From a virus, in the IMG/VR virus record IMGVR_UViG_3300044614_000397, positions 21,640 through 85,639 of that record: a stretch of DNA of 64,000 nt; one strand, given 5' to 3'. How positions within the stretch are numbered: the stretch's first letter is position 1; the number at the start of each line of letters is the position of its first letter. The notes below the pieces were generated by a model. The model ran no database searches, had not been told where the DNA came from, and worked only from the letters and a program-made list of their open reading frames with translations. The translations under genes were made by a program, and so were the position numbers. Positions 1-64,000 of the stretch are shown one piece after another.

Positions 1-1401
1 AATACAAATAATTATTGGTACGTAGACTCTAGCCAATCAGCTTCATTAAAAGTAGGTGGAAGCACATCTAATTATATTGAGTGGAATGGAACTTCATTTG
101 TTATAGATGGAGATCTCAGAGCTAAAAAAGGTTCATTTAGCGGAAACATAAATATGGCAACTGGTGCATCAGTTTATAGCGGAACAATAAGTGGTAATAC
201 TGTAACGCCTACAGGAGATTCTGGCGGATCTTTAACTGGAGCTGGGTATATACTTAATTCATCTGGACTAACATTTAACTCAGCAACAGTTTCTGGTATA
301 ACAACAATTGCTGCAACAACTGGTTTGTTTACTACAAGAAGTGCAAATATTGGTGGATGGGATGTAGATGCATCTTCAATTAAAAAAACATCTACCAGTG
401 GAACAATATCTCTAGATTCATCTAATGCACAAATTACATTGTCAAGTGCATCTTATACCGCAGGTATTGCAACACCAAATAGCAACGCCGCAAGCGATAT
501 TGTATTCTGGGCTGGTGGAGCAAGAAGCACGGCTGCTAATTTTTACGTTCAAGCAAATGGAACTGTAGTAATGAAGTCTGCAGTAATTACTGGATATGCC
601 TCATCAGGTGATATTCCAGATGTTTCTCAATTTATTACAGCAGGACAAGTTAACACAAATGTAACAAGCATAAGCGGGGGAAAAATAACTTCAGGCATTA
701 TTAAGGGTGGAACGCATACTGGAACTGCGGATGGGTCTAATTTTTCAAGTTCTGGCCTAGCCATTAATTTAGATACTGGAGGAATATCCGCAAAGAACTT
801 TAGACTTACTTCTGGCGGAGATGCATTCTTTAATGGAACAGTATTTGCTGGTATATCTATTTCTTCCTCAAGCATAACTGGTACAAGTATTGGCGCATCA
901 ACAATTACTGTTTCTGATACATTTTCATCATCTGGATTAACTATAGCAAGCGATTCAGATTTAGCTGAAACAACTGATAGCACAAGTGGGTCTGCAATCA
1001 CTGTAACAGGAAATACAAACTTTACTCCAACAGTAACAATAGCAAGTGGAAAAATTAGCTCAGATTCAATGTTAAGACTAGAAAGTACTACATCATCTGG
1101 ATACACAGAGATTCTTGCTGGAGGAACACAATCTGCCATGTTCTCTAATACAAAGTCTTCCCTTAAATTTACAGAAGGTCTATATCTTGGAAATTCTACC
1201 AACAGTGTTGGTGGAACATCTACAGTTCCATCAGGACCATACGTAACAGTAGATGCAAGAATGAGATTAAGAAAAGGCGCTCCGTTGTTATATCCAGGAG
1301 GAACAGCTGGAGCTTACGTAAGAAATATTTATATTAAATCAACAACTTCCGCCCCTGCTACAACAACAGGGCACGTCGGCGATATCTTTATAACTTATTA
1401 G
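1..1401 (+). CDS. Tail tip/fibre protein, C-terminal part (5' truncated by window)
   Basis: The reading frame is open from base 1, so the gene starts upstream of the window; the ATG at 154 is internal. The visible 466 residues are Ser/Thr/Gly/Asn-rich and low in charge. They contain phrases such as IEWNGTSFVIDGDLRA and ANIGGWDVDASSI, which are typical of the C-terminal shaft of phage host-specificity (gpJ-like) and tail-fibre proteins. The gene is followed after 8 bases by another very large tail-like gene, consistent with the end of a tail operon. The role in adsorption is inferred from composition and position. Confidence 0.75.
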   Translation, partial: NTNNYWYVDSSQSASLKVGGSTSNYIEWNGTSFVIDGDLRAKKGSFSGNINMATGASVYSGTISGNTVTPTGDSGGSLTGAGYILNSSGLTFNSATVSGITTIAATTGLFTTRSANIGGWDVDASSIKKTSTSGTISLDSSNAQITLSSASYTAGIATPNSNAASDIVFWAGGARSTAANFYVQANGTVVMKSAVITGYASSGDIPDVSQFITAGQVNTNVTSISGGKITSGIIKGGTHTGTADGSNFSSSGLAINLDTGGISAKNFRLTSGGDAFFNGTVFAGISISSSSITGTSIGASTITVSDTFSSSGLTIASDSDLAETTDSTSGSAITVTGNTNFTPTVTIASGKISSDSMLRLESTTSSGYTEILAGGTQSAMFSNTKSSLKFTEGLYLGNSTNSVGGTSTVPSGPYVTVDARMRLRKGAPLLYPGGTAGAYVRNIYIKSTTSAPATTTGHVGDIFITY

Positions 1402-1409
1402 GAATAGTC

Positions 1410-4400
1410 ATGCCAATTAGAGTAAAAACTGGAACCTCCACATGGTCAGCAATTAAAAAAATATATGCTAAAACCAGTACTGGTAGCGGTGGATGGAAAA
1501 CTGCAACCAAGGTGTTTGCAAAATTAACAACTGGCTGGATTCAAGTTTGGCCAGGAGATGCTCCATCACCTAGCTTAACAGATCCTATCGACATAAGAAC
1601 TGGTGGATACAATGGCACTAGGGCAACAAGTCCGCAATTTATTAATACAGTCTTATATGGAAACGATGGAACCATAAATGGAACACAGCCAATTACCGTA
1701 AATTCAAGAAGAATGAAAATTTCTGAGGATAATACTGGAAATACAGATAGATATCAACTAGAGACAACAGATATTTATAATCTAACAAACAACAGCGAAA
1801 CAGACATTGGATTCAAAAGATTTATGGCTGACGGATGGTGGTTATTCTATGAGCTTGTTGCTTCTAATACAGACTCTCCCTATCCTCCAGGAACAACATT
1901 GTATTCTCCACCAATTAAAATTATTAGACAGCAGCCAACCGTAACCTCTTCTACTCTTTCAGAAAATTATAGTTCTGGAAGCGCCCAGCTTACCTTAGAT
2001 TTTGTGATAAATGATTCTTGGTTTAAAGCAGCGGATCTGTCAAGGTCATATGTTAAATGGTGGCGCAATACATCAAAGTCCCCTGGTGGAACAGATTTAA
2101 AAACAACATACTTGGACTCCTTTGCTTTTCCTCAACTAATTGACGATACAAGAAGCGGATCACAGTATAGCGAATACAATGGAACTGGAACTACAATTAC
2201 TGGCACTGACTTTTATACTGAATCAGGTGGAATTGCAGCTGGTAACTATATAATTGCAGAGATAGTTCTTGTGAATTCATACACAGATCATCCAGGCAAC
2301 TCTCCAGTTAGTTCTTTTAAGTCTACTGGAAGTGTTGCAACAATTACATCTGTTACAGTTACCGATATAAATGGCAACAGTATCCTTGACAATCAATCTA
2401 GCCAAAGAGTAATTGCTGATGGAGTTATGGTGTGGACGGCAAACGTAATCGATGTTAGCCCCACTACACACTATCTTTTAGAGCCTAGATTTTATCGCAA
2501 TGACATAACAACAGAAAATAGATATCATAGATGGGATACTTTAGCTCAACAAAGCACATCAACTGATAGCGGAGGATTTCCTGTAGATTTAACACCATAT
2601 TCAATTACACCAAATGGCAGCGGTGGAGCAACTGTTGTCTGGAGGGAATGGATAGATGCTGGTCTATTTGGAATAGCTGGTCCAACTTACAATACTGGCG
2701 TAGCAAGATGGACATTAGAATTTAGATTAAGTGCAAGAGCTTCATCTACTTCATCTAACGCATCTGCAAGCTATTTTACTGGTAATATTCCAAGCATAGG
2801 GGCTTACCCATTTGGCATAGATCTTCCAGGAATGATTGATATTGCCCCATCTTCTGCAATGACTCTAAATGTTACATCTACAACTCCTAGCACAGGAAAT
2901 TCAATTACTTTTTCTGGATCAACAGTAGGCTATCCAACAACTACATATGCATCATATCCAAAAAGATACAAGATAGATTTTGGTGATAATACAGATAGCG
3001 GATGGAATTATTTTTCAACTGGAACTAGCAATCCAGGTTTTTCTGGTATAACAAAAACTTATAATACAGTTGGAACATATACTGCAACTCTGCTATGGGA
3101 ACCTCAAGGAGATCCTGCAAGAAGTACTAGGAATAGAGTAATCACTGTTTCTCCACCATTATCTGCACCAACTCCAACTGGAGTTGTATGGAATGGCACA
3201 TCTTTTGTTTTATCTTATACTGGTGGATCTGGCCCGTGGTTTCAATCTTGGTATAGAGTTGATAACACAACGTATCCTTCCGACGGCACTGGCTATGATC
3301 CTGGCAGTGAAACGCAAAATACTACTACTATAACATACACACCTGGTTTTACACCAACGCCTGGATCAACATATTATTTCTGGGTTAGATCTGCAAAGAC
3401 TTCTACGGCAAATACATCTGGATCTGATGTAAGCTCATACAGCACAACTAGAGTTCAAGTTACAATACCAGCAGTTGCAACCGCACCTACTTCAGTGACC
3501 GCATCAAATAATGGTAGCTCAACAACACTTACTGCATCTTGGTCTGGCGCAACAAACGCAGCATATTATAGAATTTATTGGAGCAGTAGCGCTACAGCGC
3601 CAACAAGCCCAGCTACAGTTTTTGATGAAGAAAAAACTGTGAATGGAAGCACTATAACAGCATCTTCTGGTTCTTGGGCATGGGGACCTGGAGACCCAGA
3701 TAAAAATGGAAACACTCCAGCATTTGGTGGCAACTACTACTTTTATGTATCTGCTTCCGCAAACGGTACAACATGGACTCCTTATGTTAGAACTTCTGGT
3801 ATAACTAATTTAGCTTTATTTCCTCCCACATCAGTTTCTGTAACTCCAGGCCCACAAGGTGGAGCAGTTACTGCTACATTCTCTGGAGGATCTGGACCAA
3901 ATTATCAGATGTATTGGATATCATCAGCAAATGCACCAACAGGACAGGTCACACCAGATGCAACTGGTTCTTCTAGTCCATTAACAGATTTTACTGGTCC
4001 AGGTGGTACAACAACAACCTATATGTATATTAGATCAGTTGTATCATTGGGTGACACATCTGCAGGAGCTTCAGCTACAGCAAGTGCTTGGAGTGCTGGA
4101 GTCCCATTTAATATGACCTCAACTGAAGTATCACAAAACAGCGCTCCAACAGTTAGAGCTACTAATACATTTTCAACATCTATTGTTAAGTATCTTGATA
4201 GCATTACTTGGACAACTGGTACATATACTAATGCTCAATCTATAACATCAGTATTGCTTTACTCTACAGTCACATCAAACTTGGTGGCCCCAGGAGGTAA
4301 CACGCTATCATCATTTAGAACAGCTAATCCATATGCAATAGTTCCTGCTGATCCCGCTGGAACCCCTTACGTGTTTGCAGTAAGGGATACAGTTGTCGGA

Positions 4401-5252
4401 ACAAATGGAACAACTTATTATTTTTATAGTGGTCAAATTACTTCTGCAAATGCTGATGCAGTAGCGTTTTCATATGGTACAGCAACGTCAGCTGCTGGAG
4501 GATGGACAGCTTCTGTAAACTCTGGAGCACAAACTGGCGCTACTTATTCATATGTGTCTGCAACTGCTGGGTCTGGATCGGTTAATTCTACAACTGGTGC
4601 AGTTACTGCCTCTGGATTAGGATCTAACGCACCTTCTACAATTACTGTCAATAAAGCTGTTAGCGGATACAATACGGCTTCAACAACAGCTAGTGGAATT
4701 TCTTCTACGGTTGCTAGCTTTAACCTTAACTACAACGCAAATGGCGGAACTGGAACCATGACTCCAACAACTGGAAACGGAAACGTTACCGTTAAGTCAA
4801 ATGGATTTTCAAGAACAAACTGTAACTTTGCAGGCTGGAATACAAATGCTGCAGGAACTGGAACTAACTACGCAGCAGGCAGCACATTTAACTTAACAGC
4901 AGAATCTACCTTATACGCAAGATGGACTGCTGTTGCAAACTCTGCTACTGCTCCTACTGGATTTAAATTTGATGGTAACAATTTGCCTACATCTGGAAGA
5001 AAGAGATGGTCTTGGACTGGGCCTGGAACTGTTACTGGAGGAACTGCTACTGGATTTAGAGTTCAAATAAGCTCAACAAGCTCTACCTCTGGATTTTCAA
5101 CAGTTGCAGAATCACCACTTTCAATTGGAGCAAGAAATTACAGCGTTGCTGTTAGCCCAGTAACATCCCCAAGATGGCTAAGAGTTGCAATGGTATATAC
5201 TGATGGACTAGGAAACACCGTAAACAGCCCTACATTTACGGCTGCATTATAA
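1410..5252 (+). CDS. Large tail fibre/adhesin with PKD, Fn3-like and InlB-type repeats
   Basis: This 1280-residue protein starts MPIRVKTGTSTWSAIKKIY, a start common to phage tail proteins that sit at the distal tip. A PKD-like segment (YKIDFGDNTDSGW) lies near residue 525. Several fibronectin-type-III-like beta domains follow (segments such as YYFWVRSAKTS and YYRIYWSSSATAP). Near residue 1105-1175 is a Listeria/Bacteroides-type repeat (YNANGGTGTM ... CNFAGWNTNAAGTGTNY ... LYARW), as in internalin B-repeats. These domains bind surfaces or sugars in other proteins, so a receptor-binding or adhesion role is likely. It lies 8 bases after the preceding tail gene, in the same operon. Confidence 0.8.
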   Translation: MPIRVKTGTSTWSAIKKIYAKTSTGSGGWKTATKVFAKLTTGWIQVWPGDAPSPSLTDPIDIRTGGYNGTRATSPQFINTVLYGNDGTINGTQPITVNSRRMKISEDNTGNTDRYQLETTDIYNLTNNSETDIGFKRFMADGWWLFYELVASNTDSPYPPGTTLYSPPIKIIRQQPTVTSSTLSENYSSGSAQLTLDFVINDSWFKAADLSRSYVKWWRNTSKSPGGTDLKTTYLDSFAFPQLIDDTRSGSQYSEYNGTGTTITGTDFYTESGGIAAGNYIIAEIVLVNSYTDHPGNSPVSSFKSTGSVATITSVTVTDINGNSILDNQSSQRVIADGVMVWTANVIDVSPTTHYLLEPRFYRNDITTENRYHRWDTLAQQSTSTDSGGFPVDLTPYSITPNGSGGATVVWREWIDAGLFGIAGPTYNTGVARWTLEFRLSARASSTSSNASASYFTGNIPSIGAYPFGIDLPGMIDIAPSSAMTLNVTSTTPSTGNSITFSGSTVGYPTTTYASYPKRYKIDFGDNTDSGWNYFSTGTSNPGFSGITKTYNTVGTYTATLLWEPQGDPARSTRNRVITVSPPLSAPTPTGVVWNGTSFVLSYTGGSGPWFQSWYRVDNTTYPSDGTGYDPGSETQNTTTITYTPGFTPTPGSTYYFWVRSAKTSTANTSGSDVSSYSTTRVQVTIPAVATAPTSVTASNNGSSTTLTASWSGATNAAYYRIYWSSSATAPTSPATVFDEEKTVNGSTITASSGSWAWGPGDPDKNGNTPAFGGNYYFYVSASANGTTWTPYVRTSGITNLALFPPTSVSVTPGPQGGAVTATFSGGSGPNYQMYWISSANAPTGQVTPDATGSSSPLTDFTGPGGTTTTYMYIRSVVSLGDTSAGASATASAWSAGVPFNMTSTEVSQNSAPTVRATNTFSTSIVKYLDSITWTTGTYTNAQSITSVLLYSTVTSNLVAPGGNTLSSFRTANPYAIVPADPAGTPYVFAVRDTVVGTNGTTYYFYSGQITSANADAVAFSYGTATSAAGGWTASVNSGAQTGATYSYVSATAGSGSVNSTTGAVTASGLGSNAPSTITVNKAVSGYNTASTTASGISSTVASFNLNYNANGGTGTMTPTTGNGNVTVKSNGFSRTNCNFAGWNTNAAGTGTNYAAGSTFNLTAESTLYARWTAVANSATAPTGFKFDGNNLPTSGRKRWSWTGPGTVTGGTATGFRVQISSTSSTSGFSTVAESPLSIGARNYSVAVSPVTSPRWLRVAMVYTDGLGNTVNSPTFTAAL

Positions 5253-5261
5253 GGAGAAAAT

Positions 5262-5474
5262 ATGATAAGCAAGGAAGATAAAATACAAATTATCAATAGT
5301 AAGATAAGTATACTTGAGGGAGTTATTTATAATTTAGATATAGAGCTGGCAGCAGAGTCTGCCAAATCTAATCCAAATAATGAACACATTCAAAATGTAC
5401 TGTCTGAAAAAAATGATAATTTAATGGCTTTAAATGCCATCAATCAACTCCTAGACATTGAAGTCTCGGAATGA
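5262..5474 (+). CDS. Small coiled-coil protein, tandem paralogue 1
   Basis: This 70-residue, heptad-rich helical protein is preceded by an AAGGAG Shine-Dalgarno. Its layout (N-terminal x-K/N-E-D/E-K-x-x-I, then two helices and an NDNLMAL tail) parallels the next gene, so the two look like an old tandem duplication. Position directly after a large tail fibre suggests a fibre-assembly chaperone or virion accessory, but nothing in the sequence proves it. Confidence 0.6.
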   Translation: MISKEDKIQIINSKISILEGVIYNLDIELAAESAKSNPNNEHIQNVLSEKNDNLMALNAINQLLDIEVSE

Positions 5475-5480
5475 TATAAT
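5452..5480 (+). promoter_or_regulatory. Promoter, TAGACA-N17-TATAAT with extended -10
   Basis: TAGACA (5452-5457) lies 17 bases upstream of TATAAT (5475-5480), which is preceded by TGA (extended -10). It overlaps the end of the upstream gene and would feed the gene at 5497, which has a GGAGG Shine-Dalgarno. Confidence 0.55.
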
Positions 5481-5496
5481 ATGAAAGGAGGAAAAA

Positions 5497-5724
5497 ATGA
5501 CAATCGAACTAACAAATGAAGAGAAGCTAGGACTAGTAGCACAGCACATAAAGTCTGTAGACTATAGCATATATGGACTCCAGCTTGACTTACTAGAATT
5601 GCAAGCAGTGCCAAATGCAGATGCTTCGCAAGTTTCTAACATAAATTCTAGAATTACTCTATTGAATACAAAAAGAGCAGCACTAGTTGAAGAAAAGGAT
5701 TCTTTGACTGTAATTACCGAATAG
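5497..5724 (+). CDS. Small coiled-coil protein, tandem paralogue 2
   Basis: This 75-residue helical protein starts after AAAGGAGGAAAAA. It shares length, predicted two-helix pattern and the N-terminal NEEK segment with the gene at 5262. No enzyme motif is visible. It is probably a virion or tail-assembly accessory protein, by position. Confidence 0.6.
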   Translation: MTIELTNEEKLGLVAQHIKSVDYSIYGLQLDLLELQAVPNADASQVSNINSRITLLNTKRAALVEEKDSLTVITE

Positions 5725-5731
5725 GATAACC

Positions 5732-5938
5732 GTGGCAGAAAAAGCAGAACTTGTTATAACAGCGCTACAGCAAAGAATTGGTGAGATAGTTTCAAGTTAT
5801 GAAACTCAGATTGCTATTTTACGTGCAGATTATACACAGCTATTGGAGCAGGTACAAAATGCAAAGAAAGTAGAAGATGATAAATTTGAGGCGGCAGAAG
5901 CCTATTCAGAGCATCTTAGCAATATCACAGCCGACTAA
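5732..5938 (+). CDS. Small coiled-coil protein (GTG start)
   Basis: This 68-residue helical protein starts with GTG just after the preceding stop. It is Gln/Glu/Ala-rich (VITALQQRIGEIVSSYE) and most likely forms a coiled coil. Its last 60 bases overlap the next reading frame. Function unknown; tail-region accessory protein. Confidence 0.55.
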   Translation: MAEKAELVITALQQRIGEIVSSYETQIAILRADYTQLLEQVQNAKKVEDDKFEAAEAYSEHLSNITAD

Positions 5939-6284
5939 TTTCCCCTCAGGTATCGCTGTTAAAACAGATAAAGATACATACTGGATTAAAGATGGCAAAA
6001 GATATAGATTAATTTCGGATAGAGCCGCACAGTCTTGGTGCTTTACTACGGTATTAGCAACTGAATCGGCATTATCAGGGATTAAACTAGTTGGAAAACT
6101 AGGGTTTAGAGACGGCACCTTGATCAAGAATGTCGCAGATGGTAAAATGTATCTAGTATCACAGAATAAACTAAGACACATTATAGACCCAGATTCTTTT
6201 ACTAGATACGGTCTAGATAGATCAAAAATGATTGAGGTTTCCGAAAAAGAAATTTCAGCACACGATTTAGGAGAAAAACTTTAA
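5877..6284 (+). CDS. Tail-region beta-strand repeat protein (YWIKDGKRYRL type)
   Basis: Residues 30-75 and 85-120 form two copies of a pattern: a hydrophobic Tyr/Trp, then DGK, Arg or Met, and an aliphatic stretch (DTYWIKDGKRYRLI; NVADGKMYLVSQNKLRHI). Similar repeats occur in surface and virion proteins. The ATG at 5877 overlaps the previous gene by 62 bases, and a later non-ATG start is possible because the overlap part is poor. The stop overlaps the next ATG (TTTAATGG). Confidence 0.6.
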   Translation: MINLRRQKPIQSILAISQPTNFPSGIAVKTDKDTYWIKDGKRYRLISDRAAQSWCFTTVLATESALSGIKLVGKLGFRDGTLIKNVADGKMYLVSQNKLRHIIDPDSFTRYGLDRSKMIEVSEKEISAHDLGEKL

Positions 6285-6706
6285 TGGCAGCATTTGATGA
6301 CGGCACACCTTTAGACGCAGCTGCATTACAAGATCTAGAAAGACGTCTAGTAGAAATAAGAGCAAGTATTCCAAAAGTGGGTTCTACTTCTACTGGAAAT
6401 TCACCTGGAAATCTAGAAAATAAAACAGTTTCGGCAAGCCAAATATTAGGCGGGCTTCACACAGGAGTCACATTGGTTCCAGGAAAAGCAACTCCTTTTA
6501 CAATCAATTTTAAAACTACTTTACAATCAAATCCAAAATCAGTTATAATAACTCCAGTAAGAACTGCAGACATCCCAAGCGTATTTAGCTTTGCAATAGA
6601 CAGCAAGACATTGGGTCCGACTGGAGTTTCTGGAAATGCTTACTTAAACTCATCAGCAAAGGCATCATTTACAATAGGATTTTATTGGATGGTAATTTGC
6701 CACTAG
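6284..6706 (+). CDS. Putative minor structural protein
   Basis: This 140-residue protein has an N-terminal helix (PLDAAALQDLERRLVEI) and a C-terminal beta-rich half ending in FTIGFYWMVICH, typical of small phage appendage proteins that cap fibres. It is coupled to the preceding gene and is the last gene before a terminator. No defined family recognised. Confidence 0.55.
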   Translation: MAAFDDGTPLDAAALQDLERRLVEIRASIPKVGSTSTGNSPGNLENKTVSASQILGGLHTGVTLVPGKATPFTINFKTTLQSNPKSVIITPVRTADIPSVFSFAIDSKTLGPTGVSGNAYLNSSAKASFTIGFYWMVICH

Positions 6707-6710
6707 CCTA

Positions 6711-6738
6711 TTGACAGGCTGATTTAATATGCTACAAT
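6711..6738 (+). promoter_or_regulatory. Strong promoter TTGACA-N16-TGCTACAAT
   Basis: TTGACA (6711-6716) and TACAAT (6733-6738) are 16 bases apart, and TGC precedes the -10 (extended). Transcription would start near 6745, only about 8 bases before the terminator hairpin at 6753. Confidence 0.75.
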
Positions 6739-6752
6739 TTAGATAATATCAA

Positions 6753-6777
6753 GGTCACGACTCCGTGACCCTTTTTT
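6753..6777 (+). terminator. Rho-independent terminator between promoter and gene
   Basis: GGTCACG (6753-6759) pairs with CGTGACC (6764-6770) and is followed by six T. It can end the tail operon. Because it also lies just inside the transcript from 6711, it could act as an attenuator for the metallophosphoesterase operon. Confidence 0.8.
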
Positions 6778-6792
6778 ACGCAGGGAAGTTAA

Positions 6793-7593
6793 ATGACAAA
6801 CGATTTAAAATGGATGTTGTCATCCGATCAGCAATTCCCTTATCAAGATGATAAGATGATTGCTCTATGGTTTAAAGTTATGAAATGGTTTAAGCCAGAT
6901 GTAGTAGATTATCTTGGGGATACTGACGATCAAGCTTGCTACAGTAAATATACAGAAGGAAGATCTGCAGAGTTTCTTCAGCTTCATAAGGATGACAGTC
7001 GTGATTTAATTGTTCCAATGATGCGTCATGAGGCAAAGGGTGCAAGAGATTTTTATGCAAAGACTCGTGAGATGCTTCCAGATGCACAACTGTTTTCAGC
7101 ATTGGGAAACCACGACATACGTATCTTTGATTACATAGACAAGAAGCTTCCAGATTATGCAAAGGATGTGACCCCAGAATCACTTTGGTCATTGGACTCC
7201 CTAGGCTACGATTATATTTATTATGACTCATTGCCTAAGCGTCGCTTTGGAGACGTGCACGTACACCACGGCATCTCTATTGCAGCAACTGGTTCCGTTC
7301 GCAAGGATATGGAAGATCTTCAGGTGTCTTTAATTAGAGGTCACTCACATAGAATTGCTTCACATATGGTAACATATGAACTAAGAAACAATGGTGAAGG
7401 AGAAACTCTTCGTGGATATGAGATTGGCCATATGTGTGACGAAAAGGGTCCAGGAATGAAGTATACTCAACACCATGATTGGCAGAAGGGCTTTGCTATT
7501 GCACACATTGTCAACGACTACCCTCATATTCAAATGATCCATATTGCTCCAGACTACTCTTGCGTTGTGGACGGAAAGACATTCTCGCTATGA
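6793..7593 (+). CDS. Calcineurin-like metallophosphoesterase
   Basis: This 266-residue protein carries the metallophosphoesterase signature: YLGDTDD near residue 41, SALGNHD near 103, VHHG near 155 and RGHSHR near 179. In this family these residues bind two metal ions for hydrolysis of phosphomono- or phosphodiesters. The SSDQQFPYQD start replaces the usual D-x-H metal motif with D-x-Q, so motif I is weak. It heads the replication operon and starts after a GGGAAGTT leader. A nuclease or nucleotide phosphodiesterase role is inferred. Confidence 0.8.
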   Translation: MTNDLKWMLSSDQQFPYQDDKMIALWFKVMKWFKPDVVDYLGDTDDQACYSKYTEGRSAEFLQLHKDDSRDLIVPMMRHEAKGARDFYAKTREMLPDAQLFSALGNHDIRIFDYIDKKLPDYAKDVTPESLWSLDSLGYDYIYYDSLPKRRFGDVHVHHGISIAATGSVRKDMEDLQVSLIRGHSHRIASHMVTYELRNNGEGETLRGYEIGHMCDEKGPGMKYTQHHDWQKGFAIAHIVNDYPHIQMIHIAPDYSCVVDGKTFSL

Positions 7594-7778
7594 TGAAATG
7601 TCAGAAATGTAGCGGTAGAGTATTTGTAGATAGAGTATTTTCTCAAAAACTACACACAGAACTATTCTGCATTCTTTGCGGTAAGCGATGGATGATTAAC
7701 AAAGAAACAAGTGCATTTGGTAAATGGCTAGAGAAAACCGACAGAGATTACGCAAAAAATTCGTCTATTTCTTCTTAA
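7590..7778 (+). CDS. Zinc-ribbon protein
   Basis: Two CxxC knuckles are visible (CQKCSGR and LFCILCGKRW) in 62 residues, so a zinc ribbon is likely. The ATG overlaps the previous stop (ATGA). A longer reading frame exists upstream but would lie inside the metallophosphoesterase gene. Function unknown; similar small zinc ribbons recur through the genome. Confidence 0.65.
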   Translation: MMKCQKCSGRVFVDRVFSQKLHTELFCILCGKRWMINKETSAFGKWLEKTDRDYAKNSSISS

Positions 7779-8206
7779 ATGGTAAAGTACATAAAGTACT
7801 AAGGCTATCAAGAGCTAAAGACGAAGTCGTTGCTTGGTCCTATGTAGATAAAAAAAGAGTTATGTATTCTTATGCTCAGGTAGATAAAAGTATGGAGAGG
7901 GCGTATACAGTAGTAGAGGCAGGCAAAATTTTAGGCAGGCACAGGGTAACTATAGAGGAGTATATTTTGCAGGGTAAAATTAAACAGCCCCAAAAAGTAT
8001 ATCCAATTAGTAATCCAGAAAGCACCTGGTCTAAATATATGTTAAGTGAATCAGACATTCTGGACATACATCAATTTATTATTGATGCTGGACATATTAG
8101 AGATTTACCTTCAAGATCAGAATTGCAGGCTATTCTCAAACACAATTTAATATTGTATACTAAGACAGAAGACGGAAAATTTGTACCTGTATGGAAGGCG
8201 GAGTAA
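7724..8206 (+). CDS. Helix-turn-helix protein, MerR/excisionase-like
   Basis: In this 160-residue basic protein the centre reads YTVVEAGKILGRHRVTIEEYI. This matches the winged helix-turn-helix start of MerR/Xis-type proteins (TxxEAAxxLGxxxxTIxxYI). The N-terminal 55 residues are a separate beta-rich part. A DNA-binding role is likely, its target unknown. It overlaps the gene before it by 55 bases. Confidence 0.6.
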   Translation: MARENRQRLRKKFVYFFLNGKVHKVLRLSRAKDEVVAWSYVDKKRVMYSYAQVDKSMERAYTVVEAGKILGRHRVTIEEYILQGKIKQPQKVYPISNPESTWSKYMLSESDILDIHQFIIDAGHIRDLPSRSELQAILKHNLILYTKTEDGKFVPVWKAE

Positions 8207-8412
8207 TGTCAGAGACAAGAGTAAAGGTGGACCTATCGTTCACACGCAATCTAGGAAACTACGAGAGCATTAAAATTGGTATAGGCATAGAAGATAATGT
8301 TCGTAGTGGAGAGAACGTAGATACTGCTACAGAAAGAGTCTATGCTTTTGTCGAAAACAAGCTTATCGAAAAGACTCGTGAAGTAGAAGAAGAGCTAAAA
8401 CGTGCCAAATGA
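8206..8412 (+). CDS. Conserved small protein of the replication operon
   Basis: This 68-residue protein starts at the ATG of TAATG (MSETRVKVDLSF) after GGCGGAG. An earlier in-frame ATG at 8191 lies inside the upstream gene and is less likely. The layout is beta strands and then a charged C-terminal helix (VEEELKRAK). No family recognised. Confidence 0.55.
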   Translation: MSETRVKVDLSFTRNLGNYESIKIGIGIEDNVRSGENVDTATERVYAFVENKLIEKTREVEEELKRAK

Positions 8413-8722
8413 GAAACAACCATATGTGTTGATTGGTTTATACGAGTCTCTTTACTTAGAAAAGTATGGCAGAAAACCACGGCTAAATAAGTTTCGTGAG
8501 AAGTGGGCTATGCAGGATGTAATAGATAGCGTAGGATTTGATAGAGCCAGAGATCTTTTGGTATACTATTTTAAAACTAACAAGTCTGGGCACCCACTTA
8601 GTTTCTTTTTCTACAACTTTGATAAGATTGATTACTTAAAGTCAGAGCGTGAGAAGGATGAAAAGCATCGTCGATTGCTATTACAGGCAACGAAAGAATT
8701 AGTAGAGGGCGGAAGCGAATGA
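8402..8722 (+). CDS. Protein upstream of the helicase, possible helicase loader (GTG start)
   Basis: This 106-residue basic helical protein starts with GTG inside the preceding gene and ends 4 bases into the helicase gene. Its position and size fit a loader or accessory of the replicative helicase, which is the usual gene order in large phages. No diagnostic motif is seen, so the role is a guess from context. Confidence 0.45.
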   Translation: MPNEKQPYVLIGLYESLYLEKYGRKPRLNKFREKWAMQDVIDSVGFDRARDLLVYYFKTNKSGHPLSFFFYNFDKIDYLKSEREKDEKHRRLLLQATKELVEGGSE

Positions 8723-9963
8723 ATACAGAAGCAGAGTTGCTATCAGCAGTATGTAAGAATAAAGATATAAGCACACTACTGGCAGATAATGTAGATGAGA
8801 TTTTTACATCACATAAGGATATCTGGGATTCGCTAAAAGCATATTACTATAAGTTTAAAGCAGTACCAGAAGCTGGAATCCTCATGGAGCGATTCAAAGA
8901 CTTCGAGCCAGTTGAAACAAAAGCTGAGACTGGATACTATTTAGATAAGTTAAAGAATGAATACCTAACTAGTAGATTAAAGAATATTATTCTTCAAAGC
9001 GGGTCTGCTCTAAAAGAAGATGCTGCATCCAGAGTACTTGGAGATTTACAGGCTAAGCTTTCACAATTGTCTAAATTTACAAATCATGTTCGTGACGTAG
9101 ATGTTACAGATATTGATTTGGCAGAAAAGCATTTCTTGGCGGTTAAAGAACGTTCAACAATTATGGGCGGGGCTCCAGGAATTTTAACAGGCTTTGATGC
9201 AATTGATAAGGCATACCCTACTGGAATGGCTCCAGGACACCTCATTGTTGCTATTGGTTGGCCAGGGCGTGGTAAGACATGGTTCACATCATATCTTGCT
9301 TGCAAGGCTTGGGAGCAAGGATTCAAGCCTATGATTGTATCTCTTGAAATGTCTCCAGAAAATATGCGTGATCGTATTTACACAATGATGGGTTCTGGAT
9401 TATTCCGTGCATCAGATTTTGCAAGGGGTGATGTGAATGTTGATACATTTAGATCTTGGGGTCAGAAAAGATTTGAAAACAAGAACGGTTTTATTCTTGT
9501 ATCTAATGAAGGTATGGGGGAAGTAAATGCAAATACTGTTCAGGCTAAAATTGACCAACATAAACCAGATCTAGTTATTTTAGATTATCACCAGCTATTC
9601 TCAGATAACAAGAGAAGTACTGGTGCAACAGAGCGCAACATGAATGTGTCTCGTGAGTTTAAGATGCTTGCTATGACAAACAACATTCCAGTTATTGATA
9701 TCACTGCAGCAACTATGGATGACATTACAGATCAAGATGCCCCGCCTATGCTGTCTCAGGTAGCATGGTCAAAGGCTATTGAGTATGATGCTGATATGGC
9801 TATTGCTATCCATAAATATACAGATACTAATATGATTGAAGTTGTCAGCCGAAAGAACCGTCATGGTCAAGACTTTAATGTATTCTTAGATTGGGATATC
9901 AACAGGGGTATCATCAAAGAGATTTATGAAAATCCTTTTGCGAATGACCCATCGAAAAATTAA
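8719..9963 (+). CDS. dnaB: Replicative DNA helicase, DnaB/RecA fold
   Basis: This 414-residue protein has an N-terminal helical domain (1-130) and a C-terminal ATPase. The Walker A loop is GWPGRGKTW near residue 178; Walker B is PDLVILDYHQL near 290. It has the DnaB-type phrase IVSLEMSPENMRDR between them, and a late KNRHGQ arginine-finger-like motif. It unwinds DNA at the fork ahead of the polymerase at 12159 and works with the primase at 10171. It overlaps both neighbours. Confidence 0.92.
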   Translation: MNTEAELLSAVCKNKDISTLLADNVDEIFTSHKDIWDSLKAYYYKFKAVPEAGILMERFKDFEPVETKAETGYYLDKLKNEYLTSRLKNIILQSGSALKEDAASRVLGDLQAKLSQLSKFTNHVRDVDVTDIDLAEKHFLAVKERSTIMGGAPGILTGFDAIDKAYPTGMAPGHLIVAIGWPGRGKTWFTSYLACKAWEQGFKPMIVSLEMSPENMRDRIYTMMGSGLFRASDFARGDVNVDTFRSWGQKRFENKNGFILVSNEGMGEVNANTVQAKIDQHKPDLVILDYHQLFSDNKRSTGATERNMNVSREFKMLAMTNNIPVIDITAATMDDITDQDAPPMLSQVAWSKAIEYDADMAIAIHKYTDTNMIEVVSRKNRHGQDFNVFLDWDINRGIIKEIYENPFANDPSKN

Positions 9964-10246
9964 AAGATTTCAAATAGATGTTGAGTTTCATGACAACTCA
10001 CAACTCATTAGCTTGAGACCTCAATATGAAAACTTGTTAATTCAAGATATGAGGGGTAAGGGATATGTCAGAGTACTTGACATAGACCCAGCATTTTCGG
10101 TAGAATTTACTGGCGAGACATGGAAGTTCTTAATGAGCATTCATGGTGTTTATGTGGGAAAGAAGAAGGCATGGCAATTAGAGGGTATAACACAAGGGAA
10201 GTCGATACCACGCACTACACGCCAAACCATATCAAGTCAATCCTAA
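9944..10246 (+). CDS. Small protein between helicase and primase
   Basis: This 100-residue basic, beta-rich protein starts MTHRKIKRFQIDVEF inside the helicase 3' end and overlaps the primase start by 76 bases. Such nesting means translation is coupled. No family recognised; involvement in replication is inferred from context. Confidence 0.5.
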   Translation: MTHRKIKRFQIDVEFHDNSQLISLRPQYENLLIQDMRGKGYVRVLDIDPAFSVEFTGETWKFLMSIHGVYVGKKKAWQLEGITQGKSIPRTTRQTISSQS

Positions 10247-11169
10247 AATCAATAGGACTTGAAATTGTTGGTGAGACTGGTAATGACTTTCTATGCTACT
10301 GCCCATTTCATTCTAATAGACACACGTCAAGCTTTAGCGTAAGTCGTGAAAAGGGTGCATTCATATGCTTTAATCCTTCATGCGGTGAAGCTGGAACTCT
10401 ACAGGAATTAGTAAAGCGTGTCATGCACAAAAATGACTTTGAGGCAATGAGGTTTATTGCGACAAAAGAAACTGAGTCGTTAGAAAATTTTGACGACTTA
10501 TTGTCAGAAGCAATGAATGAAAAGCCTGTCTTTGAAGAGTTCTCTCAAGATACTTTAGATAAATTACATAATGGATTAATTAACAGCGATAAAGCAAAGA
10601 TATACTTTAAGTCTCGTGGTATTGAAATACAGGCAGTAACAGATTTTTCTTTAGGATATTCTGAAAACATGGATATGGTAACTGTTCCAGTTCATAGCCC
10701 AGACGGAATGCCAATTGGCATTGTTGGAAGATCTGTTGAAGGAAAATCTTTTAAGAATAGCACAAATCTTCCAAAGAGCAAAACGCTTTTTAACATTCAC
10801 CGTGCCAAAAAAGTAGGGGCCCATGTCATAGTTGTAGAGTCTAGCTTTGATGCAATTCGTGTTCATCAAGCTGGATTCCCAAATGTCGTTGCAACCCTAG
10901 GTGGATTTTTGTCTACCGAACAACAAAATTTATTAAATAGACATTTCAATAAAATAACTATTATGACTGATGCAGATCAGGCTGGCAGAGAATTAGGCAG
11001 AAGTATAGTTAATAAATTAAAATTCAAAGACCTCTTGTGGGCTTCGTTTGAATATGGTAAGATATATCCTCATGATGCAAAAGATGCTGGCGACATGACC
11101 GATGAGGAAATAAAGACCTGCATTAAAAATTCTGTATCCGACATTGAATACAGATCTTGGAACTCGTGA
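10171..11169 (+). CDS. dnaG: DNA primase, DnaG type (CHC2 zinc finger plus TOPRIM)
   Basis: Residues 35-75 form a CHC2 zinc finger (CYCPFHSNRH ... FICFNPSCGEAGT). TOPRIM motifs follow: VIVVESSFDAIR near 215 and IMTDADQAGRE near 265. It makes RNA primers at the fork. The protein is 332 residues, shorter than cellular DnaG, and lacks a helicase-interaction tail. I chose the ATG at 10171 after AGAAGAAGG; an ATG at 10120 would overlap the preceding gene further. Confidence 0.9.
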   Translation: MAIRGYNTREVDTTHYTPNHIKSILKSIGLEIVGETGNDFLCYCPFHSNRHTSSFSVSREKGAFICFNPSCGEAGTLQELVKRVMHKNDFEAMRFIATKETESLENFDDLLSEAMNEKPVFEEFSQDTLDKLHNGLINSDKAKIYFKSRGIEIQAVTDFSLGYSENMDMVTVPVHSPDGMPIGIVGRSVEGKSFKNSTNLPKSKTLFNIHRAKKVGAHVIVVESSFDAIRVHQAGFPNVVATLGGFLSTEQQNLLNRHFNKITIMTDADQAGRELGRSIVNKLKFKDLLWASFEYGKIYPHDAKDAGDMTDEEIKTCIKNSVSDIEYRSWNS

Positions 11170-11201
11170 TATAATAAAAATACAGATGGATATATACCAT
11201 C
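11167..11201 (+). promoter_or_regulatory. Extended -10 promoter and 5' stem-loop leader of the SSB gene
   Basis: TGATATAAT (11167-11175) is an extended -10. The transcript would begin near 11182 and fold GATGG/CCATC (11185-11189 with 11197-11201), followed by GGAGAAATAT and the ATG at 11221. The arrangement resembles mRNA-stabilising 5' hairpins. Confidence 0.65.
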
Positions 11202-11220
11202 AACTATAAAGGAGAAATAT

Positions 11221-11892
11221 ATGAGTATAGTAAAGGGTCTAAAAGACCTCAACAAGGCACTAGATAAGCCTACCTACAGCGGTGGGGATGAAAACAAAGG
11301 TCGTTGGCTAAAGATTGAAGACGGCGAAAGCGTAAAGATTAGATTCCTCCAGGAACTTGATCCAGATTCACCAACATATAATGACAAGCTTGGTTGCGGA
11401 TTTATCGCATTAGAGCACACTAACCCAAAGGATTATCGTCGCAAGGCTCTAGATACAATGGAGTCAGAAGGACGTGACTGGGCAAACGAACAACATCGCA
11501 AGGATCCAAAGGCTGGCTGGAAAGCCAGAACACGCCTATACATTAATGTCCTAGTAGACGATGGCAAAGAAGAGCCATATGTAGCAATTCTTTCACAAGG
11601 TACAAGCGGTAAGACAATTACACCTACCCTAATTGAATACGCTGGTGAGATGGGAAGCATCACCAACCTTATGTGGCGAATTAAGCGTAATGGTTCAAAA
11701 ACAGATACAAGTTATACAATTATTCCGCTGGCAAAGGACGAAGCACCATTTGATTTCTCTGCCCTAGAGTTGTATGACCTAGAAAAAACAGCAGTTCGTC
11801 ACGTAACATATGCAGAGCAAGAAGCTTTTTATATGGGCGAAGGTGGCAATAACGAAGAGCCATCAGCTTCATCTAGTAGCGTAGACTGGTAA
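11221..11892 (+). CDS. Probable single-stranded DNA-binding protein
   Basis: This 223-residue protein has an N-terminal stretch (GRWLKIEDGESVKIRFLQEL), a basic centre with a DWANEQHRKDP segment, and an acidic/serine-rich tail ending SSSSVDW. This is the layout of T4 gp32-like SSBs, which coat unwound DNA and recruit partners through the tail. It sits between primase and polymerase and has its own strong promoter and leader hairpin, fitting a protein needed in bulk. The name rests on context and shape more than on a strict motif. Confidence 0.7.
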   Translation: MSIVKGLKDLNKALDKPTYSGGDENKGRWLKIEDGESVKIRFLQELDPDSPTYNDKLGCGFIALEHTNPKDYRRKALDTMESEGRDWANEQHRKDPKAGWKARTRLYINVLVDDGKEEPYVAILSQGTSGKTITPTLIEYAGEMGSITNLMWRIKRNGSKTDTSYTIIPLAKDEAPFDFSALELYDLEKTAVRHVTYAEQEAFYMGEGGNNEEPSASSSSVDW

Positions 11893-11902
11893 AATAAATA
11901 GT

Positions 11903-11946
11903 TGCAGGGCTGGTCTATTGACTGGCCCTGCATTATTTGTTAGAAT
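11903..11946 (+). promoter_or_regulatory. Leaderless promoter overlapping a stem-loop
   Basis: TTGACT (11918-11923), 17 bases, TAGAAT (11941-11946), then 6 bases to the ATG at 11953. GCAGGGC (11903-11909) pairs with GCCCTGC (11925-11931), a probable terminator of the SSB gene whose loop and 3' arm hold the -35. Confidence 0.7.
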
Positions 11947-11952
11947 AACAAC

Positions 11953-12159
11953 ATGATCTCATACGAAATCCCAGACCCATTTGCTACTTTTGTGGCAAAC
12001 AAATATAAAAATGCTAGTGGCATGGTGTATGATTTTTTTGCAAGAGAGTGGTATTTAAAGGCGGCTTGCTGCGGAGAAGAACTATATGCTCCAAATAGAA
12101 AGACTATGACTAAGATTAGACTTTATCATACAAGAAATGAATGCTTGGGCGGATACTAA
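11953..12159 (+). CDS. Small protein upstream of the polymerase
   Basis: This 68-residue protein has a Cys pair (AACCGEELY) and a basic centre (NRKTMTKIRLYHTRNEC). The mRNA is predicted to start at or next to the ATG (leaderless). The stop overlaps the polymerase ATG (TAATG). Function unknown. Confidence 0.6.
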   Translation: MISYEIPDPFATFVANKYKNASGMVYDFFAREWYLKAACCGEELYAPNRKTMTKIRLYHTRNECLGGY

Positions 12160-15100
12160 TGAGTTTTACACATCTACATGTTCATTCATACTACTCATTA
12201 ATGGATGGACTCAATTCACCCAAAGAACTATGTCAGGCTGCCATAGATGCAGGGCAAACAACAATTGCAATTACAGATCATGGAACCTTGTCATCACATC
12301 GTGAAATGCAGATTGCTGCAAAAGAGTTGGGCATAAAGCCAATTCTTGGAGTAGAAGCGTATATATCTCCTACAGATAGATTTGACCGTTCCTCCAAAAC
12401 AGATAAGTCTATTCAGGCTTACAATCATATTATTTTATTGGCTAAGAATAAAAAGGGTCTTGAGAATATTAATATTCTGCAAGAGCTTGCATGGAACGAA
12501 GGCTTTTATCATAAGCCACGTATTGATAGGGAGATACTCAATGAATATTCGGAAGGTATTATTGTATTGTCTGGATGTCTTAATGGCCTCATTTCTAAGT
12601 GCATCGAGAAGAATGAGTTTTCTGAAGCTAAACTTATTCTCAAAGATTTTAAGAAAAATTTCGGCGATGATTTTTATATTGAGGTTCAATCTCACAATCC
12701 GAAAGAAATAAATGAAGGCCTATTGTCTTTAGCAGACGAACTTAAAATTAAAGCGGTGGCGACAGGAGATGCCCACTTTGCTAAAGAAGAAGATCGTATA
12801 TTAGAAGAGGCTATGCTTATTCTATCTACATCCCCTAAATCAGATAAAGAAGCAGACTTTGATATGTCTCGCCAAATGAAGGATATGTTAGATAGATTTA
12901 ACTATCTTTATCCAGATAGAAAAATATCATTTGTAGACTATAATTTATTTATTCAGACCAGAGAAGAAATTGAATCAGACTTCAAGAAATCAGGGATTAA
13001 TCGAACAGACATTTTTGATAATACTATGGAGATTGCTGACAAAATTGGAGAATACGATTTTAACAGCGGATTAGACCTTCTCCCTGTCCCTAAGACAGAT
13101 GCGGACGATAAGCTGGCTCAGATGGCCTCTGAAGGCCTTAAAAGGCTAAACCTGGACAAGGATGCGGTCTACATTGACAGGCTCAATGAGGAACTAGACA
13201 TTATTAAGTCTAAGAGTTTTGCCTCATATTTCTTGGTTGTGGCAGATATGATTAACTGGGCAAAGACAAATAATATTATGGTTGGTCCTGGCCGTGGCTC
13301 TGCCGCTGGCTCTCTCGTCTGCTATTCCCTAGGCATTACAGATGTTGATCCAATTAAATATGACCTGCTATTCTTCCGATTTATTAATCCAGAGCGTAAT
13401 GACTTTCCAGATATCGATACAGACTTTGAAGACCGCCGTCGTAAAGAAGTAAAGGAATATCTTAAGAAGAAGTTTAAGCACGTTGCATCTATTTCTACAT
13501 ACACTTATTTTAAGGATAAGGGTGTTATTAGAGATGCTGCTCGTGTATTTATGGTCCCGCTTTCAGACGTTAACCGTGCAATGAAGTCTATCGATACATT
13601 TGAAGACTTCATGGACTCCCCTAATACAAAAGAATTTAGAATGAAGTATCCAGAAGTCCTATGGCTTGCCGAAAGATTGCGTGGAAAGATTAGATCTGTT
13701 GGTGTGCATGCTGCTGGAGTTGTAGTTGCTAAAGATGATATTCGTAAGTATGCTCCAGTTGAGTCTCGTGAAGACGCACAAGATAAAGTTTCTGGGCGAA
13801 TCCCAGTAGTAGCCTACGATATGGATACAGTAGCAGACATTGGCCTAATCAAACTAGATGCACTCGGATTAAAAACTTTATCTGTTATTTCAGATACTCT
13901 TCAGTCTATTAAAGATAGAACTGGTAAAGCAATTAATCTTTCAGAACTTCCGCTAGACGATAAAGCAGTTTATAAAACACTTAGCGAAGGGTATACAAAA
14001 GGTGTATTCCAAGCTGAAGCAACCCCATACACTAACTTACTCATAAAGATGGGTGTTGATAAATTTGAAGACCTTGCTGCATCTAACGCATTAGTTCGTC
14101 CAGGAGCAATGAATACTGTAGGTGCTTCTTACATTAAGCGTAAGCATGGAGATGAAGCAGTGCAATTTATTCACCCTATTATGAAACCTTTTACCGAAAA
14201 TACTTACGGAGTTATTATTTATCAAGAACAGGTTATGCAGGCATGTGTACACCTAGGCGGTATGACTTGGTCCGAAGCTGACAAAGTTCGTAAAATTATT
14301 GGAAAGAAAAAGGATGCAAAAGAATTTGATCAGTTTAAAGATAGATTTATTGAGGGTGCTTCAAAACATATTTCTAAAAAACAAGCAGAGACTCTCTGGC
14401 ACACATTTGAAGCTCATGCTGGGTATTCGTTCAATCGTTCCCACGCTGTTGCTTACTCTATGCTTTCTTATTTTACTGCTTGGCTCAAAACTTATTACCC
14501 GCTGGAATTCATGTTCTCGATTCTTAAAAACGAAAGCGACAAAGATGCCAGAACAGAATATTTAATTGAGGCAAAAAGATTGAAGCTTAGCATTAAGCTT
14601 CCTCATATTAATGAATCTGATGTTTTCTTTTCGTTAAAAGGTGATTCAATTAGATTCGGACTAGGTGAGGTTAAATTTATTTCAGATAGTATTGCGAATA
14701 AGATTATTGATCAAAGACCTTTTGCTTCTTACTCAGAGTTTATTGAAAAGGCTTCTAAGAAGGGAAGTGGAATCAATAGCCGTGCAGTCTCTGCTCTAAA
14801 TGCAATTGGTGCTGCCGCATTTGAGGATAACCCTAGATCTGGAAACGAAAAAAATAATTACTATGAGTATTTAGGAATTCCAACATTTAGCTTAGACCTA
14901 CCACCTAGAATTAAAACACAGGCTAGACCAATTTCTGAGTTTGATGACCTAGGCTCCTTTGTAATGTTTGGAATGGCTAAATCAATTAAACGTGGAACTG
15001 GATGGGCTAGAATCGAACTTGTTGATGAAACAGGATCAATCGGTTTGTTCCATAATGAGCAGACACCAATTGAAACAAATCAAATGTATTTTATTTTGGT

Positions 15101-15425
15101 TGGAGACAATAGAATTGCACGTTATGTAAAGGTTCAGGATATTAATCCAGAATCTAAAGATTCATTTGTAGATTTCTTATACAGAAAAGAATATGATCTT
15201 GCTGATAACGAATACATTGTGGTAGACTTTACGCCATATAAAACAAAAGCTGGTAAAACAATGGCGCACATTGTGATGTCAGATAAAGATAAAAATTTAA
15301 CTAGAGCTATTGTATTTTCTAGTATGTATAAGATTGCCTTAGCAAAAATGCGTGAGGGAATGAAGTGTCAGGTTGTTTTGTCAAAGTTAGACGATGGGAC
15401 ATTAATGATTAAGGAGATAAAGTGA
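12159..15425 (+). CDS. dnaE: DNA polymerase III alpha subunit, DnaE type
   Basis: This 1088-residue replicative polymerase has an N-terminal PHP domain (HLHVHSYYSLMDG at 4, ITDHGTLSSH near 36, GVEAYI near 65). The C-family catalytic core has GPGRGSAAGSLVCYSLG near 374 and PDIDTDFEDRRR near 416 (metal-binding Asp residues). GVIIYQEQVMQ and GYSFNRSHAVAYS lie further on. An OB-like end reads GWARIELVDETGSIGLFH. It is slightly shorter than cellular DnaE. It copies phage DNA with the helicase, primase and SSB encoded just upstream. I chose the second start (TAATG), because the frame before it lies in the previous gene. Confidence 0.95.
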   Translation: MSFTHLHVHSYYSLMDGLNSPKELCQAAIDAGQTTIAITDHGTLSSHREMQIAAKELGIKPILGVEAYISPTDRFDRSSKTDKSIQAYNHIILLAKNKKGLENINILQELAWNEGFYHKPRIDREILNEYSEGIIVLSGCLNGLISKCIEKNEFSEAKLILKDFKKNFGDDFYIEVQSHNPKEINEGLLSLADELKIKAVATGDAHFAKEEDRILEEAMLILSTSPKSDKEADFDMSRQMKDMLDRFNYLYPDRKISFVDYNLFIQTREEIESDFKKSGINRTDIFDNTMEIADKIGEYDFNSGLDLLPVPKTDADDKLAQMASEGLKRLNLDKDAVYIDRLNEELDIIKSKSFASYFLVVADMINWAKTNNIMVGPGRGSAAGSLVCYSLGITDVDPIKYDLLFFRFINPERNDFPDIDTDFEDRRRKEVKEYLKKKFKHVASISTYTYFKDKGVIRDAARVFMVPLSDVNRAMKSIDTFEDFMDSPNTKEFRMKYPEVLWLAERLRGKIRSVGVHAAGVVVAKDDIRKYAPVESREDAQDKVSGRIPVVAYDMDTVADIGLIKLDALGLKTLSVISDTLQSIKDRTGKAINLSELPLDDKAVYKTLSEGYTKGVFQAEATPYTNLLIKMGVDKFEDLAASNALVRPGAMNTVGASYIKRKHGDEAVQFIHPIMKPFTENTYGVIIYQEQVMQACVHLGGMTWSEADKVRKIIGKKKDAKEFDQFKDRFIEGASKHISKKQAETLWHTFEAHAGYSFNRSHAVAYSMLSYFTAWLKTYYPLEFMFSILKNESDKDARTEYLIEAKRLKLSIKLPHINESDVFFSLKGDSIRFGLGEVKFISDSIANKIIDQRPFASYSEFIEKASKKGSGINSRAVSALNAIGAAAFEDNPRSGNEKNNYYEYLGIPTFSLDLPPRIKTQARPISEFDDLGSFVMFGMAKSIKRGTGWARIELVDETGSIGLFHNEQTPIETNQMYFILVGDNRIARYVKVQDINPESKDSFVDFLYRKEYDLADNEYIVVDFTPYKTKAGKTMAHIVMSDKDKNLTRAIVFSSMYKIALAKMREGMKCQVVLSKLDDGTLMIKEIK

Positions 15426-15625
15426 CAGAGGGTGTAGATGGTCTCATACAGTCCATCAGTATCAATCAGATCCTTGTAGCGATACTAGAGGAGCATGGCA
15501 AAATTACAGTGCCTACTTTAAAGTTTCTAGATGCAGCACAAACTGATAAAGAGTTGGTTATTGATTATGATGAGGATGGCCCATCATTTACTTTTAGTTT
15601 AAGGGATAAAGTTGAACAGCAATAG
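15422..15625 (+). CDS. Small protein after polymerase (GTG start)
   Basis: This 67-residue acidic protein starts with GTG overlapping the polymerase stop (GTGA). It has an N-terminal helix (SISINQILVAILEEHG) and a C-terminal beta hairpin. A replisome accessory role would fit the position but no motif supports it. Confidence 0.55.
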   Translation: MTEGVDGLIQSISINQILVAILEEHGKITVPTLKFLDAAQTDKELVIDYDEDGPSFTFSLRDKVEQQ

Positions 15626-15959
15626 TGTTTTAACAGAGTATGGCCTTGATGCATTAGCAGCAATGCTTCATGAAACAGCAATAGAAAAGGGGTTTTGGGA
15701 TGGAGATTATTCTAATGACAAGATTGGAAACAAGCTTGCCCTTGTACATTCAGAAGTTACTGAAGTATTAGAAGCAATTAGAAAGTCTAAGGGAAGCGAA
15801 CATATTGTAGAGGAAATGGCAGATGTTATTATTCGCCTGCTAGATGTTTATGCTGCAATGAGAAATGAAGAGCAGGTTACACATAGTTTAGATGAAATTT
15901 TAGAGGCTAAAATAAATATAAATAAAGAGCGTCCAAGACTTCATGGAAACTTATTCTAG
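15612..15959 (+). CDS. MazG-like NTP pyrophosphohydrolase (TTG start)
   Basis: In 115 residues the all-alpha NTP-PPase pattern is clear: HSEVTEVLEAIRK near 48 and EEMADVIIRLLDVYA near 70, giving the E-x-x-E and E-x-x-D metal-binding sets. MazG-type enzymes hydrolyse (d)NTPs or (p)ppGpp. In phages they are linked to nucleotide-pool control during infection. The TTG start overlaps the previous gene by 14 bases. Confidence 0.8.
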   Translation: MNSNSVLTEYGLDALAAMLHETAIEKGFWDGDYSNDKIGNKLALVHSEVTEVLEAIRKSKGSEHIVEEMADVIIRLLDVYAAMRNEEQVTHSLDEILEAKININKERPRLHGNLF

Positions 15960-15975
15960 GTAAAGTATAACTAGA

Positions 15976-16677
15976 ATGACAATAAGTATAGATGCCTACG
16001 CCTTGCATAACGATTCGGCTACCATATCTCCGTTACCAGTTAATAGAGATTGGATGGAAGAAACGCCAGGTAGACAAGCTTATCATTGTTTTCCGATGAG
16101 CCTTGCAAATCAGCTTGGCTGGGGTATATCTTTTAAAAAAGATATTTCATTTATACTACATAACGACTTTGACAATATATCATATGGGAAAATGGAAATA
16201 ATTTCTGGTCAGGAATATGTTTCTACAGATAGACAAAATGGTGTGTTGGCATTTAAAACTGGATTAGCGCTTAGAACTAGTGAAAATTTTAGCCTACTTG
16301 TCTATCAACCACCAAATGTTTTTATAAATGGTTGCGACTTTGTATCTGTAATTTTAAGTACATCTTTTATAAAAGATGAATTTCAGCCAGGAATAAGAGT
16401 TAATTCTTTTAATAAAAAAATTACTATTAAAGCTGGAACCCCAATTGCAGCAATACTTCCAATAGACTTGTCTAGTTTAGATCATTCAGAAGTAAAGATT
16501 AGCAACCTAGATTCTAGTATGTATTCAAATTTATTTAGCTCTAATGAATATCGAGATGTGGTTTCAGTTAGACAAAAAAACGGAGTCTGGTCAGATTTTT
16601 ACAGAAATGCAACAGACCACCTTGGAAACAAAATAGGGGAGCATCAGGTTAAAAAAATTAATTTAAAAGTAGTTTAA
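15976..16677 (+). CDS. DUF6065-like phage protein
   Basis: The N-terminus contains NRDWMEETPGRQAYHCFPM followed by SLANQLGW. I recognise this as the signature of a family of unknown function in phages and their hosts (DUF6065 as remembered). The 233-residue protein is mixed alpha/beta. A TATAAC lies 4 bases before the ATG, so the mRNA may be leaderless, but no good -35 is present. Biochemical role unknown. Confidence 0.65.
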   Translation: MTISIDAYALHNDSATISPLPVNRDWMEETPGRQAYHCFPMSLANQLGWGISFKKDISFILHNDFDNISYGKMEIISGQEYVSTDRQNGVLAFKTGLALRTSENFSLLVYQPPNVFINGCDFVSVILSTSFIKDEFQPGIRVNSFNKKITIKAGTPIAAILPIDLSSLDHSEVKISNLDSSMYSNLFSSNEYRDVVSVRQKNGVWSDFYRNATDHLGNKIGEHQVKKINLKVV

Positions 16678-16680
16678 AGC

Positions 16681-16709
16681 TTTACGAAACCTATTTTAAA
16701 TGATATACT
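16681..16709 (+). promoter_or_regulatory. Promoter of the recA gene
   Basis: TTTACG (16681-16686), 17 bases, TATACT (16704-16709) with a TGA extension. The leader contains AGAGAGAG before the ATG at 16731. Confidence 0.65.
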
Positions 16710-16730
16710 AATGTAAAAGAGAGAGAAATA

Positions 16731-17735
16731 ATGAAAATTGAATTAGATGATATATTGGCAAAGCTAGATCCAAAAACAAGAGCAAGAGTTCAGTCAGCAG
16801 TAGATGTAAATGTAGATAAGCAGATTACACCAAGTATTGGTCTTAACCTAGCATTAAAAGGCGGACTTGCATACGGACGACAGATTCTTGTTTGGGGGAA
16901 TAAGTCTGCTGGAAAATCTTCTTTCTGTCTACAAATGATTGCGTTAGCTCAAAAAGAAGGAAAGACATGCGCTTGGATAGATGCTGAGCACTCATATGAT
17001 CCAGCATGGGCAGAGATGTTAGGTGTAGATTCTGAAAAACTAATCTATTCACCAGCAAAAACTGTTAACGATATGGTAGATGTTGCAACGAAACTTATGG
17101 ATGCAGGAGTTGATATGATTGTAGTAGATTCTATTTCAGCTCTTCTTCCCGCAATTTATTTTGAAAAAGATGGCAATGAAATGAAAGATCTGCAAGACAC
17201 TAAGCAGATTGGCGCTGAAGCAAAGGATATGACTCACGCAGTCAAGATGTTAAATTATGCAAACAAAAACACACTACTTGTTCTCATCTCACAACAACGA
17301 AATCAATTTGGATCTATGCATGCTAGTCACATCCCCACAGGTGGCATGGCAGTCAAGTTCTTTTCTTCCACTGTCATTAAGCTATGGTCGTCTGAGGCTG
17401 AGGCTAATGCTATTAAAGCTGGTATTAAAGTTGGCGACAAGATTATCGAACAAAGAGTCGGCAGGCCAGTTAACTGGATTATTGATTACAACAAAGTCGG
17501 CCCCCCTAATTTATCAGGACAATACGACTTTTATTACCAAGGGGAAACTCTGGGTATAGATGGAGTTGGAGAGACATTAGATGTTGCAGAAATGTGTGGG
17601 GTAGTTGAAAAGGGTGGCGCTTGGTATACTGTTAACGGAGAAAGATTTCAGGGACGTGCAAAAGCAGTTCAGTATCTTCGTGATAATCCAGAAGTAGTTA
17701 CAAAACTACAGGAGGACATTAGTGCCAAATCTTAA
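16731..17735 (+). CDS. recA: RecA-family recombinase
   Basis: In this 334-residue protein, Walker A is GNKSAGKSSF near residue 57 and Walker B is VDMIVVDSISALLP near 125. LLVLISQQRNQFG (near 180) and TGGMAVKFFSSTVIKLW match the RecA core, including the Gln-rich L2-side strand. The N-terminal and C-terminal domains are shorter than in cellular RecA. It performs strand exchange for phage recombination and repair, alongside the nuclease at 18759 and the resolvase at 19812 in the same operon. Confidence 0.93.
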   Translation: MKIELDDILAKLDPKTRARVQSAVDVNVDKQITPSIGLNLALKGGLAYGRQILVWGNKSAGKSSFCLQMIALAQKEGKTCAWIDAEHSYDPAWAEMLGVDSEKLIYSPAKTVNDMVDVATKLMDAGVDMIVVDSISALLPAIYFEKDGNEMKDLQDTKQIGAEAKDMTHAVKMLNYANKNTLLVLISQQRNQFGSMHASHIPTGGMAVKFFSSTVIKLWSSEAEANAIKAGIKVGDKIIEQRVGRPVNWIIDYNKVGPPNLSGQYDFYYQGETLGIDGVGETLDVAEMCGVVEKGGAWYTVNGERFQGRAKAVQYLRDNPEVVTKLQEDISAKS

Positions 17736-17907
17736 TGAATTTATTTCTTCAGAAAAAATTCACAGCCCAGAGCTAGAGCGCTTTGGAGGCAAGAAACCCT
17801 GTGCTAAATGCGACAAAGATGCAGAAGAATATTTTTGGGATGCTATGTCTTTGACTATGAGCTGGGAATGTCCAGATGGTCATAAGAATTCATTTAGGGT
17901 TAACTAA
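17722..17907 (+). CDS. Small zinc-ribbon protein (GTG start)
   Basis: This 61-residue protein has CAKCDKDAEEYF and a later Cys-Pro-Asp-Gly-His, a likely zinc knuckle. It starts with GTG inside the recA end. Function unknown. Confidence 0.55.
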   Translation: MPNLNEFISSEKIHSPELERFGGKKPCAKCDKDAEEYFWDAMSLTMSWECPDGHKNSFRVN

Positions 17908-18221
17908 TGTCAGAAAGATCTGAAGTAAAAAGAGATGGTGCTAAAGCACAAAAGAATAGTGGTCGTGGAGATTACCAAAAGGGTGATGCCAAATGGAATC
18001 AGTTCTTGGTGGATTATAAAGAGGCCTCATCTTCTTTTACTTTAAATAAGCCAGTGTGGTCTAAAATATGCACTGACACATTTAAAGTTAGTAGGGATAT
18101 GCATCCAGCGCTAAAGATTATTATAGGAACAGATTCCAAGGTTCGTCTTGGAATTATTGAGTGGGCTGTGTTAGAAGAACTAATTCAGTTTTGGGAGGAC
18201 AACAATGGCAAACAAGCGTAG
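17907..18221 (+). CDS. Conserved protein of the recombination operon
   Basis: This 104-residue protein has a disordered basic start (SGRGDYQKGD), then a helical domain with VSRDMHPALKIIIGT and a Trp-rich end. It overlaps both neighbours. It could be a recombination mediator by position, but I do not recognise it. Confidence 0.5.
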   Translation: MSERSEVKRDGAKAQKNSGRGDYQKGDAKWNQFLVDYKEASSSFTLNKPVWSKICTDTFKVSRDMHPALKIIIGTDSKVRLGIIEWAVLEELIQFWEDNNGKQA

Positions 18222-18330
18222 ATTTAACGATACTATTATTAGAAATGGTATGATTATAAAGATTCGTAAAGATGGGACAGTGCGATCAGTAGTTGGTCCT
18301 TATATAGTAAATCATAAGAAGACTAAGTAA
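18205..18330 (+). CDS. Basic microprotein, 41 residues
   Basis: The ATG follows GGGAGGAC and the frame overlaps both neighbours (stop TAATG with the next gene). It is rich in Lys/Arg and Ile with one beta-hairpin-like repeat (GMIIKIRKDGTVRSVVGPYI). Probably real given the strong Shine-Dalgarno; function unknown. Confidence 0.55.
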   Translation: MANKRRFNDTIIRNGMIIKIRKDGTVRSVVGPYIVNHKKTK

Positions 18331-18434
18331 TGACAATGTTTTTGCTAGGGTTAATGCTGGGCTTTGTTATTGGCTATGGCTTAGGTTTATTTATAGACAA
18401 GATAGATAAGAGGATGAAAAATGGTAGAAGATAA
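18330..18434 (+). CDS. Single-span membrane microprotein, 34 residues
   Basis: MTMFLLGLMLGFVIGYGLG forms one membrane helix, followed by a short charged tail. It starts in TAATG and overlaps the next gene by 14 bases. Function unknown. Confidence 0.5.
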   Translation: MTMFLLGLMLGFVIGYGLGLFIDKIDKRMKNGRR

Positions 18435-18759
18435 GAATACTTTAGAGTTAATTAGTTCTATTACGGAGTTCAATGACCTACATGAGTATATGGGCGATGA
18501 CCAACTAGATAGGGCACTTTCTATTGTAGTAAAACTATTAATGAATCCAGATGTTCCTTCTGCAAAGGCACCGTATTTAATTATCGAGCTTCAAGCAATG
18601 TCTACTAAGTTTTCTATGATGGCGTCTTACTATTCAACAATTGCTAAAGATAAAGCTGGAACTACAAACAACAACAAAAAGAATATTTATTATTCAGCAA
18701 AGGAGTCCATAGACAAACTTGTAGATGCACTTAAGTATGTCGTTAGGTACAATTCATAA
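18421..18759 (+). CDS. Helical phage protein, unknown function
   Basis: This 112-residue, almost entirely helical protein (DDQLDRALSIVVKLLMNPDV; YLIIELQAMSTKFSMMASYY) lies directly before the Cas4/RecB-like nuclease with a one-base overlap. That conserved-looking adjacency suggests a shared process, perhaps DNA processing. No motif recognised. Confidence 0.55.
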   Translation: MVEDKNTLELISSITEFNDLHEYMGDDQLDRALSIVVKLLMNPDVPSAKAPYLIIELQAMSTKFSMMASYYSTIAKDKAGTTNNNKKNIYYSAKESIDKLVDALKYVVRYNS

Positions 18760-19544
18760 TGGGTAGAGATATAGTAAAGAACCTTAAGTTTAAGAAGCAT
18801 GCTGGCAAGCACTTCGATCCAGAAAAATTTGCTCAGCTTTTAGATGAGTCATATCGTAATACCAAACGTGCTGATGGCGAAATGACTAAAAAGTCTTTTA
18901 GTCCAAGCACACTTGGATACGGTCACGGAACATGCCCAAGATACTGGTATATGGCTTTTAGTGGTGCTATGTTTATTGATGATAATGATGCAGTAGCCGT
19001 TGCTAATATGGCTCAAGGAACTCAGGCTCACGAAAGATTACAAAAACTAATTAGTACTATGCCAGAATGGAAAGCCGAAGAAGAAGAAATTGTAAATGAA
19101 TACCCTCCCATCCGTGGCTTTATAGATTTAATTATGGAGTATGACGCAGAAACTGTAATTGGAGAAATTAAAACAGCAAAGCAAGAAGTGTGGGATCAAA
19201 GACAGGCAGAAATGAAACCTACAACAAATCACCTTCTTCAATTGCTTACGTATATGAAATTAAAAAATGCTAAAGAAGGCTTCTTTCTTTATGAAAATAA
19301 GAATACACAGGAGCTTATTGTTATTCCAGTATCTATGAACGAAAAAAATAAGGCAATTATTGAGGAAGCTTTTACCTGGATGTGCGAAGTCTGGGATAAC
19401 TTTAAAGAAGGAGATCTTCCTATGCGTCCAGCTGGCGCCTCAAAGTCTAAGATGCCATGCACATATTGCCCTATTAAAAAGGAATGTTATGCAGGGCTAA
19501 CTGGAACAGTTCAAATAGAATCGTATAAGGTTCCAAAGCTGTGA
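18759..19544 (+). CDS. PD-(D/E)XK nuclease, Cas4/RecB-like with Fe-S cysteines
   Basis: In 261 residues the nuclease core reads GFIDLIMEYDAETVIGEIKTA near 125 (catalytic D and E-x-K), with a downstream QLLTYM. Cysteines flank it: one in TCPRYW near 55 and three in CTYCPIKKEC near 235, the four-Cys iron-sulfur pattern of Cas4/AddB-type exonucleases. It probably resects DNA ends for the recombinase encoded upstream. No CRISPR array is present, so a CRISPR role is not suggested. Confidence 0.85.
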   Translation: MGRDIVKNLKFKKHAGKHFDPEKFAQLLDESYRNTKRADGEMTKKSFSPSTLGYGHGTCPRYWYMAFSGAMFIDDNDAVAVANMAQGTQAHERLQKLISTMPEWKAEEEEIVNEYPPIRGFIDLIMEYDAETVIGEIKTAKQEVWDQRQAEMKPTTNHLLQLLTYMKLKNAKEGFFLYENKNTQELIVIPVSMNEKNKAIIEEAFTWMCEVWDNFKEGDLPMRPAGASKSKMPCTYCPIKKECYAGLTGTVQIESYKVPKL

Positions 19545-19825
19545 TTTGTGCAAACAAAGACTGCTTAAACGGTAAAGAGTTTGAGCCTAAAACCCATAAT
19601 CAAAAATATTGTTCCGATGAGTGCTGCAGAATTGCAACTAATAAAAGAATTATGGAAAAGTATTATGAAAAAAAAGCTATTAGAAATGGTGCTGCACGTG
19701 GATGTAAAAAATGTAAAGCACAGCTAAGTAGGTATAATGACACTTCGTTATGTGCAGCTTGCCAGAAAAAAATAGATATAACATCAAAAAATAAGATTAA
19801 GGGAATGCTAGATGAAATTAGCTGA
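19541..19825 (+). CDS. Zinc-binding protein with two Cys clusters (GTG start)
   Basis: This 94-residue protein has C-x4-C, HNQKYCSDECC and CKKCKAQ ... LCAACQKK, at least two zinc knuckles. The first half resembles the short zinc fingers attached to HNH and recombination proteins. It begins with GTG overlapping the previous stop (GTGA). Confidence 0.6.
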   Translation: MICANKDCLNGKEFEPKTHNQKYCSDECCRIATNKRIMEKYYEKKAIRNGAARGCKKCKAQLSRYNDTSLCAACQKKIDITSKNKIKGMLDEIS

Positions 19826-20378
19826 CCTTGTAAAGACCAGAGCAAATAAAGTTTTAGGGATAGATGCATCAACAAACTCTGTTGCCTTCTGCCTAATGGA
19901 AAATGATAAGCCATTAAAATGGGGTAAAATAGAATTTGTAGGGGCCGATATATATGAAAAGATATATGACGCAAAGGTTAAAACACACGCTATGCTAGAA
20001 GAATTAAAATCAGATTATATTGCGGTAGAGGGTGCAATACTTGTCAGATCACCTGATGCTGTGATAAAATTGTCTTATGTATATGGAGTTGTTATTGCTG
20101 AGCTTATGTCTACTGGCTCTAAGGTTATTACTATTAGCCCATCCTCGTGGCAGGCGTTCATTGGCAACAAAAATCCAACGAAAGATGAGAAGTCTGCAAT
20201 AAGATTAAAGAGTCCAGGATACGCAGACTCTTGGTATAAAACTCAATTAAGAAATATGCGTAAGCAAAGAACCGTGGATTATTTTAATAATAAGTACGGC
20301 CTATCCATAACAGATTTTGACGTAGCAGATGCATTCGGCATCGCTCATTATGCTAATAAGGTGCTTACTGAAAGATGA
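19812..20378 (+). CDS. RuvC-like Holliday-junction resolvase
   Basis: This 188-residue RNase-H-fold protein has VLGIDASTNSVAFC near 17 (first catalytic Asp), YIAVEGA near 72 (Glu) and DFDVADAFGIAHYA near 170 (Asp pair). This is the RuvC order. It would resolve branched DNA made during recombination and before packaging. It overlaps the zinc-finger gene before it and the HTH gene after it. Confidence 0.82.
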   Translation: MKLADLVKTRANKVLGIDASTNSVAFCLMENDKPLKWGKIEFVGADIYEKIYDAKVKTHAMLEELKSDYIAVEGAILVRSPDAVIKLSYVYGVVIAELMSTGSKVITISPSSWQAFIGNKNPTKDEKSAIRLKSPGYADSWYKTQLRNMRKQRTVDYFNNKYGLSITDFDVADAFGIAHYANKVLTER

Positions 20379-20521
20379 AGTTTTATCAAAGCAAGGAGTG
20401 GCTATATAGAAGGTATGTAGTTCAAAAGAAAACTGTAACTGAGATAGGAAAAGAGTGCGGAGTATCCGCTATGACCATACAGAGATACCTAGAACAGTTT
20501 GGACTTATTAAAAAAAGATGA
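20375..20521 (+). CDS. Small helix-turn-helix protein, 48 residues
   Basis: The sequence VTEIGKECGVSAMTIQRYLE is a clear helix-turn-helix of the resolvase/sigma-70 region 4 type, within only 48 residues. It starts in ATGA overlap with the resolvase and ends in ATGA overlap with the glycosyltransferase. It may be a transcription factor or a DNA-binding subunit. Confidence 0.65.
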   Translation: MKFYQSKEWLYRRYVVQKKTVTEIGKECGVSAMTIQRYLEQFGLIKKR

Positions 20522-21219
20522 CTCTCAATAAATTTTGCTATAAAGTTTTTCATATCCCAGGATATGGGGAATCTCACGAACAAAGATCTGACCTATTTAA
20601 AAGCCTTGATGATTTTTTGTTAACTAAAATGGACAGACTTGAAACAGATACAGTTCTAATTAGTAACGAAGACCAGTACTTTGATTTTAATGAAAAGCAT
20701 AATTTGATTAAAACTCAACGTGAGTTTAAGTGGGGAGAGCTAGGCATATGGGCAAGCAACTTATTGGCAATTAAAAATTTTTTAAACACAGATAAAGAAT
20801 ATCTTATGTTAATGGAAGATGATATCTATGTTCCAAATCAAGAAAGGTTTGTCGAGCTTCTAGAATATTATATGAGCATTATTCCCAAAGACTGGGAAGT
20901 GTTTAGTTATTTTGTGCATGAAAATCAATTTACTAGGTTTCAGGATATTCACGGTCATTCCGAAATAGTTCCAGCATATCAAGACTGGTCGATGCTTTGC
21001 TATATATTAAATAGAAAGTCTGCAGAAAAAATTCTTAATTTGTGTTTAATTCATGGATTAACAATGCCAATAGACTGGTATATTTATAGGCAACCAGAGG
21101 TATTTAAGTCGTATACCCTGAGTCCTATTGCAGAAAAGGGATGTAAATTGTATAATGTAGTATCAACCTTTCAAGAAAAAGAAACAGGCCACCCAGTGCC
21201 AGAAAAGAGAAATAAATGA
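20518..21219 (+). CDS. Glycosyltransferase, family 25-like
   Basis: This 233-residue protein has WGELGIWASNLLAIKNFL near 78 and YLMLMEDDIYVP near 98, which match the LOS/GT25 pattern of a GxxxSH-like helix followed by a metal-binding EDD. It would transfer a sugar to DNA, host envelope or virion. It overlaps the methyltransferase by 4 bases, so a joint modification pathway is possible. Confidence 0.72.
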   Translation: MTLNKFCYKVFHIPGYGESHEQRSDLFKSLDDFLLTKMDRLETDTVLISNEDQYFDFNEKHNLIKTQREFKWGELGIWASNLLAIKNFLNTDKEYLMLMEDDIYVPNQERFVELLEYYMSIIPKDWEVFSYFVHENQFTRFQDIHGHSEIVPAYQDWSMLCYILNRKSAEKILNLCLIHGLTMPIDWYIYRQPEVFKSYTLSPIAEKGCKLYNVVSTFQEKETGHPVPEKRNK

Positions 21220-21833
21220 GCAGAGAGCTAGCAGAAAAGTTACCAAATTGGTTTCTAGGTAATAAAACACAAGATGACTTTGATAGACTTTTAAATGAAT
21301 TTAGGGGCAAGCCTAATCTTAAGTTTTTAGAGATTGGTTCATTTTGCGGCAATAGTGCGGCATGGACTATCGAAAATATTCTTACAGATAAAACATCAAA
21401 GCTTACGTGTGTAGACCCTTGGAATGGAAATATTGTGCATGAAGCATTTGATTTCTCGGATGTAGAAGCTGCTTTTGATCAGCAACTTGAGCCATTTAAA
21501 GATCAGCTTATTAAACAAAAAGCATATAGCGATGAATGGCTTATGAAGAATCGCTCTAAGCAGTATGACTTTATTTATATTGATGGGGACCACATGCCAC
21601 AAGCATTTATGATGGATGCTTTGCTTTCATGGGAGTTGTTAAAGCCAGGTGGAATTATGGCTATTGATGATTATGCATGGACACATCCACGAGGATCTCA
21701 GTATAATCCAGGACCAGCAATCGATATGTTTGTAAGCATGTACTCAGAGCACCTAACTGTTATCGAAAAGGGATGGCAAGTTTGGGTACGCAAGAATCCA
21801 GATTATGTTCGTCCAGAACATATTCACGAATAA
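21216..21833 (+). CDS. Class I SAM-dependent methyltransferase
   Basis: In 205 residues motif I is FLEIGSFCGNSAAW near 37, the acidic motif II is LTCVDPWNG near 64, and YDFIYIDGDHMPQAF plus ELLKPGGIMAIDDY match the methyltransferase family 24 type. The target is unknown. It is coupled to the glycosyltransferase before it. Confidence 0.8.
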   Translation: MSRELAEKLPNWFLGNKTQDDFDRLLNEFRGKPNLKFLEIGSFCGNSAAWTIENILTDKTSKLTCVDPWNGNIVHEAFDFSDVEAAFDQQLEPFKDQLIKQKAYSDEWLMKNRSKQYDFIYIDGDHMPQAFMMDALLSWELLKPGGIMAIDDYAWTHPRGSQYNPGPAIDMFVSMYSEHLTVIEKGWQVWVRKNPDYVRPEHIHE

Positions 21834-21844
21834 AAGGCGGCTAA

Positions 21845-22168
21845 ATGTTAAAACCAGTATTTGAAGATGTAAGTAGGTTTGATTGCTCAGACCTATATTT
21901 AAAATCAGTTGGTGCCCCAGCTGGCAATGCTATTTGGACAACCTGCCACGATATTGCACATATGCTAATTGAAAAAAATATCTCATACGGCAACTCGGCA
22001 CTTGAGCCAGCTAGAATATTTTCAACGGCGGATTCAACAGAACAATTAAAAGTCCGTATAGATGATAAGCTAAATAGAGTAAAAAATAACCAAGGGTTTG
22101 CGGGAGATAATGATATCGATGATTTAATTGGATATCTAGTTCTCTATAAAATAGCTAGATCCAGTTGA
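21845..22168 (+). CDS. Nucleotide-modification-associated-domain-like protein
   Basis: This 107-residue helical protein contains KNISYGNSALEPARIFS and RIDDKLNRVKN followed by DIDDLIGYLVLY. The order (K-x3-YG-N, D-K-x2-R, D-x-x-D-L-x-G-Y) resembles the short all-alpha proteins annotated as DUF1599/Nmad1, proposed to act in nucleotide modification. Assignment is tentative. Confidence 0.55.
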   Translation: MLKPVFEDVSRFDCSDLYLKSVGAPAGNAIWTTCHDIAHMLIEKNISYGNSALEPARIFSTADSTEQLKVRIDDKLNRVKNNQGFAGDNDIDDLIGYLVLYKIARSS

Positions 22169-22193
22169 TTTTTTAGTCGACTAAGAGTATACT
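22165..22193 (+). promoter_or_regulatory. Leaderless terminase promoter with palindromic operator
   Basis: TTGATT (22165-22170), 17 bases, TATACT (22188-22193), then 7 bases to the ATG at 22201. The spacer contains the perfect 12-base palindrome TTAGTCGACTAA (22173-22184), a candidate operator. Confidence 0.75.
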
Positions 22194-22200
22194 CTAATAT

Positions 22201-22740
22201 ATGTCTGAAATTGAATTAGCTGATCACTTTGATCGAATGAACGTAGTGGTCTCAGAACTACTTAAGGGAAATAACCCTACCCAAATTGCCACCGTAACAG
22301 GCTTTAAGAGAGCCGAAGTGGTCGAGTTGATAGATGAGTGGAAGAGCGTTGTTCACAACGACACAGCGGCCCGTGAAAGGGCTAAAGAGGCCATCTCAGG
22401 AGCAGACCAACACTATGCCATGCTAATTAAAGAAGCGTGGAAAACTGTAGAAGATGCAGATCAGGCGGGACAATTAAGTGTTAAATCTGGTGCATTAAAG
22501 CTTATTGCAGATATTGAAGGTAAAAGAATAGGCATGCTTCAAGAAGTCGGGTTACTAGATAATGCCGAATTAGCAAATCAAATTGCAGAAACAGAACGTA
22601 AGCAAGACATACTTGTAAAAATATTAAAAGAAGTAACTGCCTCTTGCCCTAAGTGTAAAATGGATGTGGCAAAAAGATTATCTCAGATCACTGGTATTGT
22701 TGAGCCAATAGAGATAGTTGAGGAATCTAGTGGATCTTAA
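22201..22740 (+). CDS. Terminase small subunit
   Basis: This 179-residue protein has an N-terminal helix-turn-helix (NPTQIATVTGFKRAEVVELI near 32) and a central long helix. A C-terminal CPKCKMDV precedes the end. It lies directly before the large subunit. It would recognise the packaging site and regulate the motor. The mRNA is predicted to be leaderless. Confidence 0.75.
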   Translation: MSEIELADHFDRMNVVVSELLKGNNPTQIATVTGFKRAEVVELIDEWKSVVHNDTAARERAKEAISGADQHYAMLIKEAWKTVEDADQAGQLSVKSGALKLIADIEGKRIGMLQEVGLLDNAELANQIAETERKQDILVKILKEVTASCPKCKMDVAKRLSQITGIVEPIEIVEESSGS

Positions 22741-24520
22741 TTTTAATGATTTAATTGATATTCTAGATGGCGAAGAATTTGATGAACGTCCAGTGGACCT
22801 ACGCACATTTGTAACAAATCCAGATTACTTAGGTTTACCACCTCTATCTGAATATCAATATACATTAATTGAAAAGTCTTCACAGGTTTATAAAGAGTCT
22901 ACACTCATTAAATTATTCGGAGAAGACGAAGGCAAAAGAATGTTTAAGCAAACAGCCAATGAGGTTGTTGCTCAACTTGGCAAAGGCTCTGGAAAAGACT
23001 ACTGCTCAACCATATCAGTAGCCTATATAGTATATTTACTATTGTGTCTTAAAGATCCAGCTCAGTATTATGGAAAGCCTCCTGGAGACTCTATTGATAT
23101 CATTAACATTGCTATTAACGCACAGCAGGCAAACAACGTTTTCTTTAAGGGATTTAGAACACGAATAGATAAGTCTCCATGGTTTACTGGAAAGTATACT
23201 GAAAAGGCTTCTGAGATAAAGTTTAATAAGAATATAACAGTACACTCAGGTCACTCAGAGCGTGAGGCCTGGGAAGGATATAACGTTATCGTAATCATCC
23301 TTGATGAAATTTCAGGCTTTGCTACAGAAAATACAACTGGACACGAGCAGGCTAAAACTGGTAGTGCAATATACGAGATGTATCGTGCATCAGTCGATTC
23401 ACGTTTTCCAGACTACGGAAAGGTTATTCTGCTTTCATTTCCAAGATATAAGAATGACTATATTCAGCAGAGATATGAGGACGTTGTTGCAGAAAAAGAA
23501 GTGGTAGTTAGATCTCACCACTTTAAACTCGACGACTCTTTGCCAGACGGAACAGATGGTAATGAATTTGATATTGAGTGGGAAGAAGATCACATCTTGT
23601 CCTATAAATATCCAAGAATGTATGCCCTTAAAAGACCAACCTGGGAAATTAATCCAACAAGAAGTATTGATGATTTTAAGGTAGCCTTTTATAAAAATGC
23701 ACCAGATGCACTAGGTAGATTTGCATGCATGCCTTCAGAAGCTATAGATGCATTCTTTAAGTCTAGAGAAAAAATTGAAAACGCATTCAGCAACAAAGCT
23801 TTAGCCGTAGACGAATTTGGAAGATTTGAAAATTGGTTTGCGCCAGATCCAGATAAAGAGTATTTCTTGCACGTTGACTTGGCCCAAAAGCATGACCATT
23901 GTGCTGTTGCAATGGCACACGTACAAAAATGGGTAAATGTAAAAGTAACTGATACATATTCTCAACCAGCTCCAATTGTAGAAGTTGATGCAGTCAGATA
24001 TTGGACGCCTACTCCAGATAAGTCTGTAGACTTTACTGAGGTTAAAGATTATATATTATCACTTAGGACAAAAGGATTTAAGATTCGTGTCTGTACGTTT
24101 GACAGATGGAACTCACACGACATGATGCAACAGTTAAAACAGTATGGTATTAATACAGAAAATTTATCTGTTGCAAAAAAACATTACGACGATATGGCAA
24201 TGGTCGTAGCTGAGGACAGACTAAATGGGCCAGCAATTAAGTTGCTTGTTGATGAGTTGCTTCAGTTAAAAATTATGAGAGATAGGGTTGATCACCCAAG
24301 AAAAGGATCTAAAGACTTAGCAGATGCTGTGTGCGGTTCTGTATATAACGCAATCAGCAGAAGCAGGCCACAAAACAATGAAGAGATAGACATACATACC
24401 TACAGCTCTTTAAAGTGGGATAGAGAAAAAGAAGAAGATGAAATAGTAATGAATATGATAAGGCCACCAAGAATGCCTAAGAACTTATCAGATATGTTAG
24501 ACGGAATGGAAATAGTATGA
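22730..24520 (+). CDS. Terminase large subunit (ATPase plus nuclease)
   Basis: This 596-residue protein has an ATPase with QLGKGSGKDYCST near 87 (Walker A variant) and VIVIILDEIS near 190 (Walker B and catalytic Glu). The RNase-H-like nuclease has FLHVDLAQKHDHCAVAM near 382, TFDRWNSHD near 463 and KDLADAVCGSVYNAI near 525 with catalytic Asp residues. It pumps and cuts DNA into proheads. The GTG at 22730 sits after GAGGAA and overlaps the small-subunit stop; TTG at 22718 is the alternative. Confidence 0.93.
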   Translation: MDLNFNDLIDILDGEEFDERPVDLRTFVTNPDYLGLPPLSEYQYTLIEKSSQVYKESTLIKLFGEDEGKRMFKQTANEVVAQLGKGSGKDYCSTISVAYIVYLLLCLKDPAQYYGKPPGDSIDIINIAINAQQANNVFFKGFRTRIDKSPWFTGKYTEKASEIKFNKNITVHSGHSEREAWEGYNVIVIILDEISGFATENTTGHEQAKTGSAIYEMYRASVDSRFPDYGKVILLSFPRYKNDYIQQRYEDVVAEKEVVVRSHHFKLDDSLPDGTDGNEFDIEWEEDHILSYKYPRMYALKRPTWEINPTRSIDDFKVAFYKNAPDALGRFACMPSEAIDAFFKSREKIENAFSNKALAVDEFGRFENWFAPDPDKEYFLHVDLAQKHDHCAVAMAHVQKWVNVKVTDTYSQPAPIVEVDAVRYWTPTPDKSVDFTEVKDYILSLRTKGFKIRVCTFDRWNSHDMMQQLKQYGINTENLSVAKKHYDDMAMVVAEDRLNGPAIKLLVDELLQLKIMRDRVDHPRKGSKDLADAVCGSVYNAISRSRPQNNEEIDIHTYSSLKWDREKEEDEIVMNMIRPPRMPKNLSDMLDGMEIV

Positions 24521-24774
24521 GTATATATCAAGAAAGAGCTAAAGAATGTAAATGTTGTGGCAAGCACGTACCGTTGCCTACAGTTCTAAAGGAATATAAT
24601 GGCGTACCACTATGCCCTACAACATTTTCTAATGTAGTAGAGTATAAGAGAATATGGAAGTCTTTTGGTTCTAGGCCATCAGGAAGCATTAGAAAACATT
24701 TTTCTGAATACGTCCAGCAATTAGTAGAAACAACAATTAACGAAAGCGAAAATGTAATTTCAAATGAATCTTGA
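24517..24774 (+). CDS. Small CxxC protein after terminase
   Basis: This 85-residue protein starts with a Cys pair (ECKCCGKHVPL) and has a later Leu-Cys-Pro, so it may bind zinc. The rest is helical. It overlaps the terminase stop (ATGA). Function unknown. Confidence 0.55.
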   Translation: MSIYQERAKECKCCGKHVPLPTVLKEYNGVPLCPTTFSNVVEYKRIWKSFGSRPSGSIRKHFSEYVQQLVETTINESENVISNES

Positions 24775-25096
24775 AGACAATGATGATGATGAAATGTTAG
24801 CCTATTATCTAGAAATAGGAGTTGTTAATCTTGAAGGCATGGACGAAAGCGGTGAAATGATTTATTCAATAGATCAAGAACTGGCTAAAGAGCTTGCCCC
24901 AGAGCTGTGGCAATCTCATATTGACTATGTTGATAAGTCTTTAATTGAGCTGTACGAGGCTGGATTAGTAGATGTTCAATACGACGAAAATCTAGAGGCA
25001 ACAATACGTCTAAGCGAAGAAGGCCACAGGATAGCTAAAGAAAAGGGTCTTGTAGAGATAGACCCTGCAGATTTTAAAAACATTCCAAACGATTAA
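24764..25096 (+). CDS. Acidic protein, unknown function
   Basis: This 110-residue, strongly acidic protein starts NLEDNDDDEMLAYYLEIG and ends with a winged-helix-like pattern (LIELYEAGLVDVQYD ... EEGHRIAKEKGL). It may be a DNA mimic or an adaptor; nothing firm supports either. Confidence 0.5.
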   Translation: MNLEDNDDDEMLAYYLEIGVVNLEGMDESGEMIYSIDQELAKELAPELWQSHIDYVDKSLIELYEAGLVDVQYDENLEATIRLSEEGHRIAKEKGLVEIDPADFKNIPND

Positions 25097-25102
25097 AGAT
25101 TA

Positions 25103-25141
25103 TGATATAATTATTATAGGATGCCCTAATGGGGTCCTATA
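25103..25141 (+). promoter_or_regulatory. Extended -10 promoter and stem-loop leader of hsp20
   Basis: TGATATAAT (25103-25111) is followed by a hairpin TATAGGA/TCCTATA (25115-25121 with 25135-25141) with inner CCC/GGG. GAAGGAGGAAT then precedes the ATG at 25173. Confidence 0.65.
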
Positions 25142-25172
25142 AATTAACTTATTCGCTTGAAGGAGGAATAAA

Positions 25173-25595
25173 ATGGTAACAACATATACATGGGATCTTT
25201 TTAAGGATCCTTTTTTTATTGGATTTGATAGAGCTTTAGATACATGGAGCCACGCTCAAACGGTATCGAGTGCGACTAACTATCCACCATATAACGTAAT
25301 CAAGGTAGACGAAGACAACTTTGTTGTCGAACTAGCAGTCGCTGGATTTGCTAAAACAGATATTGACGTATCAACAGCAGACGGCAAGCTTACTGTAAAG
25401 GGAGAATTAAACACAGAGGATAACGATTCGAAGTTTATCCATCGTGGAATTGCTGCCCGTAAATTTACTCGTGAGTGGGCTCTTGGTGAATATATGGAAG
25501 TAAAGGCTGCTGAACTAAAGGACGGAATGCTTAAGATCGATATCGTACGCATTTTGCCAGAAGAGAAGAAGCCAAAGACTATCAAGATCAAATAA
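25173..25595 (+). CDS. Small heat-shock protein, Hsp20/alpha-crystallin
   Basis: This 140-residue protein has YNVIKVDEDNFVVELAVAGF then DIDVSTADGKLTVKGE, and the closing REWALGEYMEVKAAELKDG with LKIDI. That is the full alpha-crystallin beta sandwich and its G-x-L-like motif. It holds unfolding proteins in solution without ATP. Phage copies are thought to aid capsid or tail assembly. It has its own promoter, leader hairpin and GGAGG site. Confidence 0.9.
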   Translation: MVTTYTWDLFKDPFFIGFDRALDTWSHAQTVSSATNYPPYNVIKVDEDNFVVELAVAGFAKTDIDVSTADGKLTVKGELNTEDNDSKFIHRGIAARKFTREWALGEYMEVKAAELKDGMLKIDIVRILPEEKKPKTIKIK

Positions 25596-25599
25596 ATAG

Positions 25600-25745
25600 T
25601 ATAATAGAGATCTGCACCCCGTCACTGGGGAGTCGCAGATTCGGGCATCGCCGCCCAGGATAGTCGGGGGAGACAGCGACTATAAACAACTGGTATAGTC
25701 CTGAGTATGACTGTAAAAAACTGCTCCTTAAAATTAAGGAGAGAT
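25600..25745 (+). ncRNA. Structured leader or small RNA between hsp20 and nuclease
   Basis: A TATAAT (25600-25605) lies 4 bases after the hsp20 stop. The following 140 bases have no gene but several nested stems: ATCTGC with GCAGAT enclosing CCC/GGG (about 25610-25640), GGGC/GCCC (about 25643-25656) and ATAGTCG with CGACTAT (about 25662-25684). GGAG then precedes the SNase ATG. It could be a riboswitch-like leader or a small RNA. I cannot place it in a family. Confidence 0.5.
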
Positions 25746-26150
25746 ATGTTTGAATACAGAATTAAACAAGTAACTAAGGTAGTTGATGGAGACACTATCG
25801 ATGTTGATATTGATTTGGGATTTAGCATATCATACTCTCAAAGACTAAGGTTGGCAGGAATTGACACACCAGAGTCTAGAACAACTGATAAGTTTGAAAA
25901 AACACTTGGAATTGAATCAAAAGATTACTTAAAATATAAGCTTAAGGATGCTAAGGATATAGTTGTAAAAACTGAAAAACCAGATAGCTCAGAAAAGTAT
26001 GGAAGAATACTAGGGTGGGTCTATGTTGACGGAAATACAAAGTCTCTTAATGAACAGATGATTGAAGATGGATATGCTTGGTCATATATGGGAGATACTA
26101 AAGTTAAAGATTTTTCAATCCTGGCAGAAAAAAGAAAAAAGAATAAGTGA
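25746..26150 (+). CDS. Thermonuclease (SNase) family nuclease
   Basis: In 134 residues the staphylococcal-nuclease motifs are present: VVDGDTIDVDID near 12, LRLAGIDTPESR near 37 (catalytic Arg, Glu pair), EKYGRILG near 83. It cleaves DNA/RNA with calcium in this family. I start at the ATG after AAGGAGAGAT; an ATG at 25707 would run through the structured leader. No signal peptide, so it acts inside the cell. Confidence 0.88.
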   Translation: MFEYRIKQVTKVVDGDTIDVDIDLGFSISYSQRLRLAGIDTPESRTTDKFEKTLGIESKDYLKYKLKDAKDIVVKTEKPDSSEKYGRILGWVYVDGNTKSLNEQMIEDGYAWSYMGDTKVKDFSILAEKRKKNK

Positions 26151-27232
26151 TTGATATGCAAAAAAATCAATTGATGCCAAAAGTAATGGTCTATAGCGGA
26201 GTCTTAGATAATACAGAATTTATTACTTCAACAATTAAACAATCGGAAACTGAAGAAAACCAGGGTAAATATTACATAAATAAGTGGGGCAATTGGGGTC
26301 GTATAGGAACAAGCACACAATTAAAAAATTGGTTATTTAGTTTAAGTAACGGATCTCTGCTAAACGTTGGAGACGAATCTGATGAATGCTGTAATAAAAG
26401 AAATTGGTTTTTGCTAGAAAAAGAGGGAGACAGCCTGCGCCACAAGTGTGATAAGGTTATAGGTGAAACTAGAGTTCCCCCAGAAGATTTAGAATGGTTT
26501 GAAGATAATAAGAATAGTTTAATAAATGACAATGACTCCATAGATCAAAGAACTGCTTTGAATAGTATAAGAAAAGCGTATAAAAAAGTTTTACTAGACT
26601 ATATAAAAGATTGGGGAGCAGACGAATCTTTTGATAAAGTAAATAATTTTAATCTTAAAGATGGTTCATGGCAGATACCTAATTTTGGTATATTGCATCA
26701 TTCTAAAACCCCAGATGATTATTCTATGTCTATGACTTATCATACAGATACTCATCAATATGATACAGAGCGTGGCGGAAATCATTTTATCTTAACAATT
26801 ACAATGTATTTAAACGATGACTATGAAGGTGGCGAGCTTACATTTTTAAATGAAAATGATGGAGATGTAATTCACTATAGACCAAAGGCTGGGGACATAA
26901 CTGTTTTCCCATCAGCAGTACCATATTGGCACGGGGTAGAAAGAGTTGAATCGGGCGACAGGTATCTAGTAAGAACCTTCTTGGCCAAAGAATTCGAACC
27001 GTCAGATTTATGGAAAAAAAATGCAGAGCATTATGGATTAGAAGAATATAAAAAAATGGAGTACGAAAGAATATCCAAAGAGTATAACGACCCTAAATAT
27101 TTTAGATTAGCGGTTTATGAAGACGATATTGTTACTAAAAATAGCAATGGGTCTATTCATATAGGTGACTACACTGGAATGGTTGGTTTCCCTTTTAACG
27201 TAAATAAAAAAAGAGGATACTATAAAAACTAA
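26147..27232 (+). CDS. 2OG-Fe(II) oxygenase, prolyl-hydroxylase type
   Basis: This 361-residue protein has a C-terminal half with the P4Hc set: YHTDTHQY (Fe-binding H-x-D), TMYLNDDYEGGELTFLNEN, the distal AVPYWHGVERVESGDRYLVRTF (His and 2OG-binding Arg). It would hydroxylate a protein or nucleic acid using oxygen and 2-oxoglutarate. The N-terminal 180 residues are a separate domain without recognised motifs. GTG at 26147 overlaps the previous stop; ATG at 26156 is the alternative. One of at least five such genes here. Confidence 0.85.
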   Translation: MIDMQKNQLMPKVMVYSGVLDNTEFITSTIKQSETEENQGKYYINKWGNWGRIGTSTQLKNWLFSLSNGSLLNVGDESDECCNKRNWFLLEKEGDSLRHKCDKVIGETRVPPEDLEWFEDNKNSLINDNDSIDQRTALNSIRKAYKKVLLDYIKDWGADESFDKVNNFNLKDGSWQIPNFGILHHSKTPDDYSMSMTYHTDTHQYDTERGGNHFILTITMYLNDDYEGGELTFLNENDGDVIHYRPKAGDITVFPSAVPYWHGVERVESGDRYLVRTFLAKEFEPSDLWKKNAEHYGLEEYKKMEYERISKEYNDPKYFRLAVYEDDIVTKNSNGSIHIGDYTGMVGFPFNVNKKRGYYKN

Positions 27233-27242
27233 AATTCATTGG

Positions 27243-28007
27243 ATGCAAAGACACAGCGACGACTCGTTGCACGAACTAAAATTTTTATCAAGTAAGTTAG
27301 AGTCTTGCGGGTACGAGTCTGTCCTTTTAGTATATCATTCACTACTACCAGACTATATGATAAGAGTTGCAAACATCATAGACGCTGATCATAGTTTAAA
27401 ATATATGTTTGCAATTAGGACATATGCCATAAGCCCAGAATATTGTGCAATGATGTGTGAAGCTTTTCATTTAATTGATCCAAAAAGAATTATTTTAAAT
27501 ATCGCAGCTGGGGATCTAAAGCCAGAGGAGACCAGCCTTGAAGACGTTGTTAGAATAGGCGGGTTTTTAAAAGACTATTCAGATAGGGTAGAGTATACTT
27601 CAGAGTGGTTAGAAAAGTTTTTGAATTTAAGATATTTTAAAAATAAGCCAGAGCTGGTTGTAAGTGGTACTTCTTCAAAAACAATTGATAACTCAGAAAG
27701 ATATGGTGATATACACCTAGCCATGCTGTCAAGCTATAAGGATGGACTCAGTGTAAACACAGGAAGAAAAATGGCTGCCTGCCCAGTTATTATAAGAGAT
27801 ACTCACGAAGAAGCCGAGGCTGTGTTTGAGGCCGAAGAAAATAGAATGACTAAGTTTTCTATGATTTATGGGACGGAAGATGAAGTAATTGAAAAAATTA
27901 AAAAGCTTGAAGATATTGGAATAACAGACTTCCTGCTTAACTCAGATAGAGAAAACGAAGATGAAAAAATTCATAAAATGGTAAAGAAAATGTTAAAGGG
28001 GAACTAA
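27243..28007 (+). CDS. Luciferase-like (LLM) flavin-dependent oxidoreductase
   Basis: This 254-residue protein follows the SsuD/luciferase order: SCGYESVLLVYHS near 20, MFAIRTYAISPEYCAMM near 56, RIILNIAAGDLKPEE near 83, LVVSGTSSKTIDNSERYGD near 140, IYGTEDEVIEKIKKLEDIG near 202. Such enzymes use reduced flavin or F420, the latter being common in Actinobacteria. The family N-terminus normally begins before this ATG: upstream in frame is ATA-AAA-ACT-AAA-ATT-CAT-TGG, after AGAGGA, so translation may begin at ATA 27222. Confidence 0.75.
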   Translation: MQRHSDDSLHELKFLSSKLESCGYESVLLVYHSLLPDYMIRVANIIDADHSLKYMFAIRTYAISPEYCAMMCEAFHLIDPKRIILNIAAGDLKPEETSLEDVVRIGGFLKDYSDRVEYTSEWLEKFLNLRYFKNKPELVVSGTSSKTIDNSERYGDIHLAMLSSYKDGLSVNTGRKMAACPVIIRDTHEEAEAVFEAEENRMTKFSMIYGTEDEVIEKIKKLEDIGITDFLLNSDRENEDEKIHKMVKKMLKGN

Positions 28008-28009
28008 AA

Positions 28010-28195
28010 ATGCCTATATACGAATACAAATGCGAGTGTTCGCCAGAAGAGATTGTCTCAAAAGAAAGATCTATAACTTCTGTTGAGCCTAACTATCTAT
28101 GTAATGAATGTGGTAAAAGGTTGCAAAGACATTACGGTTCTTTTGGTATACAGTTTAAAGGTAATGGCTTTTATAAAACAGATAATGTTAAGTAA
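28010..28195 (+). CDS. FmdB-type zinc-ribbon protein
   Basis: This 61-residue protein begins MPIYEYKCECSPEE, continues CNECGKRLQRH and ends GNGFYKTDN. This is the FmdB/CxxC-SSSS putative regulatory domain. It lies 2 bases after the luciferase-like gene, suggesting a joint redox or regulatory role. FmdB proteins are reported next to amide-metabolism genes, but their action is unclear. Confidence 0.8.
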   Translation: MPIYEYKCECSPEEIVSKERSITSVEPNYLCNECGKRLQRHYGSFGIQFKGNGFYKTDNVK

Positions 28196-28210
28196 TTTAA
28201 ATTAACATTC

Positions 28211-28251
28211 TGCTATAATATCTAAGTAAGCAAAAATATTGCATTACTTAG
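28211..28251 (+). promoter_or_regulatory. Extended -10 promoter and long 5' stem-loop of the PA14 gene
   Basis: TGCTATAAT (28211-28219) is followed by a stem CTAAGTAA (28222-28229) with TTACTTAG (28244-28251) and inner GCAA/TTGC. The stem ends in the AGGAG Shine-Dalgarno, so the hairpin could also mask the ribosome site. CTAGTTGACTAG (28259-28270) covers the TTG start. Confidence 0.65.
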
Positions 28252-28262
28252 GAGATACCTAG

Positions 28263-31064
28263 TTGACTAGAAAGTTAAAGTACTTTTTAACCAGCCTTTT
28301 TATTATTGGCTGGCTTTTCCTTTTTGGGCCCAGCATTGCAAATGCTGATGAGCCAACAGTTCAAGTAACTCCAGCTAATCCTTCTTCAGATACCGCTACA
28401 ACAACCACTCCTATTACAGTTGAGACAGTTGCAGATAAGGTTGAAGCGGCAGCAGAGACATTGCAGGCAGCAGCAGAAACACAAGCAACTGCTATAACTA
28501 CTACAATTCAAGCAAATGTTCCTAATACAACAACAGAGCAAGCAGCTACAATTGCTACCACACAAGAGCCAATTGCTACTGCAGTAGCAGAGGCTACAGT
28601 AAAGGTCCAGCAAGCTACAACAGCAATACAGTCTGCAGAGACAGCATTACAGATTGCAACAACAGCGGTGGCATCTGTTGAATCACAAACGGCAGTGGTT
28701 ACCCAAGCAACAACAGTTGTTGAGTCATCTACAGCAACAGTTACTACAGCAACATCAGCAGTTGAATCTCAAACAGCAGTAGTTGCCTCAGACCAATCTG
28801 CTGTAGCAGCAGCACAAGCAGTAGTTGATTCAAATACGTCACCTGGATTAAATGTAACTATTTATAGCAATCCAGGAACAGCAGGGTCTCCAGCTCAGGG
28901 AGGAACAGTTGTATATACTGGAAAAGATACTAATGGTATTAATGAGCAATGGGGTAGCGGAGGGCCAACAGTAAATGGTGGAACCACTACAGTAACAGAA
29001 ACATTTGCAAATGGAACAGCCACAGTTGTTTCAGTAGCACCCGTTGGTGGTGTTTCTATAGGAGGTAACTGGTCAGACTCTGCTGGGAAAACAGATGTTG
29101 TTAGTGGATCAGCATTAACAATAATTAATCCTTCAGCAAATGTTGTTATTGACGTAAATCCATCTAACACTGGAACTGTAACTCAAGTTACAATGGGTGT
29201 ATATGCTAAAAATGGTGATACAAATATAATTACAGTAAATACAGATGGGACTGCTACTACAACAGTAATGGAAAATAATGTCACTGGAAATGTTATGGAT
29301 AACGGATTTACTTCAACAGAAACAGTAACTGGAACAAATATTGATACAGTTACAATTACAAAAGATTCAGATTATTATATTGTAGATAATATATCTGTAA
29401 CTAAAACAACACAAACTACGGTTACAGAAGATTTTCAAGTTAAATGGGACGGTTTATGGACACCACAATCTACAGGAACACAGTATATAACAGCACCAGC
29501 AGATGACGGCGTAAAGCTATATCTTGACGGGCAGCTTGTGATTAATGACTGGGTAGATAAAGGTGGTGGTGGATCCACTGCTGACGTTGAAACAACGGCT
29601 GGTATATCAAAGACTTTTGAAATGTGGTATTACGAAAACGGTGGTGGAGCTGCAGTATCTTTAATGAGATATACAGGATCTGGGTGGGAAGTAATACCTG
29701 CATCAGAATTTTCTACATCTTCAGCAAGCTCTGCCCAAATAGCAACATTAAATGCTGCTAAGACAACCTTGGCAAACGATACAGCTACTTTAAATACTCT
29801 TCAGCAAAACTTAACAACTGCAAATGAGAACCTAACAACTGCTAACCAAAACCTAACAACTGAGCAGGAGAATCTAGCAATTGCTAATCAAAATTTACAG
29901 GTTGCAATTCAAACAGCAGACTCTCTTGCTAATACAGCAACAACAAAAGTAAATGAAGCAGTAACTGCAATGACAAATGCTACTCGGGTTACTACAAATT
30001 ATTATGCAGAACAGCAAGCATTAGCACAAGCAGCTGCACAAGCTGCAGCGCAGGCTGCAGCACAACAAGCCGCACAAGAAGCTGCAGCAGCGGAAGCAGC
30101 AGCAGCTCAAGCAGAAGCACAAGCAAAGGCAGCCGCTGAAGCAGCGGCTAAAGCAGAATCAGAAGCCAAAGCAGCTGCAGAAGCTGCAGCAAAAGCAGAA
30201 GCAGAAGCAAAGGCAGCCGCTGAAGCAGCGGCTAAAGCAGAAGCAGATAGAGTTGCTGCTGAGGAAGCAGCAGCTAAGGCAGAGGCAGATCGTGTAGCAG
30301 CAGAAGAGGCTGCAGCAAAAGCAGAGCAAGAGGCTAAAGAGCAAGCGGAAGCAGATGCAAAAGCAGAAGCAGATAGATTAGAAGCAGAAGCAGAGGCTGC
30401 AAGAGAAGCTGAAGAGCAAGCAAAGGCAGAAGCCGAAGCTAAGGCACAAGAAGAAGCAAACGCTAAAGCAGAAGCAGAAGCAAAGCAAGCAGAAGCAGAT
30501 AGATTAAAGGCGGAGGCGGAAGCAAAAGAAGCAGAGAAAGAAGCCCTTGATAAAGCAATAGAAGATGCTAAAGAAGGTAAAGAATTAACTGAAGAACAAA
30601 AAGATGCAGTAGTTGAAAGTCTTATTGAAGATCTAAAGCCAGGAGAAGCAGTAAGTTCTGCAGATATTAAAGCATCTGGAATTGAATATAAAGATCTTCC
30701 ACCTGCAACACCAGTAGATGTTAGAACAGATGAAAATGGAAATGCAGTTGTAATTACTGCAGAAGTTGCAGCACAGGTAGAGTTACTTCAAAATCCAGGT
30801 GCATTAGTAGAGGAATTATTTACAAATCCAGCAGCAGCATTGGCTGCATTTGGAAGCATAGGTGCAGATATGTCTGATGAAGAAAGAGAAGAGGCAACAG
30901 ATATGGTTGTTGCTACAGTAGTTGCAGCAGGTGCTGCAATTAACGCAGCAGCCGTTGCCACAGGAGGAGCCACAGGAGGTGGCACAGGAGGCGGAGGAAG
31001 TTCTGGAGGAGGTGGCGCTTCAGGTGCCAATTCACCAGGTTCACGAGGAGGTAGAAAATGGTAA
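28263..31064 (+). CDS. Secreted PA14-domain protein with long Ala-rich coiled coil
   Basis: This 933-residue protein starts at TTG. Residues 1-28 form a signal peptide (basic start, hydrophobic core, SIANA before the cut). Then come Thr/Ala-rich helices, a PA14-like domain near 395-480 (PADDGVKLYLDGQLVINDW), a Gln/Asn coiled coil, about 200 residues of A-E-A-K repeats, and a Gly/Ser-rich end. PA14 domains bind carbohydrates. The protein may decorate the cell surface or the virion; its own strong promoter implies high expression. The repeats make length variation likely. Confidence 0.75.
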   Translation: MTRKLKYFLTSLFIIGWLFLFGPSIANADEPTVQVTPANPSSDTATTTTPITVETVADKVEAAAETLQAAAETQATAITTTIQANVPNTTTEQAATIATTQEPIATAVAEATVKVQQATTAIQSAETALQIATTAVASVESQTAVVTQATTVVESSTATVTTATSAVESQTAVVASDQSAVAAAQAVVDSNTSPGLNVTIYSNPGTAGSPAQGGTVVYTGKDTNGINEQWGSGGPTVNGGTTTVTETFANGTATVVSVAPVGGVSIGGNWSDSAGKTDVVSGSALTIINPSANVVIDVNPSNTGTVTQVTMGVYAKNGDTNIITVNTDGTATTTVMENNVTGNVMDNGFTSTETVTGTNIDTVTITKDSDYYIVDNISVTKTTQTTVTEDFQVKWDGLWTPQSTGTQYITAPADDGVKLYLDGQLVINDWVDKGGGGSTADVETTAGISKTFEMWYYENGGGAAVSLMRYTGSGWEVIPASEFSTSSASSAQIATLNAAKTTLANDTATLNTLQQNLTTANENLTTANQNLTTEQENLAIANQNLQVAIQTADSLANTATTKVNEAVTAMTNATRVTTNYYAEQQALAQAAAQAAAQAAAQQAAQEAAAAEAAAAQAEAQAKAAAEAAAKAESEAKAAAEAAAKAEAEAKAAAEAAAKAEADRVAAEEAAAKAEADRVAAEEAAAKAEQEAKEQAEADAKAEADRLEAEAEAAREAEEQAKAEAEAKAQEEANAKAEAEAKQAEADRLKAEAEAKEAEKEALDKAIEDAKEGKELTEEQKDAVVESLIEDLKPGEAVSSADIKASGIEYKDLPPATPVDVRTDENGNAVVITAEVAAQVELLQNPGALVEELFTNPAAALAAFGSIGADMSDEEREEATDMVVATVVAAGAAINAAAVATGGATGGGTGGGGSSGGGGASGANSPGSRGGRKW

Positions 31065-31240
31065 GAATACTAAAAAATATAATCAAGGATCTAATTGATC
31101 AAGCTTGGACCCTTCTTGGTATGTTCATTGCTTGGGTCGTTTTAGACGGCAGTGCAAAAACTATAGTAGGTTATGGAATTATAGCCACAACAGCTCTATG
31201 GGTAGTTACAAGCCCTGCTAGAAATAAAGACTCAGAATAG
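31058..31240 (+). CDS. Small membrane protein with two helices
   Basis: This 60-residue protein has two hydrophobic segments (TLLGMFIAWVVLDG and IVGYGIIATTALWVV) and a charged tail. It overlaps the preceding gene by 7 bases and lies in the lysis/envelope cluster, so a holin-like or anchor role is possible. Confidence 0.6.
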   Translation: MVRILKNIIKDLIDQAWTLLGMFIAWVVLDGSAKTIVGYGIIATTALWVVTSPARNKDSE

Positions 31241-31242
31241 GG

Positions 31243-31248
31243 TATAAT
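31243..31248 (+). promoter_or_regulatory. Leaderless-type -10 element for the lipoprotein gene
   Basis: TATAAT lies 6 bases before the ATG at 31255, the spacing found at other leaderless starts here. The -35 region is poor. Confidence 0.5.
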
Positions 31249-31254
31249 AGGGGT

Positions 31255-31470
31255 ATGAGGAAATTAATCACTATTGCCCTATCTGGGCTATTAATGCTAT
31301 CATTAACTGGATGCGATTCTTTAAACAGATACCGCTATCCTTGTCAGGACCCTGCAAATTGGGAACTTTCAGAATGTAATCCTCCAGAATGTGAAGCCTC
31401 ACAGACTTGTACAAAAGATGTAATAAAAGTTACACCTACTACACCAGAACAGGAAATAACAAATGGCTAA
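31255..31470 (+). CDS. Predicted lipoprotein
   Basis: In 71 residues, MRKLITIALSGLLMLSLTGC gives a signal peptide with a lipobox (SLTGC), so Cys20 should be lipidated and anchored to the outer face of the membrane. The mature part has six more Cys. It precedes the holin/endolysin group and could be a spanin-like or superinfection-exclusion lipoprotein; both are inferences. Confidence 0.75.
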   Translation: MRKLITIALSGLLMLSLTGCDSLNRYRYPCQDPANWELSECNPPECEASQTCTKDVIKVTPTTPEQEITNG

Positions 31471-31870
31471 AGAAAGATTGACGGCTGCAGACTTAGATGC
31501 TCGATTAAAGTTTATTCTAGGAATAACTCTTGGAAGCATTTTGTTCCTAACAGCACTTGGAATTATTTATGGGTTGTTGTTCGTAACACAGCCTATCGGT
31601 GCTCAGTCAGAAAATGATAAAATGTTTTTTAATGTTCTAGGTAGCATTGCAACATTTATTACAGGAACATTAGCTGGTATCCTTATTGGAAACTCAGGAG
31701 CTAAAGATATTATGGCAGCCCAACTTCAAAACAAAGAGATGGATGCAAAGAATACACAGGCGGATAAAAAGCTTGAAGCAGAGATTGATGCAACTGCTGC
31801 ACGTTTGGCAGCAAAGCCAGACGGAGCAATGCCAGAAGCTCAACCAGTTGATGAAGATTGGGATAAGTAA
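31463..31870 (+). CDS. Two-span membrane protein, holin candidate
   Basis: This 135-residue protein has helices near 15-45 (FILGITLGSILFLTALGIIY) and 60-80 (FNVLGSIATFITGTLAGILI), then a charged coiled tail. Position two genes before the endolysin and the two-helix topology fit a holin. Confidence 0.6.
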   Translation: MAKERLTAADLDARLKFILGITLGSILFLTALGIIYGLLFVTQPIGAQSENDKMFFNVLGSIATFITGTLAGILIGNSGAKDIMAAQLQNKEMDAKNTQADKKLEAEIDATAARLAAKPDGAMPEAQPVDEDWDK

Positions 31871-31872
31871 TC

Positions 31873-32076
31873 ATGGCAGATTCAGCTAAAAGAACACTAC
31901 TAAAAACAGCAAGCTGGGAAACATTTCATCTAGTTGGAGTTGCTGGAGTAATTTATTTATTTACTGGTGAATGGGAATACGCAAGTCTTGGAGCCCTACT
32001 GTATATAGGTTGGGAAGCACTAGGCTACTTTCTTCACGAAAGAGTCTGGGTAAAATTTGGGAATAAGGTGAAGTAA
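31873..32076 (+). CDS. DUF2061-like membrane protein, second holin candidate
   Basis: In this 67-residue protein LLKTASWETFHLVGV and YFLHERVW match the DUF2061 family (small membrane proteins with a W-x-x-x-H/T core and a final H-E-R-x-W). It is joined to the endolysin gene by TAATG. A role in membrane permeabilisation is plausible. Confidence 0.65.
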   Translation: MADSAKRTLLKTASWETFHLVGVAGVIYLFTGEWEYASLGALLYIGWEALGYFLHERVWVKFGNKVK

Positions 32077-32651
32077 TGGCAGATCAAGGAACAGCAGCAC
32101 GTCTTATTGAAGTTGCTACAGCAGAAGTAGGAACCATTGAGGGTCCGAAAGATAACGAAACTAAATACGGTGCTTTTATGAAAGCAAACTTTCAGCCATG
32201 GTGCGGAAGTTTTGTTAACTGGTGTGCAAACGAAGCTGGAGTAAAAATTCCTAACACTGTTTATACACCAAGCGGTGCACAAGCATTTAAGAAAGCTGGT
32301 CAATGGATTGATGGAGATATTGCAGATCCAGAACCAGGAGATATTGCCTATTTTGATTTCCCATCAGATGGCGTCGATAGAATTTCTCACGTTGGAATTG
32401 TTGTAAAAGACAATGAAGACGGAACTGTATGGTGTATTGAAGGAAATACTACTTCAAAGAAAAAGGGAAGCCAGCGAAATGGCGGAGAGACCTGCAAACA
32501 ACTTCGTGCTTTCAAGAAAAACAAAGCAGGCGTAATGATTTCAATCGTAGGATTTGGTCGTCCAAAGTTTAAGGCTGCGGGTGAAACACCTACAACAAAG
32601 ACTAAAGCAGAAAAAACATCCACTGCAAAGTGCCCTACTTGCGGTAAGTAA
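32076..32651 (+). CDS. Endolysin with CHAP amidase/peptidase domain
   Basis: This 191-residue protein has a CHAP core QPWCGSFVNWCANEAG near 43 (catalytic Cys), PGDIAYFDFP near 92, ISHVGIVVKDN near 110 (catalytic His) and VWCIEGNT. It would cut peptidoglycan peptide or amide bonds at lysis. A C-terminal linker ends TAKCPTCGK, a single Cys pair. It has no signal peptide, so it needs the upstream membrane proteins. Confidence 0.88.
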   Translation: MADQGTAARLIEVATAEVGTIEGPKDNETKYGAFMKANFQPWCGSFVNWCANEAGVKIPNTVYTPSGAQAFKKAGQWIDGDIADPEPGDIAYFDFPSDGVDRISHVGIVVKDNEDGTVWCIEGNTTSKKKGSQRNGGETCKQLRAFKKNKAGVMISIVGFGRPKFKAAGETPTTKTKAEKTSTAKCPTCGK

Positions 32652-32795
32652 ATGAATACATACAGAGTCAAAATAGAGATTGATGCAGAAGTAGAGGCAT
32701 TCTCTTCAGAAGACGCTGTAGATTATGCTAATGATATATTCGGCATAGACGATGAAGTTAAAAATGTTAAAGTTGTTAGTGTAAAGGAAAAATAA
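32652..32795 (+). CDS. Small acidic protein, 47 residues
   Basis: MNTYRVKIEIDAEVEAFSSE has the fold pattern of a short ferredoxin-like beta-alpha-beta protein, with VKNVKVVSVKE as the last strand. It lies one base after the endolysin. Function unknown. Confidence 0.55.
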   Translation: MNTYRVKIEIDAEVEAFSSEDAVDYANDIFGIDDEVKNVKVVSVKEK

Positions 32796-32796
32796 T

Positions 32797-33579
32797 ATGG
32801 CAAAAGAAGGCTACAGGCCAACATCTGGAATGCAATCAGCAGCACGTCGTGCCATAAAGTTAAAAGAGCAGGGAAAAGCTAAAGGCGCAGGAACTGCAGT
32901 AGGCTGGACTCGTGCAGGACAACTAGCTCGTGGCGAAACATTAAGCTTGTCTACTGTTAAAAGAATGTATTCATTCTTCTCACGCCATGAAGTAGATAAA
33001 AAAGGAAAAGATTGGGATAATGCAGAAAACCCTTCAAACGGGAAAATTATGTGGCTTGCTTGGGGTGGAGACGCAGGATTTTCCTGGTCTAGAAAAATTG
33101 TTGAAAGAGAGAAAAATATGAAAAAGTCATTAGAATTAAATGAAATTGTAGAAGAGATTAAAGATATGTTTGATGATGTGGTAAATCCCATCACAAAAGC
33201 TGTAGAAATTGAAATTGAAGAAGAAGACGAAGAAGATGACATGGAGACTACAGAGGGCTGTGATTGTGAAGGCTGCAAGGAGTGTAAGGCTAATGGTGGA
33301 TGTGTTAGCAAAATGTGCAGTGGTCATAAAAAGGTAGAAAAGTCAGACACTCTTACAGATGAAGAAGTTTCTAAGTCGTATGAATCAGATAATGAAGAAG
33401 AAGATAAATGGGATAATATGGAAAAAGCCTGCTGGTCTGGATACACTCAAAGAGGTATGAAAGAAAAGGGTGGCAGAATGGTTCCAAATTGTGTGCCTGT
33501 TGAAAAGGCTTATGACGTAGAAGACAAAGAAGAGCCTAAAATTAAAAAGTCCATATTCAGTGGAACTTTTCTTAAATAA
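32797..33579 (+). CDS. Phage protein with RHEVDKKGKDW and CWSGYTQRGMK motifs
   Basis: This 260-residue protein has an N-terminal part (GYRPTSGMQSAARRAI ... LSLSTVKRMYSFFSRHEVDKK ... IMWLAWGGDAGFSWSRKI), a conserved module I have seen at the start of phage head-maturation and accessory proteins. An acidic linker, a six-Cys zinc-like segment and a C-terminal CWSGYTQRGMKEKGGRMVP motif follow. It may be a head-maturation or scaffold component. Family function is not established to me. Confidence 0.55.
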   Translation: MAKEGYRPTSGMQSAARRAIKLKEQGKAKGAGTAVGWTRAGQLARGETLSLSTVKRMYSFFSRHEVDKKGKDWDNAENPSNGKIMWLAWGGDAGFSWSRKIVEREKNMKKSLELNEIVEEIKDMFDDVVNPITKAVEIEIEEEDEEDDMETTEGCDCEGCKECKANGGCVSKMCSGHKKVEKSDTLTDEEVSKSYESDNEEEDKWDNMEKACWSGYTQRGMKEKGGRMVPNCVPVEKAYDVEDKEEPKIKKSIFSGTFLK

Positions 33580-33582
33580 GTA

Positions 33583-33612
33583 TTGACATAGCCGCAGATT
33601 TTACTGTATAAT
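33583..33612 (+). promoter_or_regulatory. Promoter TTGACA-N18-TATAAT before the WhiB operon
   Basis: TTGACA (33583-33588) and TATAAT (33607-33612), start near 33619; leader ends AAGGAATA before the ATG at 33652. CCGCAG (33592-33597) and CTGCGG (33629-33634) flank the -10 as an inverted repeat. Confidence 0.75.
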
Positions 33613-33651
33613 ATATATCAGTGGGATGCTGCGGTTTATGTTTAAGGAATA

Positions 33652-33879
33652 ATGTTAAATCTAACAGAACTAGGTGTCGAAGTCTTTATCAAGAAGGCCA
33701 AGAATATCACCCCATTTTGGGACAATTACGATCTAGTAATTTGGAAAAAAGATATTAACGGATTTACAAATGTAAAGGGCATGTTCAAAGAGAACACATG
33801 GGGGACAGCAGAAAGAATTTCTGTTGACAGTAACGGAATATGGAAGTTGCCCACAAAGCATGTCAAACATTTTAAATGA
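33652..33879 (+). CDS. Small protein upstream of WhiB
   Basis: This 75-residue protein is beta-rich with several Trp (TPFWDNYDLVIWKKDINGF). It resembles the short beta-barrel proteins placed before regulators in actinophages, but I do not recognise it. It overlaps the WhiB gene. Confidence 0.55.
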   Translation: MLNLTELGVEVFIKKAKNITPFWDNYDLVIWKKDINGFTNVKGMFKENTWGTAERISVDSNGIWKLPTKHVKHFK

Positions 33880-34171
33880 TTTAGGCATAGATGAAGATGA
33901 TCTAGATTGGTTCCATCTTGCAATATGCAGAGGCATGGACACAAATCTATTTTATGAAAAATACGAGTCTGATGCTAATATAGCAAGAAACATAGACGAG
34001 ATGTGTTTTAGTTGTCCAGTAATGAAAATGTGTTATGAATCTGGTACAGATAATAATGAATATGGAGTATGGGGCGGAGTATATTTAAGTTCAGGTTCAA
34101 TAGATAGATCCAAGAATTTACACAAAACAGCAGAAGACTGGAAGAGGTTAAAGAAGAAAAATGTTTATTAA
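33860..34171 (+). CDS. WhiB-family transcriptional regulator
   Basis: This 103-residue protein carries the four Wbl cysteines in order: AICRGMD near 25, then MCFSCPVMKMC (C-x2-C-x5-C) near 50, followed by EYGVWGGVYL near 67. Wbl proteins hold a 4Fe-4S cluster and bind the host primary sigma factor. They occur only in Actinobacteria and their phages. It could redirect host transcription or block superinfection. I start at ATG 33860; ATG 33824 in the upstream gene is the alternative. Confidence 0.92.
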   Translation: MSNILNDLGIDEDDLDWFHLAICRGMDTNLFYEKYESDANIARNIDEMCFSCPVMKMCYESGTDNNEYGVWGGVYLSSGSIDRSKNLHKTAEDWKRLKKKNVY

Positions 34172-34481
34172 TAAAAAAGATATAAATGAGCATTTTAAAT
34201 ACGGAGTAAATGAATGGACTGGCGAACCAAACAAACCTGTTTTTTATACTGAAGAAATGAAGAAGGCAGTCCATCAAGTAAAGAAGCCACCGATGCTTCT
34301 TATGGACATAGTAATGTATCCACAGTTTTTAGCGTTAAGACTGTATGAAGATAATTTTTTACAATTCGAAGGAGCCAAAAAAGAAATGGTTATTGATTAT
34401 GTAGGAAAGGTCAAGCGATTGCTTGAGTCATACGGAGTAAGATGCGAGCTGGAGGGCAAGCCTAGTGAAAGAATACTATGA
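34161..34481 (+). CDS. Unknown protein after WhiB
   Basis: This 106-residue basic protein has a C-terminal helix (KKEMVIDYVGKVKRLLESYGV). It overlaps WhiB by 11 bases and the next gene by 17. No motif recognised. Confidence 0.5.
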   Translation: MFINKKDINEHFKYGVNEWTGEPNKPVFYTEEMKKAVHQVKKPPMLLMDIVMYPQFLALRLYEDNFLQFEGAKKEMVIDYVGKVKRLLESYGVRCELEGKPSERIL

Positions 34482-34662
34482 TGTGGTTCATGTTGTATAC
34501 ATCCATTCAGAGCAATGTCACGGTACTGTTGAAAAACTTGGTGCGTTTGCATCAACGGTTAACTACAATAAGGATGGCATGGAGTACAGCGAATTAATGG
34601 AAAATGAAGAGTTTAGCATCATTGATGAGATAATCTTTAAACATATTGAGGAATCAGAATAA
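34465..34662 (+). CDS. Small protein (GTG start)
   Basis: This 65-residue protein starts with GTG after GGAGGGCAAG. It has a beta strand (DVVHVVYIHSEQCHG) and an acidic end. Function unknown. Confidence 0.5.
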   Translation: MKEYYDVVHVVYIHSEQCHGTVEKLGAFASTVNYNKDGMEYSELMENEEFSIIDEIIFKHIEESE

Positions 34663-34898
34663 TGGAAAAAATATTATGCTATAGCTGTAATAAGTCTAAA
34701 AACAAGCTAGAGGTAAAGAAGTCAGTTCTTTTGCCAATTAATTTACTTATTTGTGAAACATGTTTTTCTTCTAAATTTGAGCCACGTTGGGTAATTATAT
34801 TGGCTGGAAGATCTTCTGGTCCAGATCACGTAAAAGAATACATTGTAAAAAGACGTTATGTTGGTAACGAAATTACCGCTTCGGAGCTTTTAATTTAG
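34662..34898 (+). CDS. Zinc-ribbon protein
   Basis: In 78 residues, CYSCNKSKNKL and ICETCFSSK form a CxxC-x(n)-CxxC zinc ribbon. A basic C-terminus (YIVKRRYVG) follows. Function unknown. Confidence 0.6.
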   Translation: MEKILCYSCNKSKNKLEVKKSVLLPINLLICETCFSSKFEPRWVIILAGRSSGPDHVKEYIVKRRYVGNEITASELLI

Positions 34899-34945
34899 TC
34901 AACCGTTTTAAATTATAATTTTAAGTCGAGTATAATTAGTTTATT

Positions 34946-35227
34946 ATGAGTATTCTTGAATGGATTGTGCTTTCTGCTGCCGCCGCTTCTGGCCTAGGAT
35001 ACTTTGGCAATAAATTTTTTAAGCTTTTTAAGACCTGGTTTCAATTTATTCAGGACTGGAATGGCACTGAAGATCGTCCAGGAGTTGTAGAAAGATTAGA
35101 ACTCGGACACCTTAGATTTGAACATTTAGACGAAGAAATAAGAATTATTAAAGCTGAACTATTTAATAATCATGGCACCTCATTGAGGGATGCAATTGAT
35201 AGAATTGAAAAAAATACCTCTAAATAA
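34946..35227 (+). CDS. Membrane-anchored protein, actinophage DUF2746-like
   Basis: This 93-residue protein has one N-terminal membrane helix (WIVLSAAAASGLGYFG) and then a coiled region (EEIRIIKAELFNNHG). Similar proteins lie in lysis cassettes of actinophages. A TATAAT at 34931-34936 precedes the ATG by 9 bases. Holin or holin-accessory role is tentative. Confidence 0.55.
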   Translation: MSILEWIVLSAAAASGLGYFGNKFFKLFKTWFQFIQDWNGTEDRPGVVERLELGHLRFEHLDEEIRIIKAELFNNHGTSLRDAIDRIEKNTSK

Positions 35228-35232
35228 CCTAC

Positions 35233-35261
35233 TTGCACATCGAATTTTAAAATAGTATACT
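35233..35261 (+). promoter_or_regulatory. Leaderless promoter
   Basis: TTGCAC (35233-35238), 17 bases, TATACT (35256-35261), 7 bases to the ATG at 35269. Confidence 0.75.
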
Positions 35262-35268
35262 AGGTTAT

Positions 35269-35835
35269 ATGACCTGCATAGTAGCTCTAATCCATGAAAA
35301 TAAAGTCCTCTTGGGGGGCGATGCTGCTGCATCAGATGATAAGTCTGGATTAATTTTTCAGCGCACAGACCCAAAAGTTTTTAAAGTAGGTCAGTTCGGA
35401 ATAGGATTTGTTGATAGTTTTAGAATGGGACAAATTTTGCAATATGACTGGACACCACCAGTTTACAAACCAACTGCTGGATTCAGAAACTTAGATAAAT
35501 TTATAAGAACAAAATTTGTAGAGTCAATTAAAGATTCATTTAAAGAACACGGTTACGGAAACTTTGGATCTGGAACTGAAGACGGCGATGAAGGCGGAAT
35601 ATTTTTAATAGCAGTTCAAGGCGCTGGAAGAATTTTTACAATGGATTCAGACTTTCATATAGGCGAAGCAGATGTTCAATACATGGCTGAAGGTGCTGGG
35701 CAGGAACTAGCACTTGGTTCATTGTTTTCAACTGGATTAATAAAGACTCCACGCAAGCGTGTTAGAATGGCTTTAGAAGCTGCAGCAAAGTTTAATATGA
35801 GCGTAAGGCCTCCCTTTACAATTATAGAAGTCTAG
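35269..35835 (+). CDS. Proteasome-subunit-like Ntn hydrolase
   Basis: This 188-residue protein starts MTCIVALIHENKVLLGGDAA; after Met removal the N-terminal Thr would be the catalytic nucleophile, as in proteasome beta/HslV. IFQRTDPKVFKVGQFGIG and the C-terminal RVRMALEAAAKFNMSVRPP match the phage branch of this fold. Whether it is an active protease is unknown. mRNA is predicted leaderless. Confidence 0.8.
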   Translation: MTCIVALIHENKVLLGGDAAASDDKSGLIFQRTDPKVFKVGQFGIGFVDSFRMGQILQYDWTPPVYKPTAGFRNLDKFIRTKFVESIKDSFKEHGYGNFGSGTEDGDEGGIFLIAVQGAGRIFTMDSDFHIGEADVQYMAEGAGQELALGSLFSTGLIKTPRKRVRMALEAAAKFNMSVRPPFTIIEV

Positions 35836-35843
35836 AGTATAAT
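35815..35843 (+). promoter_or_regulatory. Leaderless promoter inside the Ntn-hydrolase end
   Basis: TTTACA (35815-35820), 17 bases, TATAAT (35838-35843), 6 bases to the ATG at 35850. Confidence 0.75.
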
Positions 35844-35849
35844 AGATTT

Positions 35850-36176
35850 ATGAAATGGGTTAATCGTTTAGCAGCTACCCTAATTGGATTAATTGGTATT
35901 GGGGTTGTAAGAGAGTTTTTTAACAGATACGACGTTTTGGTATTTGATAAAAATGATATAGAAGAGGCTAGGCAAGAGCAGGAAAACCCTGTCTCTAATC
36001 CAGTAGACTTGCGTGGAACTCCTACTCACGCTTGTGTTTGTGGATCAATTCATTTTTATGTAAGGGCTATCTTTGACGATTATGAGATTGCAACTTATTT
36101 TTTAGATATGCAGTGCGTTGAGTGTGGAGCTTTATTGACAGCCCCTACTCCATTAGACAGAGAGATAACAGAGTGA
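35850..36176 (+). CDS. Membrane-anchored zinc-ribbon protein
   Basis: In 108 residues an N-terminal helix (LAATLIGLIGIGVVREF) is followed by a soluble part with ACVCGSIHFY and MQCVECGALL, a two-knuckle zinc ribbon. Function unknown. Confidence 0.6.
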   Translation: MKWVNRLAATLIGLIGIGVVREFFNRYDVLVFDKNDIEEARQEQENPVSNPVDLRGTPTHACVCGSIHFYVRAIFDDYEIATYFLDMQCVECGALLTAPTPLDREITE

Positions 36177-36343
36177 GAAAATCAGACAGAATTAGACTGC
36201 TTGAAATGGAAATGCTAAGAATGCAATTTCAGATAGAATATTTAAACACAGCAGTTAGACTTTTATTAGATGAAAATAAAGTCACGGGTCCAGAAATGGA
36301 CGCTGGTAAGTGGTATAACGCTAAATTAAATAAAGATAAGTAG
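36173..36343 (+). CDS. Small coiled-coil protein (GTG start)
   Basis: This 56-residue basic helix (DRIRLLEMEMLRMQFQIEYL) begins with GTG overlapping the previous stop (GTGA). Function unknown. Confidence 0.55.
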   Translation: MRKSDRIRLLEMEMLRMQFQIEYLNTAVRLLLDENKVTGPEMDAGKWYNAKLNKDK

Positions 36344-36347
36344 GCTA

Positions 36348-36376
36348 TTGACAATCCTTCTTGTATTTAGTATTAT
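36348..36376 (+). promoter_or_regulatory. Leaderless promoter of the subtilase gene
   Basis: TTGACA (36348-36353), 17 bases, TATTAT (36371-36376), 7 bases to the ATG at 36384. Confidence 0.8.
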
Positions 36377-36383
36377 ATAGTCT

Positions 36384-37319
36384 ATGAATAAAAAAATACT
36401 AGTGGGCCTAATTGCCCTTACACTATCTATACCATCAATATCGCATGCAAACGTAAAGAACAGGACCGTATCGGCTCCGACCCTTGCAATTCTTGATACT
36501 GCGTTAGACACTTCTATCCCAGCTATTAAAGAAAAACTTGTATATGAGGTTTGTATACTAGAGTGGACAACCTGTCCTAATGGAAAATCTTTTATGGAAG
36601 GTCCAGGATCAGCTTTCTTGCCTTTAGCATCTATTACAAAAAACGGATTTGATCATGGAACTCAAATGGCTTCTGCAGCAATTTCTGCAAATCCAAACAT
36701 GAACATAGTTTTTGTTAGAATTATCGGGCAGAATGTTAATGGTGACAGACAAATTACAACAGAAAAAACAGTTTATTCTGCTTTAGACTGGGTGTATGCC
36801 AATAAAGATAAATTTAATATTAAGGCAGTGTCTATGTCTATGGGAGACTCTACTAGAGCATCAGGACAAAACTACTGTCCGTCTACCCCAACTACACAGC
36901 AATCAATTAAGAACCTATTGTCTGTTGATATTCCAACCTTTTTCCCTACAGGAAATGGTCGTGACTATTCAAGAATTGACTGGCCATCTTGCATACCAGA
37001 ATCCTTTGCTATTGGATCTGGTTCTAGAAACGGAATTGATCTAATTAGTAACTCTGACCAATCTCTAACAGATTTCTATTCTGTCGGTAACGCAAGAGTT
37101 ACAGTGCCAGGAAATATTGTTAGAAATGCTGCTGGAACCTCTGTCTCTGCTCAAATTGCAGCAGCACAATGGCTTACATTAAAGCAAACTTATCCACAGT
37201 ATACGGTTAAGCAAATTTCTGACTTAATCCATAAGACTTCTGTTAAAATTAACAGGGGCAAGAAGTTCCCAAACTCGTTTGGCAACCTGTTTGACCTAAG
37301 TAAGGCAATCAATGGATAA
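36384..37319 (+). CDS. Secreted subtilisin-like serine protease
   Basis: In 311 residues, residues 1-22 are a signal peptide ending SISHA. The S8 triad is visible: ILDTALD near 34 (Asp), FDHGTQMA near 92 (His), FFPTGNGRD near 190 (oxyanion Asn) and AGTSVSAQIAA near 252 (Ser). No separate propeptide is obvious. It should be exported and may cut surface proteins of the host or of competing phages. It has its own consensus promoter and a leaderless start. Confidence 0.9.
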   Translation: MNKKILVGLIALTLSIPSISHANVKNRTVSAPTLAILDTALDTSIPAIKEKLVYEVCILEWTTCPNGKSFMEGPGSAFLPLASITKNGFDHGTQMASAAISANPNMNIVFVRIIGQNVNGDRQITTEKTVYSALDWVYANKDKFNIKAVSMSMGDSTRASGQNYCPSTPTTQQSIKNLLSVDIPTFFPTGNGRDYSRIDWPSCIPESFAIGSGSRNGIDLISNSDQSLTDFYSVGNARVTVPGNIVRNAAGTSVSAQIAAAQWLTLKQTYPQYTVKQISDLIHKTSVKINRGKKFPNSFGNLFDLSKAING

Positions 37320-37524
37320 GCAAATGACAGTGCTTGAGTCTATCGTACAAGATGTAGCAAAGGCCCTTTTTCAAAAATGGGCTAATGCTCTTCCTGAGGA
37401 CCAACAATCAGAAGAAACTATCTCTAATTTAAATAAGAATGCTACAGAGTCTACATATTTTGTAGTTAAAATGTTTATGGATAAGTTTAATGAAGCAGCA
37501 GATGACCTTAAGGACAAAAATTGA
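37312..37524 (+). CDS. Helical protein between protease and thioredoxin
   Basis: This 70-residue amphipathic helical protein (VLESIVQDVAKALFQKW) overlaps the subtilase end by 8 bases. No motif recognised. Confidence 0.55.
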   Translation: MDKQMTVLESIVQDVAKALFQKWANALPEDQQSEETISNLNKNATESTYFVVKMFMDKFNEAADDLKDKN

Positions 37525-37823
37525 TAGTAACAGACCAAAGTTTTGCTCAAGTTATTGAGTCTAACAGCTTAGTCCTTATAGATTTCTGGGCTGATTGGTG
37601 TGGTCCATGTAAAAGAGTTTCTCCAATATTAGATGAAATCTCTGAAGAGACTGGCTTGCTAATTGGTAAGTTAAATATTGATGAACATCCAGAAAAAACT
37701 CAGGAATACTCTGTACACTCGATACCAACTATGGTATTATTTAAGGATGGAAACCCAGTCCACACAGTGCTTGGCGCAAAACCTAAGCACGTTCTTTTAA
37801 AGGAGCTATCGGAATGGATCTAA
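37521..37823 (+). CDS. trxA: Thioredoxin (TTG start)
   Basis: In 100 residues, LIDFWADWCGPCKRVSPIL holds the classic WCGPC redox centre and SIPTMVLFKDG the cis-proline strand. It reduces disulfides, supports ribonucleotide reductase and in some phages is a polymerase processivity factor. TTG overlaps the previous stop. Confidence 0.95.
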   Translation: MIVTDQSFAQVIESNSLVLIDFWADWCGPCKRVSPILDEISEETGLLIGKLNIDEHPEKTQEYSVHSIPTMVLFKDGNPVHTVLGAKPKHVLLKELSEWI

Positions 37824-38047
37824 CATTTAATGAATGGATTACATACGGCATAGAAAAAGGTTGGTGCGGACCACCTGTATGTTCTACACATGACGGACTA
37901 CCAATGTCTGAACAAGAAGACAGGGATTTTGATGAAGGTCAGGATCCATGCATTCATATTGTTCGAATGTACGAAGACATTGAAATGAAAAAAAGTATCG
38001 AAGAGAGCCACTCTCCGTCACAATGGCGGAACTCGTACACAAAATAG
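37814..38047 (+). CDS. Conserved phage protein (WCGPPVCSTHDGLP)
   Basis: In 77 residues the phrase WCGPPVCSTHDGLPMSE is typical of a short conserved protein in actinophages and cyanophages whose function is not known. It overlaps the thioredoxin stop by 10 bases. The two Cys and His may bind a metal. Confidence 0.6.
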   Translation: MDLTFNEWITYGIEKGWCGPPVCSTHDGLPMSEQEDRDFDEGQDPCIHIVRMYEDIEMKKSIEESHSPSQWRNSYTK

Positions 38048-38094
38048 AATTCCACGCTCATCTAGAGGTGGATAAATTAAGGAGAAAAAAATAA

Positions 38095-39123
38095 ATGAAG
38101 TCATTTAAGAAAGTATCGCTAATCATCGCTGCAGCCCTGACTAGCACAATGCTTGTATCGCCAGCAGCTCAGGCTAATGCTGGAACTGTTACCCTAACGG
38201 TAGCGGGATCTGCAGCAACAGGTGGAACAGTAGCAACAACTCCTGTTTCATTGCCAGTCCCAGCAGATAACAGTATCGATGCAGCAGATGCATTGAAGAT
38301 TGCCGTAACAGGCGTTGATACTGGAACATCAGTAACAGCAGTTGCAACTAATGCAACAATTGTTCCTGCTCTAGCAACATCAACAGCACCAGTAACTGCT
38401 TCAAATGGAACATCAACACTTTCAATTGCAACTGGAACTGGAACAGCAGCAGACTTTTTTGTATACACTAAGTCTACAGCAGTAGGAACAGTAGCAATTA
38501 CTCGTGCTGGAACTACAACAGTTTACTATGTGCAGGGTTCAAACTCAGCAGCAACAGCAAACTCTATTACACTATCTGCTCCAGCATCAGGTGCAGCAGG
38601 TACATCACAGGTCCTTAAGGTATCTGCATTTGACGTATTTGGTAACCCAAAGAGCGGTGTAACAATTAATACTCTAGTATCTTCAAATGGTATTGCAACA
38701 GCAACAGCACTTGTAACAGATACAGCAACAGCAACAATTGGAACAAAGGAACAAACAATTACACTTCCTGCTTCTGGTTCAGTTACTGTTACAGCATACG
38801 CAACAGTAGCATCAGCCGTAACAGGCTTAGCAGCACCAGTAGGTTCTGTTGTTGCAACAGTTGCAGTTCGTGATCTTGCAGGAGAGCTTGCATCAGTTAC
38901 ATCACGACTAGCAATCGCTAACGCAGAACTTGCAGCAGAAAAGGCTGGACGTGCAGCAGACAAGCTAGCATCAGATAAAGCTATCGCAGATGCAGCAGCT
39001 AAGCTTGCAACCGATAAGGCAGCAGCAGATCTTGCTAAGGCCACCTACATTGCAGAGTATAATGCTCTAGCAAAGAAGTGGAATGCAAAGAATCCACGTG
39101 CTAAGGTCAAGCTAAAGAAGTAA
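38095..39123 (+). CDS. Secreted S-layer-like surface protein
   Basis: In 342 residues, residues 1-28 are a signal peptide (LIIAAALTSTMLVSPAAQA). The mature chain is Ala/Thr/Val-rich with Ig-like beta domains (LKVSAFDVFGNPKSGVTIN). A coiled coil (LAIANAELAAEKAGRAADK) and a basic end (KWNAKNPRAKVKLKK) follow. Codon use is strongly biased to GCA/ACA. A GGAG site after a small hairpin and a strong terminator imply high output. It looks like a host envelope protein taken up by the phage, perhaps to alter the cell surface. Confidence 0.72.
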   Translation: MKSFKKVSLIIAAALTSTMLVSPAAQANAGTVTLTVAGSAATGGTVATTPVSLPVPADNSIDAADALKIAVTGVDTGTSVTAVATNATIVPALATSTAPVTASNGTSTLSIATGTGTAADFFVYTKSTAVGTVAITRAGTTTVYYVQGSNSAATANSITLSAPASGAAGTSQVLKVSAFDVFGNPKSGVTINTLVSSNGIATATALVTDTATATIGTKEQTITLPASGSVTVTAYATVASAVTGLAAPVGSVVATVAVRDLAGELASVTSRLAIANAELAAEKAGRAADKLASDKAIADAAAKLATDKAAADLAKATYIAEYNALAKKWNAKNPRAKVKLKK

Positions 39124-39140
39124 TTCTTTATATTGTTCGT

Positions 39141-39162
39141 GGGGCAGGGGAAACCTTGCCCC
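39141..39162 (+). terminator. Strong hairpin with GAAA loop after the surface-protein gene
   Basis: GGGGCAGGG pairs with CCTTGCCCC (one G-T) around a GAAA tetraloop. No T run follows; the 3' arm overlaps the -35 of the next promoter. Confidence 0.65.
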
Positions 39163-39184
39163 ATTGACATATAAATGCTAGAAT
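39156..39184 (+). promoter_or_regulatory. Leaderless promoter overlapping the hairpin
   Basis: TTGCCC (39156-39161), 17 bases, TAGAAT (39179-39184), 6 bases to the ATG at 39191. A TTGACA at 39164 has no -10 at normal spacing. Confidence 0.55.
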
Positions 39185-39190
39185 ATACTT

Positions 39191-39316
39191 ATGGAATACA
39201 TAGAAGATGCTATAAGAGAAAAAATAGCAGACGAAATTAGGTATTTAGAATTACCATATGAATGGAAGCCTAACGAAGTTATTAGATACATCGTTAGAAA
39301 AATAGAAAGGCAGTAA
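39191..39316 (+). CDS. Microprotein, 41 residues
   Basis: A helical, charged 41-residue frame (MEYIEDAIREKIADEIRYLE) ends directly before the next ATG. The predicted leaderless promoter and the tight fit between genes support it. Function unknown. Confidence 0.55.
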   Translation: MEYIEDAIREKIADEIRYLELPYEWKPNEVIRYIVRKIERQ

Positions 39317-39505
39317 ATGTTTAATAAACTAAGACTATGGATCCTTGAGCAACAGGTAAAGACTATTGTTGCATCAGATTCAGCAAATGAAAAGCAAGTG
39401 TCAGCACCTAAGAAGAAGGTTGCAAAGAAGCAGGCACCTAAGAAAAAGGCTCCAGCAAAGAAGCCTGTAAAAAAGACAGTTAAAAAGACAACTAAAAAGA
39501 AGTAA
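39317..39505 (+). CDS. Lys/Pro/Ala-rich histone-tail-like protein
   Basis: The last 35 of 62 residues are almost only K, P, A and T (KKKAPAKKPVKKTVKKT), as in H1-like tails and in the basic tails of actinobacterial nucleoid proteins. It probably binds DNA or RNA non-specifically. Confidence 0.65.
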   Translation: MFNKLRLWILEQQVKTIVASDSANEKQVSAPKKKVAKKQAPKKKAPAKKPVKKTVKKTTKKK

Positions 39506-39627
39506 TGAACTTAGAAGATATATGTGAGATGGCGGGTTGCTCTAATAAGGCAACTCGTATCACAAGTACAGAAACAAAGTATGTAGTTGTTTGTGAAAAA
39601 TGCTGGCACGATAGATACAGGAAATGA
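39505..39627 (+). CDS. Zinc-knuckle microprotein, 40 residues
   Basis: Cysteines in EDICEMAGCSNKA and VVCEKCWHDRY suggest one zinc site. It starts in TAATG overlap and ends in ATGA overlap with the oxygenase. Function unknown. Confidence 0.6.
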   Translation: MNLEDICEMAGCSNKATRITSTETKYVVVCEKCWHDRYRK

Positions 39628-40262
39628 TCAAAAAAGAAGTTAAGGAAATCTCAAAAGGTGTATATTATATAAAACAATATATATCTAAAGAAACTGCGGA
39701 AACTTTATCAAAATATTTAAGCTCTGATCCAATAAATACGTTAAATAAAACAAATGCTTTTGAGGTTTATGGTGGACTTTCTGGTTCAAAATTAAGCAAC
39801 CCAGGAATTGTTTTTGGATATGGCCAGAGCGGAAACTACAACATAGCCATAGACATATCAACATTCATTCTTTTTTCAATTAATGAATTAGTTAGTGATT
39901 ATTTTAAAGGCAAACATCAAGTTAAGAATTGGTTCTTCAGTTGTATGAAAACTGGTTCCTCAAATCCAACTCACACAGACAACTATATGATTAATGATAA
40001 TAATGAACCCGTCATTAACCCAGAGTTTGCTTTTGATAAATCTGCAATTTTATATTTAAACGATAATTATGTTGGGGGAGAATTATTTTTTCCTAATCAA
40101 AACCTATTAGTTAAACCAGAAATAGGAGACCTAATATTTTTTGAAGGAGATTTAAATAAACCACATGAAGTAAAAAAGGTTACTGATGGAGAAAGACATG
40201 CTTTTATTACTTTTTATGAACCAGAAGGGTATTTAGCGGACAATGCAAATATTAGCAAATAA
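39624..40262 (+). CDS. 2OG-Fe(II) oxygenase, prolyl-hydroxylase type
   Basis: This 212-residue protein has THTDNYMI near 118 (H-x-D), ILYLNDNYVGGELFFPNQN, GDLIFFEGDLNKPHEVKKV near 174 (distal His) and DGERHAFITFYEP (2OG-binding Arg). It is adjacent to, and overlaps, a second oxygenase gene. Substrate unknown. Confidence 0.82.
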   Translation: MIKKEVKEISKGVYYIKQYISKETAETLSKYLSSDPINTLNKTNAFEVYGGLSGSKLSNPGIVFGYGQSGNYNIAIDISTFILFSINELVSDYFKGKHQVKNWFFSCMKTGSSNPTHTDNYMINDNNEPVINPEFAFDKSAILYLNDNYVGGELFFPNQNLLVKPEIGDLIFFEGDLNKPHEVKKVTDGERHAFITFYEPEGYLADNANISK

Positions 40263-40857
40263 GATATTTGTTATGGAAAACTTTCTATCACCCGAAACGT
40301 GTGATTTTTTATCAGATAGTTTTTCTAAAAACCTAGTGGATAGTCCTAGCTGGGAGAATGGGTCTGGAGATTATTCTGCTGGATCCAGTAAAGATTTTTG
40401 GGGAAAGGGTATGTCTGCTGGTCCAGCATATACTTATTCTCATAGAAAAGAAGAGATATCTGCAACCAATAAGATGCTTCCATATGACGGATATAATGAC
40501 CTGGCTAAAGATTTATTAACAGGGGCTGCTCTTTTACAGGAAAAAGCAGTGGCAAATATATTTAAAAAAGATATTTATCTCAAGCATATGATGTATTGCT
40601 ATATGCGTTCTGGAGCTGAAAACAAGCTTCATCACGACAACTGGCTAGATGATCAAGTAAACGATCACTCTGGCCTGCTATACCTAAACGATGACTACGA
40701 GGGCGGTCTTTTACAGTTCCCAAACGAGAACATATCTTTGAAGCCAAAGAAGGGCACATTTATATGCTTTATTGGAGACGACACCTTGCCACATGAGGTT
40801 ACAAAAATTACTTCTGGGCACAGGGTAAACCTCATATCCTTCTATTCTATTAGGTAG
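40243..40857 (+). CDS. 2OG-Fe(II) oxygenase, second in tandem
   Basis: This 204-residue protein has KIFVMENFLSPETCDFL at the start, LHHDNWLDD near 127 (H-x-D), LLYLNDDYEGGLLQFPNEN, and DTLPHEVTKITSGHRVNLISF (distal His, Arg). The start at 40243 overlaps the first oxygenase; the family-typical N-terminus supports it. The two differ enough to have separate substrates. Confidence 0.82.
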   Translation: MQILANKIFVMENFLSPETCDFLSDSFSKNLVDSPSWENGSGDYSAGSSKDFWGKGMSAGPAYTYSHRKEEISATNKMLPYDGYNDLAKDLLTGAALLQEKAVANIFKKDIYLKHMMYCYMRSGAENKLHHDNWLDDQVNDHSGLLYLNDDYEGGLLQFPNENISLKPKKGTFICFIGDDTLPHEVTKITSGHRVNLISFYSIR

Positions 40858-40880
40858 ATTGTGCTTCTTCTAAGAAAAAA

Positions 40881-40920
40881 TGCTATAATATCTTTAATAG
40901 ATGGTATTCTAGACCCATCT
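40881..40920 (+). promoter_or_regulatory. Extended -10 promoter and stem-loop leader
   Basis: TGCTATAAT (40881-40889), then AGATGG (40899-40904) pairing with CCATCT (40915-40920), then GGAGAAATAAA and the ATG at 40947. Very like the SSB leader at 11167. Confidence 0.65.
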
Positions 40921-40946
40921 AAATACAAACCTATAGGAGAAATAAA

Positions 40947-41111
40947 ATGACAGACGGTATCAACTTGGATGGCTTTACAGCAAATCGCAAGCCAGCAGGA
41001 ACAAATGACATCAACGCAACTGGAGATTATTCACCAGCAACTGGATCATTCCCAGCAGCTAAGGATGTTTCATCTCAGGATGGCGCAGGGCTCGGAAACA
41101 ACGGTAAGTAA
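40947..41111 (+). CDS. Gly/Ser/Ala-rich small protein, probably abundant
   Basis: This 54-residue, low-complexity, soluble protein (SPATGSFPAAKDVSSQDG) has a strong promoter and GGAG site. The expression signals suggest a virion or highly made protein; no motif seen. Confidence 0.6.
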   Translation: MTDGINLDGFTANRKPAGTNDINATGDYSPATGSFPAAKDVSSQDGAGLGNNGK

Positions 41112-41112
41112 C

Positions 41113-41268
41113 ATGTGCGTAGAGTGCGGATGTGAATCACTCGGAAGCGAGACTGGTATTGCAAATATCCCAGGAGGCATATTAGATGTTTCTAGGGATG
41201 GAGAAGCAGGACTAACACTAAACATGACTGCAACTCCAGAACAAAGAGAAAACTTTATTAATGAGTAA
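41113..41268 (+). CDS. Cys-rich small protein (MCVECGC)
   Basis: This 51-residue protein starts MCVECGCESLGSETG, a metal-binding N-terminus shared with the 28-residue gene at 41536 (MCKECGSCSKE). It lies one base after the previous gene. Function unknown. Confidence 0.6.
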   Translation: MCVECGCESLGSETGIANIPGGILDVSRDGEAGLTLNMTATPEQRENFINE

Positions 41269-41476
41269 TAATGGCACTGGTATGGATACTCCGCCAAATA
41301 ATCAACCATCTGGCGCAGTAACTTCACAAGAAGCAACAAGAAAAAATCCTTCACAGGGAAAGTTTAAATCTGGTTTTTCTGGCCCAAAGCCACCGACTAA
41401 GATTGACAGAAACAAGCACGGCATTCGCAGAGAAACCGTACTTGGTCAAAAGAAAACAAAACCAAAGAAGGTTTAA
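41261..41476 (+). CDS. Disordered basic protein
   Basis: This 71-residue, Pro/Ser/Lys-rich, probably unstructured protein ends LGQKKTKPKKV. It overlaps the preceding gene by 8 bases. Function unknown. Confidence 0.55.
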   Translation: MSNNGTGMDTPPNNQPSGAVTSQEATRKNPSQGKFKSGFSGPKPPTKIDRNKHGIRRETVLGQKKTKPKKV

Positions 41477-41485
41477 TTAAATATT

Positions 41486-41527
41486 CCCCACTAAGCCCTA
41501 CTATTAGGGCTGGTGGGGATCTTTATT
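41486..41527 (+). terminator. Two-tier hairpin, probable terminator
   Basis: CCCCAC (41486-41491) with GTGGGG (41513-41518), and inner AGCCCT with AGGGCT, followed by ATCTTTATT. Confidence 0.65.
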
Positions 41528-41535
41528 GGAGAATT

Positions 41536-41622
41536 ATGTGCAAAGAATGTGGATCATGTTCTAAAGAACATACCAACACAATAGACGATGCTATTGACAA
41601 AGTCCTGGACTCTCCTATATAA
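41536..41622 (+). CDS. Cys-rich microprotein, 28 residues
   Basis: MCKECGSCSKEHTNTIDD shares its first residues with the protein at 41113. TTGGAGAATT gives a Shine-Dalgarno. The next promoter lies inside its 3' end. Confidence 0.5.
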   Translation: MCKECGSCSKEHTNTIDDAIDKVLDSPI

Positions 41623-41623
41623 T
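41594..41623 (+). promoter_or_regulatory. Promoter TTGACA-N18-TATAAT
   Basis: TTGACA (41594-41599), TATAAT (41618-41623); 24 bases to the ATG at 41648 with AGAGGCGG in between. Confidence 0.7.
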
Positions 41624-41647
41624 TAGGTAGTAGAGAAAGAGGCGGAT

Positions 41648-41878
41648 ATGTGGGATATTCTATTAAATTTAGGTTTCTTTTTAGTTGGTATGACTATTGG
41701 GAAATCTTCTCCAGAATCAGAAAACAAGCTTTCTGATATGTATAACAAATTAAATGAATCTCAAGATTCGGAACAGATGTTACATTCTAAATGGAGAGAT
41801 GCAGAATTAAGAGCAGAAACATGGGAAAGAAGATACAAAAGTCTTCTTCCAACTACACAGACATCATTTGAGGAATAG
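41648..41878 (+). CDS. Membrane-anchored coiled-coil protein
   Basis: In 76 residues, one N-terminal helix (ILLNLGFFLVGMTIG) is followed by a charged coiled coil (KLSDMYNKLNESQD). Function unknown. Confidence 0.6.
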   Translation: MWDILLNLGFFLVGMTIGKSSPESENKLSDMYNKLNESQDSEQMLHSKWRDAELRAETWERRYKSLLPTTQTSFEE

Positions 41879-41880
41879 CA

Positions 41881-42111
41881 ATGGCATGGTCATGGATACT
41901 AGCAATAATTGGAGTAGCTGGCATATACTTTGTTGGGCGGAAAACAATATGGGGATGGTTAGTCCTTCTATTCAATGAGATCCTATGGATTACCTACGCT
42001 TTAATTACCAAACAATATGGATTTATATTCTCAGCAATAGCCTACGCTATTGTGTATATTAGATCATACATACACTGGTCTAAAGAAAAGGTAAACGAGA
42101 TACCACTATGA
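41881..42111 (+). CDS. Membrane protein, three predicted helices
   Basis: This 76-residue, mostly hydrophobic protein (WILAIIGVAGIYFVG; WLVLLFNEILWITYALI; FIFSAIAYAIVYIRSYI) has an aromatic-rich core. Similar small membrane proteins are common in actinophages; role unknown. Confidence 0.65.
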   Translation: MAWSWILAIIGVAGIYFVGRKTIWGWLVLLFNEILWITYALITKQYGFIFSAIAYAIVYIRSYIHWSKEKVNEIPL

Positions 42112-42245
42112 ACAAGAAAACAATTACATTAGTTGGGCTACTCATAGCCCTTGCAGCAGTTGCTTTTGCAGCATATAACAGCCTTAGTCAATTAAAAGAT
42201 ATAGACTATGACCTATTTGATACGGAAGAAGATGAAGATGATTAA
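42108..42245 (+). CDS. Membrane microprotein with acidic tail, 45 residues
   Basis: One helix (ITLVGLLIALAAVAFAAY) and an acidic end (FDTEEDEDD). It overlaps the previous gene (ATGA) and the GroES start. Function unknown. Confidence 0.55.
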   Translation: MNKKTITLVGLLIALAAVAFAAYNSLSQLKDIDYDLFDTEEDEDD

Positions 42246-42540
42246 GCCAATTGGTGGAATGCTATTAGTAACAAAAGAAACAGATAAGGAAAAGACTACT
42301 CAGTCTGGCTTAGTTATATCTGCAGTATTTAATGATGCTGGTCCCAAGATTGGAACCATTGTCGATATGGGAGCAGGAGAGGTCAACTACAGAGGCGACT
42401 TGATGCCTATCCCAGAGCTTGATATTGGGGATGTAGTGTATTTCCCAGACCATACAGGCACGGAGATTGAGGACGATCAATCTAACAAGTATCTTCTAAT
42501 TAATCATAAACATATTATGGCTAAACTAGAACGCAATTAG
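42238..42540 (+). CDS. groES: GroES-like co-chaperonin
   Basis: In 100 residues, MIKPIGGMLLVTKETDKEKT opens as in Cpn10, SGLVISA is the mobile-loop edge, IGTIVDMGAG and LDIGDVVYFPDHTGTEI match the core, and LLINHKHIMAKLE the end. As with T4 gp31 it may replace host GroES so the host GroEL can fold phage proteins. Residues 50-62 (NYRGDLMPIPEL) are an insert. ATG 42232 is an equally possible start. Confidence 0.85.
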   Translation: MIKPIGGMLLVTKETDKEKTTQSGLVISAVFNDAGPKIGTIVDMGAGEVNYRGDLMPIPELDIGDVVYFPDHTGTEIEDDQSNKYLLINHKHIMAKLERN

Positions 42541-42571
42541 TGAAGCGAAAAGTGCGTCGGAAGGTAGAGAG

Positions 42572-42694
42572 ATGAATTCCACAGAATTTGACGAAGAGTA
42601 TGATCTTGATAGATCATTGCGTCTAAAGCGTGTAATAGAGCAGGTATTTGAAGAGAATGCCGAACTGCTTGAAAGGTTAAAAGAAGATGATTAA
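42572..42694 (+). CDS. Acidic helical microprotein, 40 residues
   Basis: EYDLDRSLRLKRVIEQVFEE is a charged helix. It starts after GGTAGAGAG and overlaps the next gene by 8 bases. Function unknown. Confidence 0.5.
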   Translation: MNSTEFDEEYDLDRSLRLKRVIEQVFEENAELLERLKEDD

Positions 42695-42818
42695 TAAGAT
42701 TAAATGCAAAATAAAAGGACACGCTTTGGTCCAGGCAGGAACCTGCCCATTTACAGGATCGACTTATGAGTATTGTGAAAGGTGTGAAGTTATGATTCCA
42801 ATTCAGGTGGCAGTATGA
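42687..42818 (+). CDS. Zinc-knuckle microprotein, 43 residues
   Basis: KCKIKGHALVQAGTCPFTG and EYCERCEVMIP suggest a C/H zinc site. The stop overlaps the next ATG (ATGA). Confidence 0.55.
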   Translation: MINKIKCKIKGHALVQAGTCPFTGSTYEYCERCEVMIPIQVAV

Positions 42819-43078
42819 TTGATTGGCTAATAAACAGATTGTTTTGGTGGACTCCAGTAAGAGAAGCTATCTTTGCTGAGGTTAATTTCTATAACTCAAT
42901 TACTAGAACTATTAATGATCCAGAGTCTATGAAGATTGTTTCATCATTCTGGGATGAGGAAGACGGCTGGCGAGGATGGGCTATCAAAGATGACGGAACC
43001 TACTATTTTCACGATACTCCAGAAAAAACATTAGGGGAAGTAATGGATATACTTTCAGAAACGGAAGTCGGTGTATGA
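42815..43078 (+). CDS. Acidic protein, unknown function
   Basis: In 87 residues, a Trp-rich start (DWLINRLFWWTPV) precedes an acidic alpha/beta part (SSFWDEEDGWRGWAIKDDGT). It is coupled at both ends by ATGA overlaps. No family recognised. Confidence 0.55.
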   Translation: MIDWLINRLFWWTPVREAIFAEVNFYNSITRTINDPESMKIVSSFWDEEDGWRGWAIKDDGTYYFHDTPEKTLGEVMDILSETEVGV

Positions 43079-43242
43079 TGGGATTCCTAGACAACCTAGA
43101 AGAGTGGCTAGACTTTGGCGAAGATGTTGATAAAGATCCAGAATTAGAGACTAAGTCAGAGGCAGGCTACAGCACAGGCAAGTGGTCGGATGATGATGAC
43201 TATAAGGGTAATATAACCCCATTCTTTGGTAGAAATAGATAA
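43075..43242 (+). CDS. Acidic small protein, 55 residues
   Basis: MMGFLDNLEEWLDFGEDVDK, a short amphipathic start, then a disordered acidic part and a Gly-Arg end. It overlaps the previous stop. Function unknown. Confidence 0.5.
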   Translation: MMGFLDNLEEWLDFGEDVDKDPELETKSEAGYSTGKWSDDDDYKGNITPFFGRNR

Positions 43243-43293
43243 GATTAATAGGACCTATATAGTGCGAAAAAGTGCGGCGAGAAGAGAAGACAT

Positions 43294-43482
43294 TTGCGAA
43301 AATTACTAAACATATACGGAACTGAGGTAGAAGAGCTAGATGCTCCTACTGATCTCATAGTCCATACTAAGGCTCCAGGTAAATGGAAGCTGATCGATAT
43401 GGAGACGGGGCAGGAATATGTAGGCTCCCCAACTCCTACTAAATACGGGCATTGGATAAGAACTAAAGACTCTTCTTCATAA
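43294..43482 (+). CDS. Small beta-rich protein (TTG start)
   Basis: This 62-residue protein has TTG after AGAAGAGAAGACA. The middle (GKWKLIDMETGQEYVGSP) looks like a single beta-sheet domain. Function unknown. Confidence 0.5.
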   Translation: MRKLLNIYGTEVEELDAPTDLIVHTKAPGKWKLIDMETGQEYVGSPTPTKYGHWIRTKDSSS

Positions 43483-43489
43483 AAGATAT

Positions 43490-43498
43490 GCTAGAATT
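43490..43498 (+). promoter_or_regulatory. Extended -10 element TGCTAGAAT
   Basis: It lies 30 bases before the ATG at 43528, whose leader holds AGAGAAAGAG. No clear -35. Confidence 0.45.
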
Positions 43499-43527
43499 GG
43501 TATATAAGAGAAAGAGTAGATTTATAA

Positions 43528-43668
43528 ATGTCTAACGAAAATACCGAAAAAGAGATTTGCCATTACTGTGCAAATAAGGCTAAATATACAGATGTAGCAG
43601 AGATTGAGAAACAACGCTATGCTGTAATTGGTGTTTGCCAATGTCATTTTGTTAATGAGACTCCTTGA
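43528..43668 (+). CDS. Zinc-ribbon microprotein, 46 residues
   Basis: EICHYCANKAKY and GVCQCHFVNE give C-x2-C and C-x-C-H. The stop overlaps the next TTG start (TTGA). Confidence 0.55.
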   Translation: MSNENTEKEICHYCANKAKYTDVAEIEKQRYAVIGVCQCHFVNETP

Positions 43669-43841
43669 CAGATTACCTATATAGCTTCTACTGTAAATGT
43701 GGTTCAGTCCTTGATCTTGATTTATCTCATGAGATATCATATGAGCCCAAATGTTTGAAATGTAATTCTAGTCGACTACAATTAAGATATAGCATTATAC
43801 AGGGGGAACTCTGGATGAATGACGAGATACTTAGAAATTAG
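43665..43841 (+). CDS. Zinc-ribbon protein, 58 residues (TTG start)
   Basis: YCKCGSVLDLDLSHEI and PKCLKCNSSRLQLRY form a two-knuckle zinc ribbon, with a beta end. TTG overlaps the previous stop. The TAGTCGACTA inside it is ordinary coding sequence. Confidence 0.55.
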   Translation: MTDYLYSFYCKCGSVLDLDLSHEISYEPKCLKCNSSRLQLRYSIIQGELWMNDEILRN

Positions 43842-43849
43842 GTAGGTAT

Positions 43850-44095
43850 ATGAGATGTAAATGCGATGGGTCAAGTCTATTCCCAAGATGTGATCGAAAT
43901 GGTCAAGGTAAATGTTCAATAGAACTAGTAGACATATGTGATCACGAATTTCTACCAATATTGTATGGATGTCCACCAGAGATATATGCTCCAGAGGTAA
44001 AGGCTGGAAGAGCTTTTGCGGGAGGAAATAGGATGCCTAATGCTCCTGATTATAGATGCAAGAAATGTGGGGCGGGGAAGCAAAATGACCTGTAA
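43850..44095 (+). CDS. Cys-rich protein, 81 residues
   Basis: MRCKCDGSSLFPRCDRNG, DICDHEF and YRCKKCGAG give at least three metal-binding clusters. It overlaps the next gene. Function unknown. Confidence 0.6.
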   Translation: MRCKCDGSSLFPRCDRNGQGKCSIELVDICDHEFLPILYGCPPEIYAPEVKAGRAFAGGNRMPNAPDYRCKKCGAGKQNDL

Positions 44096-44258
44096 CGTAT
44101 GTAATCTCAATAAGGACCTATATCTATATACTAAGAACAATCTGATATATTCACTCTGTAACTCTTGCCTATATACCCAGAATCAGATAGATATATTCTA
44201 CGCATGGGGTAGAGAGCAGCTACGTATAGCCAAAGAGTCTGGAGAAACTCCATTCTAA
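44085..44258 (+). CDS. Zinc-ribbon protein, last plus-strand gene of the arm
   Basis: In 57 residues, MTCNVCNLNKDLYLY and YSLCNSCLYTQ are an HNH-like or ribbon CxxC pair. I start at ATG 44085 after GGGGCGGGGAAG; the frame open upstream lies in the previous gene. Confidence 0.6.
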   Translation: MTCNVCNLNKDLYLYTKNNLIYSLCNSCLYTQNQIDIFYAWGREQLRIAKESGETPF

Positions 44259-44797
44259 TGGCTAAAATCTGCTCCATATCCTAGGTTCCCCCCGCCATAT
44301 AACATGTCTCTAATAGCCTCCTAGAGCCTTATTTGACCTATTTTAGAGATCATCTACCATAAAATATACTACTAATTCTTGAGTAAATACTACTGATATA
44401 TATGTAGTTAGATATACATGTAATGGGACTCTCCCTTTTACTCCACCGTAATCCATTTTGCTCCACATACAGCCATATCCATGGCATATTTGAGGGATTT
44501 TGTCAATACCCTCGTAAATAGCATATATGGCCCACATTGTCAAGGCTTCTGGGGCATAAAAATCTCTCCCGTAAACGGGAAAATTTGCCCCCAATTCTGA
44601 CAGATTTAGATCACATTCTGTTATATTTTATATATGTTTAATAAGATTAATATACATTTATATCTCATTATCTGAGATTTTCAGGGATTTTTTATATGTG
44701 GTCGTAAACGGACAAATTGGCCCACATTTTTTCCACAAAAAATCCACAGGCTGTGGATAACCTGTGGATAATTTGGGCTAGATATATTTAATTAGTT
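44259..44797. other. Convergent non-coding gap, candidate replication origin
   Basis: Plus genes end at 44258 and minus genes end at 44798. The gap has an AT-rich run (about 44617-44680), two perfect DnaA boxes TGTGGATAA (44752-44760 and 44763-44771, 11 bases apart) and a near-box TTTTCCACA (44729-44737). Degenerate repeats of the form CGTAAA...GGCCCACATT (about 44505-44540, 44570-44590 and 44703-44730) also recur in other intergenic modules. No gene with a good start is seen. Confidence 0.55.
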
Positions 44798-45211
44798 TTA
44801 CATGAATGGATGATCTATAGTTACTCTATTAGTGTTATTTGTTTCATGGAGCCAAGAGTATTTATAGTCCCCCGTTTTTTCTTTTGGTAGACGGTCTATA
44901 ATTGCTTTCCGCTCCTGGTTAGTTATAGGTAGTTTAACATTGTTAAATGTATTCTTATCTTTAATCTTATCTATAACTTGGTCTAACTTATATGCTATGG
45001 CAAGACCTTCTGATACCATACCGCCGTTTTCGATTTCTCGTTCATAGCGCCTTGCTTGCTTCTCTATCACCCACGCTACAACCTCCATAATACGGTCTAG
45101 AGTATAGGTAGGCTGGTCGGCTAGGAAGCCTCCCAGAGAAGCAGGATTGAAGAAATGGTCTTCTGAATAGTTACACAGAAGTTCTGCTATTTGTTGTTCC
45201 TTGGTTTTCAT
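44798..45211 (-). CDS. Helical protein, last gene of the minus operons
   Basis: This 137-residue, alpha-rich protein (MKTKEQQIAELLCNYSED; RIMEVVAWVIEKQARRYE) has a C-terminal polar half. The leader is the standard GACGAAAGGCGGAGT. No family recognised. Confidence 0.6.
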   Translation of the reverse strand: MKTKEQQIAELLCNYSEDHFFNPASLGGFLADQPTYTLDRIMEVVAWVIEKQARRYEREIENGGMVSEGLAIAYKLDQVIDKIKDKNTFNNVKLPITNQERKAIIDRLPKEKTGDYKYSWLHETNNTNRVTIDHPFM

Positions 45212-45231
45212 ACTCCGCCTTTCGTCTTAAG

Positions 45232-45254
45232 ATTATATCACGAGGGGCTGACAC
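45232..45254 (-). promoter_or_regulatory. TGTCAG-class promoter (GTGTCAG-N10-TATAAT)
   Basis: -10 at 45237-45232, box at 45254-45248, 10 bases apart; drives the 137-residue gene. Confidence 0.7.
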
Positions 45255-45266
45255 TTGGCCAGCCCC
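45244..45266 (-). terminator. Hairpin overlapping the promoter box
   Basis: GGGGCTG and CAGCCCC (minus strand) pair across 45266-45244 after the Lsr2-like gene. The 3' arm contains part of the GTGTCAG box. Confidence 0.55.
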
Positions 45267-45290
45267 CCGATTGTCCACCTACTGGACAGC

Positions 45291-45437
45291 TTACTTCTTT
45301 GCCTGTGGCTTTTCTGCTTCGAATGTCATCCCACTTGTCTGAGCATCCGCAATTGCCTTTACAGCGGCAGCTGAGAAGCGGCCACGCTTACCCACAGTAA
45401 TTCCTTGTGACTTTAGATATTCACGCTTTGTTGCCAT
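45291..45437 (-). CDS. Lsr2 C-terminal-domain-like DNA-binding protein
   Basis: In 48 residues, REYLKSQGITVGKRGRFSAA followed by AVKAIADA matches the C-terminal DNA-binding domain of Lsr2 (helix, G-x-x-V, then the R-G-R AT-minor-groove motif, then a helix). Lsr2 silences AT-rich foreign DNA in Actinobacteria. A phage copy without the N-terminal oligomerisation domain could compete for sites and relieve silencing. It ends with a Lys-rich tail. Confidence 0.75.
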   Translation of the reverse strand: MATKREYLKSQGITVGKRGRFSAAAVKAIADAQTSGMTFEAEKPQAKK

Positions 45438-45469
45438 TTGTTTATCCCCTTTCAAGAGATGTTTTATTT

Positions 45470-45498
45470 ATTATATCGGATATCGACGAATTTGTAAA
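45470..45498 (-). promoter_or_regulatory. Promoter TTTACA-N17-TATAAT for the Lsr2-like gene
   Basis: -35 at 45498-45493 and -10 at 45475-45470. This one lacks the TGTCAG box of its neighbours. The leader has GAAAGGGGAT before the ATG at 45437. Confidence 0.7.
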
Positions 45499-45537
45499 TA
45501 CCCCCGTAAGAGCTTTGATCAGCCCCTACGTCCCGCC

Positions 45538-45738
45538 TTATATATTAAGTTGTAGATCTAATGATGTATCTTCGTTTAGATACACATCTGTAGCTTCGAT
45601 CACATCATCTGTTGGAATGGAATCCCATTCTGTCTCAGGTAATGCATTGGCTAAATCAACTGCCTCAAATTGATCGGCAGCCTCAATGATTGTATAATAG
45701 TTCTGATACTTATTTCCAAATACTCTATAAGCTGGCAA
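45538..45738 (-). CDS. Small acidic protein (TTG start)
   Basis: This 66-residue protein (PAYRVFGNKYQNYYTIIEAA) looks like a short alpha/beta domain with an acidic helix. TTG start lies inside the preceding gene after AGAGAG. Function unknown. Confidence 0.5.
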   Translation of the reverse strand: MPAYRVFGNKYQNYYTIIEAADQFEAVDLANALPETEWDSIPTDDVIEATDVYLNEDTSLDLQLNI

Positions 45739-45952
45739 GCTCTCTACTCTCCCATTCCGCTAATGTTCTAACAGTAAAGTCCTTACCTAGATTATAACAA
45801 TATTTCACCGCTTTTGTCAATGACTCTGTCTCATATATTGGGACATCTAAAGGTATATCAGATTTATCATACACCTCAAACATATCGACTCCTCCAGGAG
45901 AGCAACCGTAATTAACTTCCAGGATTTCTAAGCTTGGCTCATAACCGTTCAT
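45725..45952 (-). CDS. Small protein, unknown function
   Basis: In 75 residues starting MNGYEPSLEIL in ATGA overlap with the upstream gene. Contains YGCSPGGVDMFEVYDKSD. No family recognised. Confidence 0.5.
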   Translation of the reverse strand: MNGYEPSLEILEVNYGCSPGGVDMFEVYDKSDIPLDVPIYETESLTKAVKYCYNLGKDFTVRTLAEWESRELASL

Positions 45953-46101
45953 TTTGTCCCTTTCTCTTTGGCCAACTTTTGCTGTTCCTTCCAGCGCTGC
46001 CAATGATTAACTTGTGTAATCTCAACATCAACTTCTGGAGGGCATTCAAGGATATATGGGACTCCTCCCACTATCTCTATCTTAACTTTGTATTTACTCA
46101 T
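45949..46101 (-). CDS. Small basic protein, 50 residues
   Basis: MSKYKVKIEIVGGVPYILE, a beta hairpin, then a Lys-rich helix (HWQRWKEQQKLAKEKG). Overlaps both neighbours. Confidence 0.5.
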   Translation of the reverse strand: MSKYKVKIEIVGGVPYILECPPEVDVEITQVNHWQRWKEQQKLAKEKGTK

Positions 46102-46240
46102 CGTTGCCTAGTCTATCTTTAATTAGTTTAGCAATGAGATTATGTGCTTCAATGTTTTCTGTTTCGGACCCGCCCCATAGTAAGCGCTGCGCTTCCGCTA
46201 GCACGGTATCCACATATTTGTCAGTTGTCTTCATCTTCAT
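46094..46240 (-). CDS. Helical microprotein, 48 residues
   Basis: DKYVDTVLAEAQRLLWGGSE, a helical protein. The start is chosen at ATG 46240 after GAAGAGG; 46234 is possible. Overlaps the upstream gene by 20 bases. Confidence 0.5.
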   Translation of the reverse strand: MKMKTTDKYVDTVLAEAQRLLWGGSETENIEAHNLIAKLIKDRLGNDE

Positions 46241-46535
46241 CCTCTTCTTCTTCCCACATTGTATCCACAATGTAGTCACGATTAGTCATCCATTCAAGGA
46301 CGTCGTCTTGGTGCTGTTCTGCCCCGTATTCTAAAGAGAACCCGTGGCCAGCCGATACAGCCTCACAGAGGTTGTCCCACATTTGATCTTGGGTAACCTT
46401 TGCCTTATAGGTTTCATCATCTAAGATGTTGTTGATTGTGGACCACGTCCATAGCCAAACCATTGATAGGCCTAGGTCCGTTGTGTCTAGAATCTCTAAA
46501 CATTTGTTTAGTTTATCTTTGTCTTCAGGCTTCAT
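46221..46535 (-). CDS. Acidic protein, unknown function
   Basis: In 104 residues, an N-terminal helix pair (PEDKDKLNKCLEIL; LSMVWLWTWSTINNIL) and a long acidic C-terminus (DTMWEEEEDEDEDN). GGAG precedes the chosen ATG. Confidence 0.5.
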   Translation of the reverse strand: MKPEDKDKLNKCLEILDTTDLGLSMVWLWTWSTINNILDDETYKAKVTQDQMWDNLCEAVSAGHGFSLEYGAEQHQDDVLEWMTNRDYIVDTMWEEEEDEDEDN

Positions 46536-46797
46536 CCCGTGCTCCAATCACAAAAGATAAATCATAAGTTAGTTTATATAGTTCTGTATATGTATCGAGG
46601 ACACCCTCCCAATACTTTCGCTCCATAGAATCCATTGCCTCTTCTGATTCTTCTTCAATCTGTTGGGCATTAGTTAGTTCTTGTTCAGCGATTAGCATTA
46701 GGTTTTTAAGTTCCCCGTGCATTATATCTAATCCAGTAACACCTGCATTGACCATTCGTTGCAGGTGGGGCGGAAGCCCAACAACTTCAATATTCAT
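46525..46797 (-). CDS. Helical protein, 90 residues
   Basis: Almost entirely alpha-helical (ELKNLMLIAEQELTNAQQIE), coiled-coil prone. Its start overlaps the stop of the upstream gene. Function unknown. Confidence 0.5.
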   Translation of the reverse strand: MNIEVVGLPPHLQRMVNAGVTGLDIMHGELKNLMLIAEQELTNAQQIEEESEEAMDSMERKYWEGVLDTYTELYKLTYDLSFVIGARDEA

Positions 46798-46958
46798 TTA
46801 CTATTAACTCCTGCCTCATATGCAACCTTATATATTTCAACAAGACGCTGATATACCGCTTTGCTTGCTTTATTTTCGCTAGACATAGCAGATTCAAAAT
46901 AGATAATTTGGTCGGCTTGGTCTTGAAGGTCTTCCTTTACATCTGATGATAGTTTCAT
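46794..46958 (-). CDS. Helical microprotein, 54 residues
   Basis: MKLSSDVKEDLQDQADQIIY, helical, ending in ATGA overlap. The leader is TAACGAAAGGGTATATGG, after a TGTCAG-class promoter that lies inside the upstream gene. Confidence 0.6.
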   Translation of the reverse strand: MKLSSDVKEDLQDQADQIIYFESAMSSENKASKAVYQRLVEIYKVAYEAGVNSK

Positions 46959-47146
46959 CCATATACCCTTTCGTTAGAAGAGTTCATTATATCAGTAGCC
47001 ACTGACAATAAATGCTCGGTTGCCATAATTTGTCCCTGGATGTTTATCTTAGATTCAACATTCAAGTCTTTCTCCATATCCTGGTTAAGACTAATTAAAT
47101 GAAGTTTCATATACTCTAAGAACTTACTAGTCTTGGTAACCATCAA
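46955..47146 (-). CDS. Helical protein, 63 residues
   Basis: KTSKFLEYMKLHLISLNQDM and a second helix (IMATEHLLSVATDIM). It overlaps both neighbours and contains promoter 46986-47008. Confidence 0.5.
   Translation of the reverse strand: MMVTKTSKFLEYMKLHLISLNQDMEKDLNVESKINIQGQIMATEHLLSVATDIMNSSNERVYG
46986..47008 (-). promoter_or_regulatory. TGTCAG-class promoter (TTGTCAG-N10-TATAAT)
   Basis: -10 at 46991-46986, box at 47008-47002; inside a coding region; drives the gene at 46958. Confidence 0.7.
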
Positions 47147-47312
47147 AATACCCCTCTGCCCATAGACCCTGTAAAAAGCTGACAGCGTCTTCTAAGTCTT
47201 TTACCAGTGGGTCCTTGTTCATTAAATCGGACGGGGATCGAAGATAAAATAACTTAACATCGTGTATAGCATTAATCATTCTATCGATATCTGCCATTTC
47301 ATAACCTAGCAT
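47127..47312 (-). CDS. Small protein, 61 residues
   Basis: MADIDRMINAIHDVKLFYL and an aromatic C-terminus (GLWAEGYFDGYQD). Overlaps both neighbours. Function unknown. Confidence 0.5.
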   Translation of the reverse strand: MLGYEMADIDRMINAIHDVKLFYLRSPSDLMNKDPLVKDLEDAVSFLQGLWAEGYFDGYQD

Positions 47313-47491
47313 AGTTCATACTCCATATCCCAAGATACGTCAGGCCAATTTAAATCATATCTTTCGCTATCAACATCACCTAAATCGTTTAGGTGTAGAT
47401 TAATTTTCTCGTGTGCTTCCTTTTCATTATTGGCCATTACAGCACCTTCTAATCTAATTACAAATGGATACTTATTCAAAGTAATCCTCAT
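47306..47491 (-). CDS. Small protein, 61 residues
   Basis: Starts MRITLNKYPFVIRLEGAVMA inside the upstream gene end (GATGAGG context). A beta-alpha-beta pattern with NEKEAHEKINLHL. No family recognised. Confidence 0.5.
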   Translation of the reverse strand: MRITLNKYPFVIRLEGAVMANNEKEAHEKINLHLNDLGDVDSERYDLNWPDVSWDMEYELC

Positions 47492-47690
47492 CTCCCTCTT
47501 TAAGTTCATAGAACTTATTGAATTCTTGTTGGACAAACTTATCCCCTGACATTTCAGCAAATTGTTTATCTGCATAATATTGACCTTCGTCAAGATTACT
47601 GTTAATCCAATCTTCTAGTAATTGTTCTGCTATATCTTGATAGCAAGCGTCAATTACCATTTGGTTTACATCTTCTAAGAAACTAGCCAT
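47472..47690 (-). CDS. Acidic helical protein, 72 residues
   Basis: MASFLEDVNQMVIDACYQDI then an acidic C-terminus (YELKEGDEDYFE). Served by an internal promoter in the gene before it. Confidence 0.5.
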   Translation of the reverse strand: MASFLEDVNQMVIDACYQDIAEQLLEDWINSNLDEGQYYADKQFAEMSGDKFVQQEFNKFYELKEGDEDYFE

Positions 47691-48474
47691 TTAGTGCCTC
47701 CTCTTGTGTGTAGGTTTTCAAAGGTAATAATACACTATGGGTCTGACATTCTGCCATAGCCTTTTCATCCTGCCAAGAGCCCTCATTACATTCAGAGCAG
47801 AATTCACCACAGTCATCTTCACAATACTCAACACAATCAAAAGACTGGCAAGCATAGCAACGGTTCTCATATGAAAGAATCTCTTTAACCTCACCACGAA
47901 CAATCTCATACTCTCCACCCCAACCTGTTTCTTCCTCATACTCTAATGTGAGCAGGCAGTTAGGAACAAGATTACTTAGTTTAGTTAAGATAGTTACAGC
48001 AGGTGACCAAGCAGTCTCATATTTATATACAACCCAGTTGTCATCACCTTCTGACTTGTATTCAAGTAACTCTGTATTTGAGTATTCTTCTTCATCACGA
48101 ACTGCAACATCCCATTTAGTTCCCCAGTTAGAGTTATTCCACGAATACCAATCCTTCTGAGTTTTAGCAAACTCAACAGACTTGCGGAACCAATCAGGGT
48201 CATTTTGGATATCTATGTCTCCACGAGAAGGCTGGCAGGCATATTCCTCATCAGTAATACCTTCATCCTTATATGAATGGATATTGAAGAATGCAAAGAC
48301 AGGATTACTATAAGTAACCTGTTTAATTTTGGTGGGGAAACCTGAAGAACTAATATCACCCATACCATATGTCTCTTGTGCTAATGTAAATGGCTTATTC
48401 AGTCTATCCTTGATATAATCAACTTCTGACTTTGGTCCTTGAATAGTTAACGTGTTATAACACCAATTTGGCAT
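47683..48474 (-). CDS. API92/DUF1281-like ferredoxin-fold protein with Cys-rich tail
   Basis: In 263 residues, the start MPNWCYNTLTIQGPKSEVDY is the signature of the Api92/YubB-like ferredoxin-fold proteins found on phages and plasmids, often near anti-restriction genes. Residues 215-250 hold ten Cys (CYACQSFDCVEYCEDDCGEF), a separate zinc-binding module. Standard AGCGAAAGGAAATAAA leader. Function of the family is not settled. Confidence 0.8.
   Translation of the reverse strand: MPNWCYNTLTIQGPKSEVDYIKDRLNKPFTLAQETYGMGDISSSGFPTKIKQVTYSNPVFAFFNIHSYKDEGITDEEYACQPSRGDIDIQNDPDWFRKSVEFAKTQKDWYSWNNSNWGTKWDVAVRDEEEYSNTELLEYKSEGDDNWVVYKYETAWSPAVTILTKLSNLVPNCLLTLEYEEETGWGGEYEIVRGEVKEILSYENRCYACQSFDCVEYCEDDCGEFCSECNEGSWQDEKAMAECQTHSVLLPLKTYTQEEALNG
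47727..47749 (-). promoter_or_regulatory. TGTCAG-class promoter (ATGTCAG-N10-TATTAT)
   Basis: -10 at 47732-47727, box at 47749-47743; lies in the 3' end of the 263-residue gene and serves the gene at 47690. Confidence 0.7.
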
Positions 48475-48499
48475 TTTATTTCCTTTCGCTAATAACCCA

Positions 48500-48522
48500 A
48501 TTATATATTAGACCACTGACAT
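48500..48522 (-). promoter_or_regulatory. TGTCAG-class promoter (ATGTCAG-N10-TATAAT)
   Basis: -10 at 48505-48500, box at 48522-48516; TAGAC and GTCTA flank the box as an inverted repeat. TGTGTTTTACACCACA (48541-48556) is a weak CRP-like match upstream. Confidence 0.72.
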
Positions 48523-48641
48523 TTGTCTATGCAATATGGGTGTGTTTTACACCACATTGATCTCAAATACTGAAATTTCCAGGGATTTATATTGACATCC
48601 GTAAATAGCATATGATACCCTCACGCTTTTGGGGGCCAAAC

Positions 48642-48792
48642 AAAAAATCCCCCAGCTAAGCTGAAGGATCTTAAGATAAGTAAGGCTGCTAGCAGGAACG
48701 AAAGGAATTTAGTAAACGCTGCTTTATTTAACGACTTGGGGGAACCCCTGGTAGCCGCACCATACTTCAATGAAAAGGTCCGCTAGGACCTA
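48642..48792 (-). ncRNA. Candidate structured small RNA with own promoter and terminator
   Basis: On the minus strand TGATATAAT (48806-48798) is followed by about 150 bases with no gene. They end in a ten-pair hairpin (48669-48660 with 48656-48647, three-base loop) and six T. The 5' end folds AGGTCC-TAGC-GGACCT, a central CAGGGG/CCCC element follows, and AGCAG/CTGCT pair later. The palindrome TTAGTTAACTAA (48822-48811) lies just upstream of the -10. I do not recognise the family. Confidence 0.6.
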
Positions 48793-48818
48793 TCCATATT
48801 ATATCATATCTTAGTTAA

Positions 48819-49223
48819 CTAAACTGAGATGACAACGTCCGCATACTTCTCGACAAAGTTACTCAGGTCCATTGTAAAGATTGCTTGATTTTTCATCCCA
48901 TTGACCTTGTTGTCTTTGTCATTGCGAGGAGCCTCTTCGTGAAGACTAAATGTTTGCTGCTCGAAATCTACAATAGCAACCTTGTGCTCATTGTCTCCAA
49001 TTTCGTTTACGTGCAGGCCCCATCCAGTTTCTGAATTCCAGTCATTGTTAATCATCTGACTGATTGTAATGCGTGTTGCATATGCTGGGTCGGACCAGCG
49101 AGGACGTGCTTTAAATACTGCCTCTGCCAATTGTGCTAGCATATTATGTCCAGCCCAGTGCCCGTATAGGACGATTGTATTTCCGTTAGGTTGGACGAAT
49201 CCAAAGTTTGCTCTGTCTCCCAT
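48819..49223 (-). CDS. Conserved phage protein (MGDRANFGF)
   Basis: This 134-residue protein starts MGDRANFGFVQPNGNTIVLY and has YGHWAGHNMLAQLAEAV, a set of residues I associate with a conserved hypothetical family in actinophages and some bacteria. Mixed alpha/beta. Function unknown. Confidence 0.6.
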   Translation of the reverse strand: MGDRANFGFVQPNGNTIVLYGHWAGHNMLAQLAEAVFKARPRWSDPAYATRITISQMINNDWNSETGWGLHVNEIGDNEHKVAIVDFEQQTFSLHEEAPRNDKDNKVNGMKNQAIFTMDLSNFVEKYADVVISV

Positions 49224-49224
49224 T

Positions 49225-49434
49225 TTATTCCGCCATTTCTGTTAGTTGTGGTGCTTCTTCTTTTTTGTTTAATTCTATCATCTCGAATGAGACCTTGTCA
49301 AGGGCATCCTTGTTTTTATTGTAGTGGTGGCCACAAAAGAATAGTTCACCATCTACTAGTTTAATTAGATACATAGCCTGAGCTGTGCCACATTGATCAC
49401 AGCCAATCCAGCGAGTTAGATCCTCAGAGGTCAT
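49225..49434 (-). CDS. DUF7455-like zinc-binding protein
   Basis: In 69 residues, GCDQCGTAQAMYLIKL and GELFFCGHHYNKN match the short actinobacterial proteins with C-x2-C and C-x-H-H that bind one zinc. ATG 49434 overlaps the upstream stop; an earlier ATG is less likely. Confidence 0.65.
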   Translation of the reverse strand: MTSEDLTRWIGCDQCGTAQAMYLIKLVDGELFFCGHHYNKNKDALDKVSFEMIELNKKEEAPQLTEMAE

Positions 49435-49579
49435 AGTCAACGGTTCCAAATTCTAGGCGGTCAGCGATATCATCATATGCTGCGCCGTCCTCAGATGTTT
49501 CTGCCCACAGTCGGATATTAGTTACAATAACCTCTCGTGCAAATTTGACTCCGTCTTCAAAACCATCTTGGTAATCCAT
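49424..49579 (-). CDS. Small acidic protein, 51 residues
   Basis: MDYQDGFEDGVKFAREVIVT, helical start and acidic C-terminus. GGGAGATAAA gives a Shine-Dalgarno; it overlaps the next gene by 11 bases. Confidence 0.55.
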   Translation of the reverse strand: MDYQDGFEDGVKFAREVIVTNIRLWAETSEDGAAYDDIADRLEFGTVDYDL

Positions 49580-49580
49580 T

Positions 49581-49793
49581 TTATCTCCCTGTATATCCTG
49601 TCGGTTCGTAGTCTGATGTATAACTCTCTATTAGATTATACTTATCTCGAATGCGACTTACTTTCTCAATGCTACCAGTTCCAATGTTGAATGTCAACGG
49701 TGCTAATGCTTGTGGGTCAAGACCCATCATCTGAGCATCCCAATAGGCCATCTCCATCGATAGCCTATCAGGAGCAGTCAACTCAAAATACAT
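49581..49793 (-). CDS. Small protein, 70 residues
   Basis: MYFELTAPDRLSMEMAYWDA, alpha/beta, overlapping the upstream gene's stop by one base. Function unknown. Confidence 0.5.
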   Translation of the reverse strand: MYFELTAPDRLSMEMAYWDAQMMGLDPQALAPLTFNIGTGSIEKVSRIRDKYNLIESYTSDYEPTGYTGR

Positions 49794-50461
49794 TATGCTT
49801 CCCTCACATTACAAACTTCTTGGTCAAGGATTTCAATATTGCCATTGTGTGAGTCGGCATAGATAGCATCTGTAATCTCTGATTCAAGTTCGTAATCAGT
49901 ATCATAATCAGAAAGCAAATCAATTTCAATTGTTCCGCTAACCTCGATAGATGCAGTCCACTCGACTGTTCTAGTCAACTCAATACCAAGGGCTTCTGCG
50001 ATTGCACGAAGTGTATCTTGGTCTTGTGAGTCAGCATATGCCTCGCCGATAATATCTTTGACAGTGTTTATCTTGTCTTCAAATACTCCGACACGCTTCT
50101 GTGCTTGACGTGCATTGTGTAGGTCCCACTCAATTGATGTAACCTTATCAGTTGCATATTCTGCATCCGAATATCCCTTGATTACTTTGTAGGTAACCAA
50201 TAGATTTGGGTTATATGTATCAGGAACCGTTGTTATTGTTGTCTCTGCAGTTTCCATTTCATTCCCTTTCGTTTCTGTTATAGGTGTATCTGTATACGGT
50301 ATTGTAGCATCTTCCACTGACAATAATGTGCAATTGGAATTGCATCGGCATGTGAGGTCCATCACACCCGCTGGCCATCCATATCCATCTTTAATTGTAT
50401 ATTCAATTAAAGCGTCACAGTCTCCCGTGCACACCCATGTATATTTCTGATACTTTGTCAT
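49793..50461 (-). CDS. Two-part protein with internal promoter and start
   Basis: This 222-residue protein starts MTKYQKYTWVCTGDCD at ATG 50461, exactly 6 bases after TACAAT (leaderless); a GTG at 50476 would lie inside the promoter. Residues 10-50 are Cys-rich (two C-x3-C groups), a possible zinc site. At residue 69 an internal ATG (50257, METAETTITTVPD) has its own AACGAAAGGGAATGAA leader and TGTCAG-class promoter, so a 154-residue C-terminal form is expected as well. Confidence 0.65.
   Translation of the reverse strand: MTKYQKYTWVCTGDCDALIEYTIKDGYGWPAGVMDLTCRCNSNCTLLSVEDATIPYTDTPITETKGNEMETAETTITTVPDTYNPNLLVTYKVIKGYSDAEYATDKVTSIEWDLHNARQAQKRVGVFEDKINTVKDIIGEAYADSQDQDTLRAIAEALGIELTRTVEWTASIEVSGTIEIDLLSDYDTDYELESEITDAIYADSHNGNIEILDQEVCNVREA
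50301..50323 (-). promoter_or_regulatory. TGTCAG-class promoter inside the gene (TTGTCAG-N10-TACAAT)
   Basis: -10 at 50306-50301, box at 50323-50317; expected to drive the short form starting at 50257. Confidence 0.7.
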
Positions 50462-50467
50462 GCGAGT

Positions 50468-50490
50468 ATTGTACACCTGGCCACTGACAT
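50468..50490 (-). promoter_or_regulatory. TGTCAG-class promoter, leaderless (ATGTCAG-N10-TACAAT)
   Basis: -10 at 50473-50468, box at 50490-50484, with a TTGTAA -35 directly upstream; 6 bases to ATG 50461. Confidence 0.75.
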
Positions 50491-50517
50491 TTACAATAGA
50501 ATTCAGGGCTTTTTTTA

Positions 50518-50533
50518 TGTGATCCGTAACACA
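50518..50533 (-). promoter_or_regulatory. CRP-like site, one mismatch
   Basis: TGTGA-N6-ACACA, 52 bases upstream of the -10 at 50473. Confidence 0.45.
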
Positions 50534-50593
50534 AAAATTTGGCCTCTACCCCTGGGGGCGTCTCATTATGTGAAATTCAAATCTCATTCTTAG

Positions 50594-50667
50594 CGATCCA
50601 TATCGGACTTGAACCGACGGCCTCTACCGTGACAGGGTAGCGCTCTAACCAACTGAGCTAATGGACC
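50594..50667 (-). tRNA. tRNA-Asp (GTC)
   Basis: The 74-base cloverleaf has a seven-pair acceptor stem (GGTCCAT with ATGGATC, one G-T), D arm GCTC...GAGC, anticodon stem CTACC/GGTAG around a loop with GTC, and T arm GGTTCAAGTCC. CCA is not encoded. It lies between a leader module and the DUF932 gene. Confidence 0.93.
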
Positions 50668-50708
50668 AAGTGGTGAGCAGTTTTAAATCTTGCTCAGGAT
50701 TTTTTTAT

Positions 50709-51713
50709 TTAGAAAGTTGCAACCATTCGATACAACTTATTTTTTTCTGCGGTTAGAACTGGGTCAAAACCAGATGCACCCGCCATAAGTGTTTCACCAT
50801 TGCCACGACCTGAACGATAATAATCAAGACGCTCAGTTAGTGCATTGAACGCACCCCACTTTGTTCCCTTGATTGTAGCGTTAGTTGGTGAATTGTGATA
50901 CAAATCGTCAATGAGAACAACTTTGTTTTCCCACTTCTTCAATGCACCCTTAGTATCCTTATCGGGCTTAGGATAAATTGTCTGAATCAACTTAGAGAAT
51001 TCAGCATCAGTAATTGCTTGAGAGTATAGCGCCTTTGCTTGAACTTCGAATTCATCGAAATATCCAAGAGCAAGCCCAAGAGTTTCACGAGCAACTTGAA
51101 TGCGACCTTCAACAGATTGCGTGTGGCGAATCTTGAAAGATTGCTTTGCATTCTTCATTGCAAGATTCAAAGTGTTTTGGCATACAACACGAACAGGTGT
51201 AACCGCTGCTTGAACAGCAACAGAACCATCGTGTGATGTCCATACGATTAGATATAACTTTGTTTGGTCATTGGCGCCTTGTGGGTCAAGAACCATTGTG
51301 CGAGGAATATCTACAGTTCCAAATACAACTTTGCCCTTCTTTAGAGAACCAGCAGATTCCCAACGGCAATCAGCATTGGCATCGTGAATTGCATCAGCGA
51401 ACTGAAATAATTCTTCATTCTGCACTGGCTTATAACGCTTACCAACAGTAGCAAGAACATCAGTTCCGCCATTGAATGGGTTATCACGAATAACCAATGA
51501 GGCTTCAGACACATCATTCCAAGATTCTGAAATGTGGTCAGTTAGTGGAGATAAACGAACATTCCAATTCGCTAACTTTGCTTCTTCAAGCATTGTTGCG
51601 GTTGTAACTTCTTCATCTTGTGTAAAGATGCGATTTGCAAGGTTGTGCCAAGCAGGTGCACCACGGAGAGCGAAAGCAACTTCGCCATTTTCGACTTCGA
51701 GATTGTGAGCCAT
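50709..51713 (-). CDS. DUF932 (TIGR03299-type) phage/plasmid protein
   Basis: This 334-residue protein starts MAHNLEVENGEVAFALRG then APAWHNLANRI, and has VVCQNTLNLAMKN near 160 and RVGCN-equivalent strands, the known signature of this family. It occurs widely on phages and plasmids, and its function is unknown although DNA recombination has been proposed. Leader CTAACGAAAGGTAAAA; promoter at 51741. Confidence 0.85.
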   Translation of the reverse strand: MAHNLEVENGEVAFALRGAPAWHNLANRIFTQDEEVTTATMLEEAKLANWNVRLSPLTDHISESWNDVSEASLVIRDNPFNGGTDVLATVGKRYKPVQNEELFQFADAIHDANADCRWESAGSLKKGKVVFGTVDIPRTMVLDPQGANDQTKLYLIVWTSHDGSVAVQAAVTPVRVVCQNTLNLAMKNAKQSFKIRHTQSVEGRIQVARETLGLALGYFDEFEVQAKALYSQAITDAEFSKLIQTIYPKPDKDTKGALKKWENKVVLIDDLYHNSPTNATIKGTKWGAFNALTERLDYYRSGRGNGETLMAGASGFDPVLTAEKNKLYRMVATF

Positions 51714-51740
51714 TTTTTACCTTTCGTTAGATTAGTTGCA

Positions 51741-51763
51741 ATTATAACAGGTGGCACTGACAT
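51741..51763 (-). promoter_or_regulatory. TGTCAG-class promoter (ATGTCAG-N10-TATAAT)
   Basis: -10 at 51746-51741, box at 51763-51757, TAGACA directly upstream as a -35. A perfect CRP-like palindrome lies 62 bases before the -10. Confidence 0.8.
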
Positions 51764-51800
51764 TGTCTAGATTAGTTAGTCATTTGTCCGAATTGATCCG

Positions 51801-51816
51801 TGTGAGTAATCTCACA
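51801..51816 (-). promoter_or_regulatory. CRP/GlxR-like palindrome TGTGAGTAATCTCACA
   Basis: Perfect TGTGA-N6-TCACA, centred about 74 bases before the predicted start of the DUF932 transcript. Confidence 0.65.
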
Positions 51817-51828
51817 AATTTTTGGGCG

Positions 51829-51880
51829 TTTTCCACAGGCAGCCGTAAGGCTGTGGATAACCCCGCAGCTCTGCGGGCCA
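51829..51880. repeat. Intergenic module with paired DnaA-like boxes and hairpin
   Basis: TTTTCCACA (51829-51837) and TGTGGATAA (51852-51860) face each other around CAGCC-GTAA-GGCTG; CCCGCAG/CTGCGGG follows at about 51862-51879. The same order recurs at 54183-54233. Confidence 0.6.
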
Positions 51881-51933
51881 GCTTGGGAAATGGGGCGGGC
51901 ATCTAGATTAGTGTGCAACCCGCCCCAAGATCA

Positions 51934-52176
51934 TTATCCAAGCAAGTTAGTTAGTTCAGATTTTGGTGGAAGAGATTCACGATTTATAATTAGAGCAGTT
52001 GTCTTTTTCTTTTTTAGATTATCATAAACATATGCTCTGATGTTTCCGTCAAACTTACGCATATTAGAAAATACTAATTCAGTTAGATATTCTTTATCCA
52101 CACCTTGCTCTGAATAGATTGTCAAGTCATTTGCTTTGTTCTCGTCATAGATTTCTACACGATAACGGTTTTTCAT
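51934..52176 (-). CDS. Small basic protein, 80 residues
   Basis: MKNRYRVEIYDENKANDLTI, beta-alpha pattern, then a Lys-rich region (DNLKKKKTTALIIN). Leader ends AACAAAGGAACAAA. Function unknown. Confidence 0.55.
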   Translation of the reverse strand: MKNRYRVEIYDENKANDLTIYSEQGVDKEYLTELVFSNMRKFDGNIRAYVYDNLKKKKTTALIINRESLPPKSELTNLLG

Positions 52177-52214
52177 TTTGTTCCTTTGTTAGTAGGGATA
52201 ATAATTATAACATT

Positions 52215-52239
52215 GGGGGCTAGATTTTGTCTAGCCCCC
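52215..52239 (-). terminator. Strong hairpin overlapping a promoter
   Basis: GGGGGCTAG pairs with CTAGCCCCC; the loop holds TAGACA-like -35 bases, with TATAAT (52208-52203) 18 bases further on the minus strand. It can end the gene at 52247 and start the one at 51934. Confidence 0.65.
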
Positions 52240-52246
52240 ATTTGTA

Positions 52247-52429
52247 TTACTTGCCGATTTTTACCATAGCATAACGCATACCTGCGCCTGTATCTAATCT
52301 TAGTTTAGTTAGATTAGGGCGGATAGCAATAATCTCTGAGATAGTTCCAGTAATACCTGACTTACCAGTTGTAAAGACATCGCCCTTACGATAGAAGCGA
52401 CCCTTAGCGGTATCTAGAATTGGAGACAT
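52247..52429 (-). CDS. Small SH3/KOW-like protein, 60 residues
   Basis: RKGDVFTTGKSGITGTISEI shares the pattern G-x-x-x-T-T-x-K-S-G-x-x-G-x-I with the gene at 53053, so the two are paralogues. The fold is probably a small beta barrel. Function unknown. Confidence 0.6.
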   Translation of the reverse strand: MSPILDTAKGRFYRKGDVFTTGKSGITGTISEIIAIRPNLTKLRLDTGAGMRYAMVKIGK

Positions 52430-52494
52430 TTTATTCCTTTCGTTAGTAGGTGGGTTGAGCAGTTTTTAGACTTGCTCAGGTCGTTGCTTGTTAT

Positions 52495-52917
52495 TTATAG
52501 ATAACGAGCAATAGCGTTGTATGTGGAAGTATTTACAACTTCCTCATCTGTCATTTTGAGGATACGAATTGCGTTCGTGATTTCCTCTTTCATTTCATTG
52601 TATTGGTGAGTATGAACAACCTCAAAATCCTTTTCAGGTTCTTTAGGAAAAGTTCCCTCTTTAGTGATGATGTCAAAATCAACATTGAGAGTGTTGTTCC
52701 AAGAGCGATAGTTTGTGCGAAGGTTCTCAGCCTTTGAGAAGTTAGCAATAGCCCACTTGCCTACTTCCTTTTTCCACGCTTCGTGCGCCTTAGTGTGCTT
52801 TGCTTCGTTTTCGCCTTGTGCCTTATAGTTCTTTTCTAACTCAGCAAGGCGTGTTTCTAGTGCCTTGATTACTTTAGGTGTAGCGATTTTCACGCTAATA
52901 GATTTTCCTCTACTCAT
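52495..52917 (-). CDS. Coiled-coil protein, 140 residues
   Basis: MSRGKSISVKIATPKVIKAL, then a long helix (TRLAELEKNYKAQGENEAKH) and an alpha/beta end. Leader CGAAAGGGAAATAA. No family recognised. Confidence 0.55.
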   Translation of the reverse strand: MSRGKSISVKIATPKVIKALETRLAELEKNYKAQGENEAKHTKAHEAWKKEVGKWAIANFSKAENLRTNYRSWNNTLNVDFDIITKEGTFPKEPEKDFEVVHTHQYNEMKEEITNAIRILKMTDEEVVNTSTYNAIARYL

Positions 52918-52950
52918 TTATTTCCCTTTCGTTCGGTTGGTTGGTTGATT

Positions 52951-52973
52951 AGTATAACATAGGGGTCTGACAT
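52951..52973 (-). promoter_or_regulatory. TGTCAG-class promoter (ATGTCAG-N10-TATACT)
   Basis: -10 at 52956-52951, box at 52973-52967; AGGGGT and ACCCCT flank the box as a perfect inverted repeat. Confidence 0.75.
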
Positions 52974-53052
52974 TTACCCCTAAGGGTGAGAGTTCTTACT
53001 TACGACATTGGGCGAGAACACTCTCTAAACTGCCCCTGTTTCGTTCAGTTTG

Positions 53053-53202
53053 TTAGACTTCTACTGAAGTCCAACGCTCTGAGCCATTTACATCAAGTAG
53101 CACTCTTGCCACTCCGCTAGGGTGGTTATCTACTGCCTTGATTACTCCGACTACGCCTGACTTAGCAGTTGTAATCGTGCTTCCGATTTCTAGTGTTGTC
53201 AT
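53053..53202 (-). CDS. Small SH3/KOW-like protein, 49 residues
   Basis: MTTLEIGSTITTAKSGVVGV is a paralogue of the protein at 52247. ATG 53202 follows AACGAAAGGAAACAAA; the longer frame upstream runs through the promoter. Confidence 0.62.
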   Translation of the reverse strand: MTTLEIGSTITTAKSGVVGVIKAVDNHPSGVARVLLDVNGSERWTSVEV

Positions 53203-53227
53203 TTTGTTTCCTTTCGTTAGGTGGTTT

Positions 53228-53250
53228 ATTATACAGGGTGGGTCTGACAT
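53228..53250 (-). promoter_or_regulatory. TGTCAG-class promoter (ATGTCAG-N10-TATAAT)
   Basis: -10 at 53233-53228, box at 53250-53244; AGGGTGG and CCACCCT flank the box. A perfect CRP-like site lies 61.5 bases upstream. Confidence 0.8.
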
Positions 53251-53286
53251 TTTCCACCCTAATCTCATTATTTGAGAAGGTTATAG

Positions 53287-53302
53287 TGTGATACTAATCA
53301 CA
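53287..53302 (-). promoter_or_regulatory. CRP/GlxR-like palindrome TGTGATACTAATCACA
   Basis: Perfect TGTGA-N6-TCACA, overlapping the 3' end of the upstream gene. Confidence 0.65.
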
Positions 53303-53572
53303 CTCAGGAAGCCACGCATCTAAGTGGTGAGCCTCGATGATAGCCGATGCAGGTGCAGTATTTTGATCCCGCCAAGTAATCGGTGCAGGTAGGTCAATAA
53401 GACGCTGATAGTCCTCCTCATAGTATGCGTCAATAGCATCTATGCAAGGTTGCACCATTGAGCGGGGAACGGGTGGATAGTGATTACTTGATAAGTGAAT
53501 ACCAATTTGTGTTTCTAAGTCTAAGCCTAATAAGTCGTTATCGGCTAGTTCAGTTGCGAAAGTGCTTCCCAT
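53294..53572 (-). CDS. Protein of unknown function, 92 residues
   Basis: Acidic alpha-rich protein with PVPRSMVQPCIDAIDAYYEE and a Trp-Arg-Asp motif. It is served by the promoter at 53622 inside the upstream gene. Confidence 0.55.
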   Translation of the reverse strand: MGSTFATELADNDLLGLDLETQIGIHLSSNHYPPVPRSMVQPCIDAIDAYYEEDYQRLIDLPAPITWRDQNTAPASAIIEAHHLDAWLPECD

Positions 53573-53848
53573 TTATTCGTTCTCCTCTAAGATAGTTTCT
53601 GATAGGTCGTCCATTTCATCTATTGTAGCAACAAGGTCTGACATTTCTTGCTCGGTCAATAGGATTTTAGTTATGCTATCGGCAACCTTAGCAGATAGAG
53701 CCGATGAATACATAAATAAATACTTAGCATAGATTTCATCTGATAGTTCATTTCTGCGTGTGTGCAGTTCACCCGCTAATCCCATTATGTCCTCGTCAAA
53801 GATACTTGATTTGGTTGCGTCTAAGATTTCAATAGCAGTTGATAGCAT
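53573..53848 (-). CDS. Acidic helical protein, 91 residues
   Basis: Starts MLSTAIEILDATKSSIFDED after AAAGGGAAATATCTA; a long helix (HTRRNELSDEIYAKY) follows. Function unknown. Confidence 0.55.
   Translation of the reverse strand: MLSTAIEILDATKSSIFDEDIMGLAGELHTRRNELSDEIYAKYLFMYSSALSAKVADSITKILLTEQEMSDLVATIDEMDDLSETILEENE
53622..53644 (-). promoter_or_regulatory. TGTCAG-class promoter inside a gene (ATGTCAG-N10-TACAAT)
   Basis: -10 at 53627-53622, box at 53644-53638; codons of the 91-residue gene pass through it. Confidence 0.7.
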
Positions 53849-54072
53849 TAGATATTTCCCTTTACTGTCAATTCTGCCCAAGTGTTATTTTCATTTGCTA
53901 CTTCAAGAGTATTAGACATACCAAGAGCGTGAATGGTTGCACCCTTGCACATCTTTTCAATTTCAGATTGTGGTAGGTTGATTAGTGCAGGCAATAGATT
54001 TGCAGGGATTTTATCCAAGTCAATAATTGCCTCAAAAACTACTGTGTGTGGAACCTTCATTAGATTAGACAT
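53848..54072 (-). CDS. Small protein, 74 residues
   Basis: MSNLMKVPHTVVFEAIIDLD, then KIPANLLPALINLP. The start overlaps the leader CAACGAAAGGTAACAA. Function unknown. Confidence 0.55.
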   Translation of the reverse strand: MSNLMKVPHTVVFEAIIDLDKIPANLLPALINLPQSEIEKMCKGATIHALGMSNTLEVANENNTWAELTVKGNI

Positions 54073-54101
54073 TTGTTACCTTTCGTTGTTGGAATAATGG
54101 T

Positions 54102-54124
54102 ATTTTACACTAGGCCACCGACAT
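54102..54124 (-). promoter_or_regulatory. TGTCAG-class promoter, variant box (ATGTCGG-N10-TAAAAT)
   Basis: -10 at 54107-54102, box at 54124-54118 with one change (CGG for CAG). Confidence 0.65.
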
Positions 54125-54156
54125 TTGCTAACACATCCTCGGCGTGTCGCAGCTTT

Positions 54157-54172
54157 TGTGAGTTTTCTCACA
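54157..54172 (-). promoter_or_regulatory. CRP/GlxR-like palindrome TGTGAGTTTTCTCACA
   Basis: Perfect TGTGA-N6-TCACA, centred 57.5 bases before the -10 at 54107. Confidence 0.65.
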
Positions 54173-54182
54173 AAATTCAGGG

Positions 54183-54233
54183 TTATCCACAACTAAGCCG
54201 TAAGCCTGTGGAAAACCCCGCAGTGTTGCGGGC
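54183..54233. repeat. Intergenic module with paired DnaA-like boxes and hairpin
   Basis: TTATCCACA (54183-54191, perfect DnaA box) faces TGTGGAAAA (54207-54215), followed by CCCCGCAG...TTGCGGG. It is the second copy of the module at 51829. Confidence 0.6.
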
Positions 54234-54236
54234 CCT

Positions 54237-54362
54237 TCAGTCTAGAGAATCTCCCCAGACTTCAGGATCCACCTCCGCTAAATATTCTTTAGCGGTTTTT
54301 CTTTCTTCATCATTACCAACCACGGAATTTATTAATGCATTAAAGTACTTTAGTTCGGCCAT
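54237..54362 (-). CDS. Microprotein, 41 residues
   Basis: MAELKYFNALINSVVGNDEE, acidic, lying after the GP88-like gene in the same operon. A hairpin (CCGCTAAA with TTTAGCGG) is encoded within it. Confidence 0.5.
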   Translation of the reverse strand: MAELKYFNALINSVVGNDEERKTAKEYLAEVDPEVWGDSLD

Positions 54363-54371
54363 TTTATTTTC

Positions 54372-55091
54372 TCATTTCTTAGTTGCGCTAAATCTAATAT
54401 CCGCTTTACCGTAGACACATAGGCCACATGAAACACATGCGGACCCTGCATTGCTAATAAGTGGAATGCTCTTCATATTCTCAGGACACTTAGCACCAGG
54501 CTTACCAGTTAATTCTTTCATTGTGTTTTCAGTAAGCGCAAAAGTTTTGCCAAGGTAAGCAAGTCGTATACCGTCATTAAGTTTTAAATCGTGTGCAATC
54601 TCTTTATTCTCATCATCCGTTGAATAATAAAGTGAAAGATTAGATACATTCTTAAGAATAAGCGCTGCAGACTTAACACGAGTATAAACCCAGAATTGAA
54701 TATCTGGGTGGTTCATGATAATAGTCTTCCACGCATATGCGTAGGTATCGTTAAAGAAATCGCCGTCCCAGTGGATACGGAATAACTTAGGTGCCTCTTT
54801 CTTTTCACAATCATTGACAAAGTCAACAATCATCTCATCAAGCAATAGCAACATGGCGTCCATGTCTGCATTACGTAGGAGCTCCCAGTTATGAAGAAGA
54901 TTAGTTTTTACTCCTGGGAATAGCTTTTCAAGCTTGCCTGCATAGCAAACAGTCTCGCAGATAGACGTAGCACCAGGACATGAAAAATCTTTTCCTGCGG
55001 GTAGGCCAAACGTGTTGGCAATTGCTGCTTGCTTTCCATTTTTTGTGACAAGGTTAGCCACCTTTCGATCATTTGAACGTTTTAATTTCAT
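54372..55091 (-). CDS. Actinophage gene product 88 (GP88-like)
   Basis: In 239 residues, KDFSCPGATSICETVCYAGK near 36 gives C-x6-C-x3-C, and the C-terminal GSACVSCGLCVYG gives C-x2-C-x2-C. This matches the GP88 family of actinophages, with Cys sets that could bind zinc or iron-sulfur. Function unknown. I start at ATG 55091, 7 bases after TATAAT (leaderless); an upstream ATG at 55160 lies before the promoter. Confidence 0.78.
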   Translation of the reverse strand: MKLKRSNDRKVANLVTKNGKQAAIANTFGLPAGKDFSCPGATSICETVCYAGKLEKLFPGVKTNLLHNWELLRNADMDAMLLLLDEMIVDFVNDCEKKEAPKLFRIHWDGDFFNDTYAYAWKTIIMNHPDIQFWVYTRVKSAALILKNVSNLSLYYSTDDENKEIAHDLKLNDGIRLAYLGKTFALTENTMKELTGKPGAKCPENMKSIPLISNAGSACVSCGLCVYGKADIRFSATKK

Positions 55092-55098
55092 AGGGGTA

Positions 55099-55121
55099 AT
55101 TATAGCGGTTAGATCTGACAT
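55099..55121 (-). promoter_or_regulatory. TGTCAG-class promoter, leaderless (ATGTCAG-N10-TATAAT)
   Basis: -10 at 55104-55099, box at 55121-55115; 7 bases to ATG 55091 of the GP88-like gene. Confidence 0.72.
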
Positions 55122-55122
55122 A

Positions 55123-55332
55123 TTAGTAATCCTCATCCATTCCGTGTCCTGCAGACGCAAGGGCGTCGGAATCGGACCAGCCAGTTAGTTCATAGAATTC
55201 CATTTCTTCGGAATCATAACATTCGGCACACATATAGTCATCGCCAAAGACTTCATAATCAGACTCATTATCAAAAGTCATAGTTGAGCCACAGATTTCA
55301 GAGTTTAAGCAAGCAACGGTAATTTGTTCCAT
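55123..55332 (-). CDS. Acidic Cys-containing protein, 69 residues
   Basis: MEQITVACLNSEICGSTMTF and YMCAECYDSEEM give two Cys pairs, a probable zinc site; the end is very acidic. Leader GAACGAAAGGTCCAACTA. Confidence 0.58.
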   Translation of the reverse strand: MEQITVACLNSEICGSTMTFDNESDYEVFGDDYMCAECYDSEEMEFYELTGWSDSDALASAGHGMDEDY

Positions 55333-55361
55333 TAGTTGGACCTTTCGTTCGATTTAAGAGA

Positions 55362-55384
55362 ATAATACCATAGGGCACTGACAT
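55362..55384 (-). promoter_or_regulatory. TGTCAG-class promoter (ATGTCAG-N10-TATTAT)
   Basis: -10 at 55367-55362, box at 55384-55378. A partial palindrome GGTGTTTTATATCACACC (55411-55428) lies upstream. Confidence 0.72.
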
Positions 55385-55475
55385 TTTTTGAAACACGCCC
55401 CAGAATCTAGGGTGTTTTATATCACACCCGTAACGACACGCCCGACTCCGCAGCTCTGCGGGCATTTGTCGACAA

Positions 55476-55607
55476 TTAAGAATTTAATTTATTTTTATGT
55501 TTGATCTTGCGTGTGTATTTTTTTTTATTGCGAACAGGTTGCGCCGCATTACTGCGACGCAATTCCTGAATGCGTTTTACTTTATCTTGAACTGAAGTTA
55601 GGAACAT
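55476..55607 (-). CDS. Very basic microprotein, 43 residues
   Basis: The second half is Lys/Arg-rich (RNKKKYTRKIKHKNKLN), like a nucleic-acid-binding tail. It overlaps the gene upstream by 26 bases. Probably real as the last gene of the operon. Confidence 0.5.
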   Translation of the reverse strand: MFLTSVQDKVKRIQELRRSNAAQPVRNKKKYTRKIKHKNKLNS

Positions 55608-55773
55608 TATACCCACTCGCTTCGTGAAATCTTTTTACATCAAATCGCTCATTATCTTTCGCAAACATTTCCGCAAAATCATTTACGATTTTAGAAAATA
55701 AAGCGGGGTGAGTTTTATTGCTCGCATACTTTAGAATTTCTGCGGTTGCGATGTAATCTTTTCTAGTCATCAT
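55582..55773 (-). CDS. Small protein, 63 residues
   Basis: MTRKDYIATAEILKYASNKT, helical; overlaps both neighbours. Function unknown. Confidence 0.52.
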   Translation of the reverse strand: MMTRKDYIATAEILKYASNKTHPALFSKIVNDFAEMFAKDNERFDVKRFHEASGYNVPNFSSR

Positions 55774-55973
55774 TTTACTACGACCTCTCCTGAACGATAA
55801 AATAATTTAGTGTAGCATTTGCCAGTTGGTGTAAATAAATTTACAGTTGAGTATTCATTAGCAGAACCCCAATCGGTAAAGCGGAAAAAGTTTTCCCACG
55901 CACCAAATTCGTTTTCGTATTCGGCAGACCAGTGGGGAGCGTTGCTATCATAAGCGCAAGTTAGTTTATACAT
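55770..55973 (-). CDS. Small beta-rich protein, 67 residues
   Basis: MYKLTCAYDSNAPHWSAEYE with several aromatic residues and a FRFTDWGSANEYST strand. ATG overlaps the upstream stop (TAATG). Confidence 0.52.
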   Translation of the reverse strand: MYKLTCAYDSNAPHWSAEYENEFGAWENFFRFTDWGSANEYSTVNLFTPTGKCYTKLFYRSGEVVVK

Positions 55974-56137
55974 TAGTTATTTACCCAATCTAGTGTTAGT
56001 TCATCAGAGATTTCATCTACGCAAGAGCAAGGCTCTACATCATAGTTATTTTCATTTCCCCAAAATAAGAAACCAGCACCACCGCACTCATCGCAATTCG
56101 CTGCGATTATTTCTATGTATTCTTTTACTTTAGCCAT
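55973..56137 (-). CDS. Zinc-knuckle protein, 54 residues
   Basis: ANCDECGGAGFLFWGNE and EPCSCVDEI give C-x2-C and C-x-C, a likely zinc site; acidic C-terminus. Leader ACGAAAGGGAAAACCTA after the promoter at 56167. Confidence 0.6.
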   Translation of the reverse strand: MAKVKEYIEIIAANCDECGGAGFLFWGNENNYDVEPCSCVDEISDELTLDWVNN

Positions 56138-56252
56138 TTAGGTTTTCCCTTTCGTTTGTTTTGGTAATTGTAGCAGATAGGACTGACAAGGCTTCCGCCT
56201 TGCTTGCTTCACGTTGTGCGATAACGTGCTTTTTGAATTCGTCTAGGTTCAT
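56130..56252 (-). CDS. Microprotein overlapping a promoter, 40 residues
   Basis: MNLDEFKKHVIAQREASKAE, one helix. GGAG precedes the ATG. Its 3' half encodes the TGTCAG-class promoter of the next gene. Confidence 0.5.
   Translation of the reverse strand: MNLDEFKKHVIAQREASKAEALSVLSATITKTNERENLNG
56167..56189 (-). promoter_or_regulatory. TGTCAG-class promoter inside a gene (TTGTCAG-N10-TACAAT)
   Basis: -10 at 56172-56167, box at 56189-56183; preceded by a small hairpin AAGGC-GGAA-GCCTT. Confidence 0.7.
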
Positions 56253-56374
56253 TCGAACGCTCCTTCGTTTAGTAATCCGATTTCGATTTGAAATAACTCA
56301 TCTGGAGTGGCTTCGGATAAATCTACCCAGCCAGCACCATTTTCATTTATGCGAAAAATTTCGATGTGTCCCAT
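56249..56374 (-). CDS. Microprotein, 41 residues
   Basis: MGHIEIFRINENGAGWVDLS then a helix; ends in ATGA overlap with the next gene and starts 2 bases after the previous stop. Confidence 0.52.
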   Translation of the reverse strand: MGHIEIFRINENGAGWVDLSEATPDELFQIEIGLLNEGAFE

Positions 56375-56376
56375 TA

Positions 56377-56583
56377 TTATTCACCAACCTTTACTGCGAT
56401 TGTTGCGAATTTATTTCGCAGACCGCCCGTGCGAATTTCGATTAGATACGCTTCGGTTTTTTCGCCGTAGTAAATTTCAGGGCGAGGTTCAGCAGAAACG
56501 ATTTCGCCTGAAAAGTGGCGAGAGTTTGAGCGATAGTTTTTTCCTACAAGTAGGCTTTCGATTGTGTATAGTTTGGTAGCCAT
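56377..56583 (-). CDS. Small beta-barrel-like protein, 68 residues
   Basis: LLVGKNYRSNSRHFSGEIVS and TEAYLIEIRTGGLRNKFATI resemble the small SH3-like proteins at 52247 and 53053 in overall layout. Leader CGAAAGAAGGTCTGCCA. Function unknown. Confidence 0.55.
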   Translation of the reverse strand: MATKLYTIESLLVGKNYRSNSRHFSGEIVSAEPRPEIYYGEKTEAYLIEIRTGGLRNKFATIAVKVGE

Positions 56584-56618
56584 TGGCAGACCTTCTTTCG
56601 TTTGTTGTTATGTATGGA

Positions 56619-56641
56619 ATTATACACGAACGGACTGACAT
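56619..56641 (-). promoter_or_regulatory. TGTCAG-class promoter (ATGTCAG-N10-TATAAT)
   Basis: -10 at 56624-56619, box at 56641-56635; heads a seven-gene operon of overlapping small genes. Confidence 0.8.
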
Positions 56642-56687
56642 TTTCCAATTTGGCAAGGGTTTGTCTCACTATTTGGAGCGTGGGCTT

Positions 56688-56703
56688 TGTGATAAGCATC
56701 ACA
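56688..56703 (-). promoter_or_regulatory. CRP/GlxR-like palindrome, proximal copy
   Basis: TGTGATAAGCATCACA, perfect, centred 71.5 bases before the -10. Confidence 0.7.
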
Positions 56704-56710
56704 CAAGTTA

Positions 56711-56726
56711 TGTGATAAGCATCACA
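56711..56726 (-). promoter_or_regulatory. CRP/GlxR-like palindrome, distal copy
   Basis: An identical 16-base site, 23 bases from the first, so two turns of helix apart. Confidence 0.7.
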
Positions 56727-56858
56727 CAAAATGTCCGATTTGTCTGTCAAATCGACACGCCGCAGAATTCAGGGTTTTTTATAACAAATCCGTAACGACA
56801 CGCCCGACCCCGTGCCTTTGCGGGCCAGCTTGATTTTGTCAAGCCGACACGCCGTTAT

Positions 56859-56987
56859 TTAGCGAAAATCTTTTATGACTTCCCTCACATCTTCTTTTAG
56901 GTCTGCCCACATTAGGCGAGCCATATATAGGGCGGGGATCCCAATACCTAATTGCACTAGCGTAGTTAGTATGCGGTTAGTAGTCAT
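56859..56987 (-). CDS. Small protein with hydrophobic segment, 42 residues
   Basis: RILTTLVQLGIGIPALYMA could be a membrane helix, followed by a charged helix. Last gene of the operon from 57526. Confidence 0.52.
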   Translation of the reverse strand: MTTNRILTTLVQLGIGIPALYMARLMWADLKEDVREVIKDFR

Positions 56988-57142
56988 TACTTATTCTTCT
57001 TTCTCTTATAAATCTTATAGCCGATTACTAGGGCGGTGATAATAGCAATAGTGTGCCAAGGTAAATAGATAGCGCCTAGAAAACTATCTAACTCTAATCC
57101 GTAGTCGCTTGTTATGTATAACTCTAATCCGTTAGGTATCAT
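56987..57142 (-). CDS. Membrane microprotein, 51 residues
   Basis: One membrane helix (HTIAIITALVIGYKIY) and a basic tail (KRKKNK). Stop overlaps the next ATG (TAATG). Confidence 0.55.
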   Translation of the reverse strand: MIPNGLELYITSDYGLELDSFLGAIYLPWHTIAIITALVIGYKIYKRKKNK

Positions 57143-57294
57143 TATTTTACCTCTACTCCTCTTACATTGTAGGTAAATCCTTTACCTAGTTTATTTAGTT
57201 CGGTCATTACATTTAGCAATTCATCTGCGCTATTAGCCTTGTTATCTACGCTTAGTAGTTGCGAGCCTTGCCATAGTGAGTAAGTGATAGTCAT
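57142..57294 (-). CDS. Small protein, 50 residues
   Basis: MTITYSLWQGSQLLSVDNKA, with a helix and a beta end; overlaps the downstream gene by TAATG. Confidence 0.52.
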   Translation of the reverse strand: MTITYSLWQGSQLLSVDNKANSADELLNVMTELNKLGKGFTYNVRGVEVK

Positions 57295-57489
57295 TTATTT
57301 TATTCCTAACATAGTAGCGACATTATCTAATTCTTCATCTGTAAGATGGTCTAACTCAATAGCCTTAGAAAATCCGAAAAAATCTTCTTCATCTTCATTA
57401 TTTAGCGCATTGTTATACGCTTCTTCTTCATCAAGATAAACATAAGCATCGCTTACATCTGCTTGGATAGTATCCCATTTAGTCATCAT
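57295..57489 (-). CDS. Acidic protein, 64 residues
   Basis: MMTKWDTIQADVSDAYVYLD then a strongly acidic helix (NNEDEEDFFGFSKAIELD). I start after AACGAAAGAAGAACAGATA; the longer frame runs through the promoter. Confidence 0.58.
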   Translation of the reverse strand: MMTKWDTIQADVSDAYVYLDEEEAYNNALNNEDEEDFFGFSKAIELDHLTDEELDNVATMLGIK

Positions 57490-57525
57490 TATCTGTTCTT
57501 CTTTCGTTAGTAGGTTATGTGTGAA

Positions 57526-57548
57526 ATTGTAGCGTATCGGTCTGACAT
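57526..57548 (-). promoter_or_regulatory. TGTCAG-class promoter (ATGTCAG-N10-TACAAT)
   Basis: -10 at 57531-57526, box at 57548-57542; TTGATA directly upstream acts as a -35. Confidence 0.78.
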
Positions 57549-57575
57549 TATCAAGCGACACGCCGTTAGTGTGTA

Positions 57576-57591
57576 TGTGAGTTAGCCCACA
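57576..57591 (-). promoter_or_regulatory. CRP-like site, one mismatch
   Basis: TGTGAGTTAGCCCACA, 52 bases before the -10 at 57531. Confidence 0.45.
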
Positions 57592-57734
57592 TTTACTAGG
57601 GCGTGTGTAGCGTAGTTACCGCCACACATTACGCATAGAGTCCAAGCGGTTACTCTACCGCAACCGCTAGAGCAAGCGACATAGTCGCTATTAGTCTGAT
57701 AGTCGTTACGACTTTCCCAAATTCTATTAGTCAT
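57582..57734 (-). CDS. Zinc-knuckle protein, 50 residues
   Basis: VACSSGCGRVTAWTLCVMCG gives C-x3-C and C-x2-C around a short hairpin. Overlaps the CRP-like site at 57576. Confidence 0.58.
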   Translation of the reverse strand: MTNRIWESRNDYQTNSDYVACSSGCGRVTAWTLCVMCGGNYATHALVNVG

Positions 57735-57904
57735 TATTTAGACTCCTTATCTATACAGTTGATACAGTAGCAAGCCTTGCTACTTAGTAAATCACGCAAT
57801 AGAGCCTTGCGTGTGTAGGCATTTAGTCCATATGAGGACTTTACTCCACCATTGTGGAAATCGTGCACGATTGTGCTATACAGAGTTTCTGTTAGTTGAG
57901 TCAT
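57734..57904 (-). CDS. Small Cys-containing protein, 56 residues
   Basis: MTQLTETLYSTIVHDFHNGG and ACYCINCIDKES; a helix followed by a CxC-x2-C cluster. First gene of the minus arm. Confidence 0.58.
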   Translation of the reverse strand: MTQLTETLYSTIVHDFHNGGVKSSYGLNAYTRKALLRDLLSSKACYCINCIDKESK

Positions 57905-57953
57905 TATCTGACTCCTTTCTTTAGTAAGACTTTCTTACTTTCTTTATACTATA

Positions 57954-57976
57954 AGCCTAACACGGGGCACTGACAT
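57954..57976 (-). promoter_or_regulatory. TGTCAG-class promoter (ATGTCAG-N10-TAGGCT)
   Basis: Box at 57976-57970, -10 position at 57959-57954 is a poor TAGGCT, with TATAGT 0 bases further on. Confidence 0.6.
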
Positions 57977-58013
57977 TTAGGGGGGTTACTGGCAAGTATT
58001 CTCAAACTATTTT

Positions 58014-58029
58014 TGTGATTAGCATCACA
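58014..58029 (-). promoter_or_regulatory. CRP/GlxR-like palindrome TGTGATTAGCATCACA
   Basis: Perfect TGTGA-N6-TCACA, centred 62.5 bases before the -10 at 57959, in the divergent region. Confidence 0.68.
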
Positions 58030-58145
58030 TTCACGCTCAGAGTTAATAATCTATGGGCGCACTATATAGACAAATCGGACATTCTAAAACCCTGGATCAT
58101 ACAAATAAAATCTATATTAACATTTTCATAAATCTGAAATACTAG

Positions 58146-58175
58146 TTGACTAGAATATTATCTGTATGATATAAT
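58146..58175 (+). promoter_or_regulatory. Promoter TTGACT-N18-TATAAT of the ncRNA
   Basis: TTGACT (58146-58151), TATAAT (58170-58175) with TGA extension. The palindrome-like CTAGTTGACTAG (58142-58153) covers the -35. Confidence 0.78.
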
Positions 58176-58181
58176 TTATTT

Positions 58182-58395
58182 AACAGCAAATCGACGGACG
58201 AGCTGGAGTATGGCAGAAATTCTCCTTGTCAACAAGGCGGAATTGCATAAGAGGCCTTAACAGGTAGGATTAGTGATCTAAACTCTTAGTAGAACTAAAG
58301 CGGATCTAATTGAGCTGTTGACTTGTTCTTAGTGGTAAAAGGCAATCCACTTACTCACTAAAAAATCTCAAGGAGAAATCTTTGGGATTTTTTGC
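58182..58395 (+). ncRNA. Structured non-coding RNA with own promoter and terminator
   Basis: About 214 bases between a consensus promoter and a strong terminator. A long hairpin (about 58213-58250) has CCTTGT/ACAAGG at its tip and GC...GC at its base. TAGTG/CACTA with inner GTGG/CCAC lies near 58331-58361. It also encodes a 16-codon frame (MAEILLVNKAELHKRP) with GGAG just before the ATG. It could be a regulatory RNA or a small-peptide RNA. I cannot match it to a known family. Confidence 0.65.
58364..58394 (+). terminator. Rho-independent terminator of the ncRNA
   Basis: AAATCTCAAGG pairs with CTTTGGGATTT (two G-T pairs, six-base loop), followed by T residues. Confidence 0.8.
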
Positions 58396-58618
58396 TTTAA
58401 CTCTTGACCTAGCAATTTTCATCATGTTATACTTAAGGCTGGTTTGTGGGGGCTTACACTGAAACTCATAATGACGGAAATGTGTAGCTTCTCTATCCTA
58501 CAAAATTGATTTTAAATTTTGGGGGGTAGGGGGGCTTTCCTAAAATCTAAAAATCTGGAAATGTAATTAAAAGATTATATATATTATATATATCTTAGTT
58601 GACTAGAATATAGAGAAT
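58396..58618. other. Non-coding gap
   Basis: I see no gene on either strand. It holds a G run (about 58519-58533) and an alternating AT stretch (about 58575-58593). TTAGTTGACTAG (58595-58606) is a near-copy of the palindromes at 22173 and 48811. Confidence 0.5.
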
Positions 58619-58705
58619 ATGACAGTAAATAAAGTAAAGCGATATGTTAATTACTTTGCTTGGATTTGTATGATCTCATGGATAGTATACCTTGGCATCC
58701 AATAG
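58619..58705 (+). CDS. Possible membrane microprotein, 28 residues
   Basis: YFAWICMISWIVYLGIQ forms one hydrophobic helix after a basic start. TAGAAT lies 9 bases before the ATG. No Shine-Dalgarno, so evidence is modest. Confidence 0.35.
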   Translation: MTVNKVKRYVNYFAWICMISWIVYLGIQ

Positions 58706-58814
58706 AATTGTTAAATGTGATAGTTGTGGGCGGGAAATCGAAGTAAGATCTGGATTTGCCCATATGACACTGAATAACCACTATAGGGCATGTAAAGACG
58801 GTGAATCAAAATAG
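58692..58814 (+). CDS. Possible zinc-finger microprotein, 40 residues (TTG start)
   Basis: VKCDSCGREIEVRSGFAHM then NNHYRACKDG gives C-x2-C...H...H-x3-C, like a short zinc finger. TTG start without Shine-Dalgarno; overlaps the frame before it. Confidence 0.45.
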   Translation: MASNRIVKCDSCGREIEVRSGFAHMTLNNHYRACKDGESK

Positions 58815-59395
58815 AGAACATAGCTTTAATCGGAGACTCTCACGCTAATGGCATAGCTAAAGCATTTGAAGTATTTTATAGCAATAATCAAAAGATAGTT
58901 CATATTAAAGATCTATATGCATTTCCTGGAAAGCACTGCTATAACGTAGATTATTCAAATGTCGACATACCTATAGGTAGTAAAATACTACTACACTTTG
59001 GCGAAATTGATATTCGCAAGAGTTTACCTAAATACAAGAATACTGAAGATACTGTTAAGAGATACATTGATAAATCAGTCGACTACTTTAAAGACTATGA
59101 TCTATTCTTCATAAAGCCTATACCACAAGCTGAAGATGACCTCACTTGGGAGTTTAAGCCTGGAGCTACTTTAGGGGAAAATAGAAGAGCATACTATTTG
59201 GAGGAAAGGCTAGAGGAGCAAAATATTTTTTATTCGACACTAGACAAATATGCTCCTAATGTTATAGATACTCCATCTGCAATTAATACGAATATATTGA
59301 AATCAGAGAATACAGATGATGGATGTCACTTAAATCTAGCAAACTCTTTGAAGCTTATAGAATATATAGATATTGCAATCAATTCAGGGGTATAG
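58811..59395 (+). CDS. SGNH/GDSL hydrolase-like protein without AUG/GUG/UUG start
   Basis: The open frame begins after a stop at 58802 with ATC-AAA-ATA-GAG-AAC-ATA, and its first ATG-type codon is far inside. The protein reads IENIALIGDSHANGIAKAF at once (block I GDSH with the catalytic Ser) and ends DDGCHLNLANS (block V D-x2-H), so the N-terminus looks complete. The likely start is ATA 58811, 7 bases after GGTGA. It would hydrolyse esters or deacetylate a sugar. Confidence 0.65.
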   Translation: MENIALIGDSHANGIAKAFEVFYSNNQKIVHIKDLYAFPGKHCYNVDYSNVDIPIGSKILLHFGEIDIRKSLPKYKNTEDTVKRYIDKSVDYFKDYDLFFIKPIPQAEDDLTWEFKPGATLGENRRAYYLEERLEEQNIFYSTLDKYAPNVIDTPSAINTNILKSENTDDGCHLNLANSLKLIEYIDIAINSGV

Positions 59396-59401
59396 TATAA
59401 T
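59373..59401 (+). promoter_or_regulatory. Leaderless promoter
   Basis: TTGCAA (59373-59378), 17 bases, TATAAT (59396-59401), 6 bases to the ATG at 59408; lies in the SGNH gene end. Confidence 0.78.
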
Positions 59402-59407
59402 ATAGAT

Positions 59408-59950
59408 ATGGATGACCTTGTAAAAGAATTTAAAGACGCTATTGAAGATCCTAACGTAAATCACAAGATATTTAAGAAAGCTTTTGTGGTAACTCCTACG
59501 TGGGATGATATGCAAGGTTATATCGAATTTTCAAGAACTGCAGGAAACTATAGATCAGATTATGAAGGATTCTATATTCTTCACTGCAAGGAACACCATG
59601 ACATATCCCATATGAAGGGGACTAAAGAGTTTTTAGAGTTCATGGGTAAGGTGTATGATAAAGTCCCAGCATCTCAGGATTCATTTACATTTGTTATATC
59701 TGAGAACTATAGAGCAGTTACAGATTTAAGTGGAATTAAAAGACATACAGATACAACAGATACAATTCACTGGACTACAGTTGGTGCAACCATATGGACA
59801 CTATATCAGGATGGTCAAGCTCACGAATATTTAGTTGAACCAGGAGATATTGTATTTATTAAATATGGCACAGAGCATGGAGTAGAATCTTTAACTCCTA
59901 GAGCAGGTATTGTTTATTCTGGTGGAGAATATCATCCTAATAAAGACTAA
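59408..59950 (+). CDS. 2OG-oxygenase/cupin-like protein
   Basis: In 180 residues, IKRHTDTTDTIHW near 117 (H-x-D metal pair) and EYLVEPGDIVFIKYGTEHGV near 140 (distal His) with PRAGIVYS (Arg) give the facial-triad order of Fe(II) oxygenases on a cupin barrel. The substrate is unknown. Predicted leaderless. Confidence 0.7.
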   Translation: MDDLVKEFKDAIEDPNVNHKIFKKAFVVTPTWDDMQGYIEFSRTAGNYRSDYEGFYILHCKEHHDISHMKGTKEFLEFMGKVYDKVPASQDSFTFVISENYRAVTDLSGIKRHTDTTDTIHWTTVGATIWTLYQDGQAHEYLVEPGDIVFIKYGTEHGVESLTPRAGIVYSGGEYHPNKD

Positions 59951-60017
59951 TATAATTATAGTCGACTAATATATATTGTAAATTTAAAAAGCGGGAACGC
60001 TAAGAAATTTTCTTTGC
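59951..60017. promoter_or_regulatory. Intergenic region with palindrome and small hairpin
   Basis: TAGTCGACTA (59959-59968) and AGCG-GGAA-CGCT (about 59989-60000). Confidence 0.4.
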
Positions 60018-60023
60018 TACAAT
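60016..60023 (+). promoter_or_regulatory. Extended -10 TGCTACAAT before the HNH gene
   Basis: TACAAT (60018-60023) lies 8 bases before a short frame at 60032. Confidence 0.55.
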
Positions 60024-60031
60024 TAAGCCAT

Positions 60032-60064
60032 ATGAGACACTCTTGTAGGTATTACCTAGGATGA
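60032..60064 (+). CDS. Possible 10-residue leader peptide
   Basis: MRHSCRYYLG; its TGA overlaps the HNH start (ATGA), so re-initiation could couple the two. Evidence is the position only. Confidence 0.35.
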   Translation: MRHSCRYYLG

Positions 60065-60345
60065 AGTCCGAAAAGCTCTCTATAGCCAAGCAGAAGGCTT
60101 ATCTGGCTACATATATCAGAGACCTTAAAGAAAAATCTCCTTGTAGAGACTGTGGGAAATTTTATCCATACTATGTCATGGATTTTGACCACGTCCGTGG
60201 CAAGAAACATGCAAATGTAATGGAACTTATTCCCACGTTGTCTAAAAAGAAGATAGATGAAGAAATTGCTAAATGTGAGATCGTATGTAGTAATTGTCAT
60301 CGTATTAGGACACATATAAGACGTATAGCTAAAAAAGATAAATAA
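60061..60345 (+). CDS. HNH endonuclease
   Basis: This 94-residue protein has CRDCGKFYP near 28, VMDFDHVRGKK near 38 (HNH His) and VCSNCHRIRTH near 75, i.e. the zinc-framed HNH motif. It may act as a homing or packaging nuclease; it lies just before the tRNA cluster. Confidence 0.85.
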   Translation: MKSEKLSIAKQKAYLATYIRDLKEKSPCRDCGKFYPYYVMDFDHVRGKKHANVMELIPTLSKKKIDEEIAKCEIVCSNCHRIRTHIRRIAKKDK

Positions 60346-60422
60346 TCTCTTCTATCGCCGCCGTCGCACTTTTTCGGACTCACTTTTCAATTCGCACTTT
60401 ATTTAGTATACTTATAACATAA

Positions 60423-60495
60423 TGGACCATAGCTCAGCTGGCAGAGCGTAGAGCTGTTAACTCTAATGTCCCAGGTTCGAGCCCTGGTGGTCCAG
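60423..60495 (+). tRNA. tRNA-Asn (GTT)
   Basis: Cloverleaf: acceptor TGGACCA/TGGTCCA, D arm GCTC...GAGC, anticodon loop with GTT, T arm GGTTCGAGCCC. No CCA encoded. Confidence 0.93.
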
Positions 60496-60499
60496 CTTA

Positions 60500-60573
60500 G
60501 CACCAGTAGCCAAGTTGGTTAAGGCCCCGAACTCATAATTCGGCTATCGTAGGTTCAAGTCCTGCCTGGTGTA
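60500..60573 (+). tRNA. tRNA with anticodon CAT (Met or Ile2)
   Basis: Acceptor GCACCAG/CTGGTGT (one G-T), anticodon stem CCGAA/TTCGG, loop CTCATAA, T arm GGTTCAAGTCC. It lacks the initiator C1:A72 mismatch, so elongator Met or lysidine-modified Ile. Confidence 0.88.
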
Positions 60574-60577
60574 CTAA

Positions 60578-60649
60578 ATCTCTATAGCTCAGCGGAAGAG
60601 CAACAGGTTTCTACCCTGTGTGTCGGGAGTTCGAATCTCTCTAGGGATA
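60578..60649 (+). tRNA. tRNA-Arg (TCT)
   Basis: Acceptor ATCTCTA/TAGGGAT, anticodon stem ACAGG/CCTGT, loop TTTCTAC with TCT. It reads AGA, the arginine codon most used in this AT-rich genome. Confidence 0.9.
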
Positions 60650-60654
60650 CTTAA

Positions 60655-60930
60655 TTATCTTTCGATTATCATTACAGCACATGTAACTGTGCCATCTTCG
60701 CCAAGCGCATACAGTCTATCGTCTTTATATAAGTCGATAGTGACGGGCGGTGCATCATGTTCAATTCTTATTCCGTAGTCTGTAGGTGTCATATTGCTAT
60801 TTCCAATAATTAGATGCTTATTGGTACTTGTGTTAGAAATTATCATTGTTGATTTTACATTTATTTCGTCTTCAATTGAAAGCTCAACAGGAGTCGTAGC
60901 ATTTAGGGTATAATTTCTAGTTCTTATCAT
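60655..60930 (-). CDS. Small beta-rich protein
   Basis: This protein of 91 residues is beta-rich (NYTLNATTPVELSIEDEI; TVTCAVMIIER) and resembles small virion appendage proteins. I start at ATG 60930, 6 bases after TATAAT; ATG 60936 lies on the transcript start. Confidence 0.55.
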   Translation of the reverse strand: MIRTRNYTLNATTPVELSIEDEINVKSTMIISNTSTNKHLIIGNSNMTPTDYGIRIEHDAPPVTIDLYKDDRLYALGEDGTVTCAVMIIER

Positions 60931-60936
60931 ATCCAT

Positions 60937-60976
60937 ATTATAGCAAAAAACCCATTCAGAGGCGGATCCGAATGGG
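60937..60976 (-). promoter_or_regulatory. Terminator fused to an extended -10 promoter
   Basis: On the minus strand CCCATTC/GAATGGG plus six T (60976-60945) is followed by TGCTATAAT (60945-60937). So the terminator of the oxygenase operon runs into the promoter of the next gene. Confidence 0.7.
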
Positions 60977-61079
60977 CATTGCTAGTGTATTGCTACACAT
61001 TATACTGGGAGCTTAATCTGTGGGATGCTACAACCAGTACATATTAAGTATAAAATAGTTTAAATTCTATGTCAAGGAT

Positions 61080-61664
61080 TTATCCGATGAAAATTTCATC
61101 GTGTCTATATATCCAGTCAACAGCAGCATACTTGATGCCATCTGTTACTTCATCAGTTTCATACTGTTCACCATTTTTTAATGGAAGTAGGTATAGTTGA
61201 TTTTCTTTAACTGGAATACTAAAGTCTAAATCTTCCCAGTTGTCTTTACTCTTTAGGACTAAGTTTCCGCCCTCAAACTCACCAATATAAAGCACTACTA
61301 TGTAGTCAGCGGCAGTCCAGGTTCTAGATATTTTAGTTTTAAAATGTTTTAAATGAGGAGCAGATCTACTAACCCAAATATGACCATTGGTCCAATATTT
61401 AGGAATTATAAAATCAATTAGCTTATCTTGAAATATTTCAAGCGATCTTACTGGTGGGCTTATTAGGCCATCGATATCACTAGAAGCATCTTCATGGCTA
61501 CTCCAAGACTCTTTCTTTATCTGCTCTATTTCTTTTTTAATTAAATTTAATTTTTCTTCTGGAAGAAAGTTTTCATATAAAAGAATTCCATGACCTATTT
61601 CAGTCAGAGACTCAGTGTTTTTGATATTTGTTAAAAAATCTTCTTGCTTAAAAACTTGAGACAT
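61080..61664 (-). CDS. 2OG-oxygenase-like protein, degenerate
   Basis: This 194-residue protein resembles its neighbour (ENFLPEEKLNLI start; IVVLYIGEFEGGNLVLKSKD) but has HLKHFKTKI where H-x-D is expected, and a DGIKYAAVDW end without the Arg. It may be a non-catalytic relative, or use altered ligands. Confidence 0.6.
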   Translation of the reverse strand: MSQVFKQEDFLTNIKNTESLTEIGHGILLYENFLPEEKLNLIKKEIEQIKKESWSSHEDASSDIDGLISPPVRSLEIFQDKLIDFIIPKYWTNGHIWVSRSAPHLKHFKTKISRTWTAADYIVVLYIGEFEGGNLVLKSKDNWEDLDFSIPVKENQLYLLPLKNGEQYETDEVTDGIKYAAVDWIYRHDEIFIG

Positions 61665-61670
61665 TTTATT

Positions 61671-62231
61671 TTAACTCCTATATAAAAAGCTTGGATAAAC
61701 ATATCTGATGCCAGATTTAACTTCAGAAACCCCGTGTCGGATTCTTGATCCATGTATAACTAAATCTCCAGCAGAAGGGGTGTATGATAGAGATAGATTT
61801 GGGTAATATAGATTTCCGCCTTCAAAATCGTCATTGATATAAACAACGCATCCATACTCAGTTATAGCACATGTGTTGTTGTCGTCGGTATCATCAGTTC
61901 CTTCATCACCACAACTGTCTTCATGCTCATGCATTGTATCTCCAGCCCACATTCTGGCAAGTGATTCTCCAGGAGTTACACTGTATCCTTGAACAAGATC
62001 TTGAATTTTATTTCTTACTGGAATTAGTTCTGGAACAATTAAACTACTTCTTCCGTTATACCATTCGATTGTATGTCTGGCAGCGTCTCCGCCCCAAGCC
62101 TCATCACCTAAATTTTTAGATACGTCATATAGATTAGACACTTCTTCTTTACTTAGAAAATTCTTATAAACCCAAATCTCTTCTTCTGGGTGAAGTCTTT
62201 GAACGTTTGGGTTGTTTTCAAAATTAAGCAT
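61671..62231 (-). CDS. 2OG-Fe(II) oxygenase
   Basis: In 186 residues, EEIWVYKNFLSKEEVSNLY at the start, GDTMHEHEDSCGDEG near 98 (H-x-D/E), VVYINDDFEGGNLYYPNLS, and GSRIRHGVSEVKSGIRYVYPS (distal His, Arg). An acidic insert (EGTDDTDDNN) follows the first metal motif. Substrate unknown. Confidence 0.75.
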   Translation of the reverse strand: MLNFENNPNVQRLHPEEEIWVYKNFLSKEEVSNLYDVSKNLGDEAWGGDAARHTIEWYNGRSSLIVPELIPVRNKIQDLVQGYSVTPGESLARMWAGDTMHEHEDSCGDEGTDDTDDNNTCAITEYGCVVYINDDFEGGNLYYPNLSLSYTPSAGDLVIHGSRIRHGVSEVKSGIRYVYPSFLYRS

Positions 62232-62385
62232 CTTTCTTCTTTCTCCAAAATAGTATTTTAGAAATTATTTTTTCTATACGTTTTTCTATCTTGGCTTCCA
62301 TTTGCCCAGCAGGACTTTCTTCCCTGTAATATTTTGATTGGAAATAGGGGTTCTTCATTTGCTTAGAAAATTCATGTGGGGACAT
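62224..62385 (-). CDS. Small basic protein, 53 residues
   Basis: PHEFSKQMKNPYFQSKYYRE then a basic helix (KIEKRIEKIISKILFWRKKK). It overlaps the oxygenase start by 8 bases and is predicted leaderless. Confidence 0.6.
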   Translation of the reverse strand: MSPHEFSKQMKNPYFQSKYYREESPAGQMEAKIEKRIEKIISKILFWRKKKDA

Positions 62386-62391
62386 AAATTT

Positions 62392-62420
62392 ATTATACCC
62401 ACATGAACCTAATAACTCAA
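62392..62420 (-). promoter_or_regulatory. Leaderless promoter
   Basis: TTGAGT (62420-62415), 17 bases, TATAAT (62397-62392), 6 bases to ATG 62385. Confidence 0.72.
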
Positions 62421-62423
62421 ATA

Positions 62424-62621
62424 TTATTGATCTACTGAAATAGCACCACGAGAAATTAGTGCATCAACCATGCCGCTACACATTTGTCGATATCCTTCTT
62501 GGACTGACAATAGGTGCTTTTCTAACTCAACAAGGTCCTGCTTATGCATTACTGCCGCCTGACGCTGTTGGATATTAAGTTGTTCTACCATAATTTCTAC
62601 AATTGCGTTTTTAGTCGCCAT
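62424..62621 (-). CDS. Helical protein, 65 residues
   Basis: MATKNAIVEIMVEQLNIQQR, one long coiled helix. ATG 62621 follows AGGAAAATAAAG; the longer frame lies in the upstream gene. Confidence 0.55.
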   Translation of the reverse strand: MATKNAIVEIMVEQLNIQQRQAAVMHKQDLVELEKHLLSVQEGYRQMCSGMVDALISRGAISVDQ

Positions 62622-62826
62622 CTTTATTTTCCTCAACTGAATAAGAAGGGGTGGGCCCAAGTAGGAACCCCTGTTCATGATATTGTATCATTTTTTGTGT
62701 ATCTTCGCCACCCACTATTTTATTAGATATTATAGTGAGCAGGTCATAAATTCTATGAAGCATAATATAATTTACCATTGGCAAATTATCTTCTAGATTT
62801 TGAGGCTCTGGATTATTTTCTGTCAT
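62611..62826 (-). CDS. Small acidic protein, 71 residues
   Basis: MVNYIMLHRIYDLLTIISNK helix with acidic ends. Overlaps both neighbours. Function unknown. Confidence 0.52.
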   Translation of the reverse strand: MTENNPEPQNLEDNLPMVNYIMLHRIYDLLTIISNKIVGGEDTQKMIQYHEQGFLLGPTPSYSVEENKDGD

Positions 62827-62935
62827 CTGGCCTTCCTAGGTCTTCCCAAAACTTTTCCCGCCCCATGGCATCTGTTTCTTTAATGGTTCCTCCGTCAGTT
62901 TGAATTTCGGTCAACGGATTTTTTAAGCTCTCCAT
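62813..62935 (-). CDS. Microprotein, 40 residues
   Basis: MESLKNPLTEIQTDGGTIKE, charged; overlaps both neighbours. Similar short proteins with REKFWEDLGRP endings occur near phage structural genes, but I cannot name a family. Confidence 0.5.
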   Translation of the reverse strand: MESLKNPLTEIQTDGGTIKETDAMGREKFWEDLGRPDDRK

Positions 62936-63107
62936 AAAATTCCAATCCAATATTATTTGTATACTGACAGGATAAGCAGTATAAATAAATTATACCCTCA
63001 TTTGTTTCGTTGCACATTAAAGGGCCCTGATCCATAGGACATTTAAGTCTAGGAACAAGGCCCTTCTCTGCTAGAAGTAGGTATTTAGACACATATTGTA
63101 TGTTCAT
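62895..63107 (-). CDS. Zinc-ribbon protein, 70 residues
   Basis: RLKCPMDQGPLMCNETNEG and LYCLSCQYTN give three Cys groups in a ribbon layout. Function unknown. Confidence 0.58.
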   Translation of the reverse strand: MNIQYVSKYLLLAEKGLVPRLKCPMDQGPLMCNETNEGIIYLYCLSCQYTNNIGLEFYGELKKSVDRNSN

Positions 63108-63119
63108 ATACCTACCCTT

Positions 63120-63671
63120 CTAATTTTTGAATTCAGCTAAGAACTCTTTGTATCTTGCCCCATTTAGGGAAGACCATGATGACCAATCGGTTCCGCCTTT
63201 AGTCATATAATACGTTATCTCTGCGTTAATTACTGGGTCAAACAATAAAATGTTTGACTTTAGATCAAATTTTTCTTTACGATCAATGCCGAGTTCACCC
63301 AACATATTAATCTGAAAAATTCCGTAGGAACTGTCTCCAGTTTTCCTGTCACCATTGTAAGCCATAGGCCTTGAATTGGATTCTGACTTAGCAATAGCCC
63401 AAGCCTGTTTAAGGGCTTTTCCTTCAAAACCAACAGCTGATAGGAGTTCTTTTAGTTCTCCGTCTGTTAGCATCTCAGAAGGCTTGTATACAGTAGTGCT
63501 GTACTTCTCTAAGGTTTCTTTCTTTAGTTGTACTGTTGATTTAGGTGTTTCCACCTCAAGAGCTTGAGTTTCTGTTGGACCAGGCTGGACAGTAAACAGG
63601 AACAATGTTATCATTCCTATATAAGCCCAGTTATGAGCAACATCACTCAAACGTTCTTTTATTTTCTCCAT
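63120..63671 (-). CDS. Membrane-anchored lytic transglycosylase-like protein
   Basis: This 183-residue protein has an N-terminal anchor (WAYIGMITLFLFTV) and a lysozyme-fold domain: AIAKSESNSRPMAYNGD near 90 (catalytic Glu), SSYGIFQINM near 113, WSSWSSLNGARYKEF at the end. It could cut glycan strands during DNA entry or release. The second ATG (63671) has better spacing from AGGAGG than 63677. Confidence 0.75.
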   Translation of the reverse strand: MEKIKERLSDVAHNWAYIGMITLFLFTVQPGPTETQALEVETPKSTVQLKKETLEKYSTTVYKPSEMLTDGELKELLSAVGFEGKALKQAWAIAKSESNSRPMAYNGDRKTGDSSYGIFQINMLGELGIDRKEKFDLKSNILLFDPVINAEITYYMTKGGTDWSSWSSLNGARYKEFLAEFKN

Positions 63672-63694
63672 TGGCATTTCCTCCTTTAGAGATA

Positions 63695-63735
63695 ACGAAC
63701 TATAATCATAACATTACTTGACAGTAGGTGTCAAG
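63695..63735 (-). promoter_or_regulatory. Promoter with inverted repeat
   Basis: TTGACA-N5-TGTCAA (63735-63719, minus) is a perfect 6+6 inverted repeat. The first TTGACA is followed after 18 bases by TATGAT near 63711-63706. Confidence 0.5.
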
Positions 63736-63756
63736 TTAGTCAACCAGAAAGATTAA

Positions 63757-64000
63757 ATGGAAATATCATATTCTACGCCTAGATCCAACTTAACAACCAA
63801 AAATGGTTATGGTCATGCTGGATTTAAAGTGGCAGAATGTCTAACCAAAATGGGTCATAGATTAACCTATCAAAACCCTAAAGCTAAATTACAAATTAAT
63901 TTTTCACAACCTACAAATTATAAATTACATAGAAATCAATATCAGATTGGTTATACTCCATGGGAATCAACAGTTATTCCAGAATCGTGGAGAGAAAAAA
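63757..64000 (+). CDS. Glycosyltransferase, GT4-like (3' truncated by window)
   Basis: The first 81 residues are visible: MEISYSTPRSNLTTKNGYGH, then KLQINFSQPTN and YQIGYTPWESTVIPESW. The phrase Y-x-P-W-E-S-T-x-x-P-x-x-W is typical of glycosyltransferases in phages. The rest lies beyond the window. Confidence 0.7.
   Translation, partial: MEISYSTPRSNLTTKNGYGHAGFKVAECLTKMGHRLTYQNPKAKLQINFSQPTNYKLHRNQYQIGYTPWESTVIPESWREK

Follow-up and report, generated by a model that had tools for sequence, protein, structure and literature searches.

A divergent manA-family RNA as a candidate stand-alone non-coding RNA gene in an actinophage-type virus

manA RNA (RF01745) was described by Weinberg et al. 2010 as a riboswitch candidate (PMC2864571), in a description where its pseudoknot carries a question mark, and it has been an orphan riboswitch candidate since. 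A manA-family RNA has also been recorded on a mobile element in the cyanophage S-CREM1 (OP535465, PMC9964418), where it is wedged between tRNA-Leu and tRNA-Asn, and the Bifidobacterium megaplasmid pMP7017 carries manA, which can adjoin tRNAs (PMC10832533). Two further groups of phage RNAs invite comparison: T4 rnaC and rnaD (the species 1 and 2 stable RNAs, of 139 and 119 nt), annotated as small stable RNAs beside tRNA-Arg, and GOLLD and ROOL, phage non-coding RNAs often located near tRNA islands, for which a function is not assigned (PMC12286853).

The locus considered here lies in a window of 64,000 nucleotides (bases 21640-85639 of an 85,639-base virus record); the virus is judged to be actinophage-like, since Streptomyces phages of the BillNye group have a DNA polymerase III alpha with 58% identity to its own. 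On its plus strand, a structured RNA gene of about 180 nt at 58182-58361 is, by alignment and predicted fold, a divergent homologue of manA RNA. It resembles RF01745 in its full-length alignment, helix order, GGUA...AAUCC hairpin, UGNCNGAA motif and equivalent pseudoknot; it differs in scoring below the Rfam cut-off, in lying outside a 5' UTR with a terminator of its own, in having two UUAGCG-type hairpins in place of the cyanophage GUGGUG arm, and in its actinophage setting, as against a cyanophage or gamma-proteobacterial one. Like the S-CREM1 copy it is a manA-family RNA on a mobile element, but the S-CREM1 and pMP7017 copies are described as cis-regulatory, whereas in the window the RNA stands alone, 2 kb away from a tRNA array. 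The likeness to T4 rnaC and rnaD, small stable RNAs that border a phage tRNA cluster, is a positional analogy only, as those RNAs are shorter and T4 yields no covariance-model match; GOLLD and ROOL occupy a comparable position near tRNAs, but are much larger, with unrelated folds, and the window RNA has no Rfam match to them.

The locus and its transcription signals

A sequence-only reading of the window had placed a gene-free, structured RNA, starting at 58182 and enclosed by a strong promoter and terminator, at the junction of two transcription arms, and each of these points was borne out. The predicted features, all on the plus strand, are as follows.

58146-58175, plus: promoter, TTGACT (58146-58151), 18-nt spacer and TATAAT (58170-58175) with TG ahead of the box (extended -10); 11 of 12 consensus matches
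58182-58361, plus: divergent manA-family RNA; RF01745, 37.9 bits, E=1.8e-8; model R1, 129.8 bits, E=3e-42
58184-58205, plus: P1, 5' hairpin, CAGC (58184-58187) with GCUG (58202-58205), apical motif GACGG
58206-58210, plus: P2 5' strand GAGUA, containing part of the GGAG noted earlier, pairing with 58352-58356
58210-58260, plus: 16-codon frame, judged not a gene from comparison of frames across the family
58213-58246, plus: P3 arm, GCA (58213-58215) with UGC (58244-58246), inner hairpin CCUU/AAGG
58228-58232, plus: pseudoknot 5' strand GUCAA in the P3 loop, pairing with 58318-58322
58291-58329, plus: P7 arm, AGAAC (58291-58295) with GUUCU (58325-58329)
58318-58322, plus: pseudoknot 3' strand UUGAC
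58331-58351, plus: P8 hairpin, AGUGG(UAAAAGGCAAU)CCACU, the most conserved part of the family
58352-58356, plus: P2 3' strand UACUC
58359-58395, plus: intrinsic terminator, 16-bp hairpin (58359-58394) followed by a T-rich tail; -16.5 kcal/mol
60423-60650, plus: tRNA-Asn/Met/Arg array, 2.1 kb downstream of the RNA (context)

No open reading frame of at least 40 codons is present on either strand from 57904 to 58647, and the gene arms diverge around the locus, minus-strand genes lying on its left and plus-strand genes on its right. The first open reading frame of 35 or more codons begins 330 nt past the RNA and is preceded by a separate copy of the promoter motif, at 58597; plus-strand genes run from 58692 on. 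So far as can be judged from sequence, the RNA would not belong to a longer coding transcript, an alternative that the earlier reading had itself raised.

The RNA promoter opens with the element AGTTGACTAGAATAT, as do promoters of relatives. A58182, which stands at the foot of helix P1, is the predicted +1, because the spacing from the box is the same 6 nt as in leaderless genes; seven genes in relatives (L005, L008, L009, three in L010, L011), and likewise the window gene at 59408, have a TATAAT-type box followed after exactly 6 nt by ATG, and are apparently leaderless. The element itself is found at 58144-58158 and 58597-58611 of the window and in L005 and L008-L011, ahead of small cargo genes; TTGACT and the TATAAT box lie at variable distances from each other (6, 11, 17 or 18), and most genes begin 6 bases past the box.

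The terminator hairpin was not listed by a consensus terminator scanner, probably because its stem is rich in A-U and G-U pairs. The region 58182-58402 folds at -61.8 kcal/mol, against -48.6 (sd 4.5) for shuffled sequences (z=-2.9; 2 of 200 shuffles were equally good), and the reverse strand of the same region gave z=-2.0.

Further downstream, an SGNH-like reading frame with a GDSH motif (58811-59395, plus strand) is without an ATG, GTG or TTG start. Its start is ATG in the relatives L009 and L010 and ATA in the window and L008; the ATA overlaps the stop codon of an upstream 40-codon frame (AUAG or AUAA), which suggests a rare AUA start with translational coupling.

Copies of the RNA are identical or near-identical in L002-L004 and L020. 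It is absent from the closest relatives, L005 and L007-L011, throughout their records, which may be fragments; in these relatives a promoter of the same kind precedes other small cargo. Since the closest relatives do without it and hold other cargo in the slot, the RNA is, on this comparison, a movable and dispensable cassette in the window's lineage. In L007 and L008 the manA slot (3880-4005 in L008) is occupied by a frame of 25 codons, MNLTQATIIFGPIIFLLIAFRKDIF, which probably encodes a small membrane peptide.

Family membership and conserved fold

The earlier reading could not match the RNA to a known family, but the covariance-model search that it proposed does so. At the gathering threshold Rfam reported only tRNAs in the window, but with an E-value threshold 58185-58361 aligned to the whole of the manA model (positions 1-192), the match for the genome having an E of 1e-9. 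Its score does not reach the RF01745 gathering cut-off of 55.2 bits, and for this reason the RNA was missed by annotation. Among the 26 actinophage-type RNAs in our alignment, 15 lie above this cut-off and 11 below, so the cut-off explains why annotation misses those 11.

To collect relatives, we searched 2.9 million viral contigs with two patterns describing the conserved 3' hairpin, ignoring context; most of the sequences obtained were confirmed by RF01745. BLAST with these relatives revealed unannotated copies in cultured phages: P1201, Darwin, Zion, C3PO and others of Corynebacterium, together with the Rhodococcus phage Francesca. A covariance model, R1, built from 25 related phage RNAs with the window and its near-identical copy L020 left out, scored the window RNA as listed above, the next-best match in the window reaching 9 bits. 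R1 also recovered cyanophage manA RNAs at 30-44 bits; as one model finds both, the actinophage and cyanophage branches are, by these scores, one family.

RF01745 had no match at E<=1 in 14 control genomes; BillNye and Lululemon, the Streptomyces phages nearest in DNA polymerase, lack the RNA, as do S-PM2, phi16 and T4; BLASTN of the region against named phages gave chance-level matches only, and BLAST of plasmids with two manA sequences gave none. Bacterial genomes yielded one real manA, on the contig L066 described below, and seven other pattern matches that RF01745 did not confirm. Within the window, sub-threshold rli38 and trpB matches at 58269-58399 were rejected as chance (E 3-5), and neither ARAGORN nor Rfam matched the RNA as a tmRNA or tRNA.

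Two database records are worth mention. The 188-kb contig L066 (NZ_RMVE01000006.1), filed under Nonlabens xiamenensis, carries manA (141.7 bits) and a PhotoRC-II RNA, and probably represents a T4-like cyanophage that contaminates a Bacteroidota assembly. In P-SSM4 (NC_006884.2), PSSM4_169.1 (164884-165057), annotated as a hypothetical protein, overlaps the manA RNA at 164829-165014; the annotation is probably spurious.

The nearest relatives by neighbour protein have either identical RNA copies or no RNA, and were of no use for covariation; the fold was examined in 26 non-redundant sequences, 61-77% identical to the window. Across 38 pairs, 93.5% of cells are paired, against 74% in shuffled and 36-46% in slid alignments, and both sides change in 31 of the 38. 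The stems are thus conserved with compensatory changes in related phages, a comparison that the earlier reading had proposed and that goes in its favour. The window RNA shares the consensus sequence and helices of RF01745 over the full model, as expected of common descent, together with a long-range closing helix and a pseudoknot; P2 (97.7% of cells paired) and the five-pair pseudoknot (96.8%) each covary at four of five pairs. By inspection, an equivalent pseudoknot pair is found in cyanophages (GGCA/UGCC in L047, GGAA/UUCC in L025, GGUC/GACC in S-CREM1). P7 of the window has an A-U pair where the 25 others have G-C, and there is a further A-U at the foot of P8; these window-specific compensations fall in alignment columns 125/168 and 172/192.

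Genomic settings of manA-family RNAs

The surroundings of 33 non-redundant manA RNAs were surveyed. Fifteen have a same-strand tRNA within 10 nt, against 0.48 expected (none of 100,000 simulations reached 15), and in seven of these a tRNA lies on both sides; in seven further RNAs a tRNA follows 19-70 nt downstream. About two thirds of the members are embedded in tRNA arrays or adjoin them, and have tRNAs behind them in place of open reading frames. In Darwin, the RNA (2885-3073) lies between tRNA-Trp (2811-2884) and tRNA-Ser (from 3074) with no spare base, and in Darwin, C3PO, Francesca, P1201 and S-CREM1 it fills the gap between tRNAs to 0-3 nt. The nearest same-strand tRNA to the window RNA is 2061 nt downstream, which places this copy outside a tRNA array.

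Six of the 33 are solo units of promoter, RNA and terminator (the window, L079, L078, L080, L062 and the cyanophage L024), whose downstream genes differ, with none in common; L095 has a promoter and terminator, followed by a tRNA. In the window, L079, L078, L080, L062 and L095 the promoter box ends 6-13 nt upstream of the RNA and the terminator starts directly at the RNA 3' end, the terminator sequences being unrelated. The ends of the RNA coincide with transcription signals in the window and with tRNA borders elsewhere.

The remaining setting is that of five RNAs, all from cyanophages, which precede protein genes without a terminator and look like mRNA leaders; the genes, a gp32-type ssDNA-binding protein and a transaldolase, were identified by reading the sequence, not by family search, and L061 runs off its contig. 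In P-SSM2 the manA RNA lies ahead of purL. Such protein-gene-leading cases in cyanophages are the basis of the published cis-regulatory label.

The manA family itself and its nearness to tRNAs were already known (PMC10832533; S-CREM1 record). Within the accessible literature, which excepts the 2010 supplements and subscription journals, so that part may be known, the actinophage branch below the Rfam cut-off is new, as are the solo promoter-RNA-terminator form, the measured enrichment in tRNA arrays and the strong covariation of the pseudoknot.

Competing explanations for the window RNA

We consider it likely that 58182-58395 is a stand-alone gene for a trans-acting non-coding RNA of an actinophage-type virus, not a riboswitch, and the window RNA is best read as a free-standing form of an RNA that phages usually carry within tRNA arrays; the earlier proposal of a discrete small phage RNA, flanked by a promoter and a terminator of its own, is to that extent supported by the predicted signals. 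RNA polymerase would start at about A58182, copy the pseudoknotted manA-family RNA of about 180 nt and stop at the terminator, which begins directly after the last helix, so that the RNA would be released in vivo as a discrete molecule acting in trans. In the array form, processing of the flanking tRNAs would cut the RNA out with nearly the same ends, by RNase P on its 3' side and by tRNA 3' processing on its 5' side. A role during infection may be tied to the tRNA or translation machinery; the simplest guess that its position allows is a function linked to tRNAs or the ribosome.

As RF01745 is classed Cis-reg and was proposed as a riboswitch candidate, the RNA might instead be a riboswitch or attenuator whose terminator decides transcription of the plus-strand genes from 58692 on. 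The terminator does stand directly downstream, as behind the aptamer of a transcriptional riboswitch, plus-strand genes do come after the RNA, and cyanophage members precede gp32, talC or purL. We regard this as rather unlikely, since the window RNA is not in the 5' UTR of a metabolic gene, having its own terminator and a distant next frame served by a separate promoter motif, since the solo units share no downstream gene, and since array members have tRNAs behind them. In addition, the terminator 5' arms pair with the RNA body no better than shuffled sequences (z -0.2 to +0.9), and there is thus no sign of a switch or antiterminator. The accepted description of manA as a gene-control element is probably too narrow. 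We tentatively suggest, at somewhat less than even confidence, that the whole family is misclassified and comprises trans-acting phage RNAs of tRNA arrays that act on the translation or tRNA machinery, with leaders the exception. The solo actinophage units point to this most clearly, because their promoter and terminator fall exactly where the RNA of this family begins and ends.

Counter-defence is a role often discussed for phage tRNA clusters, and many array members have two adjacent hairpins that share a UUAGCG-type loop, as might be expected of a decoy or sponge against a host factor (an anticodon nuclease or RNA-binding regulator, for example) in place of a translation helper; we think this improbable, as the loops are not constant, reading UUAACA and UAGUG in the window and GUGGUG in cyanophages. 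The low RF01745 score and the absence of the RNA from close relatives would also fit a non-functional relic of a tRNA-array RNA, but intact helices, the window-specific A-U compensations, an intact promoter and terminator and the copies retained in L002-L004 and L020 make a relic very improbable. Translation of a small protein is the least credible reading of all, and we give it almost no weight: the GGAG directly ahead of the ATG at 58210 and the 16-codon frame pointed out earlier are indeed present, but their coding interpretation fails, because the GGAG sits in P2, a covarying long-range helix, and relatives either lack the frame or have it altered. The ATG is absent at this position in 12 of 33 family members, the others have frames of 3, 10, 12, 16, 17 or 22 codons with no common sequence (several merely MAE-stop), and substitutions in the RNA follow pairing.

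With manA found in actinophages as promoter-RNA-terminator units and as tRNA-array inserts, the question shifts from which ligand it binds to which partner it has. Cultured, tractable phages carry the RNA (P1201 on Corynebacterium glutamicum; Darwin, Zion and C3PO), making deletion and pull-down possible.

Several observations concern the arrays themselves. In L039, the segment directly after manA (5046-5150) resembles the tRNA-like domain of tmRNA, with no evident tag-coding part, and drew no Rfam or ARAGORN call. The tRNA genes of Darwin and Zion (NC_042086.1, NC_042087.1) are annotated on the strand opposite to that given by Rfam and ARAGORN, which C3PO uses, and the same is true of tRNA-Gly in P1201 (NC_009816.1). 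The tRNA cluster that holds manA in S-CREM1 (L063) also contains wcaG (Cis-reg) and abiF (sRNA), at 1246-1343 and 2032-2068, and wcaG may deserve the same re-examination as manA.
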